DNA of 64,000 nucleotides from Kiloniella laminariae (lineage in GTDB: Bacteria > Pseudomonadota > Alphaproteobacteria > Kiloniellales > Kiloniellaceae): assembly GCF_027214005.1 (NCBI RefSeq), contig NZ_JAPWGY010000003.1:310001-374000 (forward strand), in the 5' to 3' direction. Made by a program: the position numbers and the translations under genes. A model generated the notes under the pieces. That model saw only the letters and a list, made by a program, of their open reading frames with translations. It was not told the origin of the DNA and searched no databases. Below are positions 1 to 64,000 of the stretch, in pieces; position 1 is the stretch's first letter; every line of letters begins with the position of its first letter.

Positions 1-774
1 CTTCAGCAATCCGGCGATGGAGTGAATCATACTGACTTCAAGAATCTCTTCGGGAGTCATTTCCGGCAGTATCGAGGGGAGCCGGGAGGCCAGCATGGAT
101 TTTCCGGCTCCGGGCGGGCCGTTGAACAGCAGGTTATGTCCGCCAGCCGCGGCGATCTCCAGTACTCTTTTGGCTGTTTCCTGCCCCTTGACGTCTTTCA
201 GATCCGGCAGATGCGGACGGTCCGTGTTGAGCGATGGCATGTCGGCTTTTGGCGGGCTGAGAATTTGTCTGCCATTGATGTGATTGATCAGCGCCAGGAG
301 GCTCGCGGGTGCCAGAATATCAAGCTTGTCGATCCAGGCAGCTTCCCTGCCCTGGGCTTGCGGGCAAATCAGGCCGCGCTCCTGTTCCAGGGCATGAAGT
401 GCGGCCGGTAATACGCCACTGACAGCACGGATGCTGGCATCCAGTGCCAGTTCGCCAAGGATTGTATAGCCTTGTAATTCCGCTTCCGGAATGATTTCCA
501 TGGCGCAGAGAATGCCCAGAGCAATCGGCAGATCAAAATGACTGCCCTCTTTCTGCAGGTCGGCAGGAGCGAGGTTGACCGTTATTCTTTTGGGAGGAAG
601 GGCCAGGCCAATGGCCGTCAGGGCTGCGCGTACTCTTTCCCGGCTTTCTGCCACGGCTTTATCCGGCAGACCAACAAGTGTGAAGGTGGGTAATCCGCTG
701 GAAAACTGGACCTGAACATCAATTGCCCGTACCTCAATGCCTTGAAAAGATACCGTCTTGAGCTGCACTGTCAT
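1..774 (-). CDS. comM: ComM/YifB Mg-chelatase-like AAA+ ATPase, 5' part only
   Basis: The first 258 codons are present. The reading frame is open to the window edge, so the C-terminal part lies outside. The N-terminal region from MTVQLKTVSFQGIEV onward is the Lon-substrate-like domain typical of YifB/ComM. It is followed by the start of the AAA+ ATPase domain with a Walker A motif (GPPGSGKS, near residue 220). ComM family proteins are hexameric helicases that promote branch migration during natural transformation; they resemble Mg-chelatase subunit I but do not act in chlorophyll synthesis. The ATG at 774 has only short AT-rich sequence before it. Identity is firm from the domain order. A role in competence is inferred from the family only. 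Confidence 0.93.
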   Translation of the reverse strand, partial: MTVQLKTVSFQGIEVRAIDVQVQFSSGLPTFTLVGLPDKAVAESRERVRAALTAIGLALPPKRITVNLAPADLQKEGSHFDLPIALGILCAMEIIPEAELQGYTILGELALDASIRAVSGVLPAALHALEQERGLICPQAQGREAAWIDKLDILAPASLLALINHINGRQILSPPKADMPSLNTDRPHLPDLKDVKGQETAKRVLEIAAAGGHNLLFNGPPGAGKSMLASRLPSILPEMTPEEILEVSMIHSIAGLLK

Positions 775-927
775 GTGATTTTATGCCATTTAATATTATA
801 CCTGGGGAACAAAAAAGGAACATAACTGTAACATCAAGTGTTGTAAGGCAGAAGGTTTTTCAACCGTTGTGAACCGAGATTTTCCTGAGGGGCGAGTTGT
901 CGAACAGGTTGGTTTGGCGGTTGCGGT

Positions 928-1419
928 TTAATTTATCGTCTCGAAATAATGACAGGCTTCTTCGATCTGATCTTCGCTGAACACAGTTATCCCATGGGTG
1001 CGAAGCAGGTCGGTAACCTTGCCTGCCCCCCTGATTTTGTTACCTTTGAACTGTCCATCATAGATAAAACTGCTGCCGCAGGAAGGGCTGTTTTCCTTGA
1101 GAATGGCCATTGTAATTTTTTTGTTCTGACAAAGCTTCAGCGCGATTTCCGCGCCTCTGTCAAAAGTATCTGTCAGGTTCTCGCCCTGGTCTGAGAGAAC
1201 CTGGCCCCGATATATTTCTGCGGGCGGGCGGGGAACAGGCAACCCGGCGGCCATCTCGGGACAGAGCGTAACGATCAAACCTGCAGCCTGTAAATCAAGC
1301 AACCGCTTGTGGCCCCTGCTTGCGTAACGTCCATCATAGCGTACTGCCTGACCCAACAAGCAGGCACTGACGAGTATCTGATGCTTTTGTTTTATTTCCT
1401 GTTCTGAATTTTGAGGCAA
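928..1419 (-). CDS. DUF523 family protein (YbbK-like)
   Basis: This 163-residue protein has the conserved features of DUF523: an N-terminal ILVSACLLG motif with a cysteine, a central CPEMAAGLPVPRPP block and a C-terminal KENSPSCGSSFIYDG motif. The two invariant cysteine motifs suggest metal or Fe-S binding, but no biochemical role is settled for the family. The length matches stand-alone DUF523 proteins (about 150 residues), with no fused DUF1722 domain. The gene runs in the same direction as comM and the acetyltransferase upstream of it, 27 bases away, so it could share a transcript with the latter. Family assignment is confident; function is unknown. Confidence 0.85.
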   Translation of the reverse strand: MPQNSEQEIKQKHQILVSACLLGQAVRYDGRYASRGHKRLLDLQAAGLIVTLCPEMAAGLPVPRPPAEIYRGQVLSDQGENLTDTFDRGAEIALKLCQNKKITMAILKENSPSCGSSFIYDGQFKGNKIRGAGKVTDLLRTHGITVFSEDQIEEACHYFETIN

Positions 1420-1446
1420 TCGTCTTCTCCCGAATATGCTGCCCTG

Positions 1447-1884
1447 CTATAGGAATTTTGACATCAGAACCCGGGGGTGTGCTTCAAAACCAAGCTTTTG
1501 GTAGAGATCCTGCGCTTTATCATTTTTTGTTTCCACCTCAAGAAAAACCCGGGCTGCCCCAAGCTTGCGGGATTCCTGTTCGGCAAAAGCGATTGCCTTG
1601 CGTCCTATACCCTGACCTCTATAGGCTGGAAGAACGTAGATTTCATCAATGCAAAATTCACGACCTCCGGCTTCCAGGGCAAACCCCAGACAGACGCAAA
1701 GATAACCTATCGTGGCCTGGTTGCTTTCAATAACCCAGAGGCGTACCAATGGGTCCCCGCCCAGTACGGCATCAATAGCGGCTGTGATTCTTGGCTGACC
1801 GTAGTGATTGTTATCTTCCCGATAGTAGGCAGATGCCAGGCTAATTACGTTTTTCCGGTCTGATTCTTTTATTAAACGAAACAT
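1447..1884 (-). CDS. GNAT family N-acetyltransferase
   Basis: The product has the GNAT core. A conserved strand (FCIDEIYVLPAYRGQGIGRKAI) carries the acetyl-CoA-binding R-G-Q-G-I-G loop, and a later strand (ARVFLEVETKNDKAQDLYQKLGFE) carries the usual N...A..LY...GF signature. It should transfer an acetyl group from acetyl-CoA to an amine; the substrate cannot be told from sequence. The frame stays open upstream to 2013, but the fold begins at MFRLIKESD. I therefore prefer the ATG at 1884, which has a GGAG 12 bases before it (145 residues). ATG 1911 is an alternative. The protein is a single domain. Confidence 0.8.
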   Translation of the reverse strand: MFRLIKESDRKNVISLASAYYREDNNHYGQPRITAAIDAVLGGDPLVRLWVIESNQATIGYLCVCLGFALEAGGREFCIDEIYVLPAYRGQGIGRKAIAFAEQESRKLGAARVFLEVETKNDKAQDLYQKLGFEAHPRVLMSKFL

Positions 1885-2100
1885 TAAGCCGGGACTCTCC
1901 AGTGATGCCATGATTGTTGGATTTTTGATATCAAATTTTCTACCGCATTTGAAGGCCTGCTCAGTAAATTGGCTCGAGTTTTCTATTTTGGGATAAAGGG
2001 TATGGTTGTACAAAGTACATAAAATAAAGTTGTGTATGGAATATATTCTTCTACTATTCAGTTATAGGTTTATCGTTAAAGCTTTTAAGGCAGTAGTGTT

Positions 2101-2514
2101 GTGAAGAAGATTTTATGTTTGGTGACGTGTTCTGTGCTCATGCTAATGCATTTTTATGTGGCGCAGGCTGATCAGGTAAAATTCCCAGTTGATTGGGCAA
2201 AACAAATTGATGGTACATATCGTGGGCATCTACTCAGTAGTGGTCAGAAAAGCGAAGTGTCGACGACTTTCAAACATACTTATGGAGGCGGCATCACTGG
2301 TTTATATGAATTTAACGATAACGGTCATAAAGAAGAAGGAACATTCACAGATTGCAAACCTGGTGAAGCTGGGGAGTTATTTTGTGATTGGAAAGACAAG
2401 TATGGAGTGGGTGTTCTGGAGGTAAATTTTGCTCTGTCACTTGATGAATTTAATGGTGCCTGGGGAGAGAAAAAAGTTGATCCTGAAGCATACTGGAATG
2501 GTAAAAAACAATGA
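2101..2514 (+). CDS. Exported protein of unknown function
   Basis: This 137-residue protein begins with a GTG start and a clear signal peptide (basic KK, hydrophobic stretch, cleavage probably after VAQA near residue 23). The mature part is rich in glycine, aromatic and acidic residues in alternating short strands (GTYRGHL, GGGITGLYEF, EEGTFTDC, LFCDWKDKYGVG, FNGAWG), which suggests a small beta structure. It has two cysteines (in TDC and LFC) that could form a disulfide. I do not recognise a family. Its stop overlaps the start of the next gene by four bases, so the two are translationally coupled. Base composition is visibly richer in A+T than the flanking genes, which suggests acquisition from elsewhere. 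Confidence 0.7.
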   Translation: MKKILCLVTCSVLMLMHFYVAQADQVKFPVDWAKQIDGTYRGHLLSSGQKSEVSTTFKHTYGGGITGLYEFNDNGHKEEGTFTDCKPGEAGELFCDWKDKYGVGVLEVNFALSLDEFNGAWGEKKVDPEAYWNGKKQ

Positions 2515-3059
2515 TGCTAAGAAAACGGGCTTTACTCGGTGCTACTTTTTTATTGATTTCCGCATGCCAGACTATGACGCCAGTACCTTCTGGTATGTAT
2601 CATGATCAGCAAAAATATCTAACCTACCGTGATGACAAGGCAATGGTTGGAGCTATTGATGTCGCTGGCGGCTATACTTATGGCTGGGCTTGGGGGCATA
2701 GCAATATTGACTCGGCGATCAAACAAGCAACAGAAGGATGTGAGAAAAATCGAAATACCTATGAGATCAGAGCTGCATGCAAGGTACATTTCATCGGTAA
2801 TCAAAATGTAAGATCGCTCTCTGATGCTGACTTGAAAAACGCTATTTCGAACTACAAAGTAACTGGCAAAGCCATTCCTTCTGACCAGTCCAGTGAAAAA
2901 AATGTGATAGAGAAAGCTCTTACTGACAAGGAATTGTGTAAGCTTATTCTTTCTGAAACTGGTGAAAGATGGGATCCCTTACCTGCTCTATCCCATAAAA
3001 TAGAGATAGCAATGACGCGGGGTCTCACACCAGCTTCATGTACTAATATTTTAGGTTGA
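2511..3059 (+). CDS. Lipoprotein of unknown function, partner of the upstream exported protein
   Basis: The start of this 182-residue protein is a lipoprotein signal: two basic residues, a hydrophobic core and the lipobox LISAC, giving an acylated cysteine near residue 19. The central part (GGYTYGWAWGHSNIDSAIKQ, followed by a helix with Cys and a later CKVHF strand) recalls small secreted domains of the DUF4189 type, in which an aromatic/Gly strand precedes a helix and a Cys pair. This is a resemblance, not an assignment. The C-terminal half is helical, with two more cysteines (ELCKL, ASCTNI). It overlaps the upstream gene by ATGA and shares its AT-rich composition. Envelope location is strongly indicated; function is unknown. 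Confidence 0.72.
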   Translation: MMLRKRALLGATFLLISACQTMTPVPSGMYHDQQKYLTYRDDKAMVGAIDVAGGYTYGWAWGHSNIDSAIKQATEGCEKNRNTYEIRAACKVHFIGNQNVRSLSDADLKNAISNYKVTGKAIPSDQSSEKNVIEKALTDKELCKLILSETGERWDPLPALSHKIEIAMTRGLTPASCTNILG

Positions 3060-3115
3060 TTATTATTGTACCCGAGGTATTTGTAAAATCTAAAAAGGTG
3101 CCCCGTTGTCAAATA

Positions 3116-3541
3116 TCAGGTTTCCGTACTCTCCTGTGGCAAGCCGTCTGACAGATCGTAATAATCGCCTTTGAACTGACAGAAGATATGCTTTTCGGCC
3201 CTGAGGTTTGTTGGCTCGTCCAGACTTCCGGCCGAAACGGCAATATGGTCTTTCCAGGTTTCATGCCGATCTGCTTGCCAGAAAAGCGCAGAACCACAGG
3301 CTTTACAAAATCCGCGCCGGGCAAAATCTGATGAAACATACCAGCTTAATAGATCTGCCCCGCGGGTTATCCTGAATTTATCGATCGGACATTCTGCCGA
3401 GGCCCAATAATGCCCGGACCAGCGACGGCACTGCTTGCAATGGCAGGCACCTACCGCCTTCAGCGGTGCCTTGACCTCATATCGCAAGTTGCCGCAAAGA
3501 CAACCACCGGTATGTCTGTTTGTATCATCCTGAGTATCCAT
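3116..3541 (-). CDS. GFA/CENP-V family zinc-binding protein
   Basis: This 141-residue protein has the zinc-site pattern of the GFA (glutathione-dependent formaldehyde-activating enzyme-like) family: GGCLCGNLRYE near the N-terminus, CHCKQCRRWSG around residues 33-43 and CKACGSALFW around residues 79-88. The family folds as a beta sandwich holding structural and sometimes catalytic zinc. A few members act on S-hydroxymethylglutathione, but most have no proven activity, so I name only the family. The gene stands alone between the convergent lipoprotein gene and the terminator of sulP. The ATG at 3541 fits the usual family start. Confidence 0.85.
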   Translation of the reverse strand: MDTQDDTNRHTGGCLCGNLRYEVKAPLKAVGACHCKQCRRWSGHYWASAECPIDKFRITRGADLLSWYVSSDFARRGFCKACGSALFWQADRHETWKDHIAVSAGSLDEPTNLRAEKHIFCQFKGDYYDLSDGLPQESTET

Positions 3542-3711
3542 GCCATTATCTCTTTCATGTTTCAGAACAAAGAATGAACATCTCAGATGCGGGAGAATCT
3601 GTCAAACAGGTTGCTCAATCGGCAATTTACCGACTTGATTCTTAATCTGATCTCTATCCGGTTCAGGACTGTTTCATTTTTTTAAACAGCACAGCAGGAA
3701 AATAAAGGCAA

Positions 3712-3748
3712 AAAACTAAACCCTGCTTCTTTTGGCAGGGTTTAGTTT
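3712..3748 (-). terminator. Intrinsic terminator downstream of sulP
   Basis: A 14-base near-perfect stem (AAACTAAACCCTGC with its complement) closes a short pyrimidine-rich loop and lies 33 bases past the sulP stop. AT-rich arms give a T-run on both sides, so it can stop transcription from either direction. Confidence 0.75.
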
Positions 3749-3781
3749 ATGTTGTTTCAAGATGGACGTGAAATCTGCTGG

Positions 3782-5362
3782 TCAGCTTTTGACGCCGTCT
3801 TTGAGAGGAATCTCCACGTCTTCGTGATACATCCGGTCATAGTCGACCAGAACGCCGTAATGCGGATCGCCTTCCCTGTCTTCCTCGACCATGCTGACAG
3901 ATTTTTCCAGCAGGTGACGACAGTCGGGGCTGAGGTGGCGCAGATGCAGGGTTTTACCGTATTTGGTATAGCGATCTGCGAGGGCATCAATTGCTTCAAG
4001 TCCAGAGTGATCCCAGACCCGCGCATTGCGAAAATCTACCACGACATCATCGGCATCGTTCTGTGGGTCAAACAAATCACGGAAGGAGCTGATGGAGCCA
4101 AAAAACAGGGGACCGGTAATTTCATAAACTGTGGTTTTGCCGTCTTCACTGGTGCCAACCCGGGCGTACATGTGTTTGGCCGAATTCCAGGCAAAAACCA
4201 GAGAGGAAACCAGCACGCCAACGATCACGGCAATGGCCAGATCTGTTGCTACTGTGACACCGGAAACCAGTATCAGGACAAAGGCATCTGATTTGGGAAT
4301 CCGGTGCAGTATCCGGAAGCTGGACCATTCAAAAGTGCCGATGACGACCATGAACATAACACCAACCAGGGCCGCCAGCGGAATCAGCTCGATCAGTTCG
4401 GAAGCAAAGAGAATAAAGATCAGGAGGAAAACCGCCCCGGTTACGCCGGAAAGCCGGGCCTTGCCGCCTGATTTGATGTTGATCATGCTCTGGCCGATCA
4501 TGGCACAGCCGCCCATGCCTCCGAAGAATCCTGTCACGAGATTGGCAAGTCCCTGTCCCATGCATTCCTGGGATGTCCGGCCTTTGGTTTCGGTCAGTTC
4601 ATCAATCAGGGTCAGGGTCAGAAGCGATTCAATCAATCCAATAGCTGCGAGAATGAGGGAATAAGGCAGGATGATATAAAGTGTTTCCAGATTGAACGGG
4701 ACCAGAGGAATGTGGAATTCCGGCAAGCCACCGGCAATGGAAGCCATATCACCAACCGTTGGTATCTCTAGTTGAAAGCCGATAACCAGGGCGGATACGA
4801 CGACAATGGCAACCAGCGGGGCCGGGATAAGAGTGGTGACGCGTGGAAGAAGGAAGCTGATCGCCATGGTAACGGCAACAAGGCCAAGCATGATGTAGAG
4901 CGTGGAGCCGCTGAGCCAGTTACTGGAAGGATCGGTCGGGATTTCCTTGAACTGGGACAGCTGAGCCAGAAAGATCACAATCGCCAGGCCGTTGACAAAA
5001 CCGAGCATGACCGGATGTGGTACAAGACGGATAAATTTCCCGAGCCGGAAGACACCAGCCAGAATCTGGAAGATCCCCATCAGCACTACTGCAGCAAAAA
5101 GATATTCAACGCCGTGTGTAACCACAAGAGACACCATAACCACGGCCAAAGCCCCGGTAGCCCCTGAAATCATCCCTGGCCGGCCACCAACAAGAGCTGT
5201 GATGAGGCCGACAATAAAAGCTGCGTAGAGTCCAACAAGAGGCTCAACCTGAGCGACAAAGGCAAAGGCGACGGCTTCGGGAACAAGGGCGAGTGCAACA
5301 GTCAGGCCTGAGAGAACCTCGGCTTTTATGTTGCGGGGGTCACAAAAATTATAGGCTTTCAT
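3782..5362 (-). CDS. SulP family anion transporter with STAS domain
   Basis: This 526-residue membrane protein matches the SulP/SLC26 family. Residues from about 10 to 400 are strongly hydrophobic, with the family's glycine-rich helices (SGLTVALALVPEAVAFAF, the GRPGMISGATGA block, and GGMGGCAMIGQSMIN before TM8). A cytoplasmic STAS domain occupies about residues 410-510 (ITGPLFFGS..., VVVDFRNARVWDHSGLEAIDAL). Such proteins carry sulfate, bicarbonate or other anions, often with sodium or protons. The substrate cannot be read from the sequence, and I see no sulfate-assimilation neighbours. The gene is monocistronic, with its own terminator. Confidence 0.93.
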   Translation of the reverse strand: MKAYNFCDPRNIKAEVLSGLTVALALVPEAVAFAFVAQVEPLVGLYAAFIVGLITALVGGRPGMISGATGALAVVMVSLVVTHGVEYLFAAVVLMGIFQILAGVFRLGKFIRLVPHPVMLGFVNGLAIVIFLAQLSQFKEIPTDPSSNWLSGSTLYIMLGLVAVTMAISFLLPRVTTLIPAPLVAIVVVSALVIGFQLEIPTVGDMASIAGGLPEFHIPLVPFNLETLYIILPYSLILAAIGLIESLLTLTLIDELTETKGRTSQECMGQGLANLVTGFFGGMGGCAMIGQSMINIKSGGKARLSGVTGAVFLLIFILFASELIELIPLAALVGVMFMVVIGTFEWSSFRILHRIPKSDAFVLILVSGVTVATDLAIAVIVGVLVSSLVFAWNSAKHMYARVGTSEDGKTTVYEITGPLFFGSISSFRDLFDPQNDADDVVVDFRNARVWDHSGLEAIDALADRYTKYGKTLHLRHLSPDCRHLLEKSVSMVEEDREGDPHYGVLVDYDRMYHEDVEIPLKDGVKS

Positions 5363-5628
5363 CTAGTGTCCGATCAGATCCATCCGGAGATCGCCATAAA
5401 GTGGTCAAGGCGGTCAAATTAAAGGGCAGCCGTATTCCCAATCTCTCTTTAACTGGTAAGGAAATGGAGGCTGCCGCTTCTCTGTCTGGCGCGCTTGTAG
5501 CAAATTAATCAGCTGGAGAAAATAACTAATCGTGCTGGTCGGATATATCCGGAAAACAGAGGAATTCTGCCTCATTTTTCCAAGATGAAACGGTTCCAGA
5601 AATGTCGGTTTTTCTGGAAGGTGGGAAG

Positions 5629-6570
5629 TCAGAGTTCTTCTATTGCGACATGGTCCGCTGACCAGTTGCCAGGCCAGACTTCTGCAGAACCTTTTCTGAG
5701 CTTGCGGATTTCTTTCAGCGGCAGATCGTGGGCGATGATCAAGGGGCCCAGCCCGACAGTTGTGTCGTCAGGTTCAATCTCTGTGGCAATGCCGGTGTGT
5801 CCCAGGCTTTCCTCGCAGGGAAGATAAACCGCTGCGGCTGAAGTGTAATTTTTACGCTTCCCGCCGAGAAAAGGAGTTTCTCCAATCGGTCCCACTACGG
5901 CAACCGCACTCAATAACTCCACGGCGCGTGCTTTGGCACAACCGAATACCCGATGATAACCAGCAAGTTTTGAAGTCATGGATGGCACAAGAATAAGGTC
6001 GACATTCTGATCGGCAAGCAGCAACGACAAGGCTGGCATTTCGATATCAAGACAGGTGAGGATCGTCATGCGCAGTCCTCTCCAGGAGAAGACTTTCAGT
6101 TCCTGTCCGGGGGTCAGGCACCAGGCGTCCTGATTGCTTTCGTTGGGGGTCAGGCTGAGCTTGTCCTGGGTAATCAGGCGGCCATCAGGTAAAAACAGGT
6201 GGGCCCGGTTATAGTGGCCGACATTGTCGTTAACCGGGTGTTCGCCAATTTCGTCTTCACCCTGGACTGTTACCGGGAAGGTTCCGGCGAGCAGGGCCAT
6301 GTCATAGGTATTCGCCAGATCCTTGAGACGTTCGATTGCCTCTCTGGCTTGCATGGCCATCCAGGGGATCTCCTCATCAGGCTGCAAACCGGCCGGGGCA
6401 AAAGACATCCACTGTTCAGACACGTATTCAGGCATGATCAAAAAATCAGCCCCGGCATTTTTTGCTTTTTCCATCTGAAGGTTCACATGTCCGGCCCAAT
6501 CTGCAAGTGATTTGATCGGTGACTCCAGATTAACGGCCCATAAAGCCAGATTTAGCGAAGATACGTTCAC
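5629..6570 (-). CDS. Nitrilase-superfamily carbon-nitrogen hydrolase
   Basis: The three catalytic residues of the CN-hydrolase fold are visible, counted from the start I choose: Glu48 in LIMPEYV, Lys137 in ITQDKLSL and Cys173 in LTCLDIEMP. The enzyme should cleave a C-N bond of an amide or carbamoyl substrate through a cysteine thioester; the substrate is unknown. The frame is open to 6630. However, a GTG at 6570 follows AGGAG at nine-base spacing and leads directly into the first strand (NVSSLNLALWAV), so I take that start (313 residues). No obvious partner gene lies beside it. Confidence 0.85.
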   Translation of the reverse strand: MNVSSLNLALWAVNLESPIKSLADWAGHVNLQMEKAKNAGADFLIMPEYVSEQWMSFAPAGLQPDEEIPWMAMQAREAIERLKDLANTYDMALLAGTFPVTVQGEDEIGEHPVNDNVGHYNRAHLFLPDGRLITQDKLSLTPNESNQDAWCLTPGQELKVFSWRGLRMTILTCLDIEMPALSLLLADQNVDLILVPSMTSKLAGYHRVFGCAKARAVELLSAVAVVGPIGETPFLGGKRKNYTSAAAVYLPCEESLGHTGIATEIEPDDTTVGLGPLIIAHDLPLKEIRKLRKGSAEVWPGNWSADHVAIEEL

Positions 6571-6746
6571 AATACTCAACTCCTGTCCTATTGCTAAAAT
6601 ATGGCACAGGCGGTGGCAGGTGAAGAACAATTTCTTTTCTATCGTGTTACTTTGGTTTGGCAGAGAGAGAGAAAAGCTCTAAAAAGGCGCTTGGATATAC
6701 CCCCGAACACCCGTTCAGTTTTATTTATTCAGGTACCGGAATAATC

Positions 6747-6953
6747 ATGGCGACCGATAAAAAGATCAGTCTGATCATAACGACCTATAACTGGCCGCAA
6801 GCGCTTGACCTTGTGCTTCGTTCGCTTGAAAAACAGCAGGACGAAAACTTTGAGGTGATTATTGCTGATGATGGCTCTAAGGCGGACACGGCCTGGAAAA
6901 GTAGAGCTTTATCTTTCTGTGCAGGGGATATCCGGACGTGTGTCTTGATTTGA
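6747..6953 (+). pseudogene. Truncated family 2 glycosyltransferase remnant
   Basis: From the ATG at 6747 the translation starts like the GT-A fold of family 2 transferases: ISLIITTYNWPQALDLVLRSL, then VIIADDGSKADT, the nucleotide-sugar-binding strands. After about 50 residues the similarity stops, and the frame ends at 6951-6953 after only 68 residues. A family member needs about 250 residues, so the catalytic centre and acceptor domain are missing. A short stretch in the frame two bases on (6919-6971, GYPDVCLDLKYCKYW then stop) reads like a protein C-terminus. This would fit an internal deletion that removed the middle of the gene; it is a suggestion, not proof. The next gene is another glycosyltransferase. 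Confidence 0.75.
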
Positions 6954-6988
6954 AATATTGTAAATATTGGTAAGGATCATAAGAGCTT

Positions 6989-7987
6989 ATGGCCAATTTT
7001 GGTAATACGCTGGTTGTAACAGGGGGGGGGTTGGGGGATACGCTGTTTCATCTTCCTTTTATCCGCTCGATACAGCAACAAGCTAAAGGCAAGTCTGTGG
7101 TTCTTGCTTGCAAAAAAGGGCGGGAAATCAGTGAGCTCTTTTCCGAGGTCGATATGGTGCGGTCAGTCTTGCCGATTGCCAAAGACCAGGATGTTTCAGG
7201 ACAGCCTGATCTGTTGCGTCTCATAGGCCTGATCCGTGCTGAACAAATCGAAACGGTGTTTGTTTTTCATAAATCCAAAGGGATTTCCTTTGCCACGTGG
7301 GTGGCGGGGGTCAGAAATCGCTATGGCTATTATTTTAAAGGCGGGATCAACCGTTTCTTTTTGAACAAGGGCATCTGTGTTGCCAAAGATGTGCCCCTGC
7401 CTGCCTTTATGAGTCATGCGGCGCTGGTGATGGATGCAGCTGACATTGGCTATGATTGTAGTGATGTCAATTTTCGTCAGCCTGAACATGTCGTGGAGCA
7501 AGCATTCAAGCAGCTAGAACTTGATTCTTCAGCTCCGATGGTTGCTTTGGGGATAAATTCCAGCGCTGAATACAAGCAATGGGGTGGCGAGGGCTACTCA
7601 GCCATTGCTGAACGGTTATTGACGGCTTTTCCTGGGAAGGTGCTCCTTTTTGGCGCAGGGGATGTGAAAGCTGTTGCCGAAAAAATCCTGTCAGAGACTG
7701 CCAGTCCGGAACGTTTTGTCGATTTGACAACCCGCAAGGTTGCTCTCAATCACAGCCATGCTTTACTACAGCAGTGTGATTTTTATGTGGGGAATGATAG
7801 CTTTGGGCTCAATCTTGCAGCCATGTCGAGCCTGCCAGCAGTCGGGATATTTATCAAAAGCTATCACTTTGCCTATTCAGACTGGATCAGACCTGTGATT
7901 TCGAGCAGCGATAATATCCATGATATTTCTGTCGAGATGGTCTGGGGGGAAGTGGAAAAGCTGCTCAAAGCAGAAAAGAGCCGATAA
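6989..7987 (+). CDS. Family 9 glycosyltransferase (heptosyltransferase-like)
   Basis: This 332-residue protein has the two Rossmann domains of GT9. The N-terminal loop is GGGLGDTLFHLPFIRSI. The C-terminal domain carries GINSSAEYKQWGGEGYSAIAERL and the diagnostic YVGNDSFGLNLAAMSSLPAVGIF (GT9: NDSGxxHLAAAxGxPxVxLF). GT9 enzymes add heptose or related sugars to lipopolysaccharide core. The sugar here is uncertain, because the usual Gly-Pro/His of the donor site is changed to GLNLA. The family 2 remnant just upstream suggests a decayed glycan locus. A run of nine G (7022-7030) encodes Gly12-Gly14; one slip there would shift the frame. The gene ends at a strong hairpin. Confidence 0.87.
   Translation: MANFGNTLVVTGGGLGDTLFHLPFIRSIQQQAKGKSVVLACKKGREISELFSEVDMVRSVLPIAKDQDVSGQPDLLRLIGLIRAEQIETVFVFHKSKGISFATWVAGVRNRYGYYFKGGINRFFLNKGICVAKDVPLPAFMSHAALVMDAADIGYDCSDVNFRQPEHVVEQAFKQLELDSSAPMVALGINSSAEYKQWGGEGYSAIAERLLTAFPGKVLLFGAGDVKAVAEKILSETASPERFVDLTTRKVALNHSHALLQQCDFYVGNDSFGLNLAAMSSLPAVGIFIKSYHFAYSDWIRPVISSSDNIHDISVEMVWGEVEKLLKAEKSR
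7022..7030 (+). repeat. G9 homopolymer in the glycosyltransferase coding start
   Basis: Nine consecutive G form codons 12-14 (GGG GGG GGG) of the GT9 gene. Such tracts can slip in replication and switch surface-glycan genes on or off. Here it may equally be the chance use of GGG codons in the conserved glycine loop. Confidence 0.6.
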
Positions 7988-8010
7988 AGCAGCAGGCCTT
8001 CCGTCAGTAG

Positions 8011-8040
8011 TCAGGAGGCAGTCCTGTAACTGCCTCCTGA
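8011..8040. terminator. Bidirectional terminator between the GT9 gene and gshB
   Basis: A perfect 12-base stem (TCAGGAGGCAGT and its complement) with a six-base loop lies between two convergent stops at 7987 and 8051. A T-rich run follows within about ten bases on the + strand. Confidence 0.8.
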
Positions 8041-8050
8041 TCGGTCGTTT

Positions 8051-8995
8051 TTAACGAACCAGCTTTTCTTCGATGGCATCCCAGACATCGGCCTCGAGGG
8101 TAACACCGTTGAATCGGTTGATTTCCTGAATGCCGGTGGGTGAGGTGACGTTTATTTCGGTCATGTAATCGCCGATAACATCAATCCCAACAAAAATCAG
8201 ACCACGTTCTTTAAGTGTTGGTCCAATGGCAGCACAGATTTCGTGATCTCGCTCGGTCAGGCCAATGGGGTCAGGACGACCGCCGACATGCATGTTGGAG
8301 CGGGCTTCCCCATCCGCAGGGACGCGGTTGATTGCCCCGGCAGGCTTGCCATCAATCAGAATGATCCGTTTGTCGCCCTTGCGCACATCGGGCAGATAGA
8401 GCTGGGCAATGATCGGTTCGCGGTAGTGTTTGTCGAACAGCTCATAGACCGAGTTGAGGTTTTCATCTCCGGGTTTGATATGGAACACGCCGGCCCCGCC
8501 ATTGCCGTACAGTGGTTTGACAATGATGTCTTTGTGCTCTTCGCGGAAGGCCTTGATTTCCTGGAGATCATTGGTGATCAGCGTGGGCGGCATCAGATCA
8601 GGAAATTCTGCTATGAACAGCTTTTCCGGGCAGTTGCGCACCCAGGTGGGATCATTGACCACCAGGGTTTCCGGGTGAACATGATCAAGAAGATGGGTGG
8701 CGGTGATATAGGACATGTCAAAAGGGGGGTCCTGTCGCATCAGGATCACATCAATGTCGGCCAGATCCATTAAGCGTGCTTCACCCAGGGTCGCATGATT
8801 TCCCTGTTCCCGACGAAAGGTAACGGGACGACAGCGGGCATAGACCTTTGTCCCCTTCATTGACAGATCTCGGGCGAGATAGTGATACAGCGTATAGCCG
8901 CGTTTCTGTGCTTCCAGCCCGAGGATAAAGGAGCTGTCACCGTCGATATTAATGGTGGATACAGGATCCATCTGAATGGCAACGGAAAGGGTCAT
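8051..8995 (-). CDS. gshB: Glutathione synthetase
   Basis: This 314-residue protein is a prokaryotic-type glutathione synthetase, joining gamma-glutamylcysteine and glycine with ATP. It starts with the typical [19 protein letters not shown]. It carries the ATP-grasp features [17 protein letters not shown] (the glycine-rich loop), [17 protein letters not shown] and, near the C-terminus, [25 protein letters not shown] with the metal-binding Glu and Asn. Length matches the family. It is the last gene of the leftward rsmI-yraN-BON-sirB1-gshB run and starts 22 bases after the sirB1-like stop. Nothing is missing. Confidence 0.97.
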
Positions 8996-9017
8996 GGTCT
9001 GTCGGGTCCGTATCTGG

Positions 9018-9917
9018 TCAGTTTAGTTGTGTTTTAAGCTTTTGCAATAGCCGGGCTGCTTCGGGATGACCACGGGGATCTTCCTCAATCATTAGATAGT
9101 GCTCAAGTGAGTGAATTGCAGCCACCATATTGTTTAAATAGGCCTGCATCATCCCTGCTTCGCGCCAGATAGAGGCTTCTTTCGGCGCGATAAGCAGCAT
9201 CTGGTCAAGAACGGCGAGAGCTTTTTCCGGATCTTCGGCTTCGATCAGACGGATTTTTACATTGTTCTGCAAGCGCAAAAGAATACTTCTGTTACTGACC
9301 TTGCGGCAATATTCTGTTTTGAGTTCACTGCCCTCGCCCAGATATTCCTTCAGAGTGTCCCTGAGCCAGAAGCTGTTGCGAATTGTTCCCTTGTCAAAGG
9401 GGTCAATAATTTCGCGGTCTTTGCCATGGTTAAAGCGCAACAGGAAATGCCCCGGAAAGTTGAGACCATCGATATTCCAGCCCAGGGAGCGGGCAATATG
9501 GATATAGAGGATGCCCAGAACAATCGGAAGACCTTTGCGCCGATCTATAACATTCAGAAAATTGGCATTTTCCAGATTGTTGTAGTTGTCCTTGTCCCCG
9601 CTATAGCCATGCAGATCGTATAAGACTGTCCCGATAGCCTGCAAACAGTCTGTCAGGCGAGGTGGGCCATCACGGGTCGGGAGCTGTTCGATCAGGCGAC
9701 GGGTATCAGCAACGAGACATTCAAGGTGGTCGCGATAACGATCCAGGGAGATTTCTTCCTGATCGCCAACCGCCAGAAGCAGGGCGGATTCAGCCAGATC
9801 AATATCAGCGTCCTCAGCCTTGCCGATAGCCTGAAGATAGCTTTCGAGATCATCCCGATACAAAGGGCGTCGATCCATCATAGATTTACTGGTCCAGCCT
9901 TGCTGCTGAGGAGGCAA
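9018..9917 (-). CDS. SirB1-like protein: transglutaminase-like N-terminal domain and TPR tail
   Basis: The 299-residue product carries the SirB1 N-terminal domain (about residues 30-190: [33 protein letters not shown] and a DPF motif), which is related to the transglutaminase fold but of unsettled activity. Its C-terminal 90 residues look like TPR helices ([44 protein letters not shown]). The family commonly sits beside translation or glutathione genes without a known function. Starts at Met13 or Met14 are also possible. It is 22 bases upstream of gshB and probably co-transcribed with it. Confidence 0.85.
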
Positions 9918-9919
9918 GA

Positions 9920-9947
9920 GAGGAATAACCCTTTTCGGCTATTCCTC
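9920..9947 (-). other. Hairpin between the BON lipoprotein gene and the sirB1-like gene
   Basis: A stem of about 11 bases (GAGGAATAGCC on the - strand with its complement, one G-T pair) occupies most of the 55-base gap. It lacks a T-run, so it may be an attenuator or an mRNA-end stabiliser rather than a full terminator. Confidence 0.5.
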
Positions 9948-9972
9948 CCCGGTTATTTCTCCAGGGTTTGCG

Positions 9973-10626
9973 TTATTCTGATCGCGAGGGGTCATCTTTG
10001 AGGACGACATAACTGACAACCCGTTTCACATAGTCAATGTCCTTGGCATGTGCAATGGCCCGGTTAAGTTCGACCTGATCCTGGGCGATGCCCATAAGAT
10101 AGATGTTCTGGTTGACTGTTTCGACGTTGTAGTTGATCGAAGTTATCTGTTTGTCGAACAGAAGCTTTGATTTTAGCTGAGTCGCAATCCAGACGTCCTG
10201 GGTGTAGTCAGTGAAGCCGGCATCATTATTGACTTCGATCTCGTTGACGACTTCACGCACGCCATTGGCTTTCCAAGCTTCACGGACAGCAATAACCCGG
10301 TGATCCGGTTCCTGGACATTGCCTGTCAGCAAGACCTTCCCTTCGGTTACAGCGACATTGACATGGCGAAAGATATTCAGGTTTTCCTGAAAGAGATTGT
10401 CATTGATCGCGATCTTGATCTGGGCGTCACTGACGGTTTTTGTGAAAGGGCGTTCTTCCAGTGCTGTTGTTGTTGCAACAGCACCAGCACCAACCGCAGC
10501 CCCCAGAGGTGTACAGGCGTTCAGGGTTGATAACCCCAGTAAAACAAAAGCGATGGGGGTTATGATTTTTCTGTTCAAGCCAACACGTTGATCTGTGGCG
10601 GGTTGACTGGTCCCCTTAACGGTCAT
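9973..10626 (-). CDS. BON-domain lipoprotein
   Basis: The ATG at 10626 has an AGGAG about nine bases before it. An in-frame start at 10650 lacks this. The 217-residue protein has a lipoprotein signal ending in LSTLNAC and two BON domains. The first spans about residues 65-135 (DAQIKIAINDNLFQ, VAVTEGKVLLTGNVQEPDHRVIAVREAW, VREVVNEIEV). The second spans about 140-210 (IATQLKSKLLFDKQI, NIYLMGIAQDQVELNRAIAHA, VKRVVSYVVL). The layout is that of OsmY/YraP (DolP)-like outer-membrane lipoproteins that bind phospholipid and protect the envelope. In gammaproteobacteria yraP lies next to yraN and diaA, and the same neighbour is kept here. Confidence 0.88.
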   Translation of the reverse strand: MTVKGTSQPATDQRVGLNRKIITPIAFVLLGLSTLNACTPLGAAVGAGAVATTTALEERPFTKTVSDAQIKIAINDNLFQENLNIFRHVNVAVTEGKVLLTGNVQEPDHRVIAVREAWKANGVREVVNEIEVNNDAGFTDYTQDVWIATQLKSKLLFDKQITSINYNVETVNQNIYLMGIAQDQVELNRAIAHAKDIDYVKRVVSYVVLKDDPSRSE

Positions 10627-10676
10627 TGTAATCTCACTCCTGAAGGACAATTCTTAACGTTTTAAGCAAGACAGGC

Positions 10677-11051
10677 TCAATGGATCTGCCATGCATCGGT
10701 GATATGTTGGGGCCAAACTGTGGCGCCAATAAGGATAGCGTCAAATCTGGCATCAAAAGCTGCAAAGGTCTGGTTTTGTGCCAAAAAATAGCTGGCAGTC
10801 CGAAAAATCCGGGCTTGTTGGCGGGCTGTGATCGCAGCTGCGGCCTCTGAGTTACTTGGCCGTTTCTTGACCTCGACAAAGCAGACAGTATTTCGTTTTA
10901 CAGCGATAAGATCGATTTCTCCAAGAGCTGTTTTATAGTTCTTCTCAACTATTTTATAGCCTTTAAGGCAGAGATACCACGCAGCGATCCTTTCGGCTCT
11001 GATACCGCTGTTTCTGGCTGCTTTTTTTGCCTTCTTCGAAGAGGTATCCAT
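10677..11051 (-). CDS. yraN: YraN/UPF0102 family endonuclease-fold protein
   Basis: This 124-residue protein has the UPF0102 signature: G-x-x-A-E-x-x-A-x-x-x-L near the N-terminus (GIRAERIAAWYLCLKGY), then NYKTALGEIDLIAVKRNTVCFVEVKKR. This is the E-x-D...E-V-K pattern of the restriction-endonuclease-like fold. Its biological role is unknown. It follows rsmI by 10 bases in the same direction, the usual alphaproteobacterial and gammaproteobacterial order. Confidence 0.93.
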   Translation of the reverse strand: MDTSSKKAKKAARNSGIRAERIAAWYLCLKGYKIVEKNYKTALGEIDLIAVKRNTVCFVEVKKRPSNSEAAAAITARQQARIFRTASYFLAQNQTFAAFDARFDAILIGATVWPQHITDAWQIH

Positions 11052-11061
11052 GGATCTCAGG

Positions 11062-12030
11062 TCAATCGTCAGTCTTTGTGGCGAGACCTAATGCCCGTTG
11101 ATAGACTTTTTTCTTGGGAAGGCCTGTTGCTGTTGCAACAATTTCAGCCGCATCGCGCAGGGAATTCTGTCCGAGGGCATCCCTGATCTGTTCGTCAAGG
11201 CTGGCGTCTGTAATCATGGCTGCTGCTTTTCCGGGGGGACCGACAACGACAACAATCTCGCCCTTGGGGCCGCCGGCTTCGGTGTAATGTGCTGCGAGAT
11301 CCTGCAGGGAACCCCGGCGGACTTCCTCGAATTTTTTGGTCAATTCTCTGGCCACAGCGGCAGGGCGGTTGCCGAGGACTGCCGCCATGTCTATCAGGCT
11401 CTTGGCCAAGCGGTTGGCTGATTCGAAAAAAATCAGCGTCGAGGGAATGGTTTCAAGCTCTTTCAGGCTTTTGCAGCGTGCACCTGTCTTGCTTGGCAAA
11501 AAGCCGTTGAAGAAGAATCTGTCCGAGGGCAATCCTGACAGCAGCAAAGCTGTCAAGGGTGCTGAAGCCCCCGGAATAGAGATCAGGCCGATTCCTTCGT
11601 CAATGGCGGAGGCGGCAAGTTTATAGCCCGGATCGGAAATCAGCGGTGTTCCGGCATCGGAGACCAGAGCCACAACGTTGCCATTTTTTACCTTTTCAAT
11701 AAGTTTTGGCCGAACCTTTTCTGCATTGTGTTCGTGATAGGCAATCAAAGGTGCGGTAAAACCAAAGGCCTGTGCCAGTTTTTTGGTTACCCGGGTGTCT
11801 TCACAGGCAATCAGGTCTGCGGCGGCCAGAATTTTTTTTGCGCGATCGGACATATCGCCTAGGTTGCCGATGGGGGTTGCAACAAGGTAAAGTGCTGCAT
11901 CCAGTATTTCGGCTGGTTTTTCGGCTTCAGGTGCAGATATCCTGTTGGCTTGATCCTCCGGGAGTGCTTTATTAGCCCGAGATGCATGACTGGCGGGACG
12001 ATTTCGAGAGGATGAGGGTTTTGAACTCAA
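11062..12030 (-). CDS. rsmI: 16S rRNA (cytidine 1402-2'-O)-methyltransferase
   Basis: RsmI 2'-O-methylates C1402 in the decoding centre of 16S rRNA, using S-adenosylmethionine. The tetrapyrrole-methylase fold is clear: LYLVATPIGNLGDMSDRA, then LIACEDTRVTKKL, ALVSDAGTPLISDPGY, ISIPGASAPLTALLLSGLPSDRFFFNGFLP and IFFESANRLAKSL. A C-terminal extension (DEQIRDALGQNSLRDAAEIVA...KKKVYQRAL) is also normal. The start is uncertain. The frame is open to ATG 12159, far inside the divergent lppC gene, and there is no ATG or GTG near the domain start. A TTG at 12030 preceded by AGGAAAG is my preferred guess (323 residues). The N-terminal 55 residues are low-complexity. Confidence 0.9.
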   Translation of the reverse strand: MSSKPSSSRNRPASHASRANKALPEDQANRISAPEAEKPAEILDAALYLVATPIGNLGDMSDRAKKILAAADLIACEDTRVTKKLAQAFGFTAPLIAYHEHNAEKVRPKLIEKVKNGNVVALVSDAGTPLISDPGYKLAASAIDEGIGLISIPGASAPLTALLLSGLPSDRFFFNGFLPSKTGARCKSLKELETIPSTLIFFESANRLAKSLIDMAAVLGNRPAAVARELTKKFEEVRRGSLQDLAAHYTEAGGPKGEIVVVVGPPGKAAAMITDASLDEQIRDALGQNSLRDAAEIVATATGLPKKKVYQRALGLATKTDD

Positions 12031-13457
12031 CGTTGGCAACTTTCCTGGTTGGATTTTTTGCGCGGTTTGGCCGCAAGGCAGTATCCCTGCCCTTGATTCT
12101 GGCAACTCTACTGACAGTTTCCGCCTGTCAAACAACCATGAAAACAGGGCCTGACGCAACGGTTGAAGAAGCGCCTGTTACAGAATCGACCACTTCTGCT
12201 GAAACAGAGCAATCCGAACAGGATGCTTTTGAAGCACTTGAAGCAGAAGGCGAGACAGAACAGGAACCTTTTGCCGATTTACAGAACCAGCCGCTGATCA
12301 TCGGTGACTATAAAACCAAGGTCGGAGTTCTACTGCCTCTCAGCGGTCGGCATCAAGAGGTCGGGCAGGCGCTGATGAATGCTGCGCAGCTGGCCCTGTT
12401 TGATCTGGCGGGTGAAAAGTTTGAACTCGTCGTCCGCGATACAGCCGGTACACCGGATGGCGCGCGTCGGGCCATGGAAGGCGTATTGCAGGAAAACGTC
12501 GATCTTGTGATCGGGCCGCTGTTTGCAACGTCGGTTTCGGCGATTACGCCTCTGGCCCGGGCGGCAGGTGTCAGTGTTCTGTCCTTTTCCAATGATCAGG
12601 CCGTTGCCGGTAATGGTGTCTATGTCCTGGGTTTGACGCCGGAAGAACAGATTCGCCGGGTTATTGATTATGCCGCTTCGCAAGGCGTGCGCCGGGTGGC
12701 GGTCTTTGCGCCGGATGATGACTATGGCCGACGGGTTGTCAGCGCTTTGCAGATTCAGTCTTACGGATCTGGTGTCGAGCTGGCAAAGCTGAATTTTTTC
12801 AACCCCAATGACCCGGATCTCAATGATGAGGTCAAGGCTATCGCAAGCTATGACCAGCGTCACCAGGCCCTGATTTCCCATCGTGCCCAGCTTCGGGCCA
12901 AGGGGGACGCGGCTTCACTCAAAGCCCTGCGACGCCTGAACGGGCGGGATACACTAAATCCGCCAGGGTATGATGCGATTATTGTTCCGACAGGCGGCAA
13001 ACAGTTACTTACGATTGCCCCCTTGATGAACTATTACGATATTGACCCTACCCAGGTTAAATATATCGGCACAGCCCTGTGGAACAATCCCAAGCTGGGA
13101 CGGGAACCTGCGCTGGTAGGCAGCTGGTACGCTTCTCCATCTCCGGACCACTGGGATGGCTTCAGTAGCCGCTATCACACTCTTTACGGTAAAGAGCCTC
13201 CCCGTCTCGTTACATTGGCCTATGATTCGGTGGCGCTTGCTGCTGTTGTGGCAAGGCAGGCGGAAAGCCAGTCCATCAAGACTAACTATTCACAGCAGGT
13301 CCTGACCAATCCACAGGGATTTTCCGGGCTGGACGGTGTGTTCCGGCTGCATCCGGATGGTCGCAGCGAACGCGGTCTTGCCGTATTGACTCTGAAAAGA
13401 GACCTGATCGAAGTGGTTGATCCGGCACCAGCCAGCTTTGCGCCTCTGGTCAACTAG
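12012..13457 (+). CDS. LppC/LpoA-like penicillin-binding protein activator lipoprotein
   Basis: The protein is about 482 residues, counted from the ATG at 12012; an upstream ATG at 11982 is in frame. It has a lipoprotein signal ending in LLTVSAC, an acidic Thr/Glu-rich linker (about residues 45-90), then a periplasmic-binding-protein type I fold. That fold starts with KVGVLLPLSGRHQEVGQALMNAAQLALFD and runs through VDLVIGPLFATSVSAITPLARAAGVSVLSFSNDQ and RRVAVFAPDDDYGRRVVSAL. This is the LppC domain of LpoA, the outer-membrane activator of peptidoglycan synthase PBP1a in gammaproteobacteria. The N-terminal TPR part of LpoA is absent, as in other alphaproteobacterial members, so the PBP1a role is inferred. 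It diverges from rsmI with overlapping 5' ends. Confidence 0.88.
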   Translation: MRVLNSTLATFLVGFFARFGRKAVSLPLILATLLTVSACQTTMKTGPDATVEEAPVTESTTSAETEQSEQDAFEALEAEGETEQEPFADLQNQPLIIGDYKTKVGVLLPLSGRHQEVGQALMNAAQLALFDLAGEKFELVVRDTAGTPDGARRAMEGVLQENVDLVIGPLFATSVSAITPLARAAGVSVLSFSNDQAVAGNGVYVLGLTPEEQIRRVIDYAASQGVRRVAVFAPDDDYGRRVVSALQIQSYGSGVELAKLNFFNPNDPDLNDEVKAIASYDQRHQALISHRAQLRAKGDAASLKALRRLNGRDTLNPPGYDAIIVPTGGKQLLTIAPLMNYYDIDPTQVKYIGTALWNNPKLGREPALVGSWYASPSPDHWDGFSSRYHTLYGKEPPRLVTLAYDSVALAAVVARQAESQSIKTNYSQQVLTNPQGFSGLDGVFRLHPDGRSERGLAVLTLKRDLIEVVDPAPASFAPLVN

Positions 13458-13466
13458 GTCAGGCTG

Positions 13467-13850
13467 ATGAGTACAGAAGGCAGGCATGAGGATCGCTCAT
13501 CAGGGGAAGGCGAAGCCACCCGTGAACCAGATTGTTGTGATGGTTTGCCCTATCTTGATCGTTCAGGGCTGGAAAGCCTGAGTAACATTTTTCATACTCT
13601 CGGGGATGAAGGTCGTCTCAGGCTTTGCCTTTGTTGTTTTGCCCAGGCCTGTTCCGTTTCAGAGCTTTCACTGGCAACAGGACAGTCCCAGTCCCTCACC
13701 AGCCACAATCTGAGACAGTTACGGGATGCCAGAATACTGGTCGCCCGTAAAGATGGCCGACGCGTTCTCTATGAACTGGCCGATCAGCACATCAGGCATG
13801 TTATTGCCGATATGGCCCATCATGTCCTGGAAGAGCATCCTCCTCAGTGA
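13467..13850 (+). CDS. ArsR/SmtB-type metal-sensing repressor
   Basis: This 127-residue protein has the ArsR winged helix: LESLSNIFHTLGDEGRLRLCLCCF (helices 1-2), CSVSELSLATGQSQSLTSHNLRQLRDARIL (helix-turn-helix) and KDGRRVLYELADQHI (wing). Cysteines occur as a CC pair near residue 23, as CLCC in the second helix (about 54-57) and in ACSV before the recognition unit. His residues lie in the last helix (HIRHVIADMAHHV). This is consistent with Zn, Cd or Pb sensing, although the exact ELCVCDL box of CadC/SmtB is not kept. It follows lppC by nine bases. The likely target is the palindrome at 16641-16660 before the P1B ATPase, with two unrelated genes in between. Confidence 0.88.
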   Translation: MSTEGRHEDRSSGEGEATREPDCCDGLPYLDRSGLESLSNIFHTLGDEGRLRLCLCCFAQACSVSELSLATGQSQSLTSHNLRQLRDARILVARKDGRRVLYELADQHIRHVIADMAHHVLEEHPPQ

Positions 13851-14000
13851 GGTGTGACATCTATACCGGATTGCTTTTCCTGCTAATTTTCAATCTGGTT
13901 TCAGCTTAGCTGTCAGAGCCCATCTGCGGAATTTCCAGTTTGCGAATGGCAGAGATTCCTCTGCTGTGTATAGTGAGACAGGTTTATCTTCTCTCAAGGG

Positions 14001-14579
14001 ATGAAAATGTTGTCACTGAGTACACTCGCATTGATGTCTGCCGGGGTATTGCTTGTCCTGTTCCTCTGGGCGATCGCCATCTACAACAAGCTGGTTCGGT
14101 ACCGCCAACAGGCGGCAGAGGGCTGGAGCGGTATTGATGTCCAGCTCAAACGCCGGGCTAACCTTATTCCCAATCTGGTTGAAACGGTCAAAGGTTATGC
14201 GAGCCATGAAAAATCAACCCTTGAGGCGGTAACAGAATCCCGGGCGCGTTGCGCAGATGCTGTGCGGGGTCCTGTCCCGGAACGGGGAGCGGCAGAAGGG
14301 CTCTTGTCACAAGCACTGGTTGGACTCTTTGCTGTGGTGGAAGACTATCCTGATCTCAAAGCTGACGAGAGTTTTCTCGGGCTGCAAAAATCCCTTTCGG
14401 AAATAGAGGACAATATCCAGATGGCACGCCGCTATTATAATGGCACGGTCAGAATTCTGAATATTGCGGTAGAATCTTTCCCGGATGTGTTGGTTGCACG
14501 GCAGTTCCATTTTGAAAGGGCTGATTATTTTCAGATTGAAGATTCACAAGACAGGTTGGTTCCGGGGGTATCGTTATGA
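14001..14579 (+). CDS. lemA: LemA family protein
   Basis: This 192-residue protein has one N-terminal transmembrane helix (about residues 8-26) and then the LemA helical bundle: YNKLVRYRQQAAEGWSGIDVQLKRRANLIPNLVETVKGYASHE, and later SEIEDNIQMARRYYNGTVRILNIAVESFPDVLVA. The family forms a four-helix bundle at the membrane. In many bacteria it is paired with a DUF2207 or TPM-domain protein, as here. The biochemical role is unknown. The next gene overlaps its stop by ATGA, so the two are coupled. Met1 and Met3 are both possible starts. Confidence 0.92.
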   Translation: MKMLSLSTLALMSAGVLLVLFLWAIAIYNKLVRYRQQAAEGWSGIDVQLKRRANLIPNLVETVKGYASHEKSTLEAVTESRARCADAVRGPVPERGAAEGLLSQALVGLFAVVEDYPDLKADESFLGLQKSLSEIEDNIQMARRYYNGTVRILNIAVESFPDVLVARQFHFERADYFQIEDSQDRLVPGVSL

Positions 14580-16600
14580 ATAAGAATCTGATCAGACTAT
14601 CCGGGGTTTCTGGATTACTTACAGCTTTTTCCACGGCACTTTTCACAGTGTTTTGCACGGTTCTTTTCTTGGCCTTGAACAGTGGGGAAGCATCGGCTTC
14701 AGCCGGGGAAAAGATCCAGGATTTTACCGCGAATATCGTGATTCAGCGGGACGGCAGTCTTCTGGTGACAGAGACCATTAAGGTTTATGCCGAGGGGGAT
14801 CAGATCAAACGCGGTATCTATAGGGAGTTCCCAACAAAATACACAGTAAAGGGATCGAAGTATCACATTGGTTTCGAGCTGTTGTCTGTACGGCGAGATG
14901 GCCGGAGGGAATCTTATTTTACCGAGGACCAGCGCAACGGGATAAGGGTTTATATCGGGGATAGAAACTATTTTCTCCCCGAAGGTGAGTACAGCTATGA
15001 GATTCAATACCGGACAACCCGGCAGCTGACCTATCTGGATGGGTTTGATGAGTTATACTGGAATGTGACCGGGAATGGCTGGGAACTGCCGATCGAAAAG
15101 GTAACAGCCAATGTGTTCCTGCCTGAAGGGGCAGATATCCTCAATCATACAGGTTATACAGGATATTCTGGCGATAGCGGCAGCGCGTATCACAGCTTTG
15201 TCTCCAGGGGACTTGTGACTTTCCAGACCACGGAACGGCTCTACAGGAATCAGGGATTAACGGTTGCCGTTTCCTGGCCCAAGGGCTTTGTCGAGGCCCC
15301 CAGCCCAGAAGAGCTGGCTAAATATTTTTACAAGGAGAATACGGGTCTTCTGTTCGGGGGACTGGGGCTGGTGATCACCCTTGGTTATTTTCTCCTGACA
15401 TGGATTGCTTTTGGTCGAGATCCCAAAGGGGGTGTCGTCATCCCGCTTTTCTCGGCGCCAAAGGATCTGTCCCCTGCAGCCGTCGGTTTTCTGGCGCATG
15501 GCGGCTTCCGCAGCGGGTTTGATCGCAAAAAAGCCTTTTCGGTTGCCCTGATCAGTCTGGCTGCGAAAGGCTATCTCAGCCTCTCGAAAGAACTGGATGG
15601 CTATCTCATCAAACGCCTGCTTGTAAAAGGCAAAGATGGTCCGGATCGTTATCTTTCTCCCGGGGAAGAAAAGATTCTCAACGGACTGATCCCCAGAGTA
15701 GGTGACCAGCACCTGATCGAACAGGTCTATCGCTCCTCTTTTTCTAAAGTCTATGACGCCTTTACCGATATTCTGAGCAAAGGATATGAAAAAGGGTTCT
15801 TCTCGCGAAATTTCGGCACCTGGCTGTTTGGTGCTATTCTGGGCGGCCTGTCCATTGCTATTGCGGTTGTGTTTGAAGACATGGATAACAGCCTTCCCCT
15901 GTTGTTCATGTTGTTCTTCATGACAATGTTTCTCGGGATTTTTCTTTCCGGGATAAAGCACTGGCTGGGCCGCGAGATGTTGCAAGGCGGCGTCCCCAAG
16001 GACCAGGCGGAGATACTTTCGCTGGCCGTGTTTTTAATCATTCCCGTTGCCGCCTGCTTTGTTGCCGCCCAGATCACGGATTCCCTGCTTTCTGACAAGC
16101 TCTATATTCTGATTGTGGTGATTTATGCTGTGGTGCTGCTGTTTCATTATCTTATGGAGGCTCCGACGGTTCGGGGGCGAAAGATGATGGATGAGATCGA
16201 GGGGTATAAACATTATCTTACGGTGGCTGAAAAGGATCGCCTTGCCCTGATCGGAGAGGAGCCGGAGCTGACCAAAGGAGAGTTCGAACGTCATCTGCCT
16301 TTTGCCATGGCACTGGGGGTGGAAAAACAGTGGTGCGAGCGTCTGGAATCGGTTGTCTGGGAAGGTAGCGAAGATCAAGGTCAAGCTTATCAGCCTGGCT
16401 GGTATGAGGATCATTCGTCAGATTTTCGTTATAACAGTGGAATAGGCGGACTTGTTTCTGGGATTGAAAGCGGTCTCAGTCACACGGTTTCTTCGGCTTC
16501 AACACCTCCGAGCAGCAGTTCTTCTTCTTCCGGAGGTTTCTCAAGTGGTGGCGGATCCTCAGGCGGTGGCGGTGGCGGCGGTGGTGGCGGTGGCTGGTAA
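14576..16600 (+). CDS. DUF2207 membrane protein
   Basis: This 674-residue protein starts with a signal-like hydrophobic helix (about residues 8-34). The DUF2207 extracytoplasmic domain follows (IQDFTANIVIQRDGSLLVTETIKVYAEG, KRGIYREFP, YRTTRQLTYLDGFDELYWNVTGNGWE). A transmembrane helix lies near residues 258-278 and a cluster of helices near 415-525. A cytoplasmic segment includes DEIEGYKHYLTVAEKDRL. The last 35 residues are almost all Ser and Gly, ending in a poly-Gly run and Trp, a common ending for this family. DUF2207 proteins occur with LemA across many phyla; the role is unknown, with envelope maintenance most often suggested. The ATG overlaps lemA. Confidence 0.9.
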   Translation: MNKNLIRLSGVSGLLTAFSTALFTVFCTVLFLALNSGEASASAGEKIQDFTANIVIQRDGSLLVTETIKVYAEGDQIKRGIYREFPTKYTVKGSKYHIGFELLSVRRDGRRESYFTEDQRNGIRVYIGDRNYFLPEGEYSYEIQYRTTRQLTYLDGFDELYWNVTGNGWELPIEKVTANVFLPEGADILNHTGYTGYSGDSGSAYHSFVSRGLVTFQTTERLYRNQGLTVAVSWPKGFVEAPSPEELAKYFYKENTGLLFGGLGLVITLGYFLLTWIAFGRDPKGGVVIPLFSAPKDLSPAAVGFLAHGGFRSGFDRKKAFSVALISLAAKGYLSLSKELDGYLIKRLLVKGKDGPDRYLSPGEEKILNGLIPRVGDQHLIEQVYRSSFSKVYDAFTDILSKGYEKGFFSRNFGTWLFGAILGGLSIAIAVVFEDMDNSLPLLFMLFFMTMFLGIFLSGIKHWLGREMLQGGVPKDQAEILSLAVFLIIPVAACFVAAQITDSLLSDKLYILIVVIYAVVLLFHYLMEAPTVRGRKMMDEIEGYKHYLTVAEKDRLALIGEEPELTKGEFERHLPFAMALGVEKQWCERLESVVWEGSEDQGQAYQPGWYEDHSSDFRYNSGIGGLVSGIESGLSHTVSSASTPPSSSSSSSGGFSSGGGSSGGGGGGGGGGGW

Positions 16601-16640
16601 AAATCCGGGCTTGACGAACACAATATATGAAAATATATTC

Positions 16641-16660
16641 ATATGAATAATTATTCATAT
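16641..16660 (+). promoter_or_regulatory. SmtB/ArsR-type operator before the P1B ATPase
   Basis: The bases ATATGAATAATTATTCATAT form a perfect 20-base palindrome, 11 bases before the ATPase start. The arms match the TATGAA...TTCATA pattern of ArsR/SmtB metal-sensor operators. A second, overlapping TATGAA...TTCATA dyad begins at 16625. The ArsR gene at 13467 is the natural candidate to bind it. Confidence 0.75.
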
Positions 16661-16670
16661 TAGGTGCCTC

Positions 16671-19124
16671 ATGCAACAAAGCCTGTCCTTGTCCGATTAT
16701 ATGCCCGAAGCTGCAAACTGTGGTGATTGCCGGGAAAAAATAAGCAAAGGAATGTCCGCAATCCCTGGTGTTTCGGGCATTGAGGTGACGCGCAACAGTG
16801 TCAGCTGGCAAGGCAGTGACAGACCAAAAGCAGCTGTTCTAAAGTTGTTGGAGGAGATGAAAGACCGGCATCACCACCGGATCTGGTCGGTGCAGGGGAT
16901 GGATTGTCCCAGCTGTGCCAAAGGCATTGAAAAGGCAATCGAACGTCAGTCAGGTGTCCATTCGGGGCGCATTACCTTTGCCAGAGAAAGACTCTCGGTT
17001 GATTTTGATCCGGCTGAAATTTCTCAGGAACAGATCAAAGACGTTGTTACCGGACTTGGCTACAGCCTTGGCGAGATATCGGCAAGGGGAGATCAGCCGT
17101 CTGCCGCTGTTTCCAACAGTTGCTGTGCCTCTTCAGTGGCGGCGACAGGTTGTTCCGGAGCAAAGCAAAGTGGAGCCGATCAACACAGTCACGGTCAGGC
17201 AGATGAAGCGACAGACAAAACCGGTTCAATCATACCTGGACTTTTAAGCGATCCCGCCTGGCGCAAGGTTGTCTCTACCGGGCTGGTTTTACTGATTGCA
17301 GCTGTCATGGCTGAACTGTTGCCCGTGTACTTTGAGGGACAGGAGCGACTTTTCTATAGTGTGGCAGCCCTGTTCGGCTTGTTGCCGATCCTGAAAAATA
17401 CCTTCCGCTCGGTTCGCTTTGGCCAGTACTTCGGAATTCAGACCCTGATGTCTGTTGCCGCAATCGGGGCGCTGGTTATTGGTGAGGCTCTGGAAGCCTC
17501 AATGGTGCTGTTTCTGTTCCTGATTGGTGAGGCCTTGGAAAAACAGGCCGCAAGCAAGGCCCGGGAAGGTATCTCTTTGTTGCTCAACCTGCAGCCCCGC
17601 AAGGCTCGTCTGGTGCACCAGGGTAAAGGGGGTGTTACCGAAGGTCACAGTCACGAAGTCTCGGCTGAAAGTCTGTTGGTTGGGGATGTCATCGAGGTTC
17701 GGCCCGGCGAAAGGTTACCGGCGGATGGTGAAATTCTGGGTGAATTGGCGATTCTGGATGAATCTGCCCTGACCGGAGAGTCGATGCCGCGTAACCGGGA
17801 GAGCGGAGAAACGGCCTTTGCTGGCGCGCTGGTGCTGGAACGGCTGGCTCGTTTCCGCGTTACTTCTGAAGCGGGGGATAACACGCTTGACCGTATTGTG
17901 CGGATGATCGAGGAATCCGAGGCACACAAGGCTCCGGTGGCACGGTTTATTGATCGTTTTTCCAATGTCTATACGCCTGCGATGATGTTGATTTCATTGC
18001 TGGTTGCGGTCGTCCCACCCCTGTTGTTTGGTGGAGACTGGATCAGTTGGATCTATAAGTCTCTGACATTGCTGATTATATCTTGTCCCTGTGCATTGGT
18101 CATTTCGGTCCCTGCAGCTGTGACCTCTTCGCTGGCTGCAGCAGCGCGAAGCGGGTTGCTGATCAAGGGCGGAGCCGCACTGGAAGCTTTGTCCCGGGCG
18201 AAAACCATTGCTTTTGACAAAACAGGGACACTGACTGAAGGGCGTCCCCAGATTACCGATCTGGTTGTTACGCGGGGTGATGAAACAGAGCTTCTGGCGC
18301 TGGTTGCTTCGGTTGAACGAGGATCAAGCCATCCTCTGGCCAAGGCGCTGGTCAGTTATGTGGAAGGCCGGAAGATTACCATTCCAACGGTAGAAGATGC
18401 ACAGACAATTGCTGGAAAAGCGGCCACGGGACGGGTCGGTCAAAGAAATGTTGTCGTGGGATCCCCCAAATATTCTGCCTCTGTTCTGGCTGCCTCGCCC
18501 GAGGTGGTGCATCAACTGGCTGAACTGGAAGAAGCTGGCAAGACTGTGGTTGTGGTTACTGTGGATGAACAGCTTTGTGGCCTGATTGCTCTGCGGGATG
18601 AACCGCGCGCCGCGGCGTTGCCGGTAATCGGGGAACTTTCGGCTCTTGGCTTGAAAACCGTGATGTTGACCGGTGATAACGCGAGGACGGCGAAGGCGCT
18701 TGGCCTGGAGCTGGGTTTAACCGTTCGGGCAGAGCTGTTGCCACAGGATAAACTGACTGAGATTCAGCAGCTATCTCTGGATGGTTCTGTTGTGATGGTC
18801 GGTGATGGTATCAACGATGCCCCGGCACTGAAGATTGCCGAGGTTGGTATCGCTATGGGAGGGGGAACGGATGTGGCCCTGGAGGCCGCGGATATTGCCT
18901 TGATGGAAAACCGGCTTGAAGCGCTTCCGGCTCTGTTGCGCCGGGCCAGGGCGACCATGGCAAACATTCACCAGAATGTAGCTCTGGCGCTGGGCCTCAA
19001 GGGGCTGTTCCTGGTGACGACCCTGCTGGGTATGACAGGCTTGTGGATGGCCGTGGTCGCAGATACTGGTGCAACCGTTCTGGTAACCCTCAATGCCCTG
19101 CGGCTGCTGAACCACAGGGCATAA
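16671..19124 (+). CDS. zntA: P1B-type heavy-metal-exporting ATPase (Zn/Cd/Pb type)
   Basis: This 817-residue inner-membrane pump should export Zn2+, Cd2+ or Pb2+ using ATP. It has a degenerate N-terminal HMA domain (CGDC, 17-20) and a standard one (MDCPSC, about 77-82). A Cys/His-rich linker follows (SNSCCASSV..., HSHGQ, about 148-175). The catalytic parts are SCPCALVIS (Cys472 and Cys474), DKTGTLTEG (Asp516), SSHPLAKAL and MVGDGINDAPAL. The last transmembrane helix has VADTGATVLVTLNALRLL; the Asp there is the mark of the Zn/Cd/Pb subgroup. The operator directly upstream indicates metal-induced expression. The gene ends six bases before the convergent phosphodiesterase stop. Confidence 0.94.
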   Translation: MQQSLSLSDYMPEAANCGDCREKISKGMSAIPGVSGIEVTRNSVSWQGSDRPKAAVLKLLEEMKDRHHHRIWSVQGMDCPSCAKGIEKAIERQSGVHSGRITFARERLSVDFDPAEISQEQIKDVVTGLGYSLGEISARGDQPSAAVSNSCCASSVAATGCSGAKQSGADQHSHGQADEATDKTGSIIPGLLSDPAWRKVVSTGLVLLIAAVMAELLPVYFEGQERLFYSVAALFGLLPILKNTFRSVRFGQYFGIQTLMSVAAIGALVIGEALEASMVLFLFLIGEALEKQAASKAREGISLLLNLQPRKARLVHQGKGGVTEGHSHEVSAESLLVGDVIEVRPGERLPADGEILGELAILDESALTGESMPRNRESGETAFAGALVLERLARFRVTSEAGDNTLDRIVRMIEESEAHKAPVARFIDRFSNVYTPAMMLISLLVAVVPPLLFGGDWISWIYKSLTLLIISCPCALVISVPAAVTSSLAAAARSGLLIKGGAALEALSRAKTIAFDKTGTLTEGRPQITDLVVTRGDETELLALVASVERGSSHPLAKALVSYVEGRKITIPTVEDAQTIAGKAATGRVGQRNVVVGSPKYSASVLAASPEVVHQLAELEEAGKTVVVVTVDEQLCGLIALRDEPRAAALPVIGELSALGLKTVMLTGDNARTAKALGLELGLTVRAELLPQDKLTEIQQLSLDGSVVMVGDGINDAPALKIAEVGIAMGGGTDVALEAADIALMENRLEALPALLRRARATMANIHQNVALALGLKGLFLVTTLLGMTGLWMAVVADTGATVLVTLNALRLLNHRA

Positions 19125-19129
19125 GCGGA

Positions 19130-20068
19130 TCAGGCCCAGCTTTTTATTGAAAGTATTTTCTGTACCGTCTGGTAATGATCGGTGTTGAGCAGGGGGAAAC
19201 CTTGCTGTACTGCCGTTTTATAGAGCCTCGGATCGAGCTGGTCCGGGGCAAGACGGCGATCACCACGCCCCAGATCAAGCAATGCCGGGATATTGTGTTC
19301 CGCAAGGGCAAGTGATGCCCGGATATCTGGCAGATAAAGCCCGGCAAAGCCGATCAGCTGGTCCGGTTTTGCCCCGCTGTCGAGCACGGATTCCAGATCG
19401 GGAAGATCAAGTTCAGGAACAAAGGGGACAAAATAGACCAGATCTGGCGCAAGTTTGAGGAACTTCAAAAGGTTCTTTCGTCCGTAGGCACTGACTATCA
19501 CCCGTGCTTCAGCCTTGTGTTCCCGGATCTTGGCGATCACTTTTTTGGGAGACGCCTCTTTGATATCCAGCCAGAGCAAGGCGCCACGGGATGACCAGAC
19601 GAGGAAATTGTCAAGAGACGGTACACGGCATTTGGTCTGGACCCCTTTGGCATCAAGAAGGTGAAGCCTGTGGATGACTTCGGCAGGGGTTTCCCGTACC
19701 GGGCCTGTTCCGGTCGTGCCGTTGTTGAGGGTTTTATCATGAATACAGAACAGTTCGCCGTCCGAGGAAGTTCTGATATCAATTTCGATGAGTGCGGGGC
19801 CGTTTCTCAGGACTTCATCTGCGCTTTCAAGGGCACATTCCGGCCAGATTCCAGCCGGGGAGTAGCCCGCGCGATGGGCAATGATCAGGGGCTGCTTCAG
19901 GGCAGAAAGCCGGGTATAGCGCGATAGTTCCTTGGGTGAGGAAAACCGGCGGGCAAAGGTCGGAGACAGAACCGAGGCTTCAACCAGATTGAGGATATGG
20001 GGCTTGTCCTCAGCGGGAGAGGAAAAAAGCGTGGTAAGAGAGGTCTTTAAAGAAGAGTTGCGGGACAT
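19130..20068 (-). CDS. Glycerophosphodiester phosphodiesterase
   Basis: This 312-residue enzyme has the GDPD barrel. LIIAHRAGYSPAGIWPECALES holds the catalytic HR and the metal-ligand Glu, in place of the more usual PENT. EIDIRTSSDGELFCIHDKTLNNGTTGTGPV supplies the E-x-D and the second catalytic His. LLWLDIKE is a later metal/sugar strand. It hydrolyses glycerophosphodiesters to glycerol-3-phosphate and an alcohol. I see no signal peptide, so it is probably cytoplasmic like UgpQ, but no ugp transporter is adjacent. A Pho box with a well-placed -10 lies about 50 bases upstream, which points to expression under phosphate starvation. The first 50 residues are an unusual extension. Confidence 0.9.
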   Translation of the reverse strand: MSRNSSLKTSLTTLFSSPAEDKPHILNLVEASVLSPTFARRFSSPKELSRYTRLSALKQPLIIAHRAGYSPAGIWPECALESADEVLRNGPALIEIDIRTSSDGELFCIHDKTLNNGTTGTGPVRETPAEVIHRLHLLDAKGVQTKCRVPSLDNFLVWSSRGALLWLDIKEASPKKVIAKIREHKAEARVIVSAYGRKNLLKFLKLAPDLVYFVPFVPELDLPDLESVLDSGAKPDQLIGFAGLYLPDIRASLALAEHNIPALLDLGRGDRRLAPDQLDPRLYKTAVQQGFPLLNTDHYQTVQKILSIKSWA

Positions 20069-20107
20069 GGTGCTGATCTCTCGTGTGATCGGTCGCTGAT
20101 GCCCGCG

Positions 20108-20141
20108 CTGATAACTGATGTTTGTGACAGTTCTGTCACGA
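20108..20141 (-). promoter_or_regulatory. Predicted PhoB-dependent promoter of the glycerophosphodiesterase gene
   Basis: On the - strand TCGTGAC (20135-20141) and CTGTCAC (20124-20130) are 11 bases apart, the Pho-box repeat spacing. Exactly ten bases later comes TATCAG (20108-20113) as a -10. The start codon is at 20068. The core is also a 7-2-7 palindrome (GTGACAG, CTGTCAC), so another dimeric regulator is possible. Confidence 0.6.
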
Positions 20142-20164
20142 TCACTATGACGAAACAGTGAAAC

Positions 20165-20995
20165 TCAGCTTTTTTCCATATGGAGGTATTTGTCCAGTTG
20201 CTCGAAGACCAGTTGTAATCTGGCTTCGGGGGATGGAGGGTTTTGGGGATCAATCAGCGGTTCGCAGAGAGGATCGAGAGCTGCATTCTGGAATTCTAGT
20301 GAAAGGCTCAGGCGCGGGCCCTGTGCTGCACGATGGCTCCGTCCGCCCCAATGATAGAGGTCCTGTCGCCATCCAAGCAGTGAGCCTGCTTTTGCCGGGA
20401 GGGCGAGAGCATCCTGAAGCCGGATCTGGCTAGAATCAGTCAGAGGCGGTTTATAAGTGCTTTCACAGCCTTTGGGCAAAATCGACATACAGCCGTTTTG
20501 CAAGGTCGCATCGGTCAAAGGAAGCCACAGGCTGAGAGAGACCAGCATTTCCTGTCCATAGAGCTTGATGACCGATTGGTCGGCGCTGTCGCGATGCGGG
20601 GGCCAGCCGGCTCCTTTTCCGGCTTCGATATACCAGGCCCAGAAATGCGGGAGTATCCGGTAGTTATCACCCAGATAATTGGAGAGAAGAGGCTTTGCCC
20701 GGTGAAAAAGTTCCCAGACTTCGTCATAGAGATAGATAAATGCCTGGGGCAGGTTCTTGTGCTGAAGGCGTGTCATCGCCTGACGCAGGGGGGCAAGCTC
20801 AATTTCCGGGTAAAGTTCGGGGCAAGAAAGATAACCGTCTTGCCAGAGTGTGTCAGAAGTCTGTTCCAGGCAGAGAGCATCAATTCCCGGCAAAGAGGGG
20901 TTTTTCTTTGGGGTCGCCGTAATCGAAAGTTCTGGATTTAGCCTGCGCCAGAACCCCAGATCCTTACATTCGGGTGGGAGAGAGCCGGAGGACAT
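20165..20995 (-). CDS. Phytanoyl-CoA dioxygenase-like 2OG-Fe(II) oxygenase
   Basis: This 276-residue protein has the facial-triad pattern of 2-oxoglutarate-dependent oxygenases: WPPHRDSADQ (His134, Asp136), LYHWGG (His215) and GPRLSLSLEF (Arg228, which would bind 2-oxoglutarate). Strands between them (MLVSLSLWLPLTDATLQNGCMSILPKG) are typical of the PhyH family. Its substrate is unknown; relatives hydroxylate lipids, amino acids or secondary metabolites. It starts 12 bases after the stop of the small gene at 21008, so the two are probably co-transcribed. Confidence 0.8.
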   Translation of the reverse strand: MSSGSLPPECKDLGFWRRLNPELSITATPKKNPSLPGIDALCLEQTSDTLWQDGYLSCPELYPEIELAPLRQAMTRLQHKNLPQAFIYLYDEVWELFHRAKPLLSNYLGDNYRILPHFWAWYIEAGKGAGWPPHRDSADQSVIKLYGQEMLVSLSLWLPLTDATLQNGCMSILPKGCESTYKPPLTDSSQIRLQDALALPAKAGSLLGWRQDLYHWGGRSHRAAQGPRLSLSLEFQNAALDPLCEPLIDPQNPPSPEARLQLVFEQLDKYLHMEKS

Positions 20996-21007
20996 GGAAA
21001 GAGTGGC

Positions 21008-21364
21008 TCAGTTGGAGTGAAAAGTTTTGAGGTTACGGGCCAGACTGGCGTCAAGAATGGCACCAGCCATGGCTCTGGCTGTATCGGTCAGGAACTTTCC
21101 GTCATCAGCCTTGGGACCCTTGAGCTTTTCAAGAACATAGTCCTCTGGCAGATCAGGAATTTTCGCGGCGATAACATCCGGGTGACTTTTGAGTTCCTCG
21201 ATCAGCGCGATACAGCCAAGCCATTTGCGCACCAGGGTCTCGATCACCCGGTTTCTGTCTTCGGCGATAAAGTTGAGTTTATCCCGATCCGAAAGTTCGG
21301 AAAAGCCTGCTTTCTTGGCGGCTTGTGACAGGATGATTTCAGCAGCTTTTTCCAGATTGATCAT
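21008..21364 (-). CDS. Small conserved-looking protein of unknown function
   Basis: The 118-residue product is hydrophilic and mostly helical (NLEKAAEIILSQAAKKAGFSELSDRDKLNFIAEDRNRVIETLVRKWLGC...). It has a pattern of charged residues on helices, no signal peptide and no transmembrane segment. The single Cys is in a hydrophobic helix (WLGCIALIEEL). I do not recognise the family. It lies 12 bases upstream of the PhyH-like oxygenase gene in the same direction and is likely expressed with it. Confidence 0.6.
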   Translation of the reverse strand: MINLEKAAEIILSQAAKKAGFSELSDRDKLNFIAEDRNRVIETLVRKWLGCIALIEELKSHPDVIAAKIPDLPEDYVLEKLKGPKADDGKFLTDTARAMAGAILDASLARNLKTFHSN

Positions 21365-21490
21365 GATTTCCCTCTTTTATGGTCTTTTCACAGAAAGCCT
21401 GCGCCAAAGCAATCTCAATAAAACGGGTTCGCGAAAGTTAATGCCAAACACAAAGTTAATGCCAGACACAATGGTTTCTTCTGTGGCTGG

Positions 21491-22015
21491 TCAGCTATGG
21501 GTAGAAAGGTGCCGAAAAGTAGGAAAGGAGCCATCGCTGGAACTGAGAGAATAGCAGTAGGTCATGAAAAAATCCGGCACAGCTGCAGCCGTTTTGTCGG
21601 TACGGGTAAAGGGGAGCATGAGGCGCAGGTATTCGAAGGTTTGCGGGTCCTGAGAATATCTGACATGCCAGAGATGGGGTTCTGCTGCCTCGAGGGTGAT
21701 TTTGAATTCCTGGAAATGGTTCTGGTAAACTTCTGCGGGGGTGCCGTCGAGGATGCTCAGGCTGTGCAGATCTTCATTGGAGGTTGCAGAAATTTCCGTG
21801 CCATCAAGCCGATAGATAAAATCCAGTGGCTCCCGCAGGACTTCTATAACGCAGATACGCCCGAGGTGCGTTTTAAAATCAACCGGGTCCATTTTACTTT
21901 TTAACGGCAGTCTGTCTCCGGCCCGGTAGCGGTTCCATAGCTCCAGCAACGTCTGGATCTCCTGGGGACCACGATCCAGATCGGCCAAGGCTGCATGGTA
22001 GTTGTAATCTGTCAT
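21491..22015 (-). CDS. PAS-domain protein (PAS_5 / DUF1488-like family)
   Basis: This 174-residue protein resembles the alphaproteobacterial PAS_5 family: LLELWNRYRAGDRLPLKSKMDPVDFKTHLGRICVIEVLREPLDFIYRLDGTEI is the opening pattern (W...R..G.LP.R.D.DP.....L..I.L.D......DF.YRL.G). The usual following block, in which a residue after the Gly aligns the visitor molecule pocket, is recognisable (EVYQNHFQEFKITLEAAEPHLWHVRY). Many genomes carry several copies. They are thought to be small-molecule sensors, but ligand and output are unknown. No partner kinase is adjacent. Confidence 0.7.
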   Translation of the reverse strand: MTDYNYHAALADLDRGPQEIQTLLELWNRYRAGDRLPLKSKMDPVDFKTHLGRICVIEVLREPLDFIYRLDGTEISATSNEDLHSLSILDGTPAEVYQNHFQEFKITLEAAEPHLWHVRYSQDPQTFEYLRLMLPFTRTDKTAAAVPDFFMTYCYSLSSSDGSFPTFRHLSTHS

Positions 22016-22196
22016 TGAACGTTTTAAATGTACTGATTGTCAGGTGAAACAAACTTGTTGTCGATTTTCCCGATTAGAAAAAGCGATTCGATCAATCATC
22101 AACAGCAAGTATAGAGAAAAGCCCTTACTGATTTCTGAACAGTTCCGGTATTCGTTGCCAAAAATATCATGCGCTTGCAGGTAAGACCCCGTTTGA

Positions 22197-23432
22197 TCAG
22201 CCAAGCAGATAAGACAAAAGTGTGTTCAGTCTTATTCTTCCGGCGGAAGTTGCCCGGATATGGCTATCCGTTTTGACAAGCAAACCTTCCTCACCGAGGG
22301 CGGCCAAACGGGAAGCAGGGAGCAGTTGTTCCAGATTCTGCCCTGTTTCCAGCCGGATTTCAGCAAGAGAAATTCCTTCTTTCAGGCGCAGGCCCATCAT
22401 GATCATTTCTTCAAATCGTTCCTGATCCGAAACTATATCGAAGTTCCGGGTGGCATGAGCAGCCTGTTCCACTGTCTCCAGCCAGATTTCCGGCGCACGG
22501 TGTTGACGGGTGGCCAGCTTCTCTGTCGGGTTGCCGGATCCGGAGGATGCCTCTCCGGGGTTGAGCGTCAGGCGGCCATGAGCACCGGGGCCGATCCCGA
22601 TATAGTCGCCATATCGCCAATAAGTCAGGTTGTGACGGCTTTCTTCTCCGGGGCGGGCATAGTTTGACACCTCGTACCCGGGCAGGCCCTTTTCCGCCAT
22701 GATTTCATTGGTCAATTCATACAGTTCTGCAGCTTTATCCTGATCAAGCTCTTTCAACTCACCCCGTCGCCTTGCGGCGTGAAAGACAGTGTTTTCCTCT
22801 ATCGTCAGCTGGTAGAGCGACAGATGGCCTGTGCCTTCACCAAGGGCGCGTTCAAGCTCTCGCTTCCAGGTATTGCGATCCTGTTCGGGACGCGCATAGA
22901 TCAGATCAAAAGAAAAGCGTTCAAAGTTTTTGCGGGCAACATCAATCGCAGCCAGGGCTTCACTGGCAGAGTGTTCCCGACCGAGAAACTTTAAATCTTC
23001 GTCATTGAGGGACTGGATGCCCAGAGAAACACGATTGACACCGGCCTGGCTGAAGGCGGCAAATTTACCGGCTTCGACCGAGGTCGGATTGGCTTCAAGG
23101 GTGATTTCGAGATCATTTCTCGTGGGCCAGAGCTGACGGATACGGTTGATCAGTGCAGCGACGGTTTCTGGTGCCATAAGGGAAGGTGTGCCGCCGCCAA
23201 AAAAAACAGAACTGACGATCCGGCCTTCGCCGCCACGCTGCTTCAGCAGTTCGGCATAGTGATTGAGTTCCTGCAGGAGCGCTGCCCGCCAGCGGCTTTG
23301 TGAGACATCCTCGCGGACATGGCTGTTAAAGTCGCAATAGGGGCATTTTTTGAGACAGAAGGGCCAATGGATATAGATCCCGAAACCACGTTTTGCTGCT
23401 GCAGGGACTGTGCCTGAGTTTGTTTGTTGCAT
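22197..23432 (-). CDS. hemW: Heme chaperone HemW (radical SAM)
   Basis: This 411-residue protein is HemW, long annotated as oxygen-independent coproporphyrinogen oxidase-like. The radical SAM motif is GIYIHWPFCLKKCPYCDF (Cys26, Cys30, Cys33 for the 4Fe-4S cluster). It is followed by VFFGGGTPSLM, ITLEANPTSVEA and RVSLGIQSLND. The C-terminal HemW domain includes GYEVSNYARPGEESRHNLTYWRYGDYIGIGPGAHGR. The fourth Cys of true HemN (CxxxCxxCxC) is replaced by Phe, as expected for HemW, which binds and delivers heme. It follows rph and rdgB in the conserved order, but a repeat element separates it from rdgB. Confidence 0.95.
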   Translation of the reverse strand: MQQTNSGTVPAAAKRGFGIYIHWPFCLKKCPYCDFNSHVREDVSQSRWRAALLQELNHYAELLKQRGGEGRIVSSVFFGGGTPSLMAPETVAALINRIRQLWPTRNDLEITLEANPTSVEAGKFAAFSQAGVNRVSLGIQSLNDEDLKFLGREHSASEALAAIDVARKNFERFSFDLIYARPEQDRNTWKRELERALGEGTGHLSLYQLTIEENTVFHAARRRGELKELDQDKAAELYELTNEIMAEKGLPGYEVSNYARPGEESRHNLTYWRYGDYIGIGPGAHGRLTLNPGEASSGSGNPTEKLATRQHRAPEIWLETVEQAAHATRNFDIVSDQERFEEMIMMGLRLKEGISLAEIRLETGQNLEQLLPASRLAALGEEGLLVKTDSHIRATSAGRIRLNTLLSYLLG

Positions 23433-23457
23433 CTATCACTTCATCCGGTGAAGTCAC

Positions 23458-23625
23458 TCGTGGTTCGATTCCAACATTTGTATCCCCCACTGGCAAGTTC
23501 AGGTGCAAATGTTGGAATCAAAGAACCACTAGCTAACTATTTGTTTCTAGTGGAGCTTCTGAATTTGATATTTGAAAACGAACCCGGCCGCGGAATGGAT
23601 TCAAATGTCAAATTCGCTCTACTAG
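23458..23625. repeat. Double-hairpin repeat element (MITE/REP-like) between rdgB and hemW
   Basis: Two long imperfect inverted repeats sit side by side. The first has arms 23458-23480 and 23506-23532, sharing GATTCCAACATTTG and GTGGTTC with a three-base insertion, around a 25-base spacer. The second has arms 23548-23576 and 23600-23625, sharing GAGC and GAATTTGAYATTTGAA with a four-base insertion, around a 23-base spacer. CTAG or CTCG occurs at the outer end of each hairpin and on both sides of the link. No reading frame of note is present. This looks like a non-autonomous mobile or REPIN-type repeat. Confidence 0.7.
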
Positions 23626-23690
23626 ACCTAATGGCGGACACCCTCTTGGGTGACTTCAGTTTAGCACAGACTTGTATAACAGGTTTATCG

Positions 23691-23707
23691 AGCAGAACTC
23701 TTCTGCT
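23691..23707. terminator. Hairpin just downstream of rdgB
   Basis: AGCAGAA and TTCTGCT form a seven-base perfect stem around CTC, 18 bases past the rdgB stop on the - strand. No strong T-run follows, so termination would be weak. Confidence 0.4.
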
Positions 23708-23724
23708 TGTCAGGCTATGAATTG

Positions 23725-24348
23725 TCAGGCCTTGAATTTTTGTTCGACGAGCAGGGCAAAGGCCCGGGCCCGATGGCTCATGGAGTGTTTGCGAGCCGGG
23801 TCCATTTCGCCAAATGTAATGCTTTCCCCTTCAGCCTGAAAGATCGGGTCATAGCCAAAGCCCTGATTGCCGCGCGCGGGATGCACGATGGTGCCATCTA
23901 CACGCCCCTCAAAGACTTCGGTTGATCCATCTGGCCAGGCGAGGCAAAGCGCACAGATGAAGTAGGCCGCCCGATTGCTGTCACCCTTTGCTGCAGCAGC
24001 GGCAAGAGCCTGCTCTACCGAGGTCATGGCCAGAGAAAAATCCTTGGTCGGACCAGCCCAGCGGGCGGAGTAAATTCCGGGGTCACCGTTCAGGGCGACG
24101 ACGGCGAGTCCACTGTCGTCAGAAAGAGCGGGATAGCCAGATCCTTTTGCTGCTGCCAAGGCCTTGATCCGGGCATTGGCAGCAAAGCTGTCACCATCTT
24201 CGACAGGTTCTGGCAGACCAAGATCGCCCGCCGAGACAACATCAATGCCATAAGGCGCGAGTAATTCGGCAATTTCGCGCAGTTTTCCGGCGTTATGGGT
24301 CGCAAGAACCAGTTTATCGCTGTTCAGAGGCCGGTTATGTGTTGGCAT
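23725..24348 (-). CDS. rdgB: XTP/dITP diphosphatase (house-cleaning NTPase)
   Basis: RdgB hydrolyses non-canonical purine triphosphates such as dITP and XTP to the monophosphates. The 207-residue product starts with [21 protein letters not shown] (the T/SxNxxK substrate loop). It then shows [37 protein letters not shown] (metal-binding Asp pair), GFGYDPIF and a C-terminal [10 protein letters not shown] 24348 has AGGGGAA seven bases before it and is preferred over the in-frame upstream 24375. It lies 71 bases after rph in the same direction. Confidence 0.96.
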
Positions 24349-24419
24349 GTTGTTTCCCCTTTGTAAGCAGGACACTGATCAAGACGGCTGGTCTAGATCA
24401 GTGTCCTGTTTTATGAGAA

Positions 24420-25139
24420 CTATCCTTGGCTGATCGCCTGTTTTTGAAGGATCACCAGTTCAGCAATGCCTTTTTCGGCCAGATCCAGCAGGCTGTTGAA
24501 TTCATTGCGAGAGAAGGGTTTTTCTTCGGCTGTTCCCTGGATCTCGACAACGCCGAGGTTTCCGGTCAGGACAAAGTTTGCGTCGGCCTGGGCATTGGAG
24601 TCTTCAGGATAGTCCAGATCCAGCACCGGTGTGCCTTCGAAGATGCCACAGGAAATGGCAGCAACGTGATCAGTAAGGGGGATTGAGTCGATCATGCCGA
24701 TTTTCTGCATGTGCTGGAAAGCCAGATGCAGGGCGATAAAGCCGCCGGTGATAGAAGCTGTACGGGTACCACCGTCTGCCTGTAGTACATCGCAATCAAC
24801 CTTGATCTGACGCTCGCCAAAACCACCCATATCGGCCACTGCCCGAAGGGAACGTCCGATCAATCGCTGGATTTCCTGGGTTCTACCCGATTGTTTGCCC
24901 TTGGCAGCTTCGCGGGGGGAACGGCTGTGGGTCGCACGGGGGAGCATGCCGTATTCAGCTGTGATCCAACCTTTGCCGGTATTACGCAACCAGGGGGGCG
25001 TGCCGTCTTCGACAGAAGCTGTACAGAGAACATGTGTGTCCCCGAATTTGATCAGACAGGAGCCTTCAGCATGTTTGCTGAAGTTGGTTTCGATGGAGAC
25101 CTGACGCATCTGGTCTGGGTTCCGGCCTGATGGACGCAT
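24420..25139 (-). CDS. rph: Ribonuclease PH
   Basis: RNase PH trims the 3' ends of tRNA precursors by phosphorolysis. The 239-residue protein starts [27 protein letters not shown] and carries [40 protein letters not shown] and [22 protein letters not shown], all diagnostic. ATG 25139 has GAGGG seven bases upstream; an open frame continues to 25247 but has no family similarity. In many alphaproteobacteria rph is divergent from hrcA; here about 4.5 kb (MFS, SufR-like, ornithine decarboxylase) lies between them. Confidence 0.97.
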
Positions 25140-25243
25140 AGCGATGCCCTCAATTGGTGATTGGTAAGATTGAGCGGAAGCTACCCCATGCAACCCTCTG
25201 CGTCCAGTCCCGGTGCGTTTACCCGGATTATCCCCTGACAGGG

Positions 25244-26794
25244 TCAACTGTCAGGGGGTGTCGGAAGCACAGGTTTTTGTGCCACGAAGGCATTGTTGTC
25301 TCGGCGGGTATCCTGCTCAGAGACGGGATCAGAACCCGGATGAAAGCCTGGGCGAATGACCCTGAAAGAGAGGAAAAGAGACAGCAAGACCAGAGGTACA
25401 AAAGCGATATGAACCCAATAGGCGGTTGCTTCCAGGACGGCCAGTGTGGCGTTGTCGCTGAAACCTGCCATCTGGGCGGGGATACCCGCAAGTGCCGGGC
25501 CAAAAGCCCCGCCGCACATGAGAACTGTTGGAATGGCTCCGGATCGGTGATCGCGCTCTTCTGACGGGCCCGATTCAATTATCCGGGATGACAGGTCAGC
25601 CCAGAAAATGCCAAATCCGGCTCCGGCGAAGAAAATGGCTATTGTCAGGAGCCAGAGAGGACCGGAAAAGAGAGAGAGGCCAATACCATAGAGGCCAATG
25701 GCGGAGGTGGCGATTCCAACAGGGATTAACAAGGGGCGCCAGCGTACAGTCTGGGAAATCCGGGCGCAGACCATCGCGGCGATAGACCAGGACATGGATT
25801 CCCAGGCAACCAGATAACCGGCATTTAGCGGGCTAAGACCATGTACGGTCTGAAGCAGATAGGGGCCGTAGACGACAAAGGAATAGGTCGAGACGGATGC
25901 CAGAAAAATCACCAGTAACCCTGTGCCTGCCGGTGTGGTGAAGTTGATACCCTCCCGGGGCAGGAGCGGTGACTTCGCACGCTTGTCCCGCTGTAAGAGC
26001 AAAAGCAGCAGGAGGAAGGCTGCCCCGAGCAGCGGGAGCGACCAATCCGGTTCCAGCCCGGCAATCGCAATAGAACCTATGGCCAGAACCAGAATTATCA
26101 GTCGGAATACAGGCAGGGCAGCGAGCTTATCTTTTCTGGAGGTGGCGATGGCTTTTTGTTCCAACTGGACTTTGGCGGGAAAACACAGGCGCACGGCCAC
26201 AATAAAAAGCAGGGCAGCAGCAGCGATGAGGTAAAAGGCCAGGCGCCAGCCCACGGTCTGGGCAAAGAAGCCTCCTGCGAGAGGGCCTGTGAGGGAAGCA
26301 ACAGCCCAGACGGCAGATTCCCAGGCAAAGACCTTGGGCCAGTGGTGTCGGGCGAAGAGGTCACCGATCACCGTATAACAGGTTGCGAGAATCAGGCCGC
26401 CGCCTGCCCCCTGAATTGCCCGGGCACAGAGGAAAAATATCATATCCGAAGATTGGGCAACCAGAAAGGCTCCGGCTGTAAAGACGAGGCCAGCGATAAT
26501 CATGGTTTTGCGCCCGCCCAGACTGGTTTTGAGAGAGCCGCCTGTGAGGGAGAAAATGATGGCGGCTGTACTGTAGACCAGGGCCGACCAGTTGATAAAA
26601 TTAATGCCCTGCAGGTCGCTGACCGCAGAAGGTAACAGAGTTGAGGTAATCAGGTTGTTCAGGGCATAAAGCGTAATCCCGCAACAGACAATGACCAGAT
26701 GCAGGATATTCTGCGGAGTCATTTTCTGCTCGTCCTGGGTTTGTTTGTCTTGTGTTTTCTTGTCTGTGCTCTCAGCGTGCGAAGAGTCCGACAT
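25244..26794 (-). CDS. MFS multidrug-type exporter (DHA2-like)
   Basis: This 516-residue membrane protein starts after a 28-residue charged, Gln/Lys/Asp-rich cytoplasmic tail ([16 protein letters not shown]). The first helix is [31 protein letters not shown] and motif A-like residues follow ([15 protein letters not shown]). Motif C-like residues are in the fifth helix ([25 protein letters not shown]). About 14 hydrophobic stretches suggest DHA2-type drug:proton antiport. The substrate is not known. An AAGGA lies upstream of ATG 26794. The gene is divergent from a SufR-like regulator with an inverted site pair in between, which suggests the regulator controls it. Confidence 0.87.
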
Positions 26795-26808
26795 ACGCGC
26801 GATCCTTG

Positions 26809-26883
26809 TTAATTAAAAAGTAATTTCTTTTCTTATTATCCATGGCATGAAATAAATTATAAAAGCAATCACTTTTTAATTTA
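26809..26883. promoter_or_regulatory. Inverted 17-base operator pair between the MFS and SufR-like genes
   Basis: The + strand at 26809-26825 and the - strand of 26867-26883 match at 15 of 17 positions around the core AATTAAAAAGT. They face each other across about 41 AT-rich bases in the divergent promoter region. Each lies close to one start codon, so one regulator could act on both genes. Confidence 0.65.
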
Positions 26884-26906
26884 TTCGTTTCGTGTATAGT
26901 AGTGTT

Positions 26907-27632
26907 ATGCAGAATATCAGTAAAACAGAAGACGCAATTCTATCGCTCTTGAAGGCGCGTGGTTCCTTGTCGGCCAAGGATCTGGCGCGTCAGCTGGAAA
27001 TGACAGCCATTGGCATGCGTCAGCACCTCAAACGTATGCATGAACAGGGGATGATCCAGCCTCAGAGTGAAGGAAAGCAACCAAAATCTGCTGGCAGGCC
27101 AGCTTTGATCTGGGAACTCAGTCGTGAATCGCATAATCGTTTCGGTGATGCTCATGCTGTTCTGACCAAAGAACTGATTGAGGGAGCACGCATGATTTTC
27201 GGCAACGAAGGAGTCGAAAAGCTTGTGTCTTACCGCGAGCAACAGACCCTGTCTCACTACCGTGCGGAAATGATCGGGGCTGAAACATTGGCGGATCGGG
27301 TGAACAGGCTGGTCGCACTCCGTCAGGCTGAGGGTTATATGGCCGAGGCGAAAGAAACAGAAGATGGGGCGGGGTATCTGTTTATCGAGAACCACTGTCC
27401 AATCTGTGCTGCAGCCACCATTTGCCAGGGTTTCTGCAGGGCAGAGCTGGATGTTTTTCGCAGTATTCTGGGAGAAGACGTTGTTGTGGAGCGGGCAGAG
27501 TATCTGCTGGAGGGTGGCAGGCGCTGTAGTTACAGCATTCTGCCAAAAGAAAAAACAGACTCATCTGTTCAGAATGAAGAACAGGCGGTCGATAAAAAGC
27601 GGGTTTCTCCCCGCTATCTGGTCGTTTCGTGA
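26907..27632 (+). CDS. SufR-like DeoR/ArsR-type transcriptional regulator with Cys-rich C-terminal domain
   Basis: This 241-residue protein starts at ATG 26907; a GTG at 26892 is also in frame. The N-terminal winged helix (DAILSLLKARGSLSAKDLARQLEMTAIGMRQHLKRMHEQGMI, then SAGRPALIWELS) is of the COG2345 type. The C-terminal domain carries a cysteine group, ENHCPICAAATICQGFCRAEL and later GGRRCSYSI, comparable to the Fe-S-binding region of SufR. Sensing of an Fe-S cluster, redox or a ligand is inferred. No suf genes are nearby. The likely target is the divergent MFS exporter. A strong terminator follows. Confidence 0.82.
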   Translation: MQNISKTEDAILSLLKARGSLSAKDLARQLEMTAIGMRQHLKRMHEQGMIQPQSEGKQPKSAGRPALIWELSRESHNRFGDAHAVLTKELIEGARMIFGNEGVEKLVSYREQQTLSHYRAEMIGAETLADRVNRLVALRQAEGYMAEAKETEDGAGYLFIENHCPICAAATICQGFCRAELDVFRSILGEDVVVERAEYLLEGGRRCSYSILPKEKTDSSVQNEEQAVDKKRVSPRYLVVS

Positions 27633-27645
27633 AGGCAAAAAATAT

Positions 27646-27690
27646 CCCGCCTCTGATCTTTCATCTTTGGAAAAGAAGATCAGAGGCGGG
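27646..27690. terminator. Bidirectional terminator between the SufR-like gene and ornithine decarboxylase
   Basis: A perfect 15-base stem (CCCGCCTCTGATCTT and its complement) with a 15-base loop lies between two convergent stops at 27632 and 27710. Confidence 0.85.
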
Positions 27691-27709
27691 GAACAATCAT
27701 TGAATTTAA

Positions 27710-28954
27710 CTAGATGCAGACACAGGCAAGCGGTGGAAAGCCGTTAAACCCTACAGACGAATAGGTCGTGGTGTAGGCCCCTGTTGAGTGCAGGAGAACC
27801 TTGTCACCTGCTTTCAAGTCCAGCGGCATCATATAGGCCGTGTTCTGGTACAGGATATCCAGACTGTCACAGCTTGGTCCGGCCAGAACCACAGGTCCTG
27901 TTTCAGTACTGTGTTCCTTGCCGGGAACAGAAATGGGGTAACGGATTGCTTCCCCAATACATTCTGCCAGTCCGGAAAACAGGCCGATATCCAGATAAAC
28001 CCAGCGTTTCTTGTCTTTGTCTTCCTTGCGGGAAACCAGAACAACCTCGGCTTCGATAACGCCTGCATCCCCAACAATATAACGGCCCGGCTCTACGATC
28101 ATCCGCAGTTTGTTGTTGCCGAAATGTCCATCCATGGCTTTGGTGATTGCCTGTCCATAGGCCTGGGCATCGGGGATGTCTGTTGTGTAATGGGCCGGGA
28201 AACCACCGCCCATATTGACGAGAGTTAGCTTGATACCGACGCGGGCCAGGTCATTGAACAGCTTCTCAACCTGACTGAGGGCACTGTCCCACTGATCAAG
28301 GTTGGTTTGCTGTGACCCGACATGAAAAGAGAAACCAACCGGATTGAGTCCGGCTTCCTTTGCCTTGACGATCAGACCATAGGCCATCTCTGTCGAGCAG
28401 CCGAATTTTTTACTCAGGGGCCATTCAGCGCCGTCACAATTGACTAGAACCCGGCAGAAAACGTCGGAACCGGGCGCGTGTTCCGCCAGCTTTCCAAGTT
28501 CTTCGTCACTGTCGAATGCGTAGAGGCGGATACCCTTTTTATAAGCCGCGGTAATATCGCGTACTTTTTTGATGGTATTGCCAAAAGACACTCGGTCCGG
28601 GCTGATGCCAAGATTCAGACAGAGGTCAATCTCGTTCAGGCTGGCGGTATCAAAGCAGGACCCAAGAGAGGCAAGGCGTTTGATAACCTGCTCGTGCGGG
28701 TTTGCTTTGACGGCGTAGAAGATGTCTGCCTGAGGCAAAGCCTTGTCCAGGGCGCGATAGTTTTCTTCAACCCGATCCAGGTCTACGACCAGGTGCGGAA
28801 TAGCAAAATCCTGTTCGGCCAAAAAAGAGGACATGCGGTTATTCAAGCGCCCACTGGTCATGGGGATTCTTGGTTCTGTTGGCAAATCAGGATTCGCTTC
28901 TTCTTCTTCCAATTGGATCGTGTGAATGTACTGTGTGGTAGGATCTGCAACCAT
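27710..28954 (-). CDS. Ornithine decarboxylase (fold type III, PLP)
   Basis: This 414-residue enzyme converts ornithine to putrescine. It has the alanine-racemase-like barrel: FYAVKANPHEQV (Lys83, which should bind PLP), FSFHVGSQQTNLDQWDSA, LVNMGGGFPAHYTTDIP and EPGRYIVGDAG. The C-terminal domain has GPSCDSLDIL with catalytic Cys362. The substrate-helix signature fits ornithine rather than diaminopimelate or arginine decarboxylase. The first 35 residues (acidic EEEE stretch) extend past the family's usual start; Met32 or Met41 are shorter alternatives, but ATG 28954 has GGGAG eight bases upstream. A long structured leader precedes the gene. Confidence 0.93.
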   Translation of the reverse strand: MVADPTTQYIHTIQLEEEEANPDLPTEPRIPMTSGRLNNRMSSFLAEQDFAIPHLVVDLDRVEENYRALDKALPQADIFYAVKANPHEQVIKRLASLGSCFDTASLNEIDLCLNLGISPDRVSFGNTIKKVRDITAAYKKGIRLYAFDSDEELGKLAEHAPGSDVFCRVLVNCDGAEWPLSKKFGCSTEMAYGLIVKAKEAGLNPVGFSFHVGSQQTNLDQWDSALSQVEKLFNDLARVGIKLTLVNMGGGFPAHYTTDIPDAQAYGQAITKAMDGHFGNNKLRMIVEPGRYIVGDAGVIEAEVVLVSRKEDKDKKRWVYLDIGLFSGLAECIGEAIRYPISVPGKEHSTETGPVVLAGPSCDSLDILYQNTAYMMPLDLKAGDKVLLHSTGAYTTTYSSVGFNGFPPLACVCI

Positions 28955-29110
28955 TGAGTAAGCTCCCTCTCGGTGTCGGGCTCCGCCGACAAGGCCAAAA
29001 AGGACGCGTACGTCGTAGCGTAACCTGCTGGGGTCATAGGACCTTGGGCCAGTGGCACGTGCGTGTGCGTCGTGATCTAAGCGCGGTTCTTTAAGACCAA
29101 TAGTTTTTCA
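28955..29110 (-). ncRNA. Candidate speF-type leader RNA of ornithine decarboxylase
   Basis: The region before the decarboxylase start has several hairpins on the - strand. TGTCGG and CCGACA (28974-28991) close a six-base loop just before the GGGAG ribosome-binding site. An ACGCTACG/CGTAGCGT-type stem with one bulged base lies near 29000-29020. A conserved speF leader motif is known upstream of alphaproteobacterial ornithine decarboxylase genes. I place this region in that class by position and structure only, without a covariance-model match. Confidence 0.45.
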
Positions 29111-29274
29111 TTGCAAGAACTTTTTGGCGGCGAAAAAAAAATCTTAATATATTGTTTAACATCAAATGGTTAATGAATCATTTTCCCATGAATTTTTCTG
29201 CGTTAAAAGCTGAGAATACGAAGCCAAAGCTGTCAAAAAAAAGTGACAAAAAATGCAACAGAGATCCCATGGGG

Positions 29275-29324
29275 AATCCGGTCGGAAATCCAGTAGAAGA
29301 ATCCGGTCGGAAATCCAGTAGAAA
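29275..29324 (+). repeat. 25-base tandem duplication
   Basis: Two adjacent 25-base copies that begin AATCCGGTCGGAAATCCAG are almost identical. A unit of 25 is not a multiple of three, which argues against selection for coding. A looser third copy of the CCAGT.GAAAA end follows. Confidence 0.7.
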
Positions 29325-29447
29325 ATGTAGTGGAAAACCCAGTGAAAACTTGATGAAAAACCCGGCCCAGACCAGTCCAGATTGGCAGCCTGGAACCCGT
29401 TTTTTGTCCAGCAGATGATTCTGTTGGAGGTCTTGGTCGTCGACCCG

Positions 29448-29476
29448 TTGACCGAACACTGGCGCGTCACTACATT
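29448..29476 (+). promoter_or_regulatory. Sigma-70-type promoter upstream of hrcA
   Basis: TTGACC (29448-29453) and TACATT (29471-29476) are separated by 17 bases, about 170 bases before the preferred hrcA start. I found no CIRCE inverted repeat (TTAGCACTC, nine bases, GAGTGCTAA) here. Confidence 0.5.
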
Positions 29477-29644
29477 TAAAGGGGCCGTGAAGAATAAAGT
29501 CTCCAGGAGAGATTTAATCTGACGGAATGGAAGTGGCAGCAAATCCTGCTGGGTAATATCCACCTGGATATGGTGGTAGATAAAGGTTTGGACAACTTGG
29601 TAAAACTGAACAGTTCTTCTTTGATTACCAGTGTTGTTTCCGGG

Positions 29645-30676
29645 ATGAATGACCGTTCGCGGGAGATATTCCGGCTGGTGGTTGATGCCTATGTCGAAAC
29701 CGGTGAGCCTGTCGGATCCAGGACCCTGTCGCGCCGTCTTGGTATGGACCTTTCACCGGCAACAATCCGTAATGTTATGGCAGATCTGGAAGATATGGGC
29801 CTGCTTTTTGCCCGTCATACCTCTGCCGGACGCTTGCCCACAGATATGGGCTTACGGCTCTATGTAAACGGTTTGCTGGAACATGGGAACCTGAGTAAGG
29901 ATGAACAGGCCCGGATCAAACTGCAGTGCGCTGCGGGGGGCAGATCCCTGCCTCAGTTGCTGGAAGAGACCACGGGTATGCTTTCCGGCCTGTCCCAGTG
30001 CGCTGGTCTGGTTTTTGCTCCAAAGCTTTCGGAACCTCTCAAGCATATCGAGTTTGTTTCGCTTGGACCGGGACGGGCGCTGGTGGTGCTGATCTCTGAT
30101 TCCGGCGCTGTTGAGAACCGGGTGGTTGATCTGCCGCTTGGTTTGCCCCCCTCGGCTTTGGTTGAGGCATCAAACTATCTCTCGGCCCGTCTGATCGGTC
30201 GAACGCTGGAAGAGGCGATTGTCGAAATCGGGATTGAGTTGAAGGAACACCAGCTTCTTCTGGATGAACTCTCGCGCAAGGTTGTTGAGCTCGGTCTGGC
30301 TTCCTGGGCCCAGGATATGAACGGGAATCCTGGTGGTGCCCTGATTGTGCGTGGACAGGCGCAGTTGCTCGAAGACATAAATGCCCTTGAAGATCTGGAA
30401 CGGGTTCGCCATCTGTTTTCTGCATTGGAGAAAAAGGAATCGCTGGTTCGTCTGCTGGAGCTGACTAAAACAGCGGAAGGGGTCCAGATCTTCATCGGCG
30501 CTGAAAACGAATTATTTGCCCAGGCGGGGTGTTCTGTAGTAATGGCACCCTACAAAAACAGTCGGCAGCAGGTCGTTGGGGCCATCGGTGTGATCGGCCC
30601 TACCCGGATCGACTATGCGCGGATTATTCCCATGGTTGATTATACGGCCAAGATCCTTGGCCGCATGATTGGCTAG
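29645..30676 (+). CDS. hrcA: Heat-inducible repressor HrcA
   Basis: HrcA represses chaperonin genes by binding CIRCE elements, and its activity is set by GroEL. The product from ATG 29645 (343 residues) begins MNDRSREIFRLVVDAYVETGEPVGSRTLSRRLGMDLSPATIRNVMADLEDMGLL, the winged-helix domain. The GAF-like dimerisation domain follows, ending in GAIGVIGPTRIDYARIIPMVDYTAKILGRMI. The frame is open to ATG 29570, but the extra 25 residues are not family-like. No CIRCE is visible in this window, so its operator is elsewhere (probably groESL). Confidence 0.95.
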   Translation: MNDRSREIFRLVVDAYVETGEPVGSRTLSRRLGMDLSPATIRNVMADLEDMGLLFARHTSAGRLPTDMGLRLYVNGLLEHGNLSKDEQARIKLQCAAGGRSLPQLLEETTGMLSGLSQCAGLVFAPKLSEPLKHIEFVSLGPGRALVVLISDSGAVENRVVDLPLGLPPSALVEASNYLSARLIGRTLEEAIVEIGIELKEHQLLLDELSRKVVELGLASWAQDMNGNPGGALIVRGQAQLLEDINALEDLERVRHLFSALEKKESLVRLLELTKTAEGVQIFIGAENELFAQAGCSVVMAPYKNSRQQVVGAIGVIGPTRIDYARIIPMVDYTAKILGRMIG

Positions 30677-30761
30677 GAGATCCTGTGTTAATGTTGGGTG
30701 CTGATACGGGCCTGATCTCCGTCAGGATAACAGTTGAAATTTAAGAGTGGTTTGCAGAGAA

Positions 30762-31448
30762 ATGCCTAAAACGGAAAAGCAGAATTCTGAAGAGAACATC
30801 GTGAGCGAAGAGCAGATTCCCCATGATTTGGCGGGGGATCTGGCTGAAGAGCTCGCTGAGAATCTTGCGGCTGCAGAAGCAGAACAAGCTGCGGATAGCG
30901 AACTGGAAACCGAAGAGTTGTCCAAGTCTTCTGTAGCGGCTGATGCTGCCAGGGTTGCCGAGCTGGAGCTGGAGGTTGTCAAGCTGAAGGATCAGTTGCT
31001 GCGGACGATGGCCGAGATGGAAAACCTGCGCAATCGCACCCGTCGCGAAAAGGAAGACGCGATCAAATTTGCACCACAAAAGCTGGTTACCGAACTGATC
31101 GGTGTCATGGATAACCTGCACCGTGCGCTTTCTGCCGTGCCAGAAGCTGCTGCTGAAGAAAATGATCAGCTTAAAACCCTGCGCGATGGGGTCGAGATGA
31201 CCAATCGGGAAATGCTTAAGGTATTTGAACGCCATAACATTACCGAGATCGAAGCTTTGGGGAGCCGTATGGATCCGCATAGTCATGAGGCCTTGTTTGA
31301 AATTCCGGATCCATCCCAGCCGGAAGGGACAATCCTGCAGGTTATCGAGCGTGGCTTCCGCCTGCATGACCGTCTGTTGCGTCCAGCCCGTGTTGGGGTT
31401 GCCAAAGGTGGTCCTGCTGGTCCGGCCAAGGTTGATACAACCGTTTGA
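30762..31448 (+). CDS. grpE: Nucleotide exchange factor GrpE
   Basis: GrpE dimers release ADP from DnaK. The 228-residue protein has a long acidic, Ala/Glu-rich N-terminal tail (about residues 1-70). The coiled-coil helix follows (VAELELEVVKLKDQLLRTMAEMENLRNRTRREKEDA), then LVTELIGVMDNLHRAL and the C-terminal beta wing (GSRMDPHSHEALFEI, GTILQVIERGFRLHDRLLRPARVGVAKG). ATG 30762 has GCAGAGA before it. It follows hrcA by 85 bases. In many alphaproteobacteria dnaK is not immediately next, and here two - strand genes lie between. Confidence 0.96.
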   Translation: MPKTEKQNSEENIVSEEQIPHDLAGDLAEELAENLAAAEAEQAADSELETEELSKSSVAADAARVAELELEVVKLKDQLLRTMAEMENLRNRTRREKEDAIKFAPQKLVTELIGVMDNLHRALSAVPEAAAEENDQLKTLRDGVEMTNREMLKVFERHNITEIEALGSRMDPHSHEALFEIPDPSQPEGTILQVIERGFRLHDRLLRPARVGVAKGGPAGPAKVDTTV

Positions 31449-31552
31449 TCACAGGCCTGTAACCCGGCTTGTTGACCCGGCATATTGATCCGGAGTGTTG
31501 ACGGTGATGCATCGCAAAGCTGTCACAGCAGTCACGTAAACTTATCAGATGT

Positions 31553-32209
31553 CTACCCTGACGATGACGGGCCCTTGCGGCTGTCTTCGCCGGGGTAGGT
31601 GACCCGGCGCAGGGTCAGGTTGATCCGGCCCCCGTTTTTCAGCAACTGGCTTGAGCCATAGAGGATGCGGTCAATACCATGATAGGCATTCCTGGCTTCT
31701 CCAGCCAGAATAATGACATCCCCTGATACCAGCTTTAGCGAACTTGTCGGGTCTTTTCTGTTGGTCCCGCCCAGGCGGAATACGGCAGTGTCGCCCAGAG
31801 ATACCGAGAGAACAGGTGCGGAAAAGTCCTGTTCATTCTCATCCCGGTGCAGTCCCATTTTGGCTTTTTCATTGTGATAGTGGTTTAACAGGCAGCATTC
31901 CGGCGGGGCCGGATAGCGGGCATGCTGTTTCCAGATCTGGAGAAGTTTATCCGGGATTGGCATCCAGGGGTTATGGGTCACAGGATGGTTGGCCTGATAC
32001 CGATAGCCATGGTCTTTGTCTGACACCCAGCCCAAGGGGCCAAAGTTGGTCATCTGTACTGAAAAAGGCCGTCCGCTACCGGGCATTTTCGGTTGAAAAA
32101 GCGGAGATTTTCTTATTTTTACCCGTAATTCCGCGAGGAGCTGCTCCTGTTCGTCCCGGTTCAAGAGTTCCGGAAGATATCTGAAGCCTTCAATCATTCC
32201 CTCAATCAT
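31553..32209 (-). CDS. alkB: AlkB-like 2OG-Fe(II) nucleic-acid demethylase
   Basis: This 218-residue protein has the AlkB fold: CCLLNHYHNEKAKMGLHRDENE (His121 and Asp123), then VLSVSLGDTAVFRLGG, LVSGDVIILAGEARNAYHGIDRI (His177) and GGRINLTLRRV (Arg195 and Arg201, 2-oxoglutarate binding). AlkB removes 1-methyladenine and 3-methylcytosine by oxidation. NHYHNEKAKMGLHRD is close to the Escherichia coli enzyme, so repair of alkylated DNA or RNA is likely. No ada or alkA gene is close. It lies between grpE and dnaK on the other strand. Confidence 0.92.
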   Translation of the reverse strand: MIEGMIEGFRYLPELLNRDEQEQLLAELRVKIRKSPLFQPKMPGSGRPFSVQMTNFGPLGWVSDKDHGYRYQANHPVTHNPWMPIPDKLLQIWKQHARYPAPPECCLLNHYHNEKAKMGLHRDENEQDFSAPVLSVSLGDTAVFRLGGTNRKDPTSSLKLVSGDVIILAGEARNAYHGIDRILYGSSQLLKNGGRINLTLRRVTYPGEDSRKGPSSSG

Positions 32210-32248
32210 TCCGGGGCGTATTTGTTTTGCGGAAAACGAGAGGCTGCT

Positions 32249-32497
32249 TCACGATTTTGGAATATTTCTGGAATGGGACAACCCCTTGTCCCCGCGTTTT
32301 TCCAGGGTACGGATGGCCAGAAACAACAATCCGCCGATCAGAGTGACAGCAAACCCAAAGTACTCCACGGCTTCTCCCAGAGAATTGTAATATCCGTATA
32401 GCAGGACAGTACTGCCAAAAAGAATGTCTCCAAGAGCGATCCACTTGATCATTTGGCGCATCTTTGAGTTTGTTTTTGGTTTGTTTTGTTCCTGCAA
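32249..32497 (-). CDS. Small membrane protein with two helices
   Basis: The 82-residue product has a charged N-terminus (QEQNKPKTNSKMRQ), two hydrophobic helices (about 18-40 and 45-64) joined by a short NSLGEAVEY loop, and a basic tail (RTLEKRGDKGLSHSRNIPKS). This topology puts both ends in the cytoplasm. I do not recognise a family. It lies 39 bases upstream of alkB on the same strand, so both may be transcribed from the region before dnaK. Confidence 0.55.
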   Translation of the reverse strand: MQEQNKPKTNSKMRQMIKWIALGDILFGSTVLLYGYYNSLGEAVEYFGFAVTLIGGLLFLAIRTLEKRGDKGLSHSRNIPKS

Positions 32498-32633
32498 GGG
32501 ACGAATTCTCTCGGTTGTTAGAGTATCTTAAGGGTAATTCATGATCAAAATCAGCAAGCTAATATAGCATTACCAGATATTACATCCAGATAACGTTTTT
32601 CTTAAAAACCTTATTTTTTTAGGTATTTTGCGT

Positions 32634-32663
32634 CTTGCAGTCAAAGCCCGGGCTGCATATATA
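32634..32663 (+). promoter_or_regulatory. Sigma-32 (RpoH)-type promoter of dnaK
   Basis: CTTG (32634-32637) and CATATATA (32656-32663) are 18 bases apart and match the alphaproteobacterial heat-shock promoter pattern. The transcript start would lie about 100 bases before the dnaK ATG. An imperfect inverted repeat (CGGGCT 32649-32654, AGCCCG 32670-32675) surrounds the -10. Confidence 0.65.
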
Positions 32664-32771
32664 GACCGTGAGCCCGAGTTATTGGACTTCACCCCTTAAT
32701 AGGGACCAGCCGGCAGTGCTTGCCAACAAGGCTGCCAAATCGGTTTGCTAAATTTAAGTGTGAGGAAACAG

Positions 32772-34691
32772 ATGAGCAAAGTTATTGGTATTGATCTTGG
32801 AACAACGAACTCCTGTGTTGCCGTTATGGACGGCAAGGATGTGCGTGTTATCGAGAACGCTGAAGGTGCCCGTACCACACCTTCCATGGTTGGATTTACA
32901 GCTGAAGAGCGCCTTGTCGGGCTGCCTGCAAAACGCCAGTCTGTAACCAACCCTTCTAACACTCTTTTTGCGATCAAGCGTCTGATCGGTCGTCGTTTTA
33001 ACGATCCGCTGACCAAAAAGGATATGGGGTTGGTTCCCTATAACATCGTCAAGGCTGACAATGGCGATGCATGGGTTGAAGCCAACAACGAAAAATACAG
33101 CCCGTCACAGATTTCTGCTTTTATCCTGCAGAAAATGAAAGAAACGGCTGAAAGCTATCTCGGTGAGCCCGTAACCAAAGCGGTTATCACAGTTCCCGCT
33201 TACTTTAACGATTCCCAGCGTCAGGCTACTAAAGACGCCGGTAAAATTGCCGGTCTGGAAGTTCTGCGTATCATCAACGAACCAACAGCGGCAGCTCTGG
33301 CCTATGGCCTGGAGAAAAAAGGTACCGGTACGATCGTGGTTTATGACCTTGGTGGTGGTACTTTTGACGTGTCGGTTCTGGAAATCGGCGACGGTGTGTT
33401 TGAAGTCAAGTCAACCAACGGCGATACCTTCCTTGGTGGTGAAGACTTTGATGGCCGGATTATTTCCTATCTGGCGGATGAGTTCCAGAAGGAACAGGGC
33501 ATTAACCTGCGGGATGACAAGCTGGCACTGCAGCGTCTGAAAGAAGCAGCAGAGAAAGCCAAGATCGAGCTGTCTTCCTCTAGCCAGACAGAAGTAAATC
33601 TGCCGTTTATCACTGCTGATGCTTCTGGTCCAAAGCACCTGAACATCAAATTGACCCGGGCGAAACTTGAAGCGCTTGTTGACGATCTGATCCAGCGCAC
33701 GATGGGCCCGGTTAAAGCGGCTCTGAAAGACGCAGGCGTTACCCCAGCCGAGATCGACGAGATCATTATGGTTGGTGGTATGATCCGTATGCCTAAAGTA
33801 CATGAAACGGTTAAAAACTTCTTTGGCAAAGAACCACACCGTGGTGTGAACCCTGATGAAGTTGTGGCTATCGGTGCTGCGATTCAGGCGGGTGTTCTGC
33901 AGGGTGAAGTCAAAGACGTTCTGCTGCTGGATGTGACACCACTTTCCCTGGGTATCGAAACCCTTGGTGGTGTAATGACCAAGCTGATCGACCGCAACAC
34001 GACGATCCCGACGAAGAAAAGCCAAGTCTTTTCAACTGCCGAAGACAACCAGAATGCTGTAACCATCCGGGTTTTCCAGGGTGAGCGTGAAATGGCTTCT
34101 GACAACAAGATCCTTGGCCAGTTCAACCTTGAAGGCATTCCAAGCGCACCGCGCGGGATCCCGCAGATCGAGGTGACCTTCGATATTGATGCCAACGGTA
34201 TTGTCAACGTTGGTGCCAAAGACAAGGCGACAGGTAAGGAACAGCAGATCAAAATCACGGCTTCGGGTGGCCTGAGCGATGCTGACATTGAACAGATGGT
34301 CCGCGATGCGGAAGAAAACGCCGAGTCTGACAAGGCGCGTCGTGAATCTGTCGAGGTCCGCAACCAGGCAGAAGGTCTGATCCACCAGACTGAAAAGACA
34401 CTTGCTGAAGTCGGTGACAAGATCTCTGATGCGGACAAGGGTGAAGTCGAAGCCGGTATTGCCGCATTGAAAACGGCACTTGAAGGCGATGACACCGAGG
34501 AAATCAAAGCCAAGACAGAAGCACTTGGCCAGGCCTCGATGAAGCTGGGTGAAGCGCTTTATGCTGATGCCGCCGGTGGTGCAGAAGACGGTGCCGAAGC
34601 CGATACCAAGTCATCTTCTTCTGAAGATGACGGTGTGGTTGATGCCGACTTCGAAGAAGTTGACGACGACAAGAACAGCAAAAGCGCGTAA
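32772..34691 (+). CDS. dnaK: Molecular chaperone DnaK (Hsp70)
   Basis: DnaK binds exposed hydrophobic segments of unfolded proteins in an ATP-controlled cycle with DnaJ and GrpE. The 639-residue protein starts [21 protein letters not shown]. It has the phosphate-loop motifs [16 protein letters not shown] and [13 protein letters not shown], the linker [18 protein letters not shown] and a substrate-binding domain. The acidic C-terminus carries the usual D-A-D-F-E-E-V end. ATG 32772 has GAGG seven bases upstream. A strong hairpin 17 bases downstream partly separates it from dnaJ. Confidence 0.98.
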
Positions 34692-34708
34692 CGCGGTTTT
34701 GGATTTCA

Positions 34709-34735
34709 GGGGGCTGGCGCATTGCCAGCCCCTTT
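34709..34735 (+). terminator. Terminator or attenuator between dnaK and dnaJ
   Basis: GGGGCTGGC and its complement form a nine-base perfect stem around GCATT, followed by TTTT. It would lower dnaJ relative to dnaK expression. Confidence 0.8.
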
Positions 34736-34764
34736 TCACCTTCTGATCGAGGGAAAAAGTACTG

Positions 34765-35892
34765 ATGTCCAAAAGGGACTTTTACGAAACCCTGGGGGTT
34801 TCACGCACGGCGGATGCAAAAGAGCTCAAGGCAGCCTACCGCAAGCTGGCGATGAAATATCATCCCGATCAAAACCCGGATAATGCCGAAGCCGAACAGA
34901 AGTTCAAGGAACTGAACGAAGCTTACGGTATCCTCAAGGACGACCAGCAGCGCGCGGCCTATGATAACTATGGTCATGCCGCTTTTGAAAACGGTGGCGG
35001 CGGTGGAGCCGGCGGTTTCGATTTTGGTGGTGGTGGCGGTTTTGCCGACATCTTTGAAGAAATGTTTGGCGGTTTTGGCGGTGGCGGACGACGCTCGGGC
35101 GGTTCGCAACGCGGCGGTGATTTGCGCTATAACATGGAGATTTCCCTGGAGGATGCCTTTAACGGCAAACAGGCTGAAATCCGCATCCCGAGTTCGGTTT
35201 CCTGTGATTCCTGTAATGGCAGTGGTGCTGAAAAAGGTTCCAGCCCGATTACCTGCGGTACCTGTAAAGGGAATGGTCGGGTGCGGATGCAGCAGGGCTT
35301 CTTTACGGTCGAGCGCACCTGTCACAGTTGCCAGGGCGTGGGCAAGGTGATCGAGAAGCCTTGTAAAAGCTGCCATGGTAGCGGGCATATTGAAAAAGAG
35401 AAGACGCTGCAGGTTACTATTCCTGCAGGCGTTGAAGAAGGTAACCGGATTCGTCTCAGCGGCGAGGGTGAGCACGGCAGATTGGGCGGAACGCCTGGCG
35501 ATCTCTATATTTTTCTGTCGATTGCGCCTCACCGGATCTTCCAGCGCGATGGAACGGATATCCACTGCCGGGTGCCGATTTCCATGACCCAGGCTGCTTT
35601 GGGCGGGTCGGTTGAGGTGCCAACTGTTGATGGTGGTCGTGCCAAGGTCGCTATTCCTGAAGGCACGCAGAACCGGCAGCAATTCCGTCTGCGGGGCAAG
35701 GGAATGTCTGTGCTGCGGTCTGCATCACGTGGGGATATGTATGTTGAGGTTTCAGTCGAAACCCCTGTGAACCTGACCAGCCGCCAGCGTGAACTGTTGC
35801 AAGAGTTTGAAAAAGAGGCGACGGACAACTCGCCACAGAGTTCCGGATTTTTCAAACGGGTCAAAGAATTCTGGGAAGATCTTACCGATTAA
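34765..35892 (+). CDS. dnaJ: Co-chaperone DnaJ (Hsp40)
   Basis: DnaJ delivers substrates to DnaK and stimulates its ATPase. The 375-residue product has the complete type I layout: J domain with the HPD motif (KYHPDQNPD, near residue 33), Gly/Phe-rich linker (about 75-115) and four zinc-binding CxxCxGxG repeats ([32 protein letters not shown]). The two C-terminal beta domains end in a short acidic tail. It starts 73 bases after dnaK and has its own terminator. Confidence 0.98.
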
Positions 35893-35926
35893 GTTTCCCG
35901 GATCAATGGGATCGTTGATATCAAAG

Positions 35927-35962
35927 CCTGCCTGGACAACTGTTCTGGCAGGCTTTTTTTTA
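35927..35962 (+). terminator. Intrinsic terminator after dnaJ
   Basis: AGCCTGCC and GGCAGGCT form an eight-base stem, followed by a run of eight T, 34 bases past the dnaJ stop. Confidence 0.9.
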
Positions 35963-36061
35963 TCGAGAACTTCAGGAGGGTTCTATCGGGGGACTTGGAT
36001 CTATCCGGATTAGCTGTTAGTCCTTCTGCTCTGATCAAAACAGGTTTCAGGATTTAAAGGG

Positions 36062-36871
36062 ATGAGTAGCAGGATTGGGATCGTTGGCTGTGCTGGCCGT
36101 ATGGGCCGTATGTTAACCGAGGTGATTAACCGGACCGAAGGCTGTTCGGTTTCAGGGGGAACTGAGTTGCCGGGTAGTCCCAACCTTGGCAAGGATCTTG
36201 GTGAGCTTGCCGGGATTGGCGCTTTGGGTGTTAAGGTTGGCGATTCTGCGAAAAAGCTTTTTGAGTCGTCTGATGTGGTGATTGATTTTACCGTTCCCGT
36301 AGCCACCCTTTCCCATGCCAAGCTTGCGGCGGAAACCGGTTGTGCACTTGTAGTCGGGACAACAGGCATGACTGTGGAACAGGTTTCCGAACTGGAGCAG
36401 TGTGCGGCAAAAGCGCCGATTGTATTTGCGCGTAACATGAGTCTGGGCGTCAATTTGCTGATGACACTGGTGCAGCAGGTTGCTGCTGCTCTTGATGAAG
36501 ACTATGACATCGAGATTGTCGAGATGCATCATCGTCACAAGGTTGACGCACCTTCCGGTACCGCCCTTGTTTTGGGCGAGGCGGCTGCGGCAGGCCGGGG
36601 CGTTGCGCTTGACCAGGTTGCGGACAAGGTGCGTGATGGAATTGTCGGCGCACGTAAACGCGGCGACATTGGTTTTGCAACACTGCGCGGTGGCGATGTT
36701 GTTGGTGATCACAGTGTGATTTTTGCCGCAGATGGCGAACGGATTGAACTGGGGCACCGGGCCAGTAACCGGGAAGTTTTTGCCAGAGGAGCTGTCAGGG
36801 CAGCGCGCTGGCTTAAGGATAAACCAGCCGGATTTTATGATATGCAGGATGTGCTGGGCCTGAAATCATAG
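36062..36871 (+). CDS. dapB: 4-hydroxy-tetrahydrodipicolinate reductase
   Basis: DapB makes tetrahydrodipicolinate for lysine and meso-diaminopimelate of peptidoglycan. The 269-residue protein has the nucleotide loop IGIVGCAGRMGRML, then VVIDFTVPVATLSHAKLA, VVGTTGM, FARNMSLGVNLL, the catalytic EMHHRHKVDAPSGTAL and GDIGFATLRGGDVVGDHSVIF. It follows dnaJ behind a terminator, a common alphaproteobacterial order, so it likely has its own promoter in the 99 bases before it. Confidence 0.97.
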   Translation: MSSRIGIVGCAGRMGRMLTEVINRTEGCSVSGGTELPGSPNLGKDLGELAGIGALGVKVGDSAKKLFESSDVVIDFTVPVATLSHAKLAAETGCALVVGTTGMTVEQVSELEQCAAKAPIVFARNMSLGVNLLMTLVQQVAAALDEDYDIEIVEMHHRHKVDAPSGTALVLGEAAAAGRGVALDQVADKVRDGIVGARKRGDIGFATLRGGDVVGDHSVIFAADGERIELGHRASNREVFARGAVRAARWLKDKPAGFYDMQDVLGLKS

Positions 36872-36894
36872 AGAAAATCTGGTTATAGATTCAA

Positions 36895-36926
36895 AAAAAG
36901 AGGAGCCATAACAGCTCCTCTTTTTT
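36895..36926. terminator. Terminator between dapB and the chemoreceptor gene
   Basis: AAAAGAGGAGC and its complement close a seven-base loop and give T-runs on both strands between two convergent stops. Confidence 0.88.
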
Positions 36927-36950
36927 GTTGGAAACGGGTCTTTAAAACTC

Positions 36951-38873
36951 CTAGAGGGTCTTGACCCCCTCGAGGAAAGTTTCGATCTCTCCACGCAACA
37001 CGTTTGATTCGCCCGAAAGGTTGGTGGTGGCATCAATGACCGAATGTGCTGCATTCTCGGCTTCGTTCGCCGCAGCGGTTACATTGTTGATGCTGTTGCT
37101 AACCTGTTCGGTCCGTTGGGATGCCTGGACCATGTTACTGGCAATTTCCTGGGTTGCTTCCCGCTGTTGCCCGATAGATTCGGCAATGGTTCGTCCGATT
37201 TCATCAATGTCCCCAATGGTCAGGCCAATGGATTCAATGGCTTTGGCTACCTCGCCAGTGATTGCCTGCATCTGGTTGATCTGACTTGAAATCTCGTCAG
37301 TTGCCTTGCCTGTTTGCGTCGCGAGGTTCTTGACTTCGTTGGCAACAACGGCAAAACCCTTGCCTGCTTCCCCGGCCCGGGCTGCTTCGATCGTTGCGTT
37401 CAGGGCCAGGAGGTTGGTTTGCTCGGCGATGTCCGTGATCAGCTGAATAACCGCGCCAATCTTCTCGGCATTTTCAGCCATGCGTTTGACCGTTCCGTTG
37501 ATAGACTGGGATTCTCCGACAGCCTTTTCTGTGACCGAGGAAGAACGATCCATCTGTTCCGAGATACTCGCGATAGTTGCGGAGAGCTCTTCTGCCGCGG
37601 CGGAAACTGTCTGGACGTTTTGTGATGTTTCAATCGAAGCTTCAGAGCCGGCATGGGCCTGTTCTCGCGTTCTGACCGCAGTATCGCTCATGGAGCGGGC
37701 GGTTTCACCCATCAGGGCTGTCGAGTTGGTGAACTTGCTGATAATCGTCGTTACATTTGCCCCGAAAGACTGGGTCATTTCGTGGAGCTTTTGTGCCCGT
37801 TCTGCTCTTTCTGCCTCAGCAGCCCGACGGGCCACACGCATCTGTTCGTTTTCAACCAGTTTGGTTTGCAGCAATTCTACTGAACGGGTCAATTCGCCAA
37901 TCTCGTCACGGGTATGTTCGGCAGGGACATCGATCTCGATGTTGCCGTTGGCCAGCTCCTGGATGTTCTCGATTGCAAAATTAAGGGGCTTCATCGAGCG
38001 GTTCATGTACCAGAACAACAGGAGGCCCGAGAGGATCAGGAGAATTACACAACCGGCATAGACGAGGATCTGAACGGTTTGCCGTTGTGTCAGTGTTGCG
38101 GTTTCGTCCAGCAGGTTCACCAGGTTCCCTGCAATCTGCCCATCGGGTGTGGTGACGGGAGTCAGGGTGATGGTATAGCGCAGATCACCAATGGTCTCAG
38201 CATGAAGACCGGTATTGCCGATACGAAGGTTCTCCTGTGGCAGGAGCTCCTGCAGTTCGGCGTTGGTGCCGTGCACGATTTCCCCTGTCTGATTAAAAAG
38301 ATATACTTCGGTCCCGTCACTGGCTTTCATACTCTCAAGCAATGAATTGGGGCTCAGCCTGACCAGAGCGATGCCTTCTACACCTGTGAGGGATCTCAGG
38401 GGAGCTGCAAGGGTTAACATCAGCTTGCTGTCTTCTGCAAGCTCAAAGCCCCATTTGTAATCCTCGGATTCCAGTGCGGGCTTAACCAGGGCAGAAGTCA
38501 CCTTGGAGGGATCGCTTTCATAGCTGTAGAGAGCTTTGCCTGATTTATCGAAGAGTGCAATTCGATCAAAGTTTCCATCGCCGATCAGGATCTGGGCCAG
38601 AATACTCAGACTGCTGGCGATGGAGGAGGGGTCGCTTTTTTCCAGTCCTCCCATTGCCAGAGGATCATTCTCAATTTCAAAGAGGCTGGATTTGATCTGT
38701 TCAACCCGGCTTTGAGCCAAGCTGTTCCACAGATTGGAACGAGCATCCAGTGTTGTCGAGATGTAGCGTTCATTGTTTAGTTTTTCAATAAAACCGGTAC
38801 CAATAAACACAAAGAGCCCAACCGCCAGCAGGCCGGTAATGGAACCCAGGGTGATGCGTGTTTTCAAAAGCAT
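36951..38873 (-). CDS. Methyl-accepting chemotaxis protein
   Basis: This 640-residue transmembrane receptor has a first helix near residues 8-30 and a periplasmic sensor of about 235 residues. The sensor resembles a Cache-type fold ([30 protein letters not shown]). A second helix lies near 270-293, then HAMP ([24 protein letters not shown]). The signalling domain carries the conserved hairpin tip [37 protein letters not shown]. The ligand is unknown. The C-terminus (FLEGVKTL) has no CheR/CheB-tethering pentapeptide. The gene stands alone. Confidence 0.95.
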
Positions 38874-39167
38874 TTCAGTTGCGGCCCCTTGCCATCAATG
38901 TAAATCGATACGAAGGAGATCCCTGCCTGACCCCGCTTCACTATCTGTCCGAAAATTATATGGACTTTTGTTTAGAATTTTTTCGCAGTTTAGGGGCTGA
39001 GGGGTGAAGAAAATATTAAACTGATCTATCTGGTTTTGTTAAAAAGGTTGGTGTTCACAAGGCCGGACCATAAAAATATTCCGGCAGAGAAATGATTTGG
39101 CTGATCCTCGGGACTGGTGAGTATTTTTCATCCAGGCACCGGGGACAATAAATTGCTTCGGGGATGA

Positions 39168-40073
39168 TTATGCGCGCCTGATTCTCTCGCGGTAAATCGT
39201 GTAAAGTCCGCTTGCAACCACAACCAATGCGCCGACGATGGTCCAGGAATCCGGCAGATCATCATAGAACAGCCAGCCAAAAAGCGTCGCCCAGACCAGC
39301 AAGGTATAATTAAAGGGTTGAATTGCAGAGGGAGTGGCGTACTGGAAGGCAAAAATCAGGAAGAGATGACCCAGACTGATAAAGATGCCGCCGCCGATCA
39401 GCGCGATCCAGCCGTTCAGGTCCGGCTGTACCCAGAAAAAGGGAACCATGAAGCTGGTGATGAACAGGGGTACAATACCGGTATAAAACTGGGAAATCTG
39501 CCCGTCATCATAACGGCTGCTGATTCTGAGGAGAATCTGGTAAATGGCAAAGGCAGAAGCCGCGACCAGGGGTAAAAACAGCAGGGGATCAAAGGCATCA
39601 AAGCCGGGGCGCAGAATCACCATGATCCCGGCAAATCCCACAAGAACAGCCATCCACCGTCGCAAGCCAACGGTTTCTTTCAGCCAGAGGGCAGAAAGCG
39701 CCGTGACGCAGATTGGTGCCACGGCGACGATGGCATGGACATCTGCAATGGGCAGAAGTTTGAAACTGAGGGTAAAAAGGAAAGCTTCTCCGACAAGAAA
39801 GGCTGACCGGAAGAGCTGCAGGGGGAGATTCTTGCTGCGGGATATCCGGACGACATCACCCAGGCCACCACGTTTGATTGCCATGCCGATAACCAGAAAA
39901 GACAGGATCATATAACGGACCCACAGAAGCTGCGGCAGAGAATAGCTCTGGGAGACGTGTTTGACCACTGCATCGCCTGAGGAAAAGAAGGCCATGGCCA
40001 ATATAGCAAGGAGGATACCTTTACCCGTGGTATCGAGCAGAGATGCTTCCTGCAGGTGGTTTTTATCGGTCAT
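39168..40073 (-). CDS. EamA/DMT family transporter (copy 1)
   Basis: This 301-residue protein has ten predicted transmembrane helices and two EamA repeats (about residues 15-145 and 165-295). Identifying stretches are ILAMAFFSSGDAVVKHVSQSYSLPQLLWVRYMI, VAPICVTALSALWLKETVGLRRWMAVLVGFAGIMVILRPG and IQPFNYTLLVWATLFGWLFYDDLPD. EamA proteins usually export amino acids, metabolites or drugs; this substrate is unknown. It is a clear paralogue of the next gene, 98 bases away in the same direction. Confidence 0.88.
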   Translation of the reverse strand: MTDKNHLQEASLLDTTGKGILLAILAMAFFSSGDAVVKHVSQSYSLPQLLWVRYMILSFLVIGMAIKRGGLGDVVRISRSKNLPLQLFRSAFLVGEAFLFTLSFKLLPIADVHAIVAVAPICVTALSALWLKETVGLRRWMAVLVGFAGIMVILRPGFDAFDPLLFLPLVAASAFAIYQILLRISSRYDDGQISQFYTGIVPLFITSFMVPFFWVQPDLNGWIALIGGGIFISLGHLFLIFAFQYATPSAIQPFNYTLLVWATLFGWLFYDDLPDSWTIVGALVVVASGLYTIYRERIRRA

Positions 40074-40171
40074 GGTAATCCTGGCAGCCGGGTGGGGGAA
40101 CGGGTTGGCAAATGGAAAGAAAAACGGGTGAGCGTCGTTCTTGAATCTCGGAAGACCATGAGGACAAAAAA

Positions 40172-41167
40172 TCAGGTCGGCAAGGGCAGATTTTTACTTT
40201 TCCTTGCAAGACCACGCGCCCGCTCCCGATAAAAGGTGTAGAGGCCGCTGCTGACAACGATCGTCGCCCCAACAATAGTCAAACTGTCCGGCAGATCGCC
40301 AAAGACCAGCCAGCCCAGCAGTGTGGCCCAGATCAGAATGGAATAGTTAAAAGGTTGAAGGGTTGCAGCGGTTGCCTTCTGGAAAGCCATGATCATCAGG
40401 CAATGCCCACTGGCGTGGAGAAAGCCTGCGCCAAGCAGCCCTGCCAGAGCCCCCGGGCCTGATGGAACAGACCAATAGAAGGGCAAGAGTAGGCTGGTGA
40501 GCAACAACGGCACCAGCCCGGTAAAGAGCTGGACGACCCGATAATTGTCGCTTTGGCTGCAAAATCGCAGCAAAATTTGATAAATGGCGAACTGGGCAGC
40601 GGCTCCAAGCGGGAGCAAGAGCAGAGGATCAAAACTGTCGGCGCCTGGCCGCAGGATGATCATAACGCCGATAAAACCGACAAACACTGCGGCCCAGCGT
40701 CGTGCACCGACGTATTCTCGCAGCCATATGGCTGAAAGAGCGGTGACGATAATGGGGGCAACGGCCCCCACAGCATGAACCGAGGCAATCGGCAGCAGGG
40801 TAAAACAGAAGGCAAAACCGAAATCCTGCCATAAAAGAAAAGCGGAACGGAAAATCTGCAGGCCGGGCTTGTTCGGGCGAAAGGTCTTTTTGAGTTCTGT
40901 TGCCCCTTCGCGCAGAAGAGTCATCAGAACCACGATCAGGAATACAAAACTGTAGCGGACCCAGAGTATCTGAACCAGAGACTGTTCATCGGCGATATTC
41001 TTTAAAACGGCATCTCCGGAAGCAAAGAGCATGGTTGCCGTCACAAGAAAGATGATACCACTCAGAGGAACTGCTGTTGGCTGATTTTGCGATGCCAAGT
41101 CAGCCATTACGGGGTGTGGGTCGCGCATAGTCGGAAACTCTCGAAAAGGGACCTGCCCCGGATGCAT
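40172..41167 (-). CDS. EamA/DMT family transporter (copy 2)
   Basis: This is the tandem paralogue of the gene at 39168. It is 331 residues if ATG 41167 is used; ATG 41107 (MADLASQNQP) is also possible. It keeps the same landmarks: TMLFASGDAVLKNIADEQSLVQILWVRYSF, VGAVAPIIVTALSAIWLREYVGARRWAAVFVGFIGVMIILRPG and LQPFNYSILIWATLLGWLVFGDLPDSLTIVGA. The C-terminal KSKNLPLPT is short and basic. The pair could be two exporters of different specificity or subunits of a heterodimer, as in other small DMT transporters. Divergence is substantial, so the duplication is not recent. Confidence 0.88.
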   Translation of the reverse strand: MHPGQVPFREFPTMRDPHPVMADLASQNQPTAVPLSGIIFLVTATMLFASGDAVLKNIADEQSLVQILWVRYSFVFLIVVLMTLLREGATELKKTFRPNKPGLQIFRSAFLLWQDFGFAFCFTLLPIASVHAVGAVAPIIVTALSAIWLREYVGARRWAAVFVGFIGVMIILRPGADSFDPLLLLPLGAAAQFAIYQILLRFCSQSDNYRVVQLFTGLVPLLLTSLLLPFYWSVPSGPGALAGLLGAGFLHASGHCLMIMAFQKATAATLQPFNYSILIWATLLGWLVFGDLPDSLTIVGATIVVSSGLYTFYRERARGLARKSKNLPLPT

Positions 41168-41260
41168 AGGAGGTCTGCGGCTTTGGACTTGCCCAGAAAA
41201 CGGAAGTGTCTATACTCCGCGCAAATTCTAGTCCAGCAGAAAGCCTAACGGAAGCCAGTA

Positions 41261-42274
41261 ATGAGCGTGAACGTAAATCAGTCAGAGACTGCCTCTCTCG
41301 ATGTCGTGGGTATCGGCAATGCCATCGTTGATATTGTTGCCACTGCTGAAGACAACCTGTTGCAAGAGCAGGGAATTATCAAGGGAGCCATGAACCTGAT
41401 TGATCAGGATCGTGCTGATGCGCTTTATGATGTCATGGGGCCTGCGATCGAACGTTCAGGCGGTTCTGCGGGCAATACCATGGCCGGGATTGCGTCTCTT
41501 GGTGGACGTGGCGGTTATATCGGCAAGGTGCGCGATGACCAGTTCGGTCAGGTATTTCGTCATGATATCCGCGCAGCAGGGGTAAAGTATGATACACTTC
41601 CTGCCACGGAAGGACCGTCAACGGCCCGCTGCCTGATTTTCGTCACGCCCGATGCAGAGCGTTCGATGAACACCTATCTGGGGGCCTGTGTGAACCTGAC
41701 AGTGGCTGATATCGATGAAAAGATGATCGCCTCAGCGCAGGTTACCTATATGGAAGGTTATCTCTGGGACCCGGAAGAAGCCAAGAAAGCTTTTATCCTC
41801 GCGGCCGAGATTGCGCACGCTGCCGGACGGAAAGTGGCTTTGACCTTGTCAGATTCCTTTTGTGTGGCACGGCATCGTGAATCTTTTCTCGATCTGGTAA
41901 AAAACCACGTTGATATCCTTTTTGCCAACGAAGAAGAGACCATGGCGCTGTTCGAAGTGGATAACTTTGATACGGCACTTCAGAAGGTTAGGGCCTGTTG
42001 TTCGGTTGCTGCCCTGACCCGCAGCGAGAAGGGTTCTGTCATCTGTTGTGGTGATGAAGTTCACGTGATTGATGCCGAACCGGTTGATCATGTGGTTGAC
42101 ACGACGGGGGCAGGCGACCTATATGCTGCAGGCTTCCTTTTTGGTTACACGAATGGTTACAGTCTTTATGACAGTGGCCGCATCGGCTCCATTGCTGCAG
42201 CCGAGGTGATTTCACATTTTGGTGCGCGCCCGGAAAAGTCCCTGGCGACACTGATAGGGGAAAAATTTAAGTAG
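41261..42274 (+). CDS. Adenosine kinase-like PfkB sugar kinase
   Basis: This 337-residue PfkB-family kinase has an N-terminal VVGIGNAIVDIVATAED, the GGSAGNTMAGIASLGGRGGYIGKVRDDQFG motif and the C-terminal anion-hole signature DTTGAGDLYAAGFLFGYTNG (catalytic Asp). Together these fit adenosine kinase and related nucleoside kinases better than ribokinase or fructokinase. The reaction would be ATP-dependent 5'-phosphorylation. It sits upstream of typA in the same direction. I cannot exclude another nucleoside or sugar substrate. Confidence 0.88.
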   Translation: MSVNVNQSETASLDVVGIGNAIVDIVATAEDNLLQEQGIIKGAMNLIDQDRADALYDVMGPAIERSGGSAGNTMAGIASLGGRGGYIGKVRDDQFGQVFRHDIRAAGVKYDTLPATEGPSTARCLIFVTPDAERSMNTYLGACVNLTVADIDEKMIASAQVTYMEGYLWDPEEAKKAFILAAEIAHAAGRKVALTLSDSFCVARHRESFLDLVKNHVDILFANEEETMALFEVDNFDTALQKVRACCSVAALTRSEKGSVICCGDEVHVIDAEPVDHVVDTTGAGDLYAAGFLFGYTNGYSLYDSGRIGSIAAAEVISHFGARPEKSLATLIGEKFK

Positions 42275-42353
42275 GTCATTGCACTGTCACAAGACTGCGC
42301 TAGAGACCTTGTGGGAATGGTGGTTCTTTGCTCAAGGGCAAGAAGACATTCCT

Positions 42354-42414
42354 GACCGGAGTTCCGGTCTGACAAGACCAGTGACTGAAGGATAACGCGG
42401 GGCGCGGTAGCCCC
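42354..42414 (+). other. Two hairpins in the leader before typA
   Basis: GACCGG and CCGGTC (42354-42369) close AGTT. GGGGC and GCCCC (42399-42414) close GCGGTA and are followed by TCTTTA, which resembles a short terminator. They lie 30-90 bases before the typA start and could end the kinase transcript or attenuate typA. Confidence 0.5.
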
Positions 42415-42444
42415 TCTTTAAAATACATGAGAGAGACAGGCATG

Positions 42445-44271
42445 AGCACAGCGCTTCGCAATGTGGCGATTATCGCGCACGTTGACCACGGCAAAACCAC
42501 TCTGGTGGATGAGCTTCTTAAACAGTCCGGATCCTACAGCGCACACCAGCAGGTGTCCGAGCGGGCAATGGACAGCAACGATCTTGAAAAAGAGCGTGGC
42601 ATTACCATTCTTGCAAAGTGTACATCGGTGACCCGGGGCAATACCCGGATCAACATCGTTGATACACCGGGCCACGCCGATTTCGGTGGTGAAGTCGAGC
42701 GTATCCTCTCCATGGTGGATGGGGTTGTTCTGCTGGTTGACGCTGCTGAAGGCCCGATGCCTCAGACCAAGTTCGTGACCTCAAAGGCGCTGGGTTGTGG
42801 CCTGAAGCCGATCGTGGTTGTGAACAAGGCGGATAAAGCCGATGCCCGTGCTGAATGGGTTGTCGATCAGGTGTTCGATCTTTTCGTTAACCTGGATGCG
42901 ACAGAAGACCAGCTGGATTTCCCGGTTCTCTATGCTTCTGCAAAACAGGGCTGGGCCGTAACCGATCTGGCCGACCCACGCGAGAACATGGATTCACTGT
43001 TCCAGCTGATCATCGATACCCTGCCCGCACCAAAAGAAATAGCTGATGCGCCTTTCTCCATGCTGGCGACAACCCTTGAAGCAGATAACTTTCTCGGTCG
43101 TATCCTGACCGGTCGTATCCACTCGGGTGTAGCCAAGATCAACATGCCTGTGAAAGTGATCACAGCCGCTGGCAAGGTTATTCCAAACTGCCGTCTGTCC
43201 AAATTGCTGGCTTTCGACGGTCTGAAGCGTGTGCCGGTTGAAGAAGCCCGCGCTGGTGACATCGTTGCGATTGCCGGTATTCCCGATGCGACGGTTGCAG
43301 ACACCATCTGTGACGTGTCGATCACCAAGGGCATTGATGCCCAGCCGATTGATCCGCCGACCCTGGCGATGACTTTCTCGGTGAACGATTCTCCGCTGGC
43401 GGGTCGCGAAGGTGACAAGGTTACCAGCCGTATGATCCGCGATCGTCTGTTCCGCGAAGCTGAAGGCAACGTGGCCATTCGCATCAAGGAAAGTGAATCC
43501 AAGGATTCCTTTGAAGTCGCCGGTCGTGGCGAGCTGCAGCTGGGTGTTCTGATCGAGAACATGCGCCGTGAAGGGTACGAGCTTTCCATTTCCCGTCCCC
43601 GTGTGCTGATGCACAAGGACGAATCAGGTCAGCTGATGGAGCCTCTGGAAGAAGTCGTGATCGACGTTGACGAGGAATACTCCGGTGTTGTCGTTGAGAA
43701 GATGGCTGAGCGTAAAGGCGAAATGACGGACATGCGCCCCTCTGGCGCTGGCAAGACCCGTATTACCTTCCTGTCGCCGTCACGCGGCCTGATCGGCTAT
43801 CATGGCGAGTTCCTGACTGATACACGCGGAACCGGCATCATGAACCGTCTGTTCCACAGCTTTGGGGCCTATCGTGGCGCGATTCAGGGCCGCCGTCAGG
43901 GTGTTCTGATCTCCAACGGGACAGGCGCTGCTGTTGCCTATGCCATGTGGAACCTCGAAGATCGTGGTGAAATGTTCATCAATCCGGGTGATGCCCTCTA
44001 CGAAGGCATGATCATTGGTGAGCACAGCCGCAACAACGATCTTGAGGTCAACCCGCTGAAAGCCAAACAGCTGTCCAACGTGCGTGCTTCCGGTAAGGAC
44101 GAGGCGATCAAGCTGACTCCGCCGCGTATCCGCTCGCTGGAACAGTCCCTGGCCTATATCCAGGATGACGAACTGGTCGAAGTGACGCCAAAATCCATCC
44201 GTCTGCGCAAGCAGTTCCTGGTCAGCCACGAGCGCAAGCGTAACTCCCGTAGCCAGGAAGCAATTGGCTAG
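42445..44271 (+). CDS. typA: Translational GTPase TypA/BipA
   Basis: TypA/BipA is a ribosome-binding GTPase related to EF-G and LepA that aids 50S assembly and stress growth. The 608-residue product has the G motifs [15 protein letters not shown], a switch-1 region with the conserved [19 protein letters not shown] and NKADKADAR. It also has the BipA-specific C-terminal part ([26 protein letters not shown], and [16 protein letters not shown]). ATG 42445 fits the family start; ATG 42427 is also in frame. A terminator follows. Confidence 0.97.
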
Positions 44272-44310
44272 GTTTCGACTGTAAGTTCAGACCAGTTGAT
44301 ATCGAATTGA

Positions 44311-44339
44311 AGAAGGGCTGCTCTCGGGCAGCCCTTCTT
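44311..44339. terminator. Terminator between typA and the DUF2339 gene
   Basis: AAGGGCTGC and its complement close TCTCGG and are followed by CTT and a T-rich end. It separates two convergent stops. Confidence 0.82.
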
Positions 44340-44342
44340 GCG

Positions 44343-47216
44343 TCAGGTGGTTTTTTTCGCGGCGGGAGGTTCTTCCTTGCCAATCGGGAAGACAAACCTC
44401 TGATAGAGGAAGCCGATGCCGATCAGGCAGAGGCCCAGACCGATGAAGGACGCGACCCGGTAGAGGCCGGAAAGTGCAGCCATATCCCAGAGGAAAACCT
44501 TAGCGATGACCAGAAGCACCATGGCGAGGGAGGCATGTCGTACCCTCACAATATCCCGCAGAATACCGATGGCAAGCAACAGTCCGGCATAGACCAGCCA
44601 GGCGAGGGAATAGCTGTAACCCTCGGCATTGAGGATATCCGCGGTTGCCATACTGTCGGGATGAAAAGCCCGCCGGACCTCTAGCGTGATATCAAGCAGG
44701 ACCAACAGCAAGGCGGTACCGCCGAGCCAGGGCATCAAGGGCAGGTGATTCTGGTTCCGGGCCTCACGATAGAGCACGACCGCCAGCAAGCCGGGCAGCA
44801 GATAGGCGAGACTGAGCAGGTTGAACAGGGGCCAGTTGCCGACAAATTCGTTGGAGAAGAGCGGGTTATTCGCCAAGACCTGAAACAGCAGGATATTGGC
44901 CGCGGCCAGAACCAACAGGATCTTTGATCCCCAGTTGCTGATAAAACGGGGCGTAATGCGGTTGCGGTAATAGAGGAAACAGCCGGTGATCAGCCAGGCA
45001 AGGCTCTGCAGGCTCTGTTCAAGCAGGCTGTTGTAAGACGCCAGGATCGAGCCGTCATTGGTTAAATAGCGGATTTCAAGACTGACCAGTGCGACGGTAA
45101 TGGCCAAAGCTCCTGATTCGAGCAGGGTAATCAGCTGGTCATCCTTTTCGGCCTTGAACAGCCAGGCTGCGGCAGCAAAAGCCAGTGCCGGAATACCAAA
45201 GCTGTAGAGCAACCAGAAGGCGTCAACAGCTTCCAGCGGCGTATCCGGTGAGAAGTGATTGAGGGCGGTCAGTCTGATGGCGACGACCAGCGCGATGTAG
45301 AAGGCAGCAGGCCGGATATAGGGCAGGCGAATCTGTCCATGAACCCAGGCAGCCGACGGCAAGAGCAGCGCCAGAGCAATGGTCAGGCCGGTTTTTTCCA
45401 GGGTAATGGCAAAAGCCATGCCGATGGCGGCGAGCACGGCCAGGGCATAGACTCCGAGGGCGATTTCTGTCGCGGCATTGTCACGGTAAGGCAGCAGTTT
45501 TTTAACAGCCAGGGATGCAGCCAGAGCAAGCAGGATCGACAACCCGCTCCAGGCCAAATCAGCGCCCAGGGCGTGCAAGCGAAGATAGACAATCAACAGG
45601 GCAAGAAAGGGAACCGCGGCGGAAAGGGCGGCGAAATAGGCGGGTGTTTGCGCGCGCATGACTTTCCAGAAGCCGAGGCCAGCAGCAAGGAGTGCAATGA
45701 CACCGGACAGGAACAGATAAAACCCCAGCTCGGGTGGAATAAGGGGGCCGATTTCTGTGCCTGCAGCCTGTCCGGCGACAAAGAAGGTTTCGGGTAAATC
45801 GATGCTGTCCGGGAAGGGGTGAAAGCCAATGATAGAAAGGGCAACCAGCGCAAGCGGGAGCAACAGGATTTCACAGTGGCGCAATCTGAAAGCCATAAAG
45901 CCGATTACGCCGCCAATCAGGAAAAAGGCACTCAGCGCCGGACCGGAATATCCATCCCTGTCAAGCACGAGCAACTGCAGGAACAGGACGGCGCAGGTGG
46001 CCACCAGCCCGAGAGTTTTTTCCGGGCTCAGAATGCCTTCGAGATGGAAGGGATGTTTCATACCTGCCGGTGGCTGAAGGAAGTCTTCGTAACGCGGGGC
46101 AATGAAGAGGGCGAGCATAAGCAGCTGACTGAGGACCAGTGGATAAAGGTCACCGTTTTCCCAGATGCCAAGTATCCAGGCGGTCTGCCAGAAAGACAGC
46201 CCGGCAAGGGTCGACCAGCCCAGCCACCACCAGTTCTGAAAGCGCACAACCGCAAGGGCAGAGGCACTGATGAAGGTGAGGTAACTGAAGAGTGACCAGG
46301 CGGAAGCATTGCCTGTCGAGACCAGCAGGGGCAGAACAAAGGCACCCAGCATGCCCATGGCGGCAATAAAAGGCCCCTGCAGCAAGGAAAGCCCGAGACC
46401 GGCCAAAGCAACAAGTGTCAGCAGGATAAAGGCGAGAAGCGGCGGAAGAAGGTCATAGAGGCCATAGGCGGCATAGATGCTGCCATAGGTAATGGCCAGC
46501 CCAGCGGCGGTCAGGGCGGGTGGCACATGGTTGGGTTGAAGTGCGGCAATGGCCCGCTCAATCGGACGGCGCCTGAGCCATTCACCCCCGAACATCAGGC
46601 CGATACCGAGCAGGGTGCTGACAGTCAGGCGGAACCCGGGTGACAACAGCTGGTTCTCAATCGAATACTTGATCAGGAATATTCCGCCGATGATGACGGT
46701 GAGGCTGCCGAGCCAGACCAGCCATTGCCGGGTGAAAGCTTCTTCGAAAGATTTCCACGGACTGGTGGGACTGCTCTGGCCTTGGCTTTTGGATGCAGGC
46801 GCGGTTTTGGCGGCAAGACTGTGATCAGGGAGAGCGGGATCTCCAGCTGTGGTCTCACCTGTTTCTGATGGGGGCGCAGCAACGTCGGGGTGGATATTTT
46901 TGGCAGCGGCCTTTTCAGATACTTCTGGTTCAGATACTTCTGGCTTGTCGGAGGCGGTCTGATCTGGCGGTGGTGTTTTCCCCTTGGTTTTGCTCAAAGT
47001 CTGGTTGGATAAACCGGGGTCGGGGATTTTTTCGGTTTTGACAGCTGTTGAAGTGCTTGTCAGTGGCTGAGCAGGCCCTGTTGCGGTTTTTAACTCTCTT
47101 TTCAGCCCGGCAACTTCGCGCCGTAACCCCCCGATTTTCACCAGGGCAATGATTCCCAGCAGCGGTCCGCCAAAGACCACTGCAAGACCGAGTAACACCA
47201 ACAGAATTTCTTCCAA
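44343..47216 (-). CDS. DUF2339 multi-pass membrane protein
   Basis: This very large (about 957-residue) membrane protein has an N-terminal helix (LLVLLGLAVVFGGPLLGIIALVKI), then a short coiled segment. A low-complexity Pro/Thr/Ser/Lys/Glu-rich cytoplasmic linker spans about residues 50-150. Some 25 or more hydrophobic segments then cover the rest. SFEEAFTRQWLVWLGSLTVIIGGIFLIKYSIENQLLSPGFR and GEWLRRR are typical of DUF2339. The role is unknown. The start is probably the TTG at 47216, with GGGGGA three to eight bases before it; an ATG frame open to 47282 carries an unlikely extra segment. Confidence 0.88.
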   Translation of the reverse strand: MEEILLVLLGLAVVFGGPLLGIIALVKIGGLRREVAGLKRELKTATGPAQPLTSTSTAVKTEKIPDPGLSNQTLSKTKGKTPPPDQTASDKPEVSEPEVSEKAAAKNIHPDVAAPPSETGETTAGDPALPDHSLAAKTAPASKSQGQSSPTSPWKSFEEAFTRQWLVWLGSLTVIIGGIFLIKYSIENQLLSPGFRLTVSTLLGIGLMFGGEWLRRRPIERAIAALQPNHVPPALTAAGLAITYGSIYAAYGLYDLLPPLLAFILLTLVALAGLGLSLLQGPFIAAMGMLGAFVLPLLVSTGNASAWSLFSYLTFISASALAVVRFQNWWWLGWSTLAGLSFWQTAWILGIWENGDLYPLVLSQLLMLALFIAPRYEDFLQPPAGMKHPFHLEGILSPEKTLGLVATCAVLFLQLLVLDRDGYSGPALSAFFLIGGVIGFMAFRLRHCEILLLPLALVALSIIGFHPFPDSIDLPETFFVAGQAAGTEIGPLIPPELGFYLFLSGVIALLAAGLGFWKVMRAQTPAYFAALSAAVPFLALLIVYLRLHALGADLAWSGLSILLALAASLAVKKLLPYRDNAATEIALGVYALAVLAAIGMAFAITLEKTGLTIALALLLPSAAWVHGQIRLPYIRPAAFYIALVVAIRLTALNHFSPDTPLEAVDAFWLLYSFGIPALAFAAAAWLFKAEKDDQLITLLESGALAITVALVSLEIRYLTNDGSILASYNSLLEQSLQSLAWLITGCFLYYRNRITPRFISNWGSKILLVLAAANILLFQVLANNPLFSNEFVGNWPLFNLLSLAYLLPGLLAVVLYREARNQNHLPLMPWLGGTALLLVLLDITLEVRRAFHPDSMATADILNAEGYSYSLAWLVYAGLLLAIGILRDIVRVRHASLAMVLLVIAKVFLWDMAALSGLYRVASFIGLGLCLIGIGFLYQRFVFPIGKEEPPAAKKTT

Positions 47217-47329
47217 GATTCCCCCCGTAACCGACCCGTGAAAACACGTAAGGCTGGTTAATAAAACGATAAAAGCACGCAATCATAGCCTTTGCAGGAA
47301 CTGCTCGACAACTATTACATATGACCTGG

Positions 47330-47851
47330 TTATTTTGGGTAAGAATAAATGCCCCAGAGTTGGCTATCGGAGTAATTTTCCAATTCCAACAGATTGATAT
47401 AGGGATCACCCTTTATTCCGAGCAGCTGTGCAAAGGCAGGTTCGGTTTTGATGCCGCGCTTTTTTAGGGCGATGACAGATTGCCTGAACGCTGGGCCAAA
47501 GAGCGCAAGCAATCGTTTTTCTATGTGAAAATGGCGAACGCCATATTGTTGGTTCAAAGGCTGGTTCTGGATAAAAAACTCCACTTCCCACCCCTGCGCT
47601 ACAAAGTTGAGGACATGGGTAGTGTAAGGGGGAGAGTGGAAATTTTTCACATGGTAGCCCTGATATTTACCATATTCTGCACAAAGAAGTTGCGACAAGT
47701 CGTCGGGATCGTTGGCAAAACAGGCAATATCAATATCACTGTTGTCGATAGCGATACCCAGGGGTGGTGTCCCAATAACGGCATATTCATGAGCTGAAAG
47801 AACAGACGAAAGCTCAAGATTATCGAGAACCTGTAGGTAATTAGTCGGCAT
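47330..47851 (-). CDS. DUF4269 nucleotidyltransferase-fold protein
   Basis: The 173-residue product resembles DUF4269: an early helix, then VIGTPPLGIAIDNSDIDIACF, in which a Gly is followed by D-x-D, the two-metal signature of nucleotidyltransferases. Downstream strands include WEVEFFIQNQPLNQQYGVRHF. The family's substrate is unknown. Its ATG at 47851 overlaps the stop of the dioxygenase-like gene by 11 bases, which suggests coupling. The gene is somewhat more AT-rich than its neighbours. Confidence 0.8.
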   Translation of the reverse strand: MPTNYLQVLDNLELSSVLSAHEYAVIGTPPLGIAIDNSDIDIACFANDPDDLSQLLCAEYGKYQGYHVKNFHSPPYTTHVLNFVAQGWEVEFFIQNQPLNQQYGVRHFHIEKRLLALFGPAFRQSVIALKKRGIKTEPAFAQLLGIKGDPYINLLELENYSDSQLWGIYSYPK

Positions 47852-48773
47852 TATCCGTTTCAAACCCTCTAAAGGGCATATCGGGGCTGCGGGTGAGCCA
47901 GTTGTTGTCCGGGTAATGACAGTGCCCGTCGATCAGATGCAGTGTATAGGCTTGCCGGGATTTATCGGACCTGTTGGGACCGCTGAGATGGGGGAGCTGG
48001 CCGTGCAGAACTATCAAAGAACCCTGTTTGACATCCAGCGGCACACGGTCTTCTTCAGGCCAGGGACTGTCATCCAGCTTCTTTGTCACCAGCTTGCCTT
48101 CCTCATTGCGGTAGTGGCGCTTTTTCAAAGGAGCCTTGTGATGACCGGGGAGCCCCCACATACAGCCGTTTTCAATAGTGGCATCCTCCAGTGCGAACCA
48201 CAATCCGATACAGGAGTGGGGTTCGGTATAGAGAAAGGTGCTGTCCTGATGGCAGATAACCTCGCCACCGATCCGGGGCTGTTTGAAGATGTACATGGAC
48301 TGCGACAGCAACGGCCGCACCATGCCGAGGTCACGGGCAATCTGTGCCAGATCCGGATTGCGGGAAAAGGCTGAAAACACCGGGTCAAGATCGTGTTGTC
48401 CATGGCCGATCTTGTTGATCGAAAGGGCTTTTGCCTGTTTCAGCTTGCCCTGTTCGTCAAAGGCTTCTTCTTCGAAAAAACACCGGATCTTGTCGCCGGA
48501 CTGTTCAAAATAGCTGTTGCCTTCGTGACTTTTCTGCGTTGTCGAAAATACGGCACGAAATTCATCAGGATCGAAGGCTTCCACGATTTCTCCGGCGCGC
48601 TGCATCAGTTTTTCGCAAGCTTCCCTGCTGACAAAATTCTCCAGCACCAGCACACCTGCATCGGTAAATGCCTGTTGCATCTCTTCGCTAAGCTGCCCCC
48701 GTGCAGGAGCAGGAAAGCGGGGTGCTGTGCCAGAGGTTTTGAGGGGGGTGTTTCCGGTTCTGGTTGCGGTCAT
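47841..48773 (-). CDS. Phytanoyl-CoA dioxygenase-like 2OG-Fe(II) oxygenase (PHYHD1-type)
   Basis: This protein is about 310 residues, starting at MTATRTGN; a longer frame to 48842 is open. It has the facial triad EVICHQDSTFLYTEP (His175, Asp177) and LHGQLPHLSGPNRSDKSRQAYTLHLI (His262, Arg273). ENGCMWGLPGHHKAPLKKR and a double-stranded beta-helix core lie between. It resembles PHYHD1 and other eukaryotic/bacterial phytanoyl-CoA dioxygenase-like proteins that oxidise lipids or amines. The substrate is unknown. It overlaps the DUF4269 gene and is divergent from the AmpG-like permease. Confidence 0.85.
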   Translation of the reverse strand: MTATRTGNTPLKTSGTAPRFPAPARGQLSEEMQQAFTDAGVLVLENFVSREACEKLMQRAGEIVEAFDPDEFRAVFSTTQKSHEGNSYFEQSGDKIRCFFEEEAFDEQGKLKQAKALSINKIGHGQHDLDPVFSAFSRNPDLAQIARDLGMVRPLLSQSMYIFKQPRIGGEVICHQDSTFLYTEPHSCIGLWFALEDATIENGCMWGLPGHHKAPLKKRHYRNEEGKLVTKKLDDSPWPEEDRVPLDVKQGSLIVLHGQLPHLSGPNRSDKSRQAYTLHLIDGHCHYPDNNWLTRSPDMPFRGFETDNAD

Positions 48774-49050
48774 GGGGAAGCGATCCTGTACAGTAAATTT
48801 TATCGTTTGATCAAAATTATACCATCGGTTGATTCCCGGCAAGTGCGCGTGTCCGGACCAAAGGTTTGCTGGTTCCCGTAACTGTAAGCCTGGGGTACAA
48901 GGGGTGATTATTTCTGAATTATCACGCAGACATTTTACTGATTGTCCCTTATGCTCAGCGGCTTATGACTGGGCAGGTTACAGAATAAAATTTCTGCCAC
49001 GTTCTGGCCCTTTTGGTCGGTTGGAATTGATCGGAGTATCAGGGGGGAAA

Positions 49051-50433
49051 ATGAAGTCATCCGAAGAAAAAGCAACGCATAGCTGGAAAGAATCACTGGC
49101 GATATACCTGCATCCAAAAGTAATTGGGATGTTGTTCCTCGGCTTTTCAGCTGGGCTACCATTTTTGCTTATTTTCTCTACCCTCAATATATGGCTACGT
49201 GAAGCGGAAGTTTCGAGAACCGAGATCGGTTTTTTTGCCTGGGTTGGTATTGCCTTTTCTATCAAGGTGCTCTGGGCACCTTTTGCAGATCACCTTCGGC
49301 TTCCGATTCTGGGACGCCTTGGGCGGCGGCGCTCCTGGATGCTGTTGGGGCAAATCGGTGTGATTATTGGTCTTATCGGCATGTCTCTTACTGATCCCGT
49401 CATCGATCTTGGGCAGATGGCAATTTTTGCACTTGTTGTGGCGTTTTCCTCTGCAACACAGGATATTGGACTGGATGCTTACCGGATCGAAGCGATTGAT
49501 CTGGATTATCAGGGAGGGATGGCGGCGAACTATCAACTGGGTTGGCGTATCGGGGCTCTGGTGGCGGGGGCGGGTGCCCTTTACATGGCAGATGAAACCT
49601 CTTGGGTACTGACCTATCAGGCGATGGCAATGTTCATGGGGGTTGGTATCCTGACCGTACTTGTTGTCAAAGAGCCGATTGTAGAGACAACAAATAACGG
49701 GGCGTATTTGGAATGGGAAGGTAATATTGAAACACGATTTGCCCATCTGAGGGGAGTTCACCTTAAAATTGCTGAAAAGCTTTATGAAACAGTTGGTCGA
49801 GCGTTTCTGGAGTTTTTTGCCCGCAATGGCTCATCTGCAATTTTTATACTTATTTTTATCTGTATCTATCGGATCAGTGACATCATTATGGGGAATATGG
49901 CCGGGCCTCTTTATGTGGATTTAGGCTATAGCAAAGTCGAAATCGCTGATGTCACGAAAATATTCGGCTTTTTCGCGACGATGGCCGGCGCATACATTGG
50001 TGGGATACTCGTGATGCGTATGGGTGTTCTTCGATTGCTGCTTCTTGGTGCAGTTCTTGTCGTAATTACCAACCTGTTTTATGCCTTCCTTGCTCAAGTT
50101 GGTTATAATATCACAGTACTGTCTTTTACAGTTGGCACGGATAATTTTACAGCGGGCTTGGCAGGGACCGGGTTTATTGCCTACCTCTCCAGTCTGGTGA
50201 ACAAGAGTTTTACGGCGACACAATATGGGCTTTTTAGCTCTATTATGACATTGCCGGGTAAGTTTCTTTCTGGATTTTCCGGAGCGCTTGTTGATGAGAT
50301 TGAATATACAAACTTTTTCATTTATGCCTCGGTGATGGGCATCCCGGCAATTTTGATGGTGTTGTATCTGATGAGGCTGGAGGCCAAAGAAAAAGTAAAA
50401 CAAACCGATCCTGCCGCCGAGGTGTTTGAATAG
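49051..50433 (+). CDS. AmpG-like MFS permease
   Basis: This 460-residue permease starts at ATG 49051, with AGGGGGGAAA directly upstream. PKVIGMLFLGFSAGLPFLLIFSTLNIWLREAEVSRTEIGFFAWVGIAFSIKVLWAPFADHL and SATQDIGLDAYRIE are diagnostic for the AmpG/PAT family. AmpG imports anhydromuropeptides for cell-wall recycling and indirectly induces beta-lactamase. Other PAT members are acetyl-CoA transporters, so specificity is inferred. No ampD, nagZ or ampR gene is visible nearby. The frame upstream (48829-49050) is open by chance. Confidence 0.88.
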   Translation: MKSSEEKATHSWKESLAIYLHPKVIGMLFLGFSAGLPFLLIFSTLNIWLREAEVSRTEIGFFAWVGIAFSIKVLWAPFADHLRLPILGRLGRRRSWMLLGQIGVIIGLIGMSLTDPVIDLGQMAIFALVVAFSSATQDIGLDAYRIEAIDLDYQGGMAANYQLGWRIGALVAGAGALYMADETSWVLTYQAMAMFMGVGILTVLVVKEPIVETTNNGAYLEWEGNIETRFAHLRGVHLKIAEKLYETVGRAFLEFFARNGSSAIFILIFICIYRISDIIMGNMAGPLYVDLGYSKVEIADVTKIFGFFATMAGAYIGGILVMRMGVLRLLLLGAVLVVITNLFYAFLAQVGYNITVLSFTVGTDNFTAGLAGTGFIAYLSSLVNKSFTATQYGLFSSIMTLPGKFLSGFSGALVDEIEYTNFFIYASVMGIPAILMVLYLMRLEAKEKVKQTDPAAEVFE

Positions 50434-50466
50434 ATTTACCTTGGCTTGAACTCGGAGCTTCCCGCT

Positions 50467-51447
50467 TTAGCCCGCTTTTTTCATCGGGGGTGGCGACAGA
50501 ACAGCCTGAATCAGATCAGGATCAGCCATACTTCTGATCTGATCAAAAAGCTCCTGTGCTTCGGGGTAGTGCTGCTTGAGGAAGACCAGCCACTGTTTCA
50601 GGCGTCCGGGGCTGTGTTTGGCGGGGAGCCGTTTGCGAACCTCTTCATAAAAGACCTGAAGGATCGGGAAAAGCTGGTCCCATGTCATGGGGCTGTAGGC
50701 CGTGGCACTGTTATGACTGGCAATGACCAGGGCAAGATCTGGCCAGGCGATCAGGCCTCGCCCGATCATGACATCATCACATCCGCTTACTGAACGGCAT
50801 TTTCGGTAATCTTCGAGCGAACAGATATCGCCATTGGCGATCACCTTGATCTTTACCGCTTCGCGAATGCGCGCGATCCATTCCCAATGGGCCGGGCGGC
50901 GATAGCCTTCGAGTTTGGTGCGGGCGTGCACACACACCTCGTTTGCTCCGGCGCTTTCGATGGCGTGGGCATTTTCGAGAGCCAGGGATTTGTCTTCGTA
51001 GCCCAGGCGCATTTTTGCTGTCACCGGGATATGCGATGGGACGCTTTCGCGGACAGCTTTGACGACCTTGTGAATGATGTCAGGTTCTTTCAGCAGAACC
51101 GACCCGCCCTTGTTTTTGTTTACAGTTTTGGAAGGACAACCAAAATTAAGATCAATGGCCGGTGCGCCAAGTTCAACCGCCAGGAGCGCGGCTTCTGACA
51201 GGGTCTCGGGATTGCTGCCGAGCAGCTGGATCGATACCGGAACACCGGAAGCCGTCCGACCCTGATTATGAAGTTCGGGAGCCAGGCGGTGGAGCATCTT
51301 GGCAGGCAAGGTCTGATCATTAACCCGTATAAATTCGGTAACACAGCGGTCAATACCGCCGATGGCCGTCAGCAGTTTGCGCATCTGGGGGTCTACGAGC
51401 CCTTCCATCGGAGCCAGGATCAATGTCACAGTGGCAGTCTCCATCAA
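50467..51447 (-). CDS. dusC: tRNA-dihydrouridine synthase (DusC-type)
   Basis: This flavoprotein reduces uridine in tRNA to dihydrouridine. It is 326 residues. The barrel starts with LILAPMEGLVDPQMRKLL, followed by CVTEFIRVND, then PVSIQLLGSNPETLSEAALLAVELGAPAIDLNFGCPSKTVNKNKGGSVLL. The catalytic Cys is in FGCPSK. It then has VTAKMRLGYEDKSLALENA, VHARTKLEGYRRPAHW and VMIGRGLIAWPDL. The PMEG start and EFIRV stretch match DusC (position 16) rather than DusA or DusB. It is convergent with the permease gene. Met2 is an equally good start. Confidence 0.93.
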   Translation of the reverse strand: MMETATVTLILAPMEGLVDPQMRKLLTAIGGIDRCVTEFIRVNDQTLPAKMLHRLAPELHNQGRTASGVPVSIQLLGSNPETLSEAALLAVELGAPAIDLNFGCPSKTVNKNKGGSVLLKEPDIIHKVVKAVRESVPSHIPVTAKMRLGYEDKSLALENAHAIESAGANEVCVHARTKLEGYRRPAHWEWIARIREAVKIKVIANGDICSLEDYRKCRSVSGCDDVMIGRGLIAWPDLALVIASHNSATAYSPMTWDQLFPILQVFYEEVRKRLPAKHSPGRLKQWLVFLKQHYPEAQELFDQIRSMADPDLIQAVLSPPPMKKAG

Positions 51448-51622
51448 CTAAGGTCCGGCAATTGCAGCAGGACGAAACATCGTACGGGCAGATGAGGCCG
51501 AGAGGTTTTGTACAGTGGGTTTTGTACAGGCAGACGACGGGAAGAGTCAAAACACGCTTTTGCCAGTCTGCCCTGCAATAAATGCTGGTTATGCCCGATC
51601 CTGTAGATCGTCAGGTGAGGGA

Positions 51623-52633
51623 TCAGGACAGGGGGACAGCCTTACGGGTTCTGTTGAGTTCCTGTAGAAGTAAATAGAGCGTTTCCATATCAGCTTCGCC
51701 TGTTGTACTGGCCCCCAGAGTGCGCTGCGCACGGGTGAGGGCTTGCGGGTAATCAGCTGAATCACTTTGCAGGTACCCAAGCTCAACCAGAAGTCTCTGT
51801 ACCGAATTTTCGGGGAGAGGGTTTACATAGAACGCTGTTTTGGGCCGCCAGGGGGCGGCAGGCAGGTTCCAGCTTGCCCGGGTTTGTGGGTCAAGCCCGC
51901 TGCCCGGTGTAAGGAAAAGTCCGTTCCTGTCCAGCACCAGCTGGTTTAATCGTCCATCCGTTTGTTTCGGACAGTATGTCTTTGAAGCAGGCGTCTGATT
52001 GCAGAGCGGATAGAGGGCCTGTAGATGTTCCCAACCCCGGCGGTATCCGGCCATCATGGTTAGGTCATTGGCAGCAAGATTGTCCTTTACCCCGAGCCAG
52101 CCTGTATGATCGCCCAAAGGAGCTTCCAGCCTGATCAGGGCCCAGTTGTTAAGCAGGGAGACCAGGTCATTGCCGGTGGGTACAAAGCCACGGGCAACCT
52201 GATAACTGGCTGCAGCGGAGAAAATGGTTGAATCATCGCGTTGATAACCGGCAACGAAGGCCATTTCACGGGGTTGAAACCATCTTCCTTCCACCGCGCT
52301 GTACAGGCAGGAAGCTGGTGCAAGAATTTCTGCCTTTCCAACCATAACAGCATTACAAAAATGTCGCCCGGCGACATTCAGACGCCCCAGGGTACTCCAG
52401 GGATATTCGCGTGCTTCAAGCTCGGCCCTTGAGCCGTCAGCCAGAAAGCCGGTCGATCTGACACCGGGTGATTCTACAGCTGTTTCTGCTGGTGGCGCTG
52501 GTGAGGGAGGCAGGGCCGTTTCTGGTTGTTGATTACTGGCACAAGCGGTGAGGAACAAGGCGATAAGGAAACAAAGTCCCGGCAAAATCAGTTCAGTCAG
52601 GCCTGAAGGTATACAGGATTTTTGTTTCTTCAT
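51623..52633 (-). CDS. Lipoprotein: degenerate trypsin-like domain with a peptidoglycan-binding domain
   Basis: This 336-residue lipoprotein has a signal ending in LTAC (Cys31), a Pro/Ala-rich linker (about 35-60) and a chymotrypsin-like domain (about 80-250). HFCNAVMVGKAEILAPASCLY keeps the disulfide pair (Cys93, Cys109) around the active-site loop, but the catalytic His is Ser108. NNWALIRL has Asn163 in the Asp position. TPGSGLDPQ has a possible Ser245 nucleophile. It is thus probably not an active protease. The C-terminus (about 276-335: NSVQRLLVELGYLQSDSADYPQALTRAQRTLGASTTGEAD) is a peptidoglycan_binding_1-like domain. An envelope scaffold or binding role is inferred. Confidence 0.75.
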   Translation of the reverse strand: MKKQKSCIPSGLTELILPGLCFLIALFLTACASNQQPETALPPSPAPPAETAVESPGVRSTGFLADGSRAELEAREYPWSTLGRLNVAGRHFCNAVMVGKAEILAPASCLYSAVEGRWFQPREMAFVAGYQRDDSTIFSAAASYQVARGFVPTGNDLVSLLNNWALIRLEAPLGDHTGWLGVKDNLAANDLTMMAGYRRGWEHLQALYPLCNQTPASKTYCPKQTDGRLNQLVLDRNGLFLTPGSGLDPQTRASWNLPAAPWRPKTAFYVNPLPENSVQRLLVELGYLQSDSADYPQALTRAQRTLGASTTGEADMETLYLLLQELNRTRKAVPLS

Positions 52634-52789
52634 CCTTTTGAGCCTTCCTTTGTCGCAGGGGCTGTGGTGTTGAAAACTGCCGGATCAACAGAATGTCAGG
52701 AAGCATGATCACCTGACAAGGCTTTCTCCATTATCTGTTGTGGCTCATTACCTCCTCGTCAAGAAGGGTTTGCCTGCCCAAAAAGCAAA

Positions 52790-52812
52790 CTGGCCGCAGA
52801 ATATGCGGCCAG
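52790..52812 (-). terminator. Terminator after phoB
   Basis: CTGGCCGCA and its complement close TATTC on the - strand and are followed by TTTGCTTTTT. It lies 33 bases past the phoB stop and marks the end of the phosphate operon. Confidence 0.85.
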
Positions 52813-52844
52813 AGAACGACGGAAGAAAAAAACATAATGCGAAG

Positions 52845-53543
52845 TCAGGCGGCCTTGGCTGCCCGATCCAGTGAATAACCAGCAGAGCGCACGGTGCGAA
52901 TCAGGTCCTGTTCGGTACCCTCGTTCAAAACCTTTCTCAGGCGCCGGATGTGAACATCAACTGTGCGGGGTTCGACATAGACATCATGTCCCCAGACAGA
53001 ATCGAGCAGCTGTTCGCGACTGAAGACCCGGCCAGGATTCTGCATCAGATGCCGCAACAGCTTGAATTCGGTCGGACCCAGATGGACTTCGCGTTCACCA
53101 CGGTGAACCTTGTAAGCTGCCAGATCCATATTGATGTCTTCAAAGATCAGGGCTTCGGTTACTGTTTCCGGCTTGCTCCGGCGCATGATGGCCCGAATAC
53201 GGGCGACCAGTTCGGCAGGGGAAAAAGGTTTGGTCATGTAGTCATCTGCCCCGGAATCCAGACCCCGGATCTTGTCGGTTTCCTCCCCGCGGGCGGTGAG
53301 CATGATGATCGGTACATCGCGGGTTTCCTGCAGACGCCGTAACTGGCGGCAGACTTCAATGCCAGAGAGCAGGGGCAGCATCCAGTCGAGCAGAATCAGA
53401 TCAGGGGTTTCTTCCTTGGCACGGAGAAGGGCTTCTTCACCATCATGGGCTTCGTTGACCCGGAAACCTTCTTTTTCAAGGTTATAACGCAGAAGGGTTG
53501 TCAGGGCGACTTCATCTTCGATGATTAAGGCCAGGGGTTTCAT
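52845..53543 (-). CDS. phoB: Phosphate regulon response regulator PhoB
   Basis: PhoB binds Pho boxes when phosphorylated by PhoR under phosphate limitation. The 232-residue protein has the receiver domain (PLALIIEDEVALTTLLRYNLEKEGF, phosphoacceptor Asp in LILLDWMLP, MLTARGEETDKIRGLDSGADDYMTKPFSPAEL). The OmpR-type winged helix follows (HLGPTEFKLLRHLMQNPGRVFSREQLLDSVWGHDVYVEPRTVDVHIRRLRKVL). ATG 53543 has AGGA eight bases upstream; earlier in-frame starts to 53567 have poorer context. It is the last gene of the operon, 25 bases after phoU. Confidence 0.97.
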   Translation of the reverse strand: MKPLALIIEDEVALTTLLRYNLEKEGFRVNEAHDGEEALLRAKEETPDLILLDWMLPLLSGIEVCRQLRRLQETRDVPIIMLTARGEETDKIRGLDSGADDYMTKPFSPAELVARIRAIMRRSKPETVTEALIFEDINMDLAAYKVHRGEREVHLGPTEFKLLRHLMQNPGRVFSREQLLDSVWGHDVYVEPRTVDVHIRRLRKVLNEGTEQDLIRTVRSAGYSLDRAAKAA

Positions 53544-53568
53544 GGAAAGATCCTTTGTTTCCATCACG

Positions 53569-54309
53569 TTAAATTTCTACTTCGCCGTTATCCTCTTCGG
53601 CCGAGAGAATCTGGAATGGTGTCCGGTCCCCTTTGGGACGTTTGCCTTCCAGTTTATGCCCGGTCGAGAGATAATAGATCGTTTCGGCGATATTTGTGGC
53701 GTGATCGCCCATACGCTCGATATTTTTGGCAATAAACAGCATATGGGTACAGGCTCCGATATTCCGGGGATCTTCCATCATATAGGTGAGAAGTTCCCGG
53801 AAAAGAGAGGTGTACATTTCATCGACTTCTTCATCGCGGTGCCAGACATCAATGGCCCGGTCCTTGTCGCTGTGCGAGAAGGCATCGAGGGTGTCTTTGA
53901 CGATTTCCTGAACCAGTCTGGACATGCGCATGATGCTGGTAACAGACTTTTGCGGCGGCATCTGGTTAATCGCGATACTGCGTTTGGCGATATTCTTGGC
54001 ATAGTCGCCAATCCGTTCCAGATCCGAGGAGATCTTGAGGGCGGATATAACCGCACGCAGGTCATTGGCCACGGGCTGGCGCAGGGCAATCAGCTGGACA
54101 ACGGCGGCTTCCAGCTCTTCTTCCAGCGCATCGATCTTGGCGTCTTCAGCGCGGACCATTTCGGCCTTGGCACTGTCCCGCTGAACCAGAGCATCTACGG
54201 CTTCGGCCAGCTGGTTTTCCGCCATGCCGCCCATACGGATAATGATTTCGTGAATGGTCCGCAATTCCTTGTCAAAGGAGCGAACGATATGGTCATTCGA
54301 GTTCTGCAT
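53569..54309 (-). CDS. phoU: Phosphate signalling protein PhoU
   Basis: PhoU links the Pst transporter to PhoR and dampens the phosphate response. The 246-residue protein has two three-helix PhoU repeats, with HIVRSFDKELRTIHEIIIRMGGMAENQLAEA at the start. Each repeat carries the acidic metal-binding pattern ExxxD (RADAKIDALEEEL and RDEEVDEMYTSLF regions) and DLERIGDYAKNIAKRS / NIERMGDHATNIAETIYYL. It starts 10 bases after pstB and leads to phoB. Confidence 0.97.
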   Translation of the reverse strand: MQNSNDHIVRSFDKELRTIHEIIIRMGGMAENQLAEAVDALVQRDSAKAEMVRAEDAKIDALEEELEAAVVQLIALRQPVANDLRAVISALKISSDLERIGDYAKNIAKRSIAINQMPPQKSVTSIMRMSRLVQEIVKDTLDAFSHSDKDRAIDVWHRDEEVDEMYTSLFRELLTYMMEDPRNIGACTHMLFIAKNIERMGDHATNIAETIYYLSTGHKLEGKRPKGDRTPFQILSAEEDNGEVEI

Positions 54310-54319
54310 GATTTTATCC

Positions 54320-55132
54320 TTACCCGAAACGTCCGGTGATGTAACCCTGGGTGCGCTGGTCTTCCGGGCTGGTGAACAATTTGTCGGTTTCGCCGACTTC
54401 GACCAGTTCTCCGAGATGGAAGAAAGCTGTTTTCTGAGAGACTCTTGCGGCCTGCTGCATGGAGTGTGTCACGATTACAATTGTGAAGTTCTCGCGCAAC
54501 TCGTCAATAAGCTCTTCGATCTTGGCTGTTGCGATCGGATCAAGGGCCGAGCAAGGCTCGTCCATGAGGATGACTTCCGGATTGACAGCGATGGCACGGG
54601 CGATGCAAAGGCGCTGTTGCTGCCCGCCAGACAGGCCGGTTCCAGGTGAATCCAGCCGGTCTTTGACCTCTTCCCACAGCCCTGCACGTCGCAGACTTGA
54701 CTCGACTGTTGCTTCCAGTTCGTCCTTGCCGCTGGCAATACCGTGCAAACGGGGACCATAGGCGATGTTATCATAGATTGATTTTGGAAAGGGGTTGGGT
54801 TTTTGGAAAACCATGCCGACCCTGGCCCTGAGCAGAACCGGATCAAGCCCGGAGTTATAGATATCGATCCCTTCCAGAGTGATCCGGCCTTCAACCCGGC
54901 AGCTCTCGATCACATCGTTCATACGATTGATACAGCGAAGAAAAGTGGACTTTCCGCAGCCGGACGGACCAATCAGAGCTGTTACCTCGTTTGCGGCGAT
55001 ATCCAGCTCAATTGATTTGAGGGCCTGACTCTGTCCGTAGTAGACATTGACATCACGGGCGATAATCTTGGGCTCAGCCATAGCGGCTTTCTCCCGTGTT
55101 TTGAAGTTTTGCATATCCATTGCGTCGGGCAT
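54320..55132 (-). CDS. pstB: Phosphate ABC transporter ATP-binding protein PstB
   Basis: PstB is the ATPase of the high-affinity phosphate importer. The 270-residue product has Walker [10 protein letters not shown] (about residues 55-63), [25 protein letters not shown] (Q loop and PstB signature), the ABC motif [14 protein letters not shown], Walker [14 protein letters not shown] and the H-loop [11 protein letters not shown] 55081 has GGGAG nine bases upstream and starts at the domain edge, so it may be the real start (253 residues). The gene lies 11 bases after pstA. Confidence 0.97.
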
Positions 55133-55143
55133 CCTGTTTTCTC

Positions 55144-56457
55144 TTACCAGCGTCGTTCAAAACGTTTGCGTAACAGTACAGCAATCGCATTCATCACAAC
55201 CAGAAAGGCCAGCAAAACCATGATGGCTGCTGAGGTTTTTTCTACAAAGCCGCGCTCTGGACTGTCTGCCCAGAGAAAAATCTGTACCGGCAATACTGTG
55301 GCAGCGTCATTAATACTGCCGGGAATGTCAGCGATAAAGGCGACCATGCCGATCATCAGCAGCGGGGCTGTCTCTCCCAGAGCCTGGGCCATGCCAAGAA
55401 TGGTTCCGGTCAGTATACCGGGCATGGCAAGGGGAAAGACATGATGAAAGACGGTCTGCATGCGCGACGCGCCCATCCCGAGGGCGGCTTCGCGGATGGA
55501 AGGCGGGACCGCCTTCAATGCCGCACGGGAAGCAATGATGATTGTCGGTAAAGTCATCAGAGCCAGTACCATGCCACCAACTAGTGGGGCAGAACGGGGC
55601 AAACCGAAGAAATTCAGGAAAATCGCCAGACCAAGCAAGCCGAAAACAATTGAAGGTACGGCTGCCAGATTGTTGATGTTTACCTCAATAATATCTGTCC
55701 AGCGGTTGCGCGGGGCGAATTCCTCGAGGTAAATCGCGGTCAGCACACCTATGGGAAAGCAGAGCGCAAGAGTGATGGCCAGTGTGTAGAGCGATCCGAT
55801 AACGGCCCCGAGAATGCCGGCTTCTTCGGGTTCACGGGAATCTGCGTGAGTGAAGAAATCGATATTGAATTTTTTAATGACCCGGTCATCGGCCTCGAGG
55901 GTATCAAGCCAGCCCAGTTCCTGATCCTTGATCTTGCGATCAGACTGGGGAACGTCCCGGGGAATAAAACCCTTGATGTAGCTGTCTACATCGTCAGATG
56001 CCTTGACGGCAATCGTCGCGGTCGTGCCGACCAGCTTTGGGTTTTCGAGTACGGCATTCCGTAAATCGTATTCGGCAGCACTGCCAACCAGCCCGTAGAG
56101 GGATCGTTTTTCGTTGCGGCTTTCTGCTTCTGGAAACTGTTCTTTCAAAGCATCGCGCAGGATCCCGCGATAGCTGGCAGCGGCAAGATCTTCCTGCCGA
56201 CCGGTTCCCTTCGGATCAATCGTGGCCTGATCAAGCCGGACATCAAGCAGGATATAGGTTTGTTCAAAGGCAGTGTAGCCCTTGGAAACAATCGAGGTAA
56301 GTAACAAACCTAGGACCAGCACAGCAGTCAGAACAGCTGCCAGTCCATACAGCTTGAATCGGGTTTCCGCAGCGTTACGCTTTTTGAGTAACGCCTTGTC
56401 AATTTCCAGGGGAGGGTTCAATTCCATTGGTACAGGGCTATCAGTCATATTTTTCAC
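55144..56457 (-). CDS. pstA: Phosphate ABC transporter permease PstA
   Basis: PstA is an inner-membrane permease subunit. The 437-residue protein has a first helix (about 35-58) and a periplasmic domain of about 150 residues, which is long and common in alphaproteobacterial PstA. The permease core follows, with the EAA-like loop near [47 protein letters not shown]. The C-terminus is RRKRFERRW. Its start overlaps the pstC stop by about 17 bases (ATG 56457; ATG 56448 also possible), so the two genes are coupled. Confidence 0.95.
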
Positions 56458-57823
56458 GATATTTACGCACCACTTTCAAAGCCACGATGTTCATGGCGAG
56501 GGTAACGATGAAGAGCAGGAGACCCAGAGCAAAGGCCGCGAGCGTTTTGGCACTGTCAAATTCCTGATCTCCGACCAGCAGGGTGACAATCTGTACCGTC
56601 ACGGTTGTAACAGCTTCCAGTGGATTGGCGGTCAGGTTGGCTGCCAGACCGGCAGCCATAACCACAATCATCGTTTCGCCAATAGCCCGGCTCATGGCCA
56701 GCAAGACAGCGCCGACGATACCAGGCAAGGCAGCGGGAAGAATAACCTTGGTAATGGTTTCCGACTTTGTTGCCCCCATGGCGTAAGAGGCGTCACGCAG
56801 AGACTGCGGTACCGAATTCATGACATCATCAGACAGGGAAGAGATAAAGGGAATGATCATGATTCCCATAACCATTCCGGCAGCGAGTGCAGATTCGGAG
56901 GAAACATCGAGACCGAAAAATTCCCCACTATTGCGGAAAAAAGGGGCAACTGTCAGGGCGGCAAAGAAGCCATAGACCACAGTTGGAATCCCGGCGAGAA
57001 TTTCGAGCAGGGGTTTGGCAAAGGCCCGGAATTTTTTACCGGCATATTCAGACATATAGATTGCAGACATCAGGCCAACGGGAACTGCTACGACCATGGA
57101 GATAAAGGTGATCAGCATTGTCCCGGCGAAAAGAGGTACAGCGCCGAAAGAGCCTGAACCGCCGACTTGGTCAGTTCTAAGAGCCGTTTGAGGGCTCCAG
57201 TGCAAACCAAAGAGAAATTCGGTAAGCGGGACCTTGTTGAAAAAACGCAGGGTTTCAAAAATCAGGGAGAAAACAATACCGACTGTCGTCAGGATGGCGA
57301 TTGTCGAGCAGGCCATCATCACAACCGAAATGATTTTCTCGACCTTGTTCCGCGCCCGTAAATCAGGGCTGATGGATTTCAGACTGCTGAAAAGCCCGCC
57401 AAGAGACAGGCTGATGGCCACCACTGCCATTGCGAAATAGCTGATCTGGCGGAAGAAGATATAGCTGTCAGTTGCGGCTTGCAGGTCATTATTGACTTCA
57501 CGACTGATAATACCACCAGAAGCCAGATTGATGACGTCATTTACATAGAGAGTGATCTGGTCAGATGTGAGATTCTGGTTTGATGCACTCAGCTTTGAGG
57601 AGACAATGGCTTCTGCGATCGCGGGTTCAAAAGCCATCCATCCCGCCATCAACAGCAAACTGGGCAGCCCACACCAGATCGCGGTGTAGAGCCCGTAATA
57701 GGGGAGGCGGGAATGTAAGGGGTGGTAGGCGTGACCAGAAAGAGCAACCGCCCGGCCCTTTCCCAGAATGTATCCGAGAATGATCAGGAATATCAGCGCG
57801 AAGAAGAGAGCTAGCTGTTCCAT
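56441..57823 (-). CDS. pstC: Phosphate ABC transporter permease PstC
   Basis: PstC is the second permease subunit. The 460-residue protein has an N-terminal helix pair and a periplasmic segment of about 60 residues (ASNQNLTSDQITLYVNDVINLASGGIISREVNNDLQAATDS). The permease core has GSFGAVPLFAGTMLITFISMVVAVPVGLMSAIYMSEYA, and the EAA-like loop is VPQSLRDASYAMGATKSETITKVILPAALPGIVGAVLL. The N-terminal third is longer than in Escherichia coli, as in other alphaproteobacteria. It follows pstS by 115 bases, with a hairpin between. Confidence 0.95.
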   Translation of the reverse strand: MEQLALFFALIFLIILGYILGKGRAVALSGHAYHPLHSRLPYYGLYTAIWCGLPSLLLMAGWMAFEPAIAEAIVSSKLSASNQNLTSDQITLYVNDVINLASGGIISREVNNDLQAATDSYIFFRQISYFAMAVVAISLSLGGLFSSLKSISPDLRARNKVEKIISVVMMACSTIAILTTVGIVFSLIFETLRFFNKVPLTEFLFGLHWSPQTALRTDQVGGSGSFGAVPLFAGTMLITFISMVVAVPVGLMSAIYMSEYAGKKFRAFAKPLLEILAGIPTVVYGFFAALTVAPFFRNSGEFFGLDVSSESALAAGMVMGIMIIPFISSLSDDVMNSVPQSLRDASYAMGATKSETITKVILPAALPGIVGAVLLAMSRAIGETMIVVMAAGLAANLTANPLEAVTTVTVQIVTLLVGDQEFDSAKTLAAFALGLLLFIVTLAMNIVALKVVRKYREKYD

Positions 57824-57886
57824 ACTATTTTTTTACCCGTCTTCATCCCCGTCAGGGAAATCATAGAATCAGTTTATTCTATCAGA

Positions 57887-57916
57887 AACTGGCGGTCTGT
57901 TACCAAACCGCCAGTT
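57887..57916 (-). other. Hairpin between pstS and pstC
   Basis: AACTGGCGGT and its complement form a ten-base perfect stem around a ten-base loop, 23 bases past the pstS stop. It has only a short T-tract, so it more likely stabilises pstS mRNA or partly terminates, giving more PstS than the other subunits. Confidence 0.75.
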
Positions 57917-57938
57917 CTTCAAGATAGCTTCCGTGTGA

Positions 57939-58976
57939 TTACATACTCAGCTGCTCAAGCCCCTGAGCGGCGTTGCCGATAATGTCACGTTCTTTGGCAG
58001 GCAAGGGGATCAAACCCTTGTCAGCCAGGTAACCTTCATCACCCCATGCATCTTCGCTTGTGAAGGCTTTCACAAATTCAGCGATGCCAGGTACGGAACC
58101 AACATGCTCTTTCTTTACGTAAAAGTAGAGGGAGCGGGAAACGCCGTAATCGCCTGAGGCAATGTTATCAAAGGTCGGTTCGGTCTGTTCGATGATTGAA
58201 CCCTGGATCTTGTCGGCATTCTGGTCAAGAAAGCTGAAACCGAAGATGCCGAGGGCTTTCGGGTTTGCTTCCAGCTTCTGGATGATCAGATTGTCATTTT
58301 CGCCAGCTTCGATGTACGCGCCGTCTTCACGAATGGTGTGTGCAACTGCGGCAAAGGCTTTCTTGTCGCTTTTGCGCAGGTCAGCAAGGCTGTCAAATTT
58401 CTTGGCGCCGCCTTCCATGGCCAGCTCGACAAATGCGTCACGGGTACCGGATGTTGGCGGTGGGCCGAGAACCTCAATTTTTGAATCTGGCAGGCTTGGA
58501 TCGATGTCGCTCCATTTCTGATAGGGATTATCGACCAGTTTGCCATCAACAGGAACCTGCTTGGCCAGCGCCATGAAGACCTGCTGCAGAGTCAGCTCAA
58601 AACGCTCACTCGCTTTAGAGTTGGCCAGAACAATACCATCAAAACCGATTTTTACTTCTGTGATCGAAACACCGTTCTTGGTGCAATCTTCATATTCGGA
58701 AGATTTGATACGGCGGGAGGCGTTGGTGATATCGGGATGTTCAACACCAACACCGGCACAGAAAAGCTTCATGCCGCCACCGGAACCGGTGCTTTCAACA
58801 ACAGGTGTCTTGAAGCCAGTTGTCTTGCCGAAGGTTTCAGCAACGGTTGTTGAAAATGGGAAAACAGTAGAAGAGCCGACAATGCGGATCTGGTCGCGTG
58901 CCTGGGCCGCGCCAGCGATTGCTACCATCATGCCAGCCAGGGCTGTCGCAGTGAGAACTTTTTTGATCACGTTCAT
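57939..58976 (-). CDS. pstS: Phosphate-binding protein PstS
   Basis: PstS captures phosphate in the periplasm for PstCAB. The 345-residue protein has a signal peptide cleaved after AGAAQA (about residue 26). The fold has IRIVGSSTVFPFSTTVAE (phosphate-binding SSTV), VVESTGSGGGMKLFCAGVG, DITNASRRIKSSEYEDC and PTSGTRDAFVELAMEGG. It resembles the PstS-like family of alphaproteobacteria and cyanobacteria in length and in the extra Cys residues (FCAG, DCTK). It is the first gene after the Pho box, so it is the most directly regulated. Confidence 0.95.
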   Translation of the reverse strand: MNVIKKVLTATALAGMMVAIAGAAQARDQIRIVGSSTVFPFSTTVAETFGKTTGFKTPVVESTGSGGGMKLFCAGVGVEHPDITNASRRIKSSEYEDCTKNGVSITEVKIGFDGIVLANSKASERFELTLQQVFMALAKQVPVDGKLVDNPYQKWSDIDPSLPDSKIEVLGPPPTSGTRDAFVELAMEGGAKKFDSLADLRKSDKKAFAAVAHTIREDGAYIEAGENDNLIIQKLEANPKALGIFGFSFLDQNADKIQGSIIEQTEPTFDNIASGDYGVSRSLYFYVKKEHVGSVPGIAEFVKAFTSEDAWGDEGYLADKGLIPLPAKERDIIGNAAQGLEQLSM

Positions 58977-59097
58977 ATCTCCGCTTTATAGCGTTTGTAT
59001 AATCTCTACTACGCACTTTCCCGGTTTTCCGGGGTCCTCATGCCGCAACACTTTTTCGTTTTGCGAGGTCATGCGCTGTCGATCATTCGACGAGGCA

Positions 59098-59142
59098 AAC
59101 ATAGCTTCCTCAGACGATAGTTCTGTGACTCATCCGTGACAC
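59098..59142 (-). promoter_or_regulatory. Pho-box promoter of pstSCAB-phoU-phoB
   Basis: On the - strand, three seven-base units spaced by 11 (GTGTCAC, GAGTCAC, CTATCGT; 59114-59142) are followed by ten bases and then TATGTT (59098-59103). This copies the E. coli Pho-box to -10 geometry. The last unit is weakest. The pstS ATG lies about 120 bases downstream. Confidence 0.78.
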
Positions 59143-59378
59143 TTTTGTTACCCTGATTTTGGTTGATATGGTGTGCTCAGGCAAGAAAAATAAATCACAA
59201 GCTATTGATATATAATAGTATCGTGAAGAATCAAACGGATGATGAACAAGGGAAAGTTCATCGGGCTTCATATGAAGCTTTTGTGAAGCCGACGCAATGT
59301 TGCCTTTTCTTTAAGAAAGCCTTCACCCTTGAGTTGGTCCGGCAAACCCTTGATCAAAGGGTGGGGGAACTGTGCCGT

Positions 59379-59402
59379 ATCTTACAGGGAAACCCGTAAG
59401 AT
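59379..59402 (-). terminator. Hairpin after phoR
   Basis: ATCTTAC and GTAAGAT, extended by GGG/CCC with one bulged base, close a three-base loop 14 bases after the phoR stop. A second hairpin (CCCTT and AAGGG) follows at 59345-59362. Neither has a strong T-run. Confidence 0.45.
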
Positions 59403-59415
59403 ATCCCGTAAGTTA

Positions 59416-60879
59416 TCAGGCGAGGTTCGAACTTTCCCATGCTGGCAGGTTCATTTCGCTCACTGCGGCTTTGGGAAGGTAGACTGTAAAGGTTGATCCC
59501 CGGCCCACTTCGCTGTCGATGGTGAGCACCCCCCGATGTCGATTGACAATATGTTTCACGATCGCCAGCCCCAGACCGGTCCCGCCAAGTTCACGGGAAC
59601 GCGCGGCATCTACCCGATAGAAGCGTTCGGTCAGGCGGGGGATATGTTCGCGCGGAATGCCATCTCCCTGATCAATGATTGCGATGGCAACAGAGGGGCG
59701 ACCCAGTCTTCGCATGCCCTGGCTTCCAGGCCCGTAAGCTTTGCAGCGGATGGTGACAGTCGTGCCCTTGTGACCGTATTTTATGGCATTTTCGAGGAGG
59801 TTCTGGAACAGCTGAGTCAAGGATTCTGCGTCTCCCAGAACCGGAATACTGTCCTGCAAGTCGGGACTCAGATCCTTTCTTATGGTGATCTGCTTGTTTT
59901 GAATCTGGGTATGCAGGCCTTCGGTAATCTTGGTTATAATAATGTTCAGGTCCGTGACCCCGGTAGGGGGCGTATGTTCGAGCAGTTCAATACGCGAGAG
60001 AGATAACAGATCCGAAACAAGATGGGACATGCGTTCGGATTGATCCTGCATGATGTTGAGGAATCTTTGTTGGGCTTCGGGATCATCTTTTGCAGGCCCC
60101 TTAAGGGTTTCAATGAAGCCCATGAGACTGGCGAGAGGCGTTTTGAGTTCGTGGCTGGCGTTGGCGATAAAGTCGCCGCGCATCTGGTCAACCTTTTTGG
60201 CCGCTGTCTGGTCGTGCAGGCTGATGATCACACGGGTGCCGTCCCAGGTCTGTTCGCTCATACGGGCGATACGGGCCAGCATATAACGTTCCACGCGTCC
60301 ATGGATTTTGAATTCGACAAAACGCGAGATGTCTTCATTACTGTTTTCCACAGTATCGACTGCGTTGAGTATACTTGGATTGCGCAGAATCGTCGACAGC
60401 TCCCGCCCGGTAATATTGTTCCCAAAAATGGTCTGGGCAGCGGGATTCCCCCGGATAATCTGTCGTTTTTTTCCGAGCATGATCAGGGGATCCGGCAGGG
60501 AGGAAAGGATGGCCTCGTTACCCTCGGTCACGGCTTCGAGCTGACGTCTGTATTGCTGGCGTTCCTGGGCCATGCGAGAGAGTGAGAGGTTCAGTTCGGG
60601 ATAGAGGAAACTCCCGGCTGCGGAAGGAATACCTGGCAGAGGGTCTTTGCCCTTGAGCTGGCGAAGAGCTGTTATGTACTCTTTGAGTTTTTCAACATGG
60701 CTATAGTGGCTGCTCAGAATATACCCTGTGCCAAGCAGGATGATTACACCAGCCCCCAGCGCGGCCTGCCACACGATAAGGTGCAGGATAACCAGCAGAA
60801 ATAACACGGCAATTCCGGGGGAGGTCAGAATCAGCGATGAAGTGAAAAGTCTGCTGTATTTTTCCTGTCGTTGTGGCAT
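59416..60879 (-). CDS. phoR: Phosphate regulon sensor histidine kinase PhoR
   Basis: PhoR controls PhoB phosphorylation. The 487-residue protein has two close transmembrane helices (about 12-55), then a short linker and a PAS domain (about 110-215: EAILSSLPDPLIMLGKKRQIIRGNPAAQTIFG). The HisKA domain has the phosphoacceptor in NASHELKTPLASLMGFIETL (near residue 243). The ATPase domain has LFQNLLENAIKYGHKGT, IIDQGDGIPREHIPRLTERFYRVD, GGTGLGLAIVKHI and a final GRGSTFTVYLP. There is no large periplasmic sensor, as expected for PhoR, which reads Pst/PhoU status. Confidence 0.95.
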   Translation of the reverse strand: MPQRQEKYSRLFTSSLILTSPGIAVLFLLVILHLIVWQAALGAGVIILLGTGYILSSHYSHVEKLKEYITALRQLKGKDPLPGIPSAAGSFLYPELNLSLSRMAQERQQYRRQLEAVTEGNEAILSSLPDPLIMLGKKRQIIRGNPAAQTIFGNNITGRELSTILRNPSILNAVDTVENSNEDISRFVEFKIHGRVERYMLARIARMSEQTWDGTRVIISLHDQTAAKKVDQMRGDFIANASHELKTPLASLMGFIETLKGPAKDDPEAQQRFLNIMQDQSERMSHLVSDLLSLSRIELLEHTPPTGVTDLNIIITKITEGLHTQIQNKQITIRKDLSPDLQDSIPVLGDAESLTQLFQNLLENAIKYGHKGTTVTIRCKAYGPGSQGMRRLGRPSVAIAIIDQGDGIPREHIPRLTERFYRVDAARSRELGGTGLGLAIVKHIVNRHRGVLTIDSEVGRGSTFTVYLPKAAVSEMNLPAWESSNLA

Positions 60880-60934
60880 GGCGACCCAATAGTTTTCAGG
60901 TGTTGCAGGAAGGGTACCTCCCTGATGGTGCCCT

Positions 60935-60958
60935 ATACTTAACCTGCCTTCATGACAG
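60935..60958 (-). promoter_or_regulatory. Possible weak Pho half-box and -10 before phoR
   Basis: On the - strand CTGTCAT (60952-60958) is an exact Pho-box unit. The next upstream 11-base position (CCTTCTT) matches only four of seven. A TATAGG-like -10 lies 14 bases downstream. This is weaker than the pstS and phosphodiesterase boxes. Confidence 0.35.
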
Positions 60959-60990
60959 TTTGAAGAAGGTTTTGAAGTTTATTATATTTC

Positions 60991-61022
60991 AATGGCTTCC
61001 GGCGTTGAAACCGGAAGCCATT
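60991..61022 (-). terminator. Hairpin after maeB
   Basis: AATGGCTTCCGG and its complement form a 12-base perfect stem with an eight-base loop, 54 bases past the maeB stop. The following tract is AT-rich (GAAATATAATAAA on the - strand) but not a pure T-run. Confidence 0.75.
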
Positions 61023-61075
61023 GTGATGGTCGCATGTCGTGTTACAGAAATAATTATCCCTGTTTTTGATCTGCC

Positions 61076-63367
61076 CTAGAGGAAAGGCTCATCCATTTCA
61101 TTGGTCGAGGCCTCATAGGCACCAAGAGCGGCCATTGTCACCAGATCTGTTACCGTCGCCCCCATCGGGACGATCTGTACGGGTTTTTCAAGTCCCACCA
61201 GAATGGGGCCGATCACAGCGGTACCCCCGCCTGCTTTCTGTATCAGCTTGGTCGTGATGTTGGCTGAATGCAGGGCGGGCATAATGAGAATATTCGCCGG
61301 GCCTGTCAGGCGAGAGAAGGGAAATAGCCTTTTCTGCAAGTCAAAATCCAAAGCCAGGTTTGCCTGCATCTCGCCTTCGTATTCAAAGCTCACGTTCATG
61401 GTATCAAGCACGGAAACAGCCCGTCTGATCCGGGTTGTGGTATCCCGGGTCGGATTGCCAAAATTGGAGAAACTCAGAAAAGCAACACGGGGTTCATATC
61501 CCATAGACTGGACATGAGAGGCCGCCTGAACCGCTATGTCCGCCAGCTGTTCAGAGGTTGGAACCTCATTGACGGAGGTGTCGGCAACAAAAATAGCCCG
61601 CCCGTCAATAATCATCATCGACATGCCCATGGCGCGTTTGCCCGGCTTGCAATTGATGGCCTGCATCGCATCTTCCAGCGAGACGGCAAAGCTACGGGTC
61701 AGACCTGTGACCATGGCATCGGCGACACCATGGGTCAGCAGACAGGCGGCGAAGATGTTCCGGTTCTGGTTAACCATACGCTGACAGTCGCGATAGAGCA
61801 TTCCCCGGCGCTGCATACGTTCATAGACATAGTCAGTATAACGTTCACGCTGTTCGGAATTTGTCGCGTTGTGGATCTCGATAAAGTCACCATTGATGCC
61901 AAGGTTTTTCATGGTGCTTTTGATCAGCTTTTCCCGACCAACCAACAGAGGCGTTCCGTATCCTGCATTGTAAAAGGACACGGCGGCACGGATGGCGGAT
62001 TCTTCCTCGCCCTCGGCAAAAACGACACGTTTCGGGTGGCTTTTGACCTTCTGGGCTATCCGCATGAACGTTGTTGCGGCGGGATCGAGCCGGGCCGAAA
62101 GCTCACGTTCGTAAGCTTCAAAATCTTCGATGTCCTTGCGCGCAACGCCACTTTCCATTGCCGCTTTGGCAACAGCGCAGGGGATCACGGTAATCAGGCG
62201 CGGGTCAAAAGGGGCCGGAATGATATAGTCGCGACCATAGCGCATCTGGCGTCCGGCATAGGCTTTTCCAACCTCGTCGGGAACATCTTCCCGGGCCAGT
62301 TCTGCCAGGGCCATAGCCGCAGCCACCTTCATGCTCATGTTGATGCTTGAAGCACGCACATCAAGGGCACCCCGGAAGATATAGGGGAAGCCCAAGACGT
62401 TGTTTACCTGGTTGGGGTAATCCGAGCGCCCGGTTGCAACGATGGCATCGTCCCGCACGGAGGCAACCTCTTCCGGTGTAATCTCGGGATCCGGGTTGGC
62501 CATGGCAAAGATAATCGGGTTGGGGGCCATGCTCTTGACCATTTCGGATGTCAGTGCCCCTTTGATCGAAAGTCCAAAAACCACATCGGCATTTTTCATC
62601 GCATCTTCGAGGCTGCGGTCATCAGTTGGAACCGCATGGGCAGACTTCCACTGGTTCATGCCATCCTGTCGGCCCTGGTAGATAACACCGCGAGTATCGC
62701 AAAGCAGAATATTTTCGTGGGGAACACCAAGTGCTTTTACCAGCTCGGTACAGGCGATTCCGGCAGAACCCGCGCCGTTAACGACCATCTTGATTTTCTT
62801 GATATCCTTACCCGTCAGGTCGAGGGCATTGATCAGGCCAGCTGCGGCGATGATGGCCGTCCCGTGCTGATCATCGTGGAAAACCGGGATGTCGAGCAGT
62901 TCCTGCAGGCGCTGTTCAATAATAAAACATTCAGGGGCCTTGATATCTTCAAGATTGATGCCGCCGAATGTCTTGCCGAGGAAGCGTACACAATTGACAA
63001 ATTCATCCACGTTTTCTGTATCGACTTCAAGGTCTATCCCGTCAACATCGGCAAAACGTTTGAAGAGAACCGCCTTTCCTTCCATCACGGGTTTAGAACC
63101 CAGCGCCCCAAGGTTACCCAGTCCCAGAACAGCGGTACCATTTGAGATAACGGCAACGAGGTTGCCTTTGGCGGTGTAGTCGTAAGCGGCAGCAGGGTCT
63201 TCCGCAATCCTGAGACAGGGGACGGCCACGCCGGGCGAATAGGCCAGGGCGAGATCCCGTTGTGTTGTCAGAGGTTTTGTGGCTCGTATTTCCAGTTTAC
63301 CCGGTCGGCCTGAGGAATGAAGTTCCAGCGCTTCTGCGTCGGTAATCCGGGAATTGTGCTTGGGCAC
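61076..63367 (-). CDS. maeB: NADP-dependent malic enzyme with C-terminal phosphotransacetylase-like domain
   Basis: MaeB decarboxylates malate to pyruvate, making NADPH. The 763-residue protein has the malic-enzyme half (about residues 1-420). Motifs there are LALAYSPGVAVPCLRI, GNLGALGSKPVMEGKAVLFKRFADVDGIDLEVD, FHDDQHGTAIIAAAGLINAL, VVNGAGSAGIACTELV and FAMANPDPEITPEEV. A phosphate-acetyl/butyryltransferase-like half follows (about 430-763: VVFAEGEEESAIRAAV, GNPTRDTTTRIRRAVSVLD, ANILIMPALHSANITTKLIQ, PVQIVPMGATVTDLV). In this type of enzyme the C-terminal half is regulatory, responding to acetyl-CoA, rather than catalytic. Confidence 0.96.
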   Translation of the reverse strand: MPKHNSRITDAEALELHSSGRPGKLEIRATKPLTTQRDLALAYSPGVAVPCLRIAEDPAAAYDYTAKGNLVAVISNGTAVLGLGNLGALGSKPVMEGKAVLFKRFADVDGIDLEVDTENVDEFVNCVRFLGKTFGGINLEDIKAPECFIIEQRLQELLDIPVFHDDQHGTAIIAAAGLINALDLTGKDIKKIKMVVNGAGSAGIACTELVKALGVPHENILLCDTRGVIYQGRQDGMNQWKSAHAVPTDDRSLEDAMKNADVVFGLSIKGALTSEMVKSMAPNPIIFAMANPDPEITPEEVASVRDDAIVATGRSDYPNQVNNVLGFPYIFRGALDVRASSINMSMKVAAAMALAELAREDVPDEVGKAYAGRQMRYGRDYIIPAPFDPRLITVIPCAVAKAAMESGVARKDIEDFEAYERELSARLDPAATTFMRIAQKVKSHPKRVVFAEGEEESAIRAAVSFYNAGYGTPLLVGREKLIKSTMKNLGINGDFIEIHNATNSEQRERYTDYVYERMQRRGMLYRDCQRMVNQNRNIFAACLLTHGVADAMVTGLTRSFAVSLEDAMQAINCKPGKRAMGMSMMIIDGRAIFVADTSVNEVPTSEQLADIAVQAASHVQSMGYEPRVAFLSFSNFGNPTRDTTTRIRRAVSVLDTMNVSFEYEGEMQANLALDFDLQKRLFPFSRLTGPANILIMPALHSANITTKLIQKAGGGTAVIGPILVGLEKPVQIVPMGATVTDLVTMAALGAYEASTNEMDEPFL

Positions 63368-63878
63368 GGGTAGGTCTCCGCTTTTTTATATCTGAGGGTC
63401 GGTGTCTTAGGGTTAAGGTCTAGGTGAGGCGAACCTTATGGTGGCTCTTGGCTGTATATTGCATTGCGACAAAGTTCTTGGGAAGGAAAATTGTACAATA
63501 ATGTCGGAAAGTGCGTTGGATGGACTAATATAATTAGGCAGTTATCCGTCAGTCAGAGGATGGCAGGGGAAAGCGCGTCACCTGTTTTAAGGTACTCTTC
63601 GCGCGGCACTGCAAGCCTCGGCCAGCAGGATTTTGCTGGAAAGAATAATCAAGTCGCGGAATTTTCCCGCTATATTCACTTCCTGACTGCGGGGTGTCCT
63701 TGAATAATTTAAAAATCCTCAATCGTTATTTCCTCTGTATCATGCGCGGTTATTATCAATTTCTTTGTTTTTTCCGATGCAAAATACCCAGAGCTGACGC
63801 ATTATGACTTAATTCTTGATGCAAAATATATCCTAATTTCCAGAGACAGATCGGTTCGTTCATCCGTGAAATATACAT
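63368..63878. other. Gap before the last gene
   Basis: About 510 bases hold no gene I can support. I note a direct repeat GATGCAAAATA (63776-63786 and 63818-63828), a short hairpin CCAGCA...TGCTGG (63622-63639) and an AT-rich leader before the partial gene. Confidence 0.6.
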
Positions 63879-64000
63879 ATGCTGAAACCCGTTAAGACCA
63901 TTAACGCCAAGCTGTTGTTTCTGATTGTGCCGGCCGTCTTACTGGTTTCGCTATTTCAGAACATGGTGGACAGTTATCTTGATTATCAAGATGATCAGGA
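63879..64000 (+). CDS. Membrane sensor or chemoreceptor, 5' end only
   Basis: The first 40 codons read MLKPVKTINAKLLFLIVP and continue into AVLLVSLFQNMVDSYLDYQDDQ. A basic N-terminus with one hydrophobic helix (about residues 10-27) leads into a hydrophilic periplasmic segment. This is the start expected of a methyl-accepting chemotaxis protein or sensor kinase, but the domains lie outside the window, so I name no family. Confidence 0.6.
   Translation, partial: MLKPVKTINAKLLFLIVPAVLLVSLFQNMVDSYLDYQDDQ

Follow-up and report, generated by a model that had tools for sequence, protein, structure and literature searches.

Kiloniella laminariae encodes, on the minus strand of the DNA analysed here, a 336-residue protein (P0001) that is almost certainly a conserved pseudoprotease: the trypsin fold is retained, the catalytic triad is gone and the gene is under selection. 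Its ancestor was very probably the serine protease encoded in a Lap/Dvh-type locus, and both this descent and the loss of the catalytic serine go beyond what an earlier note on the same DNA had seen. With regard to function, we tentatively propose that it is anchored in the envelope and acts, without cutting, as a partner or brake in adhesin release, a role to which we give somewhat less than even chances. Throughout, the window is the whole stretch of 64,000 nucleotides, G000 is its genome, and numbered G, L, g and f codes denote genomes, loci or rows, genera and families, respectively. The features are listed in Table 1.

Table 1. Positions in the window of the P0001 gene, of the parts of its product and of the adjoining intergenic features.
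Feature	Position	Strand	Basis
Coding sequence of P0001, dead trypsin-fold lipoprotein (lipidation predicted), 336 residues, stop included	51623..52633	-	ORF list and translation; orthologue in 9/9 Kiloniella genomes
Lipobox LTAC, residues 28-31, predicted lipidation at Cys31	52541..52552	-	translation; Cys31 invariant in 9/9 orthologues
Trypsin/V8-fold domain, about residues 64-260, second barrel shortened	51854..52444	-	AlphaFold2 pLDDT mostly >90; Z 17.6 to 1p3c
Ser108, His57 position	52310..52312	-	alignments
Asn163, Asp102 position	52145..52147	-	alignments
Gly227, Ser195 position	51953..51955	-	alignments
Three-helix tail resembling PG_binding_1, residues 275-331	51641..51811	-	model helices 275-284, 295-305 and 316-331; weak Pfam match 278-322
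Terminator-like hairpin between phoB and the P0001 gene	52790..52812	-	sequence scan; by-eye comparison of 7 genomes
Intergenic stretch, probable scar of a deleted tandem copy	52634..52844	-	alignment to the tandem-copy locus of G002

P0001 begins with a hydrophobic stretch that ends in the lipobox and continues through a Pro/Ala-rich linker into the trypsin-like domain and a C terminus with weak similarity to PG_binding_1. The trypsin domain reached a Pfam E value of 7e-4, just under the cut-off, and NCBIfam yielded no fitting family (best score 13.3 bits versus 190 required). A scan of contigs with P0001 found one locus, in Kiloniella laminariae DSM 19542, encoding a protein of 69% identity; the wider family was gathered by a broader genome search, in which 96 related frames were collected and then aligned. 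The lipid anchor postulated in the earlier note holds up, as the hydrophobic stretch and the lipobox Cys expected of a bacterial lipoprotein are both present and Cys31 is invariant among the nine Kiloniella orthologues. We infer lipidation, location and wall binding from the protein sequence, the lipobox and the tail taken together making an outer-membrane location in contact with the wall reasonably probable.

In the family alignment, intact relatives carry the motifs TAAHC, DWA and GDSGSP, and P0001 has PASC, NNWA and TDGRLN at the same places. The His57/Asp102/Ser195 triad of active S1 peptidases is thus fully replaced, by Ser108, Asn163 and Gly227, respectively. The first two substitutions had been recognized from the single sequence, and an alignment of close homologues had been suggested as the check; in that alignment Ser108 and Asn163 are both invariant in 9/9 Kiloniella orthologues. 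The Cys93-Cys109 frame is likewise confirmed, both cysteines being invariant across 86 aligned family members. In contrast, the suggestion that Ser245 might be the surviving serine has to be given up, since the Ser195 column is occupied by Gly227 and Ser245 lies 18 residues beyond it at an unconserved site (PGSG, PGNS, PNHP and PSNV in orthologues). Gly is found in the Ser195 column of eight of the nine orthologues, the remaining one, from G005, being masked there. A triad moved to other positions was also considered: the invariant His, Asp and Ser residues of the nine orthologues were inspected, and no conserved His-acid-Ser set was found elsewhere. The invariant histidines are H91, at which the 35 intact relatives used for comparison have Gly or Ala, and H203, whose column holds His in 28 of these 35 as well. 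Altogether, none of the nine orthologues has an intact triad and none has a visibly relocated catalytic His, which supports the reading of the earlier note that P0001 is a pseudo-protease; neither result that the note had named as speaking against this reading was obtained.

The trypsin fold had likewise been proposed beforehand, with a structure prediction as its test. An AlphaFold2 model of P0001, built on an 86-sequence alignment, had a mean pLDDT of 86.8 and a pTM of 0.80, with values mostly above 90 in the protease domain, and comparison with Foldseek and VIA-align placed residues 65-260 in the V8/trypsin fold, with best Z scores of 17.6 (1p3c) and 17.0 (E. coli YdgD, 7uxg). The double barrel of trypsin-like proteins is therefore present in the model, with the second barrel shortened. 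The live paralogue of G000 gave Z scores of 25.4 (1p3c) and 25.2 (YdgD) in the same comparison, and part of the gap between dead and live proteins is explained by this shortening. The second barrel is about 28 residues shorter in P0001, and the dead model lacks the final two strands seen in the live one (250-261 and 271-276). Consistent with this, the distance from the Ser195 column to the tail is 45 residues in the nine orthologues and 43-58 in the 39 dead rows of the alignment, as against 72-75 in 33 live rows. The shortened part of the trypsin fold helps to hold the substrate; therefore, part of the substrate seat has been lost in addition to the cutting residues. The intact fold of the first barrel and the strict retention of S108 and N163 could be taken to mean that P0001 is still an enzyme whose catalytic residues have been replaced or relocated, but with all three triad positions lost, the second barrel shortened and no alternative set among the nine orthologues, we regard this as very improbable.

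The C-terminal tail was predicted as three helices within the full-length AlphaFold2 model. Its match to PG_binding_1 (PF01471) scored 14.2 bits against a cut-off of 23 in P0001 and 18.4 bits in L004, and 33 of 86 family members matched the model at E<=0.1 when whole proteins were searched. The three modelled helices and these family matches would fit the PG_binding_1-like domain of the earlier note, but the tail of P0001 itself stays under the Pfam cut-off.

An orthologue with an open reading frame was found in all nine Kiloniella genomes. It is flanked by phoB and dusC in seven of them, and in G004 and G006 the gene and dusC are kept and the stretch read contains no phoB. The gene had been described as standing alone between dusC and phoB; this is true of the window, but in 4/9 genomes (G001, G002, G003 and G007) a second dead copy, A', lies between phoB and the gene, and the gap in the window resembles a deletion scar. 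In an alignment with the A' locus of G002, this gap of 211 bases matches the beginning and the end of that locus, with about 960 bases missing between them, suggesting that the tandem copy has probably been deleted from the window genome. The A' copies (L002:2573-3577, L005:405-1400, L007:2533-3549 and L008:2546-3541), situated upstream of the orthologue of the window gene, have an apparent N-terminal membrane anchor and no lipobox.

A hairpin with a T run, read by eye, lies 3' of phoB at the same place in 7/7 genomes that keep phoB adjacent; a terminator scan of the window also detected it, with 2 sites versus 1.7 expected in shuffles and thus no excess. Because this terminator-like hairpin follows phoB in seven genomes, the window gene probably has its own promoter, and a sigma-70 scan of the window recognized none for it. 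Membership in the Pho regulon, considered since phoB lies upstream on the same strand, was rejected: the hairpin separates the two genes in all seven genomes and no shared pair of Pho-box-like repeats was seen upstream by eye against the Pho-box consensus. Between G000 and G002, the window protein is 69% identical, compared with 89% for DusC and 99.6% for PhoB, hence the window gene changes faster than its neighbours. This faster change, together with a phoB/dusC position conserved in 7/9 genomes, would fit a dead fold recruited to bind another periplasmic target, as an inhibitor trap, a sensor or a chaperone. However, no other functional link was found in the neighbourhoods examined, and the hairpin before the gene and the missing Pho-box-like repeats further disfavour this possibility, which we consider improbable.

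To assess selection, we calculated pairwise dN/dS (Nei-Gojobori, custom script, aligned stop-to-stop frames), which was 0.11-0.18 among the orthologues and 0.06-0.17 for live pairs with computable dS. In several pairs dS approached or exceeded 1, and for some live pairs it was infinite. The dead copies of genus g2 gave higher values, 0.20-0.57. The range among the orthologues argues against decay and indicates that the gene is maintained by purifying selection. A functionless copy on its way to loss might be suspected from the faster change of the gene and from the loss of the tandem copy at least in the window's genome; this suspicion is contradicted by the dN/dS values and by a gene that is present and open in 9/9 genomes, and we give it hardly any credence.

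We then placed P0001 among its relatives using two trees. The careful tree comprised 80 rows, with the catalytic columns excluded and distant or long-branched rows omitted, the omitted rows, L121 and the partial L129 apart, all having an intact triad; the quick tree comprised 95 of the 96 frames, with only the short partial row L129 omitted. In the careful tree, one branch, with support 99/94 and recovered in 99% of 200 bootstrap trees, separates the 39 dead rows from all others. The quick tree contains the same dead group (SH-aLRT 96) plus one separate loss, L121, and since L121 falls outside the dead group there, catalysis has been lost at least twice in the wider family. This row (L121:2-754 of G207, from another family of the class and outside the order) is partial, at a contig end; it has lost Asp and Ser (to Asn and Ala) and kept His.

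The 39 dead rows come from 24 genomes of this order: nine of Kiloniella, eight of g2, four of g4 (7 rows), two of g17 and one of g23. The Kiloniella rows consist of the nine orthologues (A), four tandem copies (A') and eight paralogues (B). Ser195 is lost in every dead row that is readable in the alignment, and the other losses vary, with His retained in g4 and Asp retained in 7/8 B rows and in two A' rows. A Cys occupies the lipobox column in 20/39 dead rows; judging from their sequences, we take these to be all nine A and eight g2 copies together with two from g17 and one from g23, and the catalytic His is absent from each of the 20. The lipobox pattern used missed L013 (LGAC) and L021 (LTAC), and it also matched three intact or partial rows (L104, L125 and L129), perhaps by chance. 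A live copy accompanies the dead one in 22/24 genomes, the exceptions being G005 (77% complete) and G006 (440 contigs). In nine further genomes only a live copy was found, which means that the dead copy can be dispensed with.

The live copy of G000 comes fifth in a gene run that encodes an ABC transporter with a weak C39-like domain, HlyD, a Peptidase_C93 protein, a PAS/HD-GYP protein and the serine protease. Peptidase_C93 is the LapG family. The same gene order surrounds the live copy in 19/19 loci examined in the order (genera g1, g2, g4, g11, g17, g20, g23, g26 and g27), two of which are partial: the stretch of L042 covers the last two genes only, with C93 adjoining in a separate comparison, and L112 starts inside HlyD. 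Across the order, this operon ends with the live serine protease, which has a PG_binding_1-like tail (L094:857-8761 and 18 further loci), and in three genomes of family f48 the protease adjoins the run in the opposite orientation. The DvhD-like HD-GYP genes have SQ in place of HD in 22/22 loci. DvhD of D. vulgaris is reported to have SQ at the HD motif as well and to bind c-di-GMP without cutting it (PMC13090378). On account of the gene order and of an SQ-type receptor like DvhD, we read the run as a Lap/Dvh-type adhesin-release system with an added serine protease.

In Kiloniella, a giant protein (4265 residues in G007) with Big_9, DUF5801 and VWA domains is encoded between the live protease gene and the dead copy B. 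All five adhesin N termini compared (four Kiloniella, one G050) carry TAAG near residue 132-137, a type of site cleaved by LapG. Matches to the giant-adhesin N terminus number five in G000 (C22, C11 and C61), which has a single C93 gene, and up to 11 in G003. A dead LapG-type copy near a live one was observed separately in three g68 genomes (G398, G226 and G322; loci L148, L149 and L157), where the C93 protein beside the DvhD-like gene has Ser for the Cys of GDCED and a second C93, its motif intact, lies about 6-7 kb away.

Two groups of dead copies are found close to adhesin-system genes. An OmpA-domain gene is located within about 1.2 kb of copy B in 8/8 Kiloniella genomes that have B, and an orthologue of this OmpA gene is equally close to the g4 dead copies in 4/4 genomes; judging from the strands, the dead copy and the OmpA gene diverge in both settings. 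In the Kiloniella loci that were compared, the OmpA gene is next to the giant adhesin, and of the 12 genomes (12/12) with a dead copy beside the OmpA-domain gene, eight also have it near the giant adhesin. In the careful tree, B does not group as sister to the g4 copies, and the shared neighbourhood may therefore go back to the ancestor of the dead group. The window gene lies outside the T1SS-HlyD-C93-HD-GYP locus, and only its descent links it to adhesins. Similarly, the g2 and g17 dead copies are located elsewhere, and their neighbours share nothing with the adhesin loci in the conserved-neighbour comparison and hence offer no clue to function. Frames of 385-396 aa opposite some dead genes (neighbour cluster c12) look like antisense artefacts and were set aside.

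The position of the window gene away from the adhesin locus would also suit a general envelope tether, in which the trypsin fold serves as a stable body between lipid anchor and wall-binding tail and the link to adhesins is gone. A lipobox retained in 9/9 orthologues, a retained tail and an eroded substrate seat agree with this idea, but group B (8 rows), which has no tail, and the g4 group (7 rows), which has no lipobox, have been retained as well, and both adjoin the OmpA gene of the adhesin pair; we therefore consider a mere tether rather unlikely.

In the brake or scaffold role that we propose instead, P0001 would be exported, lipidated at Cys31 and held in the outer membrane, with its three-helix tail contacting peptidoglycan. 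Being unable to cut, it would act through binding, most likely by occupying partners of the live protease as a scaffold or brake. Candidate partners are the giant adhesin (its periplasmic part), the LapG-like protease and the live serine protease, and occupying them would alter how far the adhesin is retained or released. The erosion of the substrate seat speaks against a simple decoy for the substrate and favours binding via the conserved first barrel, or via tail and anchor. In favour of such a role are the lost triad with its invariant Ser108 and Asn163, the well-supported dead group, the low dN/dS, the operon of the live copy (19/19 loci), the TAAG site of the adhesin N termini, the two dead sister groups by adhesin-system genes and the co-occurrence of live and dead copies in 22/24 genomes; against it are the location of the window gene between phoB and dusC, the g2 and g17 copies elsewhere, the nine live-only genomes, a C93 protease that may perform the adhesin cut alone and a tail below the Pfam cut-off. 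The dead-enzyme part of our interpretation is well supported, and the brake or scaffold role of the window copy is its weakest part. A still broader proposal, that the Dvh-type c-di-GMP system of this order uses a second, serine-type protease and that the duplicated dead copies are a lipid- and wall-anchored brake on giant-adhesin release, is speculative and on balance unlikely. If true, surface attachment would be controlled by a pair of proteases, one live and one dead, together with a receptor that is likewise a dead enzyme, of the HD-GYP type. Should only the evolutionary part hold, the family represents a well-resolved bacterial protease lineage in which catalysis was lost and the protein was then kept, duplicated and partly lipid-anchored.

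Among open-access full texts, we found no report of a conserved bacterial trypsin-fold pseudoprotease with a wall-binding-like tail and no description of a serine protease in a LapG-type operon, and the best 20 of 192 open-access matches on Kiloniella contained nothing on the topic. Compared with V8-like/trypsin-fold S1 peptidases such as the glutamyl endopeptidase 1p3c and YdgD, P0001 has the same fold over residues 65-258 and shares the disulfide cysteines; unlike them, it has no catalytic residue, its second barrel is shortened, and a predicted lipid anchor and a tail have been added. The scabies mite protein SMIPP-S-D1 (3h7t), a eukaryotic S1 pseudoprotease, resembles P0001 in having lost catalysis on a conserved trypsin fold (VIA Z 16.0). 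P0001, in contrast, is bacterial, predicted to be lipidated and equipped with a PG_binding_1-like tail, and the similarity implies no specific relation, as live proteases score the same. With the Lap (LapG/LapD/LapA) and Dvh (DvhG/DvhD) systems, the loci of the live relatives share the T1SS genes, the C93 protease and the SQ-type HD-GYP receptor. Unlike in Lap and Dvh, a serine protease is added in this order, and the window gene lies outside the locus; the available portions of two papers (PMC13090378, PMC6890996) make no mention of a trypsin or serine protease. If the proposed role is true, adhesin release in these marine bacteria would involve a second protease and its non-cutting counterpart, an addition to the Lap/Dvh model.
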